DNA of 15,551 nucleotides from contig CAKUKJ010000014.1 in NCBI GenBank assembly GCA_934662525.1, positions 1 to 15,551 on the forward strand. Reading direction: 5' to 3'. The notes beneath the pieces were generated by a model. The model was given only the letters and a program-made list of their open reading frames with translations. It was not told where the DNA came from and did no database searches. This DNA is from an uncultured Coriobacteriales bacterium (lineage in GTDB: Bacteria; Actinomycetota; Coriobacteriia; Coriobacteriales; UMGS124). The translations under genes and the position numbers were made by a program. Positions within the stretch are counted from its first letter, which is position 1. Each line of letters starts with the position of its first letter. Shown here one piece after another: positions 1 through 15,551 of the stretch.

Positions 1-177
1 TGCTGAGATGGTTTGCCGTGGAATCACTCCGAAGTACAGCGCGGATTCCGACGAGTTCGTTCTCGGACAAACGTGCATTTAGCTTATGGCTTGCGCCTTG
101 AAAAGTGGGTTGTTGATACTGGGTGCCCCGTTTTTTTAGTTGTGCGCTTGTCGTGGTTGCGATGCTCCCCCCGTTTC

Positions 178-1284
178 TCATATCTCTTCTTCTCGCAGGT
201 AATCCCTGAGCCTGGGGATGACGAAGCTGAGCTCGCCGCGGCGAGGCGACACTACCACGCCAGCGTCGAGCAACCGTCTGCGGTAAGACTGCACATGTCC
301 CTGAGATACCCCCAAGCGCGTTTGCAGGTCGGCGACGCGGGTGGGGCCGTCGTCGATTGCCATGGCCCGCAAAAACTCAATGTCGCCTCGCGAGAGCGGA
401 CGCAGCATTGCGAGAAAAACGTCCGAGTCAAGCTCGTCGAAAGCGGCATGGCATGCTTGGTTCAGGATGTCGTCGGTAATTTCCTGGCCTTCAGACGAGT
501 ATTCAACCAGATAGTACCCGATGAGCTGAAGGAGGTAGGGAAAGCCGCTCGTTGCACGGGCTGCTTTGTCCAGAACGACGTCGCTCACAATGCATCCGGC
601 CCGTGAGAATGCCGAAGCATAGTATGCGCGAACTGAGGCGATGGAGACCGGGCCGAGGTCTATCTTGTCGGCTCGGTTGAGGAAGGTCAACGTTTTTTCA
701 TTGAGCACTTCGGACAAGGCCGCCGGCAGGCCGGCCATGACAACGGCGATATTCTTTTCTTCGCCCACAAGCTCTTGATATGTTGTCGCCAGTTCTACGA
801 GGGGCGCACACGACGGTTCAACCTCGTCGATGAGGATGAGCACGCCCTTATCGGCTTCGGCCAGGCGGTCGCACAGCATTTCAAGTTTGACGCGAAAGCC
901 ATAGGCCTTGGCCACCTCCTCGGTGAACGTCAGCCCGAACGAGAAGCCAAGGGCACCGGCGGTGAAGCCCTGCACCGGAGGTTTTCTTTCTTTGACGTAT
1001 CGCCCGCCATCGCGTTGCAGTACGTCGAGCAGGGTGTCGAGCATCGTTTCGCCGCAGGTGATACGGGCAACGACATACCCCGCATCACTGGCTCGATCGG
1101 CGATTTCTAGCAGGAGCGCGGTTTTGCCCATGCCGCGTTGGCCCATGATGAGAGTCGCCCGCTCCTTGCTGCCTGGATAAGACGCCAGGTTGCTGTCCAG
1201 ATGTGCAAGCACATCGTCACGACCGACGATGCGGTCTGGGCGATTGCCGAATGCGGGGCGGAAAATTGGACGGGACTTTACCAT
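178..1284 (-). CDS. Orc1/Cdc6-like AAA family ATPase with C-terminal winged helix
   Basis: This is a 368-aa cytoplasmic P-loop ATPase. Walker A is GQRGMGKT (residues 48-55). Walker B is LILIDE (149-154), with D153 and E154 as the likely Mg-binding and catalytic acids. A GFPYLLQLIG segment in the second third resembles the sensor-2/lid region of Orc1/Cdc6-type bacterial ATPases. The last 75 residues look like a winged helix (a DGPTRVADLQTRLGVS helix-turn-helix followed by a short wing), so it probably binds DNA. The start at 1284 is supported by AGAGGAG six bases upstream. The gene stands alone on the minus strand and its upstream region carries the 10-bp repeat array, a plausible target for the protein itself (inference). 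Proteins of this type are widespread in Coriobacteriia and bifidobacteria, usually annotated only as ATP-binding protein. The fold is certain; the biological role is unknown. Confidence 0.9.
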   Translation of the reverse strand: MVKSRPIFRPAFGNRPDRIVGRDDVLAHLDSNLASYPGSKERATLIMGQRGMGKTALLLEIADRASDAGYVVARITCGETMLDTLLDVLQRDGGRYVKERKPPVQGFTAGALGFSFGLTFTEEVAKAYGFRVKLEMLCDRLAEADKGVLILIDEVEPSCAPLVELATTYQELVGEEKNIAVVMAGLPAALSEVLNEKTLTFLNRADKIDLGPVSIASVRAYYASAFSRAGCIVSDVVLDKAARATSGFPYLLQLIGYYLVEYSSEGQEITDDILNQACHAAFDELDSDVFLAMLRPLSRGDIEFLRAMAIDDGPTRVADLQTRLGVSQGHVQSYRRRLLDAGVVVSPRRGELSFVIPRLRDYLREEEI

Positions 1285-1310
1285 GAGACGCTCCTCTGGG
1301 ACGCTTTAAA

Positions 1311-1380
1311 CCTCCGTTATTCTCCGTTAAGTTCCGTTAAGTTCCGTTAAGTTCCGTTAAGTTCCGTTATTCTCCGTTAA
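1311..1380 (-). repeat. Seven tandem 10-bp repeats upstream of the AAA ATPase gene
   Basis: Read on the minus strand, the seven units run in the order A B C C C A B', where A is TTAACGGAGA, B is ATAACGGAAC, C is TTAACGGAAC and B' is ATAACGGAGG. The core TAACGGA is invariant. The 10-bp period places each core on nearly the same face of the helix. The array ends about 26 bases before the ATPase start codon, just upstream of its ribosome binding site. There are no spacers, so it is not CRISPR. It most resembles an iteron or multi-site operator for a DNA-binding protein, possibly the ATPase. A perfect 10-bp palindrome, GGCCATGGCC, lies 2 bases beyond the array at 1383-1392. The rest of the gap up to 1495 shows no gene. 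Confidence 0.95.
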
Positions 1381-1495
1381 AAGGCCATGGCCCCTCATGG
1401 GATCAAACTGTAAACGACCGTGAATCTCGTGCGCAATGCCTTGCCGCCGTCTTGCCTTGGTATGCTTCTTGGAAGGCCGCGCTGCTCCCACATCC

Positions 1496-2791
1496 CTACC
1501 TCTCGAACACCTCGGGCAGGCCGAGGAGGTCGCGCATGGAGTTCATGATGGAGTGCACGCCGCCTTTGGGCACTCGCACGGGGCGCATGACATACCGTTC
1601 GGGCACGGCATGTACCAGCACGTTTGCAGGCACATCGTCTTCCACGGTGATAGCCTTTGCACGGCAGATGGCTTGGCAGCACAGGCACTTCACACAGTCG
1701 GCAGGGTAATGGTCGACGCCGAAGGTGCCGTCTGCCTCGTCGAACTTGACGATGGCACCCGTGGGGCAGAACGTGGCGCACATGCGGCACGAGGTACATT
1801 TCTCGGGGTCGATGACGACGTGGCCCCACAGGCGCGTGCGGGCGGGCGTCGTGCTGTCGGCAGGGCCTTCGCCGAGTTCCGCCAGCGCGTCGAGCAGGCG
1901 CTCACGCCGGTCGGGCACGAAGTGGGGAAGCGTGCTATCTGCCATGACCTTGAGGCGCCAGGCCGGCCACCCTGCCTGCTCAAGCGGTGCGTCCTGCACT
2001 CCGCGGGCATCTGGTGTGGCGGCGCCTTCGGCCTCGTCGCGCCGCTCAAGCGGCGGGTCTTGTGGGGCGAGGTCGCGTGGAGCGGTGACGTCCCCGTTTT
2101 CACCAACACGGTCAGTCAGTGAGTCTTGCGGGCCACGGGCACCCGCTTCGCTTGCCGGCTCAATGCTCTCCGTGCTGCGCAGGTTCACATGGGCGTCGCT
2201 GCCCCAGAGGCGGAACAGGGTATTTGCCGTGTCGATGACGTCTTCGGCTACCGTCCGGCCTGGTTTGTGCTCGCATGTGTCGCATGTGCCGCAGATAAGT
2301 TCGATTTCGCGCGCTCCCCACGCCGCAAGCTGCACGAGGGCGGACTCGTCGATACGGCCCAGGCATGTGAGGCGCATCGACGAGTCCTGTTCTTGCAGGA
2401 ATACCCGTGCGCGCTCGCAAGCAATCGTGATTGTGCGTTCGCCCTCGCCCGTGGATTCCAAAGTGCCGTGCAGACGTGCGAGCAGCTCGGTGTCGTTGGG
2501 CTCGCGCGCCTCGAGGGCGCAGGTGGGGCAGGCGGTGGCGCACGTGCTGCATCCCACGCATTTGGCCTGGTCTATGGTAAGGGCCCTGGTACCCTCGTCA
2601 TAGGAGATGCAGCCCGACGTGCAGGCCTGCGCACACCGCAGGCATTCGGCGTTGCGGTTGCGCACAAGCAGGCAGCGCTCCTGGCGCACATGGACATGCT
2701 CGCTTTGCAGCGTCTGCAACGTCTTTGTCACGCTGGGCGCATCGGCCTGGCGTTCCCGGAGACGTGCGACGGCCCTCACCTGGCGGCTCAT
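1496..2791 (-). CDS. Polyferredoxin-like 4Fe-4S protein (four clusters plus Cys-rich middle domain)
   Basis: This is a 431-aa, probably cytoplasmic electron carrier. The N-terminal pair of cluster motifs uses C50, C53, C57, C61 and C78, C81, C84, C88. The C-terminal pair uses C332, C335, C338, C342 and C366, C369, C372, C376. The middle (about 120-180) has C125, C143 and a CGTCDTC motif (167-173) in a context resembling the MvhD/hydrogenase iron-sulfur subunit fold. A Pro/Asp/Glu-rich linker (about 205-285) contains imperfect repeats of a PQDPPLE-like motif. I place the start at 2791: it has GAGGAGGTG upstream and overlaps the stop of the preceding gene by 4 bp (ATGA), implying translational coupling. 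The same frame stays open to 3004, but that extension is shadow sequence. It is the last gene of the minus-strand accessory group; electron transfer to or from the molybdoenzyme is inferred from context. Confidence 0.88.
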   Translation of the reverse strand: MSRQVRAVARLRERQADAPSVTKTLQTLQSEHVHVRQERCLLVRNRNAECLRCAQACTSGCISYDEGTRALTIDQAKCVGCSTCATACPTCALEAREPNDTELLARLHGTLESTGEGERTITIACERARVFLQEQDSSMRLTCLGRIDESALVQLAAWGAREIELICGTCDTCEHKPGRTVAEDVIDTANTLFRLWGSDAHVNLRSTESIEPASEAGARGPQDSLTDRVGENGDVTAPRDLAPQDPPLERRDEAEGAATPDARGVQDAPLEQAGWPAWRLKVMADSTLPHFVPDRRERLLDALAELGEGPADSTTPARTRLWGHVVIDPEKCTSCRMCATFCPTGAIVKFDEADGTFGVDHYPADCVKCLCCQAICRAKAITVEDDVPANVLVHAVPERYVMRPVRVPKGGVHSIMNSMRDLLGLPEVFER

Positions 2792-4863
2792 GGGCGCACC
2801 TCCTCGGTGTCGAGGCCCATAGCGGCGATGAGGTCGCTGGGCGAGATGCGGGCGAGGCGCACCCCGTCGCGCATGAGGATGCGGTCTATCTTGAGGTCGA
2901 GACGCTCGGCCGCGAGAGCCTCCGTTTGGGTGAAGGCCGTCACAAGAAGGTTCTCTCGCGCGTGGCCTGCCGCCTCGTACACGCGGCGCAGGTCGGCCGC
3001 CCACAGGGCGCCCATGCGGTCGAGCGGCGTCTTTGTGGGGTCAAAATAGGCGTGCTTGGGGATGAACCCGTTGACGAATCCCGTGAGCACGACCGTTGTA
3101 TACGAGCGGCCATGGGCGTCGGCCAGGCTCCCGATGCGGACGGCCTCGGTGTCGCCCCCGGGGAAGCTGGGTTCGTACAGCGCGCCGAGAAGGTGGCCCA
3201 CCATGCCTGCGGCGTTTTGGGGGAGGAGGGGTTGGCTCGTATCGAGCAGGCCGAGCAAGTCAAGCATCTCGGAAGGGACGTCCTGCTTGCTTGGGCCGGA
3301 GTCAGCCTCTTGCGCCCCGAGCAAGTCCCAGGCTGCATCTACCAGCTCTTTTCCTGCGAGTCCGCTGAGTTTTGCCAAAGCTGCTTGCCCGGTGGCGAAT
3401 GCCTGGGCGATGCGCGCCAGGCTCGCCTCCTCTGCCGCGTCGAGCTCGCCGGCGCCTGCCTGGGGCAGGTTGCCGGTCTCGAGTGCCTCGAGCGCCTCGT
3501 AGAGCCCGAGGCCCTGCCGGGCGGCATATCGGCGCAGTGCGGCGAACCCAGGGTTCTCTGCCAGCCAATCGCCAAAACCGCACCAGCTGCGCCAAGCGAG
3601 CGCGTCCTGCGAATCGGCGGCCAGGGCGAGCAGGGTGAACAGGCGTGCCGTTTTACAGCGGCTCAAATCACGCGTGTCCCCGTTGAGGACGTGCGCGTTC
3701 GGCTTGCGAACGGAGCGGACGCCGCGCGCGGCCAGGCTATGGCTCAGCGACTTCGCCCACGCGCTGTTGGGCACGGCGAGATAGAAGTCGGCCGGGCTGG
3801 CCCCGGCGGCGACGGCGTCGGCAATATTTCGTGCGATGTACGCAAACTCGTCCTGCGGAGAGGGGAAGGCAAGGGCGCGTGCGTCGCCTGCATGGCCGCC
3901 GGTCGTGGCGGTGCGGCAGCCGTACCGCTCCGAGGCGTTGTCGTGATTCTCGTCTTGCGCGCCTGCCCTCGTGTATCCCTGCTCGCATTCTCGTGCTTCG
4001 GCTACGAGGGCCGCGCAGCACGCCTGAACTGGTCCGGCGTTCCGGCAGGTCCCAAGCCCGGTCACCTCTACGCCGTCTGCCTGGGCGAACTCCATCAAAC
4101 CCTGGGCGTAGGGGTACGCCTCGAACACCTCGCTCGTCGCCTCGGGGTCGCCCGTGACGACGAGGGCCTTGCGGGCGGCCAGCCTGGCCAGCTCCTGCGA
4201 GGCTTGGCTGAGCAGCTGGTAGTCGTCGACGAGAACGCAGTCGTACGAGGCCTCTTCGCATGACTGCGGGCTTGCGCGCAGCCAGTGCACGGCAAGGTTC
4301 GACAACTCGCAGGGCAGGATGCCGCCCGAGAAGGCGAGGCACTCCTTGATGAGGGCGTGCACCTGCAGCTCCTCGTCGGACACGAGCCAGGCAGGGTCGT
4401 CGTCGGCCAGCTCGGTCCAGCTGCGGTAGAAGAACTTGAGCATCTCGCGCAGGCGCTTGGGGCGCACCCCGCTCGCCTTCACGTCTTCAAGCAGGATGTT
4501 CTCCTCAAATGGCAGTAGCAACCGGGGCTTGCGGCCGCAGGCGGCCTGCGCACTGGGATTGCTGAGGATGCCGAGGGCAAGGGCCCGTGGGGTTGCGACG
4601 CGCACGCCCTGCGCGGCAAGCCCCGCCTCGTCGGTACCGAGGGCATGGGACAGGCGGGTCCTCAAAAAGTCTGCGGCCTCGGGCGAGGCGGCCAGGACGA
4701 GGACCTTTGAGGCACCCCGTTTGTCGAGGCTCAGCTCTTGTGCGCCGGCCGATGCCTGGCACCTCTGTCTTTCTGTATAGTCGGCCGCGCGCTGAACCAG
4801 GGCCTCGGTCTTGCCGCTCGCGGCCCCGCCCAATATGCATGCGCGCATCATGCTGTCTGCCAT
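2788..4863 (-). CDS. Degenerate UvrD/AdnAB-like SF1 helicase homologue
   Basis: This 691-aa protein keeps the frame of a UvrD/AdnAB-type helicase with eroded motifs. Walker A is GGAASGKT (12-19). A motif-Ia-like KVLVLAASPEAAD follows at 53-65. The Walker B region is VLVDDYQ (210-216), with Asp in place of the usual Glu. Motif III is reduced to VTGDPEATSEVF, lacking the usual Gln. The motif IV arginine may be R274. The DALAWRSW segment (420-427) matches the UvrD region preceding its 2B domain. Motif V has lost the HSAKGLE signature, and motif VI survives only as ENLLVTAF. ATP binding is plausible; processive unwinding is doubtful. The start at 4863 has AGGGGGA upstream and lies 11 bases after the TorD stop. 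Its presence in a molybdoenzyme operon is odd, and a truncated paralogue lies at 12564-13967. AddB-like or AdnA-like ancestry are alternatives. Confidence 0.85.
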   Translation of the reverse strand: MADSMMRACILGGAASGKTEALVQRAADYTERQRCQASAGAQELSLDKRGASKVLVLAASPEAADFLRTRLSHALGTDEAGLAAQGVRVATPRALALGILSNPSAQAACGRKPRLLLPFEENILLEDVKASGVRPKRLREMLKFFYRSWTELADDDPAWLVSDEELQVHALIKECLAFSGGILPCELSNLAVHWLRASPQSCEEASYDCVLVDDYQLLSQASQELARLAARKALVVTGDPEATSEVFEAYPYAQGLMEFAQADGVEVTGLGTCRNAGPVQACCAALVAEARECEQGYTRAGAQDENHDNASERYGCRTATTGGHAGDARALAFPSPQDEFAYIARNIADAVAAGASPADFYLAVPNSAWAKSLSHSLAARGVRSVRKPNAHVLNGDTRDLSRCKTARLFTLLALAADSQDALAWRSWCGFGDWLAENPGFAALRRYAARQGLGLYEALEALETGNLPQAGAGELDAAEEASLARIAQAFATGQAALAKLSGLAGKELVDAAWDLLGAQEADSGPSKQDVPSEMLDLLGLLDTSQPLLPQNAAGMVGHLLGALYEPSFPGGDTEAVRIGSLADAHGRSYTTVVLTGFVNGFIPKHAYFDPTKTPLDRMGALWAADLRRVYEAAGHARENLLVTAFTQTEALAAERLDLKIDRILMRDGVRLARISPSDLIAAMGLDTEEVRP

Positions 4864-4874
4864 ACGTCCCCCTG

Positions 4875-5552
4875 CTATTCCTCGCCGCTCAGCACTTCGT
4901 CGAGGAATGCCTCGTCCTCAGCCAAAAAACCGTCGGTGAGGTCGGCCAGGCCAAGGTAGAACTTGGTTTTTGCCAAGCGGCGCATGTCGGCGGTCATCAT
5001 TGGGGTCCAGGAGGCAAGGTGGTCCTCAAGGAAGTTCCTCTGCGTCTGCAGCAGCGTCGCAGCCTTGTCCTCGTCGCCTGCGCGCAGGGCGTCGGCGGTA
5101 CGTGCGCAAAGCACCTGCATGAACTCGAGCTCGGCGGCCACGTGGTCTTCGTTCTCGTCCCACTTGGGGTCTTTGTCCAGGCCGTAGGCGTGGTAGATGG
5201 CGAGCACCTCGTCGCGCGCCTCCTGCATCTTGAGGCGCTTCTCGGAGGTGTAGACGCTCTCGAAGGGGAAGGCGGCCGCATAGGAGTCCACGCCGTAGCC
5301 GATGAAGACGCGGGTGAAGTCCACGGCAAGCTCTGTCGTGCTGCGCTCGTCGATGTTGCTGAGATACTCTGCCAGCTGGCGGTACCCGGCGTTGGCTTTG
5401 GGCGAGCCGGTGGCGGCGGGGAAGCGCGTGGCATGCAGACCGTCGAGCAGCGGCTGGTCGACCTCCACGCGATACAGGCGTGCCAGCAGGGCGTAGGTCG
5501 AGTCGCGCTGTGCGCAGAGGTCGGCCAGGTCGTTGAGCATTTCGTTTGCCAT
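4875..5552 (-). CDS. TorD/DmsD-family molybdoenzyme maturation chaperone
   Basis: This is a 225-aa, all-helical cytoplasmic chaperone. Family features are the DFTRVF segment (78-83), the FPFESVY motif (95-101), EDHVAAELEFM (135-145), which is the conserved E-x-H-x(3)-EL-x-FM helix, and a C-terminal FLEDHLASW (174-182). TorD-family proteins bind the Tat signal peptide and the apo form of a specific molybdoenzyme until cofactor is inserted and export is licensed. The obvious client here is the Tat-exported enzyme at 7463-10579. The start at 5552 is supported by AAAGGAG eight bases upstream. Length is normal for the family. It sits between the winged-helix protein gene (23 bases upstream) and the helicase-like gene (11 bases downstream), so all three are probably cotranscribed. 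Confidence 0.93.
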   Translation of the reverse strand: MANEMLNDLADLCAQRDSTYALLARLYRVEVDQPLLDGLHATRFPAATGSPKANAGYRQLAEYLSNIDERSTTELAVDFTRVFIGYGVDSYAAAFPFESVYTSEKRLKMQEARDEVLAIYHAYGLDKDPKWDENEDHVAAELEFMQVLCARTADALRAGDEDKAATLLQTQRNFLEDHLASWTPMMTADMRRLAKTKFYLGLADLTDGFLAEDEAFLDEVLSGEE

Positions 5553-5575
5553 GGGGCGCTCCTTTGGGCTGAATC

Positions 5576-6436
5576 CTAGGCCTCGAGGTCGGCGAGAATC
5601 TCGCTGCTGGCCGGGTCATTTACGTGCTCGAGCTGGGCGAGGGCCTCGCGGCCGACTCCGGTCAGCTCCCAGGCCTTGCCGCCCCAGGTGAGCGCGTCGC
5701 ACTGGTTGAGCTTCTCCACAAAGCGCGACGAATAATACCGGGGCTTTTGCAGCAGGGGGTCGGCGTCGCAGGCCTTGGCTATCTGCTTTGCCGTGGCCCC
5801 GGCACCTGCGCTGCACAAGGTGAGGATGCGCTTGAAGATGGGCAGGTAGTCGCCCTCTTCCTCAAATAGCTTCTCGGTACGCCCCTCGGGGTCGTCGGCC
5901 GCAAGGACCTCCAGGCCCGCCTGCGTGGTGACCCAAAAGGCGGGCGGGGGCGTCTGGGGCTCCAGGTACTCGATGCCGTCCACCACAACGGTTTTGGGCT
6001 CGAGCTCAACCTCCTCGTAGGATTGCCCATCCTCGCCCACGCGCTCGATGGCGCCGGCGCGCTCGAGCAGCATGCAGAAGTCGTTGGCCGAGTACACGCT
6101 GTGGTCGCGCGTCTTGAGGTCGCAGATGAAGTCGGCCACCTCGCGCACGGGCTGTTTGTCGCGGCATTTGCGCAGGATTGCCAGGAGCGTCTTGCGCCTG
6201 ACGGCCATGTGGCCAAACAGCTCCGCCGTGCGCACGCTGGCGGGGCGCGCGTCGTACGCGGGCACGGGCTGCACCTCGGGGTGCTCGGCCTGCTTGAGGT
6301 TCGACCCGTCGCCCACGGGGAAGTCGACCTCCTCGTCGTCCTCGAAATCGATGTCGGCCAGCGGGTCGTAGCCCTCGTCGAAGGCGGCGTCGAGGTCGAG
6401 CTCGTCGATGCCTGTCGCCTTGGTTGTGTCTGCCAT
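5576..6436 (-). CDS. Acidic protein with two winged-helix-like segments, function unknown
   Basis: I do not recognise this 286-aa protein. The first 45 residues are strongly acidic (runs such as EDDEE) and look disordered. Residues about 68-180 and 195-270 each have a helix-helix-helix-wing pattern. The first contains LLAILRKC then ANDFCMLLERAGAIERV and ends FWVTTQAGLEVL. The second contains RILTLCSAG then SSRFVEKLNQCDALTW and ends WELTGVGREAL. The parallel endings suggest an internal duplication of a winged-helix module. The start at 6436 is chosen because AAGGAGGGG precedes it by nine bases; the frame is open 90 bases further upstream without a good ribosome binding site. No cofactor motif or signal peptide is visible. 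Its place before TorD suggests a role in expression or assembly of the molybdoenzyme. Whether it binds DNA or another protein cannot be told from sequence. Confidence 0.82.
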   Translation of the reverse strand: MADTTKATGIDELDLDAAFDEGYDPLADIDFEDDEEVDFPVGDGSNLKQAEHPEVQPVPAYDARPASVRTAELFGHMAVRRKTLLAILRKCRDKQPVREVADFICDLKTRDHSVYSANDFCMLLERAGAIERVGEDGQSYEEVELEPKTVVVDGIEYLEPQTPPPAFWVTTQAGLEVLAADDPEGRTEKLFEEEGDYLPIFKRILTLCSAGAGATAKQIAKACDADPLLQKPRYYSSRFVEKLNQCDALTWGGKAWELTGVGREALAQLEHVNDPASSEILADLEA

Positions 6437-6495
6437 ACGTGTTCCCCTCCTTGTTGGGGCGTGCACCCCGAATCCTCTGCTCTCTGCGCACATAT

Positions 6496-6533
6496 GGCGG
6501 CAATGGAAGCCGATCTCCGCCCCCATTGCCGCC
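6496..6533. repeat. 11-bp inverted repeat upstream of the winged-helix/TorD gene group
   Basis: GGCGGCAATGG (6496-6506) and CCATTGCCGCC (6523-6533) are perfect inverted copies separated by 16 bases. The repeat begins 60 bases before the start codon at 6436 on the minus strand. No T-run follows on either strand, so it is not a standard terminator. It could be an operator or a leader hairpin for the accessory gene group. Confidence 0.7.
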
Positions 6534-6556
6534 CAATCTACGCAGCCCCCTCCTCA

Positions 6557-6593
6557 GCGGGCGAGGTTCTGCAACCTCCACTAAAGGCGGGTT
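6557..6593. repeat. Partial copy (one end only) of the hairpin repeat element
   Basis: GCGGGCGAG (6557-6565), followed by a gttctgcaacc segment and CACTAAA, matches the right end of the two complete elements next to it. Those read GCGCATCAG or GCGGACGAG and then gttccgcaac; the one at 6655-6687 also shares CACTAAA. No matching left arm is seen upstream, so this appears to be the remnant of a third, decayed unit. Confidence 0.6.
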
Positions 6594-6663
6594 CTGATGC
6601 GCAAGGCGTGCGAAGGCGATGTGTACTGGAGTACATGAGCCTTCGCAGAACGCGGCGCATCAG
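6594..6663. repeat. Hairpin repeat element, copy 1
   Basis: This is a nested hairpin. The outer stem is CTGATGCGC (6594-6602) with GCGCATCAG (6655-6663). GCG (6606-6608) can pair with CGC (6651-6653), leaving a GAA bulge. The second stem is TGCGAAGGC (6609-6617) with GCCTTCGCA (6639-6647). The third stem is TGTACT (6622-6627) with AGTACA (6630-6635), closed by GG. An internal loop of GATG against TGA separates the second and third stems. A right flank, gttccgcaacc, is shared with the other copies. It lies between the ferredoxin subunit gene and the winged-helix gene. A REP/BIME-like repeat or a structured RNA would both fit. Confidence 0.9.
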
Positions 6664-6690
6664 GTTCCGCAACCCACTAAAACGCGGGTT

Positions 6691-6761
6691 CTCGTCCGCA
6701 AGGCGTCGGGAGGCGATGCGTACTAGATGTACGTGAGCCTCCCGAGAACGCAGCGGACGAG
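6691..6761. repeat. Hairpin repeat element, copy 2
   Basis: This has the same architecture as copy 1, displaced by 97 bp. The outer stem is CTCGTCCGC (6691-6699) with GCGGACGAG (6753-6761). The second stem is TCGGGAGGC (6706-6714) with GCCTCCCGA (6737-6745). The tip stem is CGTAC (6719-6723) with GTACG (6729-6733) and a 5-base loop. The loops AAGGCG, GATG, TGA and GAACGC are identical to copy 1. The stems differ at seven positions, and each time the partner base changes too. The element ends 11 bases before the stop of the ferredoxin subunit gene at 6773, where it may stabilise or terminate the molybdoenzyme transcript. Confidence 0.9.
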
Positions 6762-6772
6762 GTTCCGCAACG

Positions 6773-7459
6773 CTACATCTTTACCTCGCCGTCTTGCCAG
6801 GTGCGGTTGCGCAGTATGTAATAGTAAGACGGGTCGTTGCCGGAGTTGGGCAGCTGGTACACGTCGGACTCCGCGTAGTCCTGGGCAAGCTCGCCCAGGG
6901 TGATGCGCCCGCCGGTGAACATGGCCTCGTAGCTGTGGTCGGCCGCCTCGCGGTCCATGTCGTAGACCACGTCGGGCGCCTCGAAGCTCTCAATGCCCTT
7001 GTCCAGGTCGCCGAAGAAGCGGGCGCGGCCTCCGCACTGGCTCACGCACTGGGGCAGGCCACCCTCCTCCACGAGATCGTGGCACAGGGTGCACTTCTCC
7101 ACCACGGTGAGCTCCTCGTTGAGGTAGCGCACACCGTAGGGGCATGCCGGCACGCAGGCCTGGCAGCCGATGCACTGCTCCGCGTCGATCTGCACGGTGC
7201 CGTCGTCGAGCTTGACCGAGGCGCCCGTGGGGCACACGGCCACGCACTCGGGGTTCCGGCAGTGCTGGCACGAGACGGGCAGGTAGTACATCTCGACGTC
7301 GTTGGTGTGGACGTAGTCGGCCTTCTTGGTGGGGCCCACGCGCAGGACCTTGTTCCAGAAGTTGCCGATCTCCACGTTGTTGGCGGCCTTGCAGGCCACC
7401 ATGCAGGCCATGCAGCCCACGCAGCGGTTGAGGTCGGTGACGATGGCGTACTGGCTCAT
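6773..7459 (-). CDS. DmsB-like ferredoxin subunit with four 4Fe-4S clusters
   Basis: This 228-aa electron-transfer partner serves the molybdoenzyme encoded immediately upstream. Sixteen cysteines form the standard four-cluster arrangement of the DmsB/NrfC/PhsB family: C13-C16-C19-C23, C64-C67-C72-C76, C96-C99-C102-C106 and C123-C126-C138-C142. There is no signal peptide or membrane segment. If it works outside the membrane it would have to be exported by the Tat system together with the catalytic subunit, as is known for this family. The start at 7459 is 3 bases after the upstream stop, with GAGGAGG overlapping the end of that gene, which indicates tight coupling. No gene for a membrane anchor (DmsC or NrfD type) is present in the window, so the link to the quinone pool is not seen. 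Confidence 0.95.
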   Translation of the reverse strand: MSQYAIVTDLNRCVGCMACMVACKAANNVEIGNFWNKVLRVGPTKKADYVHTNDVEMYYLPVSCQHCRNPECVAVCPTGASVKLDDGTVQIDAEQCIGCQACVPACPYGVRYLNEELTVVEKCTLCHDLVEEGGLPQCVSQCGGRARFFGDLDKGIESFEAPDVVYDMDREAADHSYEAMFTGGRITLGELAQDYAESDVYQLPNSGNDPSYYYILRNRTWQDGEVKM

Positions 7460-7462
7460 TTC

Positions 7463-10400
7463 CTACGCCTCCTCTCGAATGTCGTAGTTGGGCAGCCATT
7501 CCTTCAGGCGCGGGTCGGAGGCGTCGGCGATGATCTGGGTGCCGTCTTCGGGCGCGCAGGGGATGACCTGGCCGTTCGGGCAGTTCTCAGGCGTTGCCTT
7601 GTAGATCTTGACGGGCACGCCGCGCATGTGGCTGGAGCCGATGAACTTGTCCTGGCCGTGCGGGTCCCAGATGCAGTCGATGCAGGAGAGCTCGAAGCCG
7701 TGCGTGGGGGCAGGCAGCTCGGGATACCACCAGGCGTGCTCGGCGTTGGCCCAACCCTTGGAGATGCCCTCGTAGAGGTCCACGGTCTGGCGCACCTTGC
7801 CCCACTCGGTCTCGATCCATGCCCAGTCGCCCTGCTCAAGGCCGCGCTCGGCGGCGTCGGCCGGGTTCATCTCCAGGCGCGGCACGGGCCAGATCTCGCG
7901 GCACCAGGGCAGCTGCCTGTGCTCGGAGTGGAAGTACACCGGGATGCGGCGGCCGGTGGTGAGCAGGATGGGGTACTCGGTGGTGTCCACGTCGCCGTTG
8001 GGGCCGCTCTTGGGCTCCTCGAAGCGCGGCATCATCTCGCCGATGACGTCGAACTTGCCGGGCTCGAACTCGTTGGCCTTGTCGATGCAGTACGTCTCGA
8101 ACGCCATGGGCCAGAACTCGACGAGCGCGTTGGGCGTGGGGCAGCCGAAGTTGTTGACGGGCTGGCCGTTGTCGTCCACCGACCACGGCGAGGCGGTGCA
8201 GGCGTCCTTGCCCATGCGCATCCAGCCGGTCTCGAAGCGGCGGTAGGTACCCCAGCGGTCGGGCTCGAGCACCTTGGCGTTGAACCAGCCATGCTCCTGG
8301 AAGTCGGCGCGGTAGTCCTCGAAGTGCTCCCACTTGCAACCCGGGTACTGGGTGCCGAAGCCGTTCACGTCGTTGTGCGCCTGGAACCAGTCCTCGAGGC
8401 GGTCGTCCTGGGCATAGGCGCCCGGGGCGTCTCCGGCGATGTTGGTCCAGGTGCCGTTGATGTTGCCCTGCTTCTCCATGGCCTCGAAGAGCAGACGGTT
8501 GATGTCGTAGTCGAACTTGGTGTCCACCGGGGGCTCCACGGCCTTCTGCGTGAGGCCGATGCCGCCGGACGCGCCCTGCGACACGCGGATGTTGTTGATC
8601 TCGGTCCAGTGCTGGCACGGCAGGATGATGTCGGCCATCTCGGTGCCGGGATGGTGGAACATGTTGATGTCGACCCAGAAGTCCAGGCTGGCCATGGCCT
8701 CCCATGCCTGATGGGCGTTGGCCATGTTCATGAACGAGCCGGACTCGTTGATGCCGCCGCGGATGGGGTAGGGGTCGCCGGTGAGCGCGGCCTCCCACAG
8801 GCACGTGGCGTCGGCCCACTCGTTGTAGTACGCGGTGAGCGGGAACTTGTCGGCGCCGACCATGTTGGAGTACACCTCGTACTGGTCGGGGATGTCGTTG
8901 GGGTCGATCGTCTCGTCGGGGTAGTACGGCAGCGGCGTGCCCAGGCCTAGGAGCTGCTTCTTCACGGCCTGCGGCATGTTGGAGCCGGGTGCCGCGGTGG
9001 CCTGCTCGTCCACGGGGGTGCGGGTGAGGCCGCGGTTGCCGGCGGGCGTGTCGAACGTGCCGGCCGAGTAGATGAGGTTGAGCACCGCGCGCACCGTCTG
9101 GGTGCAGTTGCCGATCTGGTCGGGGGCGAGGTTCAGGTGGATGCCGCCGTTGGGGTAGTTCTGGCCCTCGGGGCGCGTGGCCCACTCGAGCAGGGCGTCC
9201 TCGATGAGCTGGGGGTCGAGGCCCGTGATCTGGGAGCACCACTCGGGCGTGCAGTCGGCCACGGACTCCACCAGGTAGCTCCACACAGGGCGCGCCGTGT
9301 GCACGCTGCCGTCGGCCAGCGTCACCTCGTGGGTGCCCTCGAGGTCGAAGTCGATGCCGGCGTCCTCAAGCTCGTGGTAGGACAGCGGCGGCAGGTAGCC
9401 CTCCTGCGAGGTGCCCTCGTAGACGACCTCCATCTCGTCGCGGGTGGGCGCCACGTGGTTGCAGCCCTCCCACTGGGTGGTGTCCACGTCCCAGTACACC
9501 AGGCCGCCCTTGCCGTCGTTGGCGTTCTTGTTCCAGGCGTAGAACTTGCGGCACGAGCCGCCTTCCACCAGGTCGCTCTCCTTGAGCAGGCGCGTCTTCA
9601 TCTTGGAGCCGGTGAGGTCGGGTGCGGCGGTGATGGGGGTGGACAGGTCGAAGTAGCGGCCTCCGGTGGGCTCCATGTCCTCCACCACGAGCAACGACGC
9701 GTCGCTCCAGCGCTTCACGAACTCCCAGTCGATGAGGTCGTGCTCGATGAGCAGGTGCTGCCAGCAGTTGGCCAGCGCGCCGTCCGAGCCGGGCCGCAAG
9801 TTGAGCCAGTAGTCTGCCTCCTTGCCGGCGCCGGTCAGGCGCGGGTCGATGATGATGTGCTTGTCGGCGCTCGTCATCTTGTCCACGAGGTTGCGGCACG
9901 AGTCGTCGTAGTTGGAGTTCTCCGGCGAGGTGCCCCACTGCACGTACACGCGGGGCCCGTCGCGCAGGGCCATCCACGGCGCGCCGTCCACGGAAGAGAT
10001 CCAGCCCATGAGGCGGCGCGGGCCCTTGCAGATCTCGGAGGCCACGTGGGCGTTGGGCGTGTCGAAGAGCCACTTGTAGAACGCGTAGGGGCCGTAGACC
10101 CACTGGCGCGAGGTGCCGCACATGTTGAAGATGGACTGGCCACCGTACTGGTCGATGATCTCGGTGAACTTCTCACCGATCGTCTCCATGGCCTCCTCCC
10201 AGCTGATGCGCACCCAGCCGGGCTCTTCGCCCTTGGGGTTCGTGCGCTTGAGCGGGTGGTAGATGCGCGCCGGGTGGTAGGCCGCCTGCACGGAGGCCTG
10301 GCCCTTGGAGCAGTGGTTGCCCGAGGATTGGAACGACGACTGGTCGCCCTCGGTCTTCACGATGCGGCCGTTCTTCACGGTGACCCAGACGCCGCACTCC

Positions 10401-10579
10401 ATCTTGCCGCAGCCGCGGCAGCAGCTGCGGATGCGCTTGACCTCGTCCTCGCGGTCGACCGCGCTCGGGTCTTCGGCCAGAGCGGCGCCGGTGCCCACGA
10501 CCCCTGAGAGCGCGACCGTCGCGGCGGTCACGGCAGACAGTCTGGTGAACGCGCGGCGTGTCAGGCTGAGCTTGCCCAT
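7463..10579 (-). CDS. Tat-exported molybdopterin oxidoreductase, DMSO reductase superfamily
   Basis: This is a 1038-aa catalytic subunit. A Tat signal opens the protein: TRRAFTR at residues 7-13, a hydrophobic stretch, and probable cleavage after GAALA (31-35). An iron-sulfur motif follows with C53/C54, C57, C62 and C90, the last pair 27 residues apart, as in this superfamily. The cofactor region includes SEICKGPRR (181-189), where C184 is a candidate molybdenum ligand, and LRPGSDGALA (261-270). The MPT-binding domain lies at the C-terminus. The CCRGCGKMECGV and ICKGPRR signatures resemble the Eggerthella/Gordonibacter enzymes that include catechol dehydroxylases, relatives of acetylene hydratase and pyrogallol hydroxytransferase. 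That placement is from memory, and the substrate cannot be read from sequence. The start at 10579 has AGGGAGGA upstream; a 37-codon in-frame extension is rejected because it precedes the Tat signal. Confidence 0.95.
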   Translation of the reverse strand: MGKLSLTRRAFTRLSAVTAATVALSGVVGTGAALAEDPSAVDREDEVKRIRSCCRGCGKMECGVWVTVKNGRIVKTEGDQSSFQSSGNHCSKGQASVQAAYHPARIYHPLKRTNPKGEEPGWVRISWEEAMETIGEKFTEIIDQYGGQSIFNMCGTSRQWVYGPYAFYKWLFDTPNAHVASEICKGPRRLMGWISSVDGAPWMALRDGPRVYVQWGTSPENSNYDDSCRNLVDKMTSADKHIIIDPRLTGAGKEADYWLNLRPGSDGALANCWQHLLIEHDLIDWEFVKRWSDASLLVVEDMEPTGGRYFDLSTPITAAPDLTGSKMKTRLLKESDLVEGGSCRKFYAWNKNANDGKGGLVYWDVDTTQWEGCNHVAPTRDEMEVVYEGTSQEGYLPPLSYHELEDAGIDFDLEGTHEVTLADGSVHTARPVWSYLVESVADCTPEWCSQITGLDPQLIEDALLEWATRPEGQNYPNGGIHLNLAPDQIGNCTQTVRAVLNLIYSAGTFDTPAGNRGLTRTPVDEQATAAPGSNMPQAVKKQLLGLGTPLPYYPDETIDPNDIPDQYEVYSNMVGADKFPLTAYYNEWADATCLWEAALTGDPYPIRGGINESGSFMNMANAHQAWEAMASLDFWVDINMFHHPGTEMADIILPCQHWTEINNIRVSQGASGGIGLTQKAVEPPVDTKFDYDINRLLFEAMEKQGNINGTWTNIAGDAPGAYAQDDRLEDWFQAHNDVNGFGTQYPGCKWEHFEDYRADFQEHGWFNAKVLEPDRWGTYRRFETGWMRMGKDACTASPWSVDDNGQPVNNFGCPTPNALVEFWPMAFETYCIDKANEFEPGKFDVIGEMMPRFEEPKSGPNGDVDTTEYPILLTTGRRIPVYFHSEHRQLPWCREIWPVPRLEMNPADAAERGLEQGDWAWIETEWGKVRQTVDLYEGISKGWANAEHAWWYPELPAPTHGFELSCIDCIWDPHGQDKFIGSSHMRGVPVKIYKATPENCPNGQVIPCAPEDGTQIIADASDPRLKEWLPNYDIREEA

Positions 10580-10616
10580 GCTTTCCTCCCTTTCTTCTGT
10601 TGGTGCCCCTTTTCCC

Positions 10617-10650
10617 TTGGGGTCGGCATGCACAAACGCACCGACCCCAA
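10617..10650 (-). promoter_or_regulatory. Leader hairpin upstream of the molybdoenzyme gene
   Basis: TTGGGGTCGG (10617-10626) and CCGACCCCAA (10641-10650) form a perfect 10-bp inverted repeat with a 14-base loop. It lies 37 bases upstream of the start codon at 10579, leaving the ribosome binding site outside the stem. There is no T-run after it on the minus strand, so it is more likely an operator or an mRNA-stabilising leader hairpin than a terminator. Confidence 0.65.
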
Positions 10651-10681
10651 ACCCATTGTGCGCGCGTAAGGGAGGCGGGGC

Positions 10682-10747
10682 ATCATGCAAAGGGTCCTTT
10701 TCGTTTGGTTCGCGCCATGCGCGGGTTTGTTCCCCATATCATGCAAA
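10682..10747. promoter_or_regulatory. Direct repeat flanking a palindrome in the divergent promoter region
   Basis: ATCATGCAAA occurs at 10682-10691 and again at 10738-10747, start to start 56 bp. Almost midway between them is the palindrome CGCGCCATGCGCG (10711-10723). The group lies 103-168 bases upstream of the molybdoenzyme start codon, where an activator would bind. A candidate regulator is the LuxR-type protein encoded divergently. This is positional inference; no consensus for that regulator is known to me. Confidence 0.45.
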
Positions 10748-10950
10748 ATGCGATTATGGCTGGTAAATGCAGTTGATGGCGATATAGGGGGACGAATCGG
10801 GACACAAGCGCAGGCAACCTTTGGCGCGGGTATGGCATCATGGGGGAGGCGACGCATCAGGAAGCGAATTCGCGATGCCCGGGCACTCCCTGCGCCAAGC
10901 GTCGGCCCAAAGACCGTCGTCGCAAGCCGGTTGCCCCGCCCGGTCCCATA

Positions 10951-10975
10951 AACCTTTTGAAGGTTGATATATAAT
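10951..10975 (+). promoter_or_regulatory. Palindrome and -10 box of the LuxR-type regulator gene
   Basis: AACCTTTTGAAGGTT (10951-10965) is a perfect palindrome with 6-bp arms. It is followed five bases later by a consensus TATAAT (10970-10975). No good -35 hexamer sits 17 bases upstream, and the palindrome fills the spacer region, so the promoter is probably activator-dependent or autoregulated. A ribosome binding site, AGGGGAGG (10985-10992), precedes the ATG at 11003, implying a leader of only about 20 bases. Confidence 0.55.
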
Positions 10976-11002
10976 GCCGGCAAAAGGGGAGGCAGGGGTT
11001 TC

Positions 11003-12577
11003 ATGGGACAGGCATTGCCGCCGACAAATGAAGACAAGGCCGTCGGCACCGAAGAGGGCGGCGTCGCCGCGCGTTTGCGCGGCGTGCATTGGCGCGAGCT
11101 CGTGGGCTTGCGGTCGGTGGGCTTCGCCCTTGCCCGCGCCTGGGTGTACCTCATGTTCATCGGGGCGGCGGCGAGCTGCGTCACCTGGAACGGCAGCCCC
11201 ATCCCCGGCGTGGCTTTCGGTGTCTCGACGGTGTGCCTTTTCCTCACCATGTTCTTGCCGGCGCTGCGTGCCAAGGAGTTCTGCGAGGCCATGAGCAGGC
11301 CCGGGGTGCGCTGGCTCGTACCCGCGCTGCTGAGCATGGGCACGCTCGCCATCGTCTCATCCACCTTGCCCGGCATGCCTACCCAGGTACTTTGCATAAT
11401 CGGCGGCGTGACGACCGGCGTGGGGTCGGGCTTGCTTGATTTGGGGTATGGCGAGCTGTACCGCAACGTCCCCTCTCGCCAGACGGCGTTTGAGGCGCCG
11501 TTCGCCTTCCTTCTCGCCGCGTGCGTCTATTTTGTCTCATGGTGGTTGCCGCCTGCGGGGGCATGCCTGCTCGCGTGCGTTATCCCGCTTGTGTCGAGCG
11601 GCATACTGTTCGGGCCCCTCGGCGTGTGGTCGCCAGCCTCGCAGCCTGCCGTGCGGCCCGTTCCCATCTCCATTACCAAGTTTGCCGTGCGTGTGGGTGT
11701 CTGCGCGTGCCTGGTGGGACTGGCCGATGGCCTAGTGCGCGCGGTGTTCATGGAGGCCGGCGGCATGGGCATGCGCGACTTCTACCATGTGCCGTCCCTC
11801 GTCGCCTCTGTCGTCACGGTGGTCATCATCTGGGGGAGCCTTATCGTGCGCAAGACGTTTGACTTGCGCTGGATTTACAAGGTGACCGTGGGCATCATGG
11901 CGTTCGTGTTCCAGTTGCTGCCCATCTTTGTGGGCACGGGCGTGCAGAGCGTGCTGGCGCTTGCGGGCTACGGCACGTTCAACGTCCTTATCTGGATGCT
12001 TCTCGCTGACACCGCCTATACCTACCGCCTCTCGTCTATCACGGTGTTCGGCATCGGCTGGTCCATGATCACGCTCGGTGTGCTGCTCGGCTCGTTTGCC
12101 GGCAATGCGGCGGTGGCGGCGTTCTCGCCGTTTTCTCCTCGGATGCTGAGCGTCGTGGCTCTTGCCGCCACCTGCGCGGTGCTGTGCTCTTATATGTTCG
12201 TGCTCAAGGAGAGCGACCTCGTGCAGATGACGGCCCAGGCTGAGAGGGCCGAGGACGCCGCAGACGCTGCGGGCAAAGATGGGGTACCTGGCGACGGGGC
12301 TGGCGGTGTTCCGCGCCCGCCGCGTTTCGTCAACAGGTGCCGCGATATCGCAGCGCGCTATGGCCTCACCGAGCGAGAGACGGAAGTCATGATCTCATAT
12401 GCAAAAGGCCGGTCTTACGCGCGCTTGCAAGAGGACCTCCATGCGTCGCGCGGCACGGTGACCACGCATCTGCGTCATATCTACCAAAAGTTGGATATCC
12501 ACAGCAAGCAGGAGCTGCTTGACCTCATCGAGGGAAGAGGCGTTCGGGTTGACGAGAGGGGCGATGGGCGTGAGTGA
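11003..12577 (+). CDS. Membrane-spanning LuxR-type transcriptional regulator (about 12 TM segments)
   Basis: This is a 524-aa integral membrane regulator. About twelve hydrophobic segments run from ARAWVYLMFIG near residue 45 to ATCAVLCSYMFV near 400. An Ala/Asp/Gly-rich linker joins them to a C-terminal LuxR (GerE-type) helix-turn-helix from about residue 455: LTERETEVM, then GRSYARLQEDLHASRGTV, then the recognition helix THLRHIYQKLDIHSKQELL. Such MFS-like sensor/LuxR fusions are abundant in Eggerthellaceae and commonly lie beside molybdoenzyme genes, whose substrate they are thought to sense. Transcription is divergent from the molybdoenzyme operon, which suggests that operon is its target. 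The start at 11003 is chosen for the GGGGAGG upstream and the promoter position. The 3' end overlaps the next gene by 14 bp. Confidence 0.92.
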   Translation: MGQALPPTNEDKAVGTEEGGVAARLRGVHWRELVGLRSVGFALARAWVYLMFIGAAASCVTWNGSPIPGVAFGVSTVCLFLTMFLPALRAKEFCEAMSRPGVRWLVPALLSMGTLAIVSSTLPGMPTQVLCIIGGVTTGVGSGLLDLGYGELYRNVPSRQTAFEAPFAFLLAACVYFVSWWLPPAGACLLACVIPLVSSGILFGPLGVWSPASQPAVRPVPISITKFAVRVGVCACLVGLADGLVRAVFMEAGGMGMRDFYHVPSLVASVVTVVIIWGSLIVRKTFDLRWIYKVTVGIMAFVFQLLPIFVGTGVQSVLALAGYGTFNVLIWMLLADTAYTYRLSSITVFGIGWSMITLGVLLGSFAGNAAVAAFSPFSPRMLSVVALAATCAVLCSYMFVLKESDLVQMTAQAERAEDAADAAGKDGVPGDGAGGVPRPPRFVNRCRDIAARYGLTERETEVMISYAKGRSYARLQEDLHASRGTVTTHLRHIYQKLDIHSKQELLDLIEGRGVRVDERGDGRE

Positions 12578-13967
12578 GTCGCGGCGCGTATTGGAGTACG
12601 TGCGTTCCTGCGTTGACGGGGGTCGCCTGCCGACCGATGTCGAGAGGGCGTTCCTCCTGGAGGATTTGAAGGCAGCCGGTGTCGAGACTGCAAGGCTCCG
12701 GCACGTGCGCCAGGAGCTGACCGAGCGCAACGATGCGTGCGGGCGGCGTCTGCGTGACGCCGCCGAGTTGAGGGGCGCGGCCGAGACGACGAAATCGGCG
12801 TTTGCAAGGGGCGTCGCGAACGCGGGCGAGTATGCAGAAGGCTGTATGTTCGCCTCGAAAGGGGTTGCGGAGGCACGTACGTTTGCGGTGGACGTCGAGG
12901 GGGCGACGTCGATTGGTTCAGGGAGAGCTTGCGAGAATGACGGTGCCGATGCGGCTGCGAAGGGTCTGCGAGGGCCTTCTGCACTGGTGAAGTGGCGCAC
13001 CCCTGAGGAGGAGCTCGAGGGGGTGGCGCGCTATGTCCAAGAAGCCGTGCGTGTCGGGGGCGATGGCCTGCCTGCCAGCCGCGTGTGTGTCGCCGTGCCC
13101 GACAACCGCTGGGCACGGCTTGCGCAGCGGGCTCTTGAGCACAGGCGCTTTGCGGCAATCCGCACCCAGCTCGGTTACGCGCCGAGGGAGGACCCGCGCG
13201 ACGCGGGACTGTCGCCCGTAAGCGGGGTTTTCTGCAGGCTGGCCCTCCTCGCTGACCCTTCCGATGCGCTTGCCTGGCGGGCTTGGCTCGGGCTCGGCAG
13301 GCCCGACTTGGGCGTCTCGCTTTGGGCGAAGGTGCTGGAGGCATGGGACGCGTCGAGCCCGTTTGATGCGCCTGCATCGCTGGAGCGCGCCGCACTCGAT
13401 TGCGTCGACATCAAGGACGCCCTTGCCGATGCGCGCGGCTTCCTGCTGGCGAAGTCAGGCCTGCGGGGCTACAGCCTCGCCCATGCCGTGGGGATGGGCG
13501 AGGTCCCACAGCTGGTGGGGGTCATGGATGGGGTGGACGTCTGCGATGACGCGTGTACCCTGTTCGGCAAGGTGCAGGCATGTCTGTGCGGCCCCTCGTT
13601 CGGCGACGATCCCCATGTCGTGCATGTGGTGACGTACGACGCAGCGGCGCCGGCGGGCTACGGGGTGGTCGTGGCCATGGCGGCGGTTGAGGGTTTGGCC
13701 GGCCGTTTCTCCGGAGCGAGCGCGGACGATGCGCGCAACGCCCGAGATGGTCTTCAGCGGGTGTTGGATATGCCATGCGACACGCTCATCGTCTCATATT
13801 TCTCGCGCATGCCCATAGAGCTTGCGCGCAAGCTGGGCTTGCCGGTGTCGCGTACTCGTAGGGAGGGGGCGCACGAGATGGCCTGTGTTTGCCGCGCCCA
13901 TGTCCTTGATGAGCTGGGCGGTTCTCTGCCTCCCGCACAGGATGGCGAAGCGTTTCTTGCGGGCTAG
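12564..13967 (+). CDS. Truncated helicase-like paralogue lacking the Walker A/B half
   Basis: This 467-aa protein is recognisable mainly by comparison with the 691-aa product of 2788-4863. Its residues 28-49 (LLEDLKAAGV core) match that protein's 120-141. After a divergent stretch, its 147-200 match 335-386, including VAVPDNRWA against LAVPNSAWA. LALLADPSDALAWRAWLGLG matches its counterpart at 14 of 20 positions. The GPSFGDDPHVVHVVTYDA region matches EPSFPGGDTEAVRIGSLADA. The Walker A segment, the DDYQ Walker B segment and everything between them and the middle domain are missing, so ATPase activity is not expected. The start at 12564 has AGAGGGG close upstream and overlaps the regulator gene by 14 bp, so the two are probably translationally coupled. 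Function is unknown; a regulatory or scaffolding partner of the full-length homologue is one inference. Confidence 0.8.
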   Translation: MGVSESRRVLEYVRSCVDGGRLPTDVERAFLLEDLKAAGVETARLRHVRQELTERNDACGRRLRDAAELRGAAETTKSAFARGVANAGEYAEGCMFASKGVAEARTFAVDVEGATSIGSGRACENDGADAAAKGLRGPSALVKWRTPEEELEGVARYVQEAVRVGGDGLPASRVCVAVPDNRWARLAQRALEHRRFAAIRTQLGYAPREDPRDAGLSPVSGVFCRLALLADPSDALAWRAWLGLGRPDLGVSLWAKVLEAWDASSPFDAPASLERAALDCVDIKDALADARGFLLAKSGLRGYSLAHAVGMGEVPQLVGVMDGVDVCDDACTLFGKVQACLCGPSFGDDPHVVHVVTYDAAAPAGYGVVVAMAAVEGLAGRFSGASADDARNARDGLQRVLDMPCDTLIVSYFSRMPIELARKLGLPVSRTRREGAHEMACVCRAHVLDELGGSLPPAQDGEAFLAG

Positions 13968-13981
13968 GTGGACGATTGTTA

Positions 13982-14013
13982 GGCGCTGCCATTCTAATCA
14001 GACAGCCTTTTTT
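13982..14013 (+). terminator. Possible weak terminator after the truncated helicase-like gene
   Basis: GGCGCTG (13982-13988, with CG bulged) can pair with CAGCC (14003-14007), directly followed by six T residues (14008-14013). The stem is only five base pairs with a 14-base loop, so this is a weak call, supported mainly by its position 15 bases past the stop codon. Confidence 0.35.
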
Positions 14014-14126
14014 GCCTGCTTCGTTGTGACGACGGTTTATCCGTTGGAAGACCTGTCCATCGCTTTCCCATGCGGTTGAACGAAGAAGACCCCGCGGTTT
14101 TTGAAAAGCACGTTACTTGGAAGAAA

Positions 14127-14283
14127 CTGCCGCGATTTGGGGGTTCGCCTACCGTGGTTTGGTGCCAGGTCTCGCCTTTTGAGCGCTGGCGGGGCGCGAA
14201 GTCGCTCCAAATGGCGGTAAACTCCCCCTCGCAAGCGTGTGCGCACGCTTGTATGCGGTAGGCGAACCCCGTTTTCGCGGCAG
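14127..14283. ncRNA. Candidate structured RNA or MITE-like element with long closing stem
   Basis: Outer arms CTGCCGCGA (14127-14135) and TCGCGGCAG (14275-14283) pair over 9 bp. A 4-by-4 internal loop, TTTG against GTTT, follows. Then a 15-bp perfect stem is formed by 14140-14154 and CGGTAGGCGAACCCC (14256-14270). Three hairpins can form inside: GCCAG..CTGGC (14164-14190, with an inner CTC/GAG), GGGGCG..CGCTCC (14191-14208, one G-T pair), and CAAGCGTG TGCG CACGCTTG (14232-14251). Together they give a four-way-junction shape. The surrounding 13968-14353 has no convincing gene; a 114-codon minus-strand frame through it lacks coding character. I cannot match it to a known RNA family. A MITE, whose arms would be terminal inverted repeats, is the main alternative; I see no clear target-site duplication. 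Confidence 0.6.
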
Positions 14284-14353
14284 CATCAGACGAATCGACC
14301 GCTTTGCTCCATGCATCTTGGAATGACGCTTGCAACATGGTAGGCTGGCTTCC

Positions 14354-15419
14354 ATGGATACGGTACTCTGCCTTGGATCAGCTTGGGAATACTGGCATAT
14401 CGCCAGAATCGTCGACGACCCGGCCATGCGGGCCGACCCCGTCGCACGGAGCAGGGTCTTACCTATTCCGCGTTCTAGAGGTGTGCTGCTTGAGTCCGGT
14501 GCGCCTCGCCCTGAAAGTCTCTCTGCGTTGCAGCGGGGGTTCTCACAGCTCGAGTGCGTCGAACTCTCTGATGGGAAGCACGCTGTTTGCGGTTTGACGT
14601 TACCGTTGCATGTGCTTGCAGCCAAAGGAGGGACCTATCGCCAGGCGCCGGGGCGCGTCATTCATCGGGCGTGCCTCCCGCTGCCCGCTGAATCGCTTGT
14701 GGTGATTGAGAACGGCCTGATGGTGAGCTCACCGGAGCACCTCTATCTTCAGGCGGCTCGCACGCTCGACGGCCTCGGCCTGGTGTGGTTTGCAAGCGAG
14801 CTGTGCTCGGTGTTCTCCGTGCATCCCACAGGTGCAGGGGGCATTTTGCCGGCGCGCCCCCTTACGACCCTCAAGAAGCTGGCTAATTATCTGGAAACGG
14901 CTTGTGGCGCAGGGGCTTACGGCGCGAAGAACTTTGTCCAGCGTTCGGCATGCCGTGGAGCATGCGGCTTCCCGCCGTGAGATTGCCTGCGCTTTGCGCA
15001 TGTCGCTGCCCCGCTCTTGGGGCGGCAGGGGTATTCCCAAGCCGATCCTGAATTATGGTACGTCCATTGACAAACGCCTGGCTTCGGCGCATGGATGGAA
15101 TCACGTGTCGCTCGATATGGCATGGCCCGATGCCCGTCTCGCCCTGGAGTACGACAGCGACTCCCATCACCTCGACCCTCGCCGTCGTGCGCGGGACAAT
15201 GACAAGCGTGCCGTGCTTGAGCATATGGGCTGGCGAGTCGTTCCGTTTTCCACCAAACAATTCGATTCGCTTGTGATGGCTGACGACGTCTTTCGCAGGA
15301 TAGGCTCGTTCCTGGGTGTCAAGAACCGTGCCGGAGAGGTGCGATATGACTGGCAAGCCCGTCGAAGCGACCTCAACCGTCGCCTATGGCAGCTGTGCGA
15401 GAACGGCGTTGAGCTGTAG
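14354..15419 (+). pseudogene. Frameshifted AbiEi-like/DUF559 (VSR-like) endonuclease-domain protein
   Basis: Two overlapping frames together make one typical Coriobacteriia protein of about 355 aa. The first frame runs from ATG 14354 to a stop at 14978-14980; an in-frame TTG at 14330 is a less likely start. Its N-terminal part, with VVIENGLMVSSPEHLYLQAA, resembles the C-terminal domain of AbiEi-type antitoxins. The second frame carries a DUF559/VSR-like nuclease core: a conserved Asp in DMAWPDARLALEYD, the acidic LEYDSDSHH, then RARDNDKRAVLEHMGWRVV. Continuity passes from frame one to frame two near 14929-14936, at GAYGAKN then LSSVRHAVEH. This corresponds to a loss of two bases or gain of one. 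Both halves are otherwise intact, so the lesion looks recent, or it is a sequencing error. The family is often multicopy in these genomes; its role is not established. Confidence 0.8.
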
Positions 15420-15551
15420 GTTGAGCCGTCAGGTGCACGCCATATTGCGACGGCGGCAAGTTTTGGCGCTAATCGGGGCCTTGCTCGACAGCAGATTCCG
15501 GTCAACAACTGTCCTCCCGGTTTCGGCGATTGAAAATGAAGGCGCGGGGTG
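15420..15551. other. No gene recognised; weak hairpin only
   Basis: After the stop of the nuclease-domain remnant, GCCGTC (15425-15430) and GACGGC (15449-15454) can pair, followed nearby by a short TTTT. This might be a poor terminator, but the loop is 18 bases and the T-run is separated from the stem. Nothing else is supported up to the window edge. Confidence 0.3.

Follow-up and report, generated by a model that had tools for sequence, protein, structure and literature searches.

A UvrD-like protein lacking domain 1A, encoded in overlap with a predicted membrane LuxR-type regulator in an uncultured Coriobacteriales bacterium

What might a helicase relative that appears to lack its ATP-binding region be doing next to a membrane-bound transcriptional regulator? 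The question arises from a 15,551-nucleotide stretch of DNA of an uncultured Coriobacteriales bacterium (the whole of which we call the window), in which a gene for a 467-residue protein overlaps the end of a luxR-type gene and a larger helicase-like gene, for a protein of 691 residues, lies on the opposite strand. Both helicase-like genes, and the parts of the smaller product, are given below; the domain names in the 467-residue protein are our own assignment, made from alignments and structure models.

12564..13967, plus strand: stripped UvrD-like protein of 467 residues (P0002), an open reading frame with an alternative GTG start at 12570
12564..12743, plus strand: its residues 1-60, a helical piece that matches the beginning of domain 1B in the 691-residue protein (LLEDLKAAG block)
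12744..12974, plus strand: its residues 61-137, a variable linker standing where parts of 1A, with motifs II and III, have been lost
12975..13964, plus strand: its residues 138-467, a second RecA-like domain (2A) with a 2B-like helical insert
2788..4863, minus strand: UvrD-like paralogue of 691 residues (P0001), which keeps Walker A but is altered at other catalytic residues

The two proteins are clearly homologous. BLASTP aligned them with 92 identical residues in 351 columns (26%, E 2e-14), and the four sequence blocks that a sequence-only reading had picked out do occur in the same order in both, three within this one segment and LLEDLKAAGV in a separate N-terminal segment (E 8e-4). The profile comparison that this reading had proposed gave significant homology as well: hhalign matched the two family profiles with a probability of 100 and an E-value of 9.4e-41 over 329 columns, in the C-terminal part only. 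The underlying alignments had 19 and 16 hand-chosen rows, the former taken from the 105 matches to the 467-residue protein described below. The latter comprised 12 members of the 691-residue family, the window's protein included, chosen from the 120 that were listed out of 316, together with P0104-P0107. Pfam and NCBIfam returned no match for the 467-residue protein, and a PDB sequence search with its family profile found none up to E 1. Its structure model is of moderate quality (pLDDT 72, pTM 0.52), and Foldseek matched its fold to UvrD, PcrA, RecB/RecC, AddAB and AdnAB, with an rmsd of about 10-18 in the long structural alignments. The 2A/2B fold of superfamily 1A helicases is present. Residues 1-60 were delimited from the BLASTP segment, the alignment and the helices in the model; 24-31 of these 60 residues are identical to the window's protein in 16 more distant rows, and 47 of 60 in P0004 and P0005. 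Across the linker, by comparison, 5-23 of 77 residues are identical in 18 rows, with many gaps, and the model falls below pLDDT 50 at residues 66-135. Judged from the alignment, the N-terminal piece and the core are conserved in this protein's family and only the linker varies.

A search with the 467-residue protein, in which scoring was confined to the 7,994 candidates that had the most words in common with it, returned 105 proteins including itself. We define the stripped family as the 101 strongest, P0002 and P0004-P0103, all with an E-value of at most 1.2e-68 and including one piece of 289 residues; the remaining four, P0104-P0107, are weak matches of 614-669 residues (E 3e-16 to 1.9e-4). 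Walker A (pattern G.{4}GK[ST]) occurs in none of the 101 and in all four weak matches. DDYQ, the motif II (Walker B) sequence of all 121 listed members of the 691-residue family, is likewise found in 0 of 101, as are the patterns DE.Q and DD.Q, and the region of motifs II and III is missing from the alignment. Conversely, a C-terminal tail motif is carried by 97 of the 101 and by none of the 121 listed members of the 691-residue family; P0105 (614 residues) retains Walker A, yet its tail resembles that of the stripped family. The claim that the 467-residue protein has neither Walker motif thus extends to all of its closest relatives. That it has lost the 'ATPase half' holds for the catalytic region, although the lost part is more exactly domain 1A, with a fragment of 1B, 2A and 2B remaining. 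Lengths in both families mostly step by 14 residues, with 71 of 101 and 105 of 121 members in one class modulo 14; these steps, noted in P0083 and P0150 and in both families, apparently reflect tandem repeats within the linker that precedes domain 2A. Scans of genome and viral contigs for relatives confirmed none.

How the two families are related was examined in an unrooted tree of 18 rows, built on the shared C-terminal part. A branch with support 100/99 separates nine stripped rows and P0105 from the 691-residue family, P0104, P0106 and P0107. Within the former group, P0105 branches off among the stripped rows, at an open fork (80/90), and the tree accordingly requires two changes; the stripped rows are set apart with one change in only 8% of 200 bootstrap trees. 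P0105 itself has a very long branch (2.29), a case in which, as the tree program warns, placement is unsure. By sequence, the 467-residue protein stands on a branch apart from the 691-residue protein, joined there by the 614-residue Walker A relative. Descent from the neighbouring 691-residue gene is not supported: the tree speaks against direct derivation, with the caution that several of its branches are long. Loss of 1A, whether it took place once or more often, is well supported by these comparisons as predating the locus at 12564..13967.

These results bear directly on the reading of the 467-residue gene as a local pseudogene in decay, derived from the 691-residue gene. An identity of 26% and the lost ATPase region speak for such a relic, but the same loss is common to the 101 closest relatives, the tree places the 467-residue protein on a branch of its own, and the core is conserved, as is the tail motif, which 97 of the 101 carry and none of the 121 listed. 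The frame is also open, with a coding-like GC content by codon position. On these sequence comparisons we reject the pseudogene reading, which we consider extremely improbable given equally stripped relatives, a separate branch and a conserved core; conservation instead supports a maintained protein.

That the 691-residue paralogue is a normal helicase is not borne out by its family. In SF1A helicases, the motif II glutamate, the motif VI arginine, the motif III glutamine and the motif IV arginine all have roles of their own. Walker A is present in all 121 listed family members, and the motif II glutamate is replaced by aspartate in all 121. The motif VI position (PcrA residue 610) holds Cys in 114, His in 4 (the window's protein among them) and Arg in 3. 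As far as its sequences tell, this family has itself lost catalytic residues. Two further positions are less certain: at the aligned motif III position all 121 have Ala, but a Gln stands one residue earlier in 117, and motif IV, read by eye in a badly aligned stretch, has Asn for Arg in 120 of 121. A plasmid search with the 691-residue protein gave no match. Defence systems were considered for both proteins: a PADLOC search returned nothing for the 467-residue protein, only a weak match of the 691-residue protein to part of GajB (E 1.6e-5) and a match of P0105 to a DRT-associated helicase model (E 1.8e-4), and this reading was set aside.

The surrounding genes are as follows.

11003..12577, plus strand: LuxR-type regulator of 524 residues (P0003) with 12 hydrophobic segments
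12564..12577, plus strand: 14-bp overlap of luxR with the 467-residue gene, read from the sequence, with a compatible arrangement in the relatives P0228/P0005
7463..10579, minus strand: molybdopterin oxidoreductase catalytic subunit (DMSO reductase family; Pfam and PDB sequence matches), divergent from luxR
6773..7459, minus strand: DmsB-type iron-sulphur subunit (match to TIGR02951 at E 1e-42, short of the model's curated cut-off)
5576..6526, minus strand: protein of 316 residues between the DmsB-type and TorD-type genes, without a convincing family match
4875..5552, minus strand: TorD-type chaperone (PF02613, E 5.3e-35), with 11 bases from its end to the start of the 691-residue gene
178..1284, minus strand: ATPase of the AAA_16 type, possibly ending in a winged helix at its C terminus, the outermost gene of the run

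The 524-residue regulator carries a C-terminal LuxR-type helix-turn-helix (GerE, PF00196, E 1.3e-10) and 12 N-terminal hydrophobic windows by the simple Kyte-Doolittle method, within the 10-12 transmembrane (TM) helices typical of a known group; its named relatives include proteins of Rubneribacter, Gordonibacter, Adlercreutzia, Eggerthellaceae and Coriobacteriales, which points to this group as the probable source of the window. According to excerpts of PMC9734109, LuxR proteins with 10-12 TM helices occur widely among Coriobacteriia, DadR, HcdR and CadR being three that have been studied as activators of catechol dehydroxylases, and Eggerthella lenta has 19 TM LuxRs close to molybdenum-dependent enzymes. 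The window's regulator resembles the DadR/HcdR/CadR family so described in its 12 hydrophobic segments, its C-terminal LuxR helix-turn-helix and its adjoining molybdenum enzyme, and its sequence fits membership of this family. It differs in the helicase relative that overlaps its gene, a companion that goes unmentioned in those excerpts (PMC9734109). Across from it, the minus strand carries an operon-like run of molybdopterin oxidoreductase, DmsB-type, 316-residue, TorD-type, 691-residue UvrD-like and ferredoxin-like genes. The altered-motif UvrD-like gene (2788-4863, minus strand) is an odd companion in such a DMSO-reductase-type run, placed 11 bases after the TorD-type chaperone.

Downstream of the 467-residue gene lies an inverted repeat (14127-14154 / 14256-14283; 28-nt arms, 86% complementary, 101 nt apart). 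Beyond it, two ORFs on the plus strand, 14330-14980 and 14790-15419, overlap in different frames and may be a single gene broken by a frameshift; nuclease-like matches (MTES_1575/DUF559) to the second ORF stay below cut-off. Rfam found no RNA element in the window at gathering scores, and promoter and terminator predictions there were no more numerous than in shuffled sequence.

The 14-bp overlap reported earlier is borne out if translation begins at the ATG at 12564; from the possible GTG start at 12570, which corresponds to the place where the relative P0004 starts, it would be 8 bp. We asked whether such an overlap extends to relatives, testing if the C-terminal residues of a LuxR and the N-terminal residues of a 467-residue-family member could be encoded by one shared DNA sequence, for 120 listed LuxR relatives against 100 family members (12,000 pairs; listing threshold 6 codons). 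A single pair reached at least 6 codons: P0228 and P0005 are compatible over 12, with the two genes in the frame relation that they have in the window. P0228 is the closest listed LuxR (93% identical) and P0005 is 78% identical to the 467-residue protein. Among control tails, 20,000 random sequences yielded one match at 8 codons and two at 5, and 20,000 shuffled ones a single match at 5; because none reached 12, sequence compatibility indicates that a second, diverged lineage very probably has an overlapping pair of this type. The length of the overlap there comes solely from the more upstream start under which P0005 is listed; the pair in the window itself shares 4 codons, and P0228 with P0004 shares 2. 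The proposed coupling to LuxR thus stands for the window and, by compatibility of ends, for one close relative, but was not found for members about 45% identical, where the test sees long overlaps only. Since it is blind to overlaps of fewer than 6 codons, to adjacent non-overlapping genes and to LuxRs outside the list, a missing signal in those members is weak evidence.

Other gene orders gave at most 1 codon (691-residue to 467-residue family), 3 codons (467-residue family to LuxR) and 2 codons (LuxR to 691-residue family), and the order 467-residue to 691-residue family at most 5, in 2 of 12,221 pairs, without a long overlap between the helicase-like families. Genome records offered a second view of linkage. 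Members of both helicase-like families twice had a longest contig of identical size (68,331 and 126,255 bases), with 2 pairs as near-misses within one base, which suggests from sequence records that both genes share a contig in other genomes; distance and order are not indicated. The 467-residue family and the LuxR relatives had no such size in common. Two identical sizes between the 691-residue family and LuxR relatives (2664 and 6900) were judged chance, near-misses being equally common.

Taken together, homology, loss of 1A and the age of that loss are well supported; what is said of function and of the meaning of the pairing is inferred. By homology and models, the 467-residue protein is a UvrD/PcrA-like pseudohelicase from which 1A, with Walker A and motifs II and III, has gone, leaving a short 1B piece, a probably disordered variable linker and 2A/2B. 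Given the lost residues, it cannot on its own bind or hydrolyse ATP in the manner of a helicase. It would most likely serve as a non-catalytic subunit that binds nucleic acid or a partner protein, much like the inactive helicase-like subunits RecC or AddB, the best candidate partner being the paralogous P-loop protein of 691 residues encoded about 8 kb away. It would be produced together with the 12-TM LuxR, which probably controls the divergent molybdenum-enzyme operon, of which the 691-residue gene seems to be part. The sequence-only reading is supported in that it saw a non-catalytic protein derived from a helicase and a gene overlap with a membrane LuxR; we give the fuller account, of a binding subunit with this partner and this regulator, about an even chance.

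Two other accounts differ over what the pairing means. The gene may serve genome maintenance or another accessory role and be no more than a passenger of the luxR transcript in this lineage, in which case the pairing would mean nothing for function; we hold this to be rather unlikely. In its favour are the finding of no more than one long overlap in 12,000 LuxR/467-residue-family pairs, the lack of a shared longest-contig size between these groups and the differing N-termini of more distant family members. These negative tests are weak, since they miss short overlaps and unlisted LuxRs; against this account also stand the compatible overlap in a relative whose 467-residue-family protein has diverged to 78% identity and the position of the paralogue in the neighbouring operon. 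Unlikely, and a shade more so, is an accessory factor of the LuxR itself, binding the regulator, RNA polymerase or promoter DNA to tune the divergent molybdenum-enzyme operon. The HelD match that might suggest it comes from the 2A fold that these proteins have in common, since HelD is tied with rows for UvrD and AddB; such a partner goes unmentioned in the excerpts of PMC9734109; and linkage to LuxR is seen only in the window and one close relative. Beyond the binding-subunit account, we entertain as a doubtful conjecture that in these actinobacteria two old UvrD-like paralogues, the first retaining a P-loop but little else of the catalytic residues and the second devoid of any ATP site, assemble into a heteromer that is not a motor. 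It would sense ATP or bind DNA/RNA, and would be made alongside a LuxR sensor in the membrane and an operon for a molybdenum enzyme.

Inactive helicase subunits are already known; here a conserved, unnamed family lacks 1A and keeps part of 1B, 2A and 2B, and searches of the open-licence literature on Coriobacteriia helicases, LuxRs and DMSO reductases and on inactive helicases brought up no description of it. Such a family would show plainly how a motor can be turned into a binding module, and its tie to a 12-TM LuxR and a molybdenum-enzyme operon, if functional, would link nucleic-acid machinery to the control of respiratory or xenobiotic enzymes.

Among known systems, the 467-residue protein shares with the UvrD/PcrA/Rep superfamily 1A DNA helicases its 2A and 2B folds, part of 1B and the order of blocks; unlike them it has no domain 1A, Walker A or motifs II/III, and should not be a motor alone. 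RecC and AddB, helicase-fold subunits that are not the main motor, appear among the Foldseek matches of its model (1w36_C and 3u44_B). Subunits of this type work in a complex with an active helicase-nuclease, whereas the partner of the 467-residue protein is a proposed one. Both keep a 1A-like domain, unlike the 467-residue protein, and the matched chains are far longer (1077-1156 residues); no nuclease domain was identified in the 467-residue protein. Utp25, as presented in excerpts of PMC9539457, is a eukaryotic ribosome-assembly factor related to RNA helicases and differs in these respects, but it is, like the protein described here, a helicase relative, for which the term pseudohelicase is used (PMC9539457).
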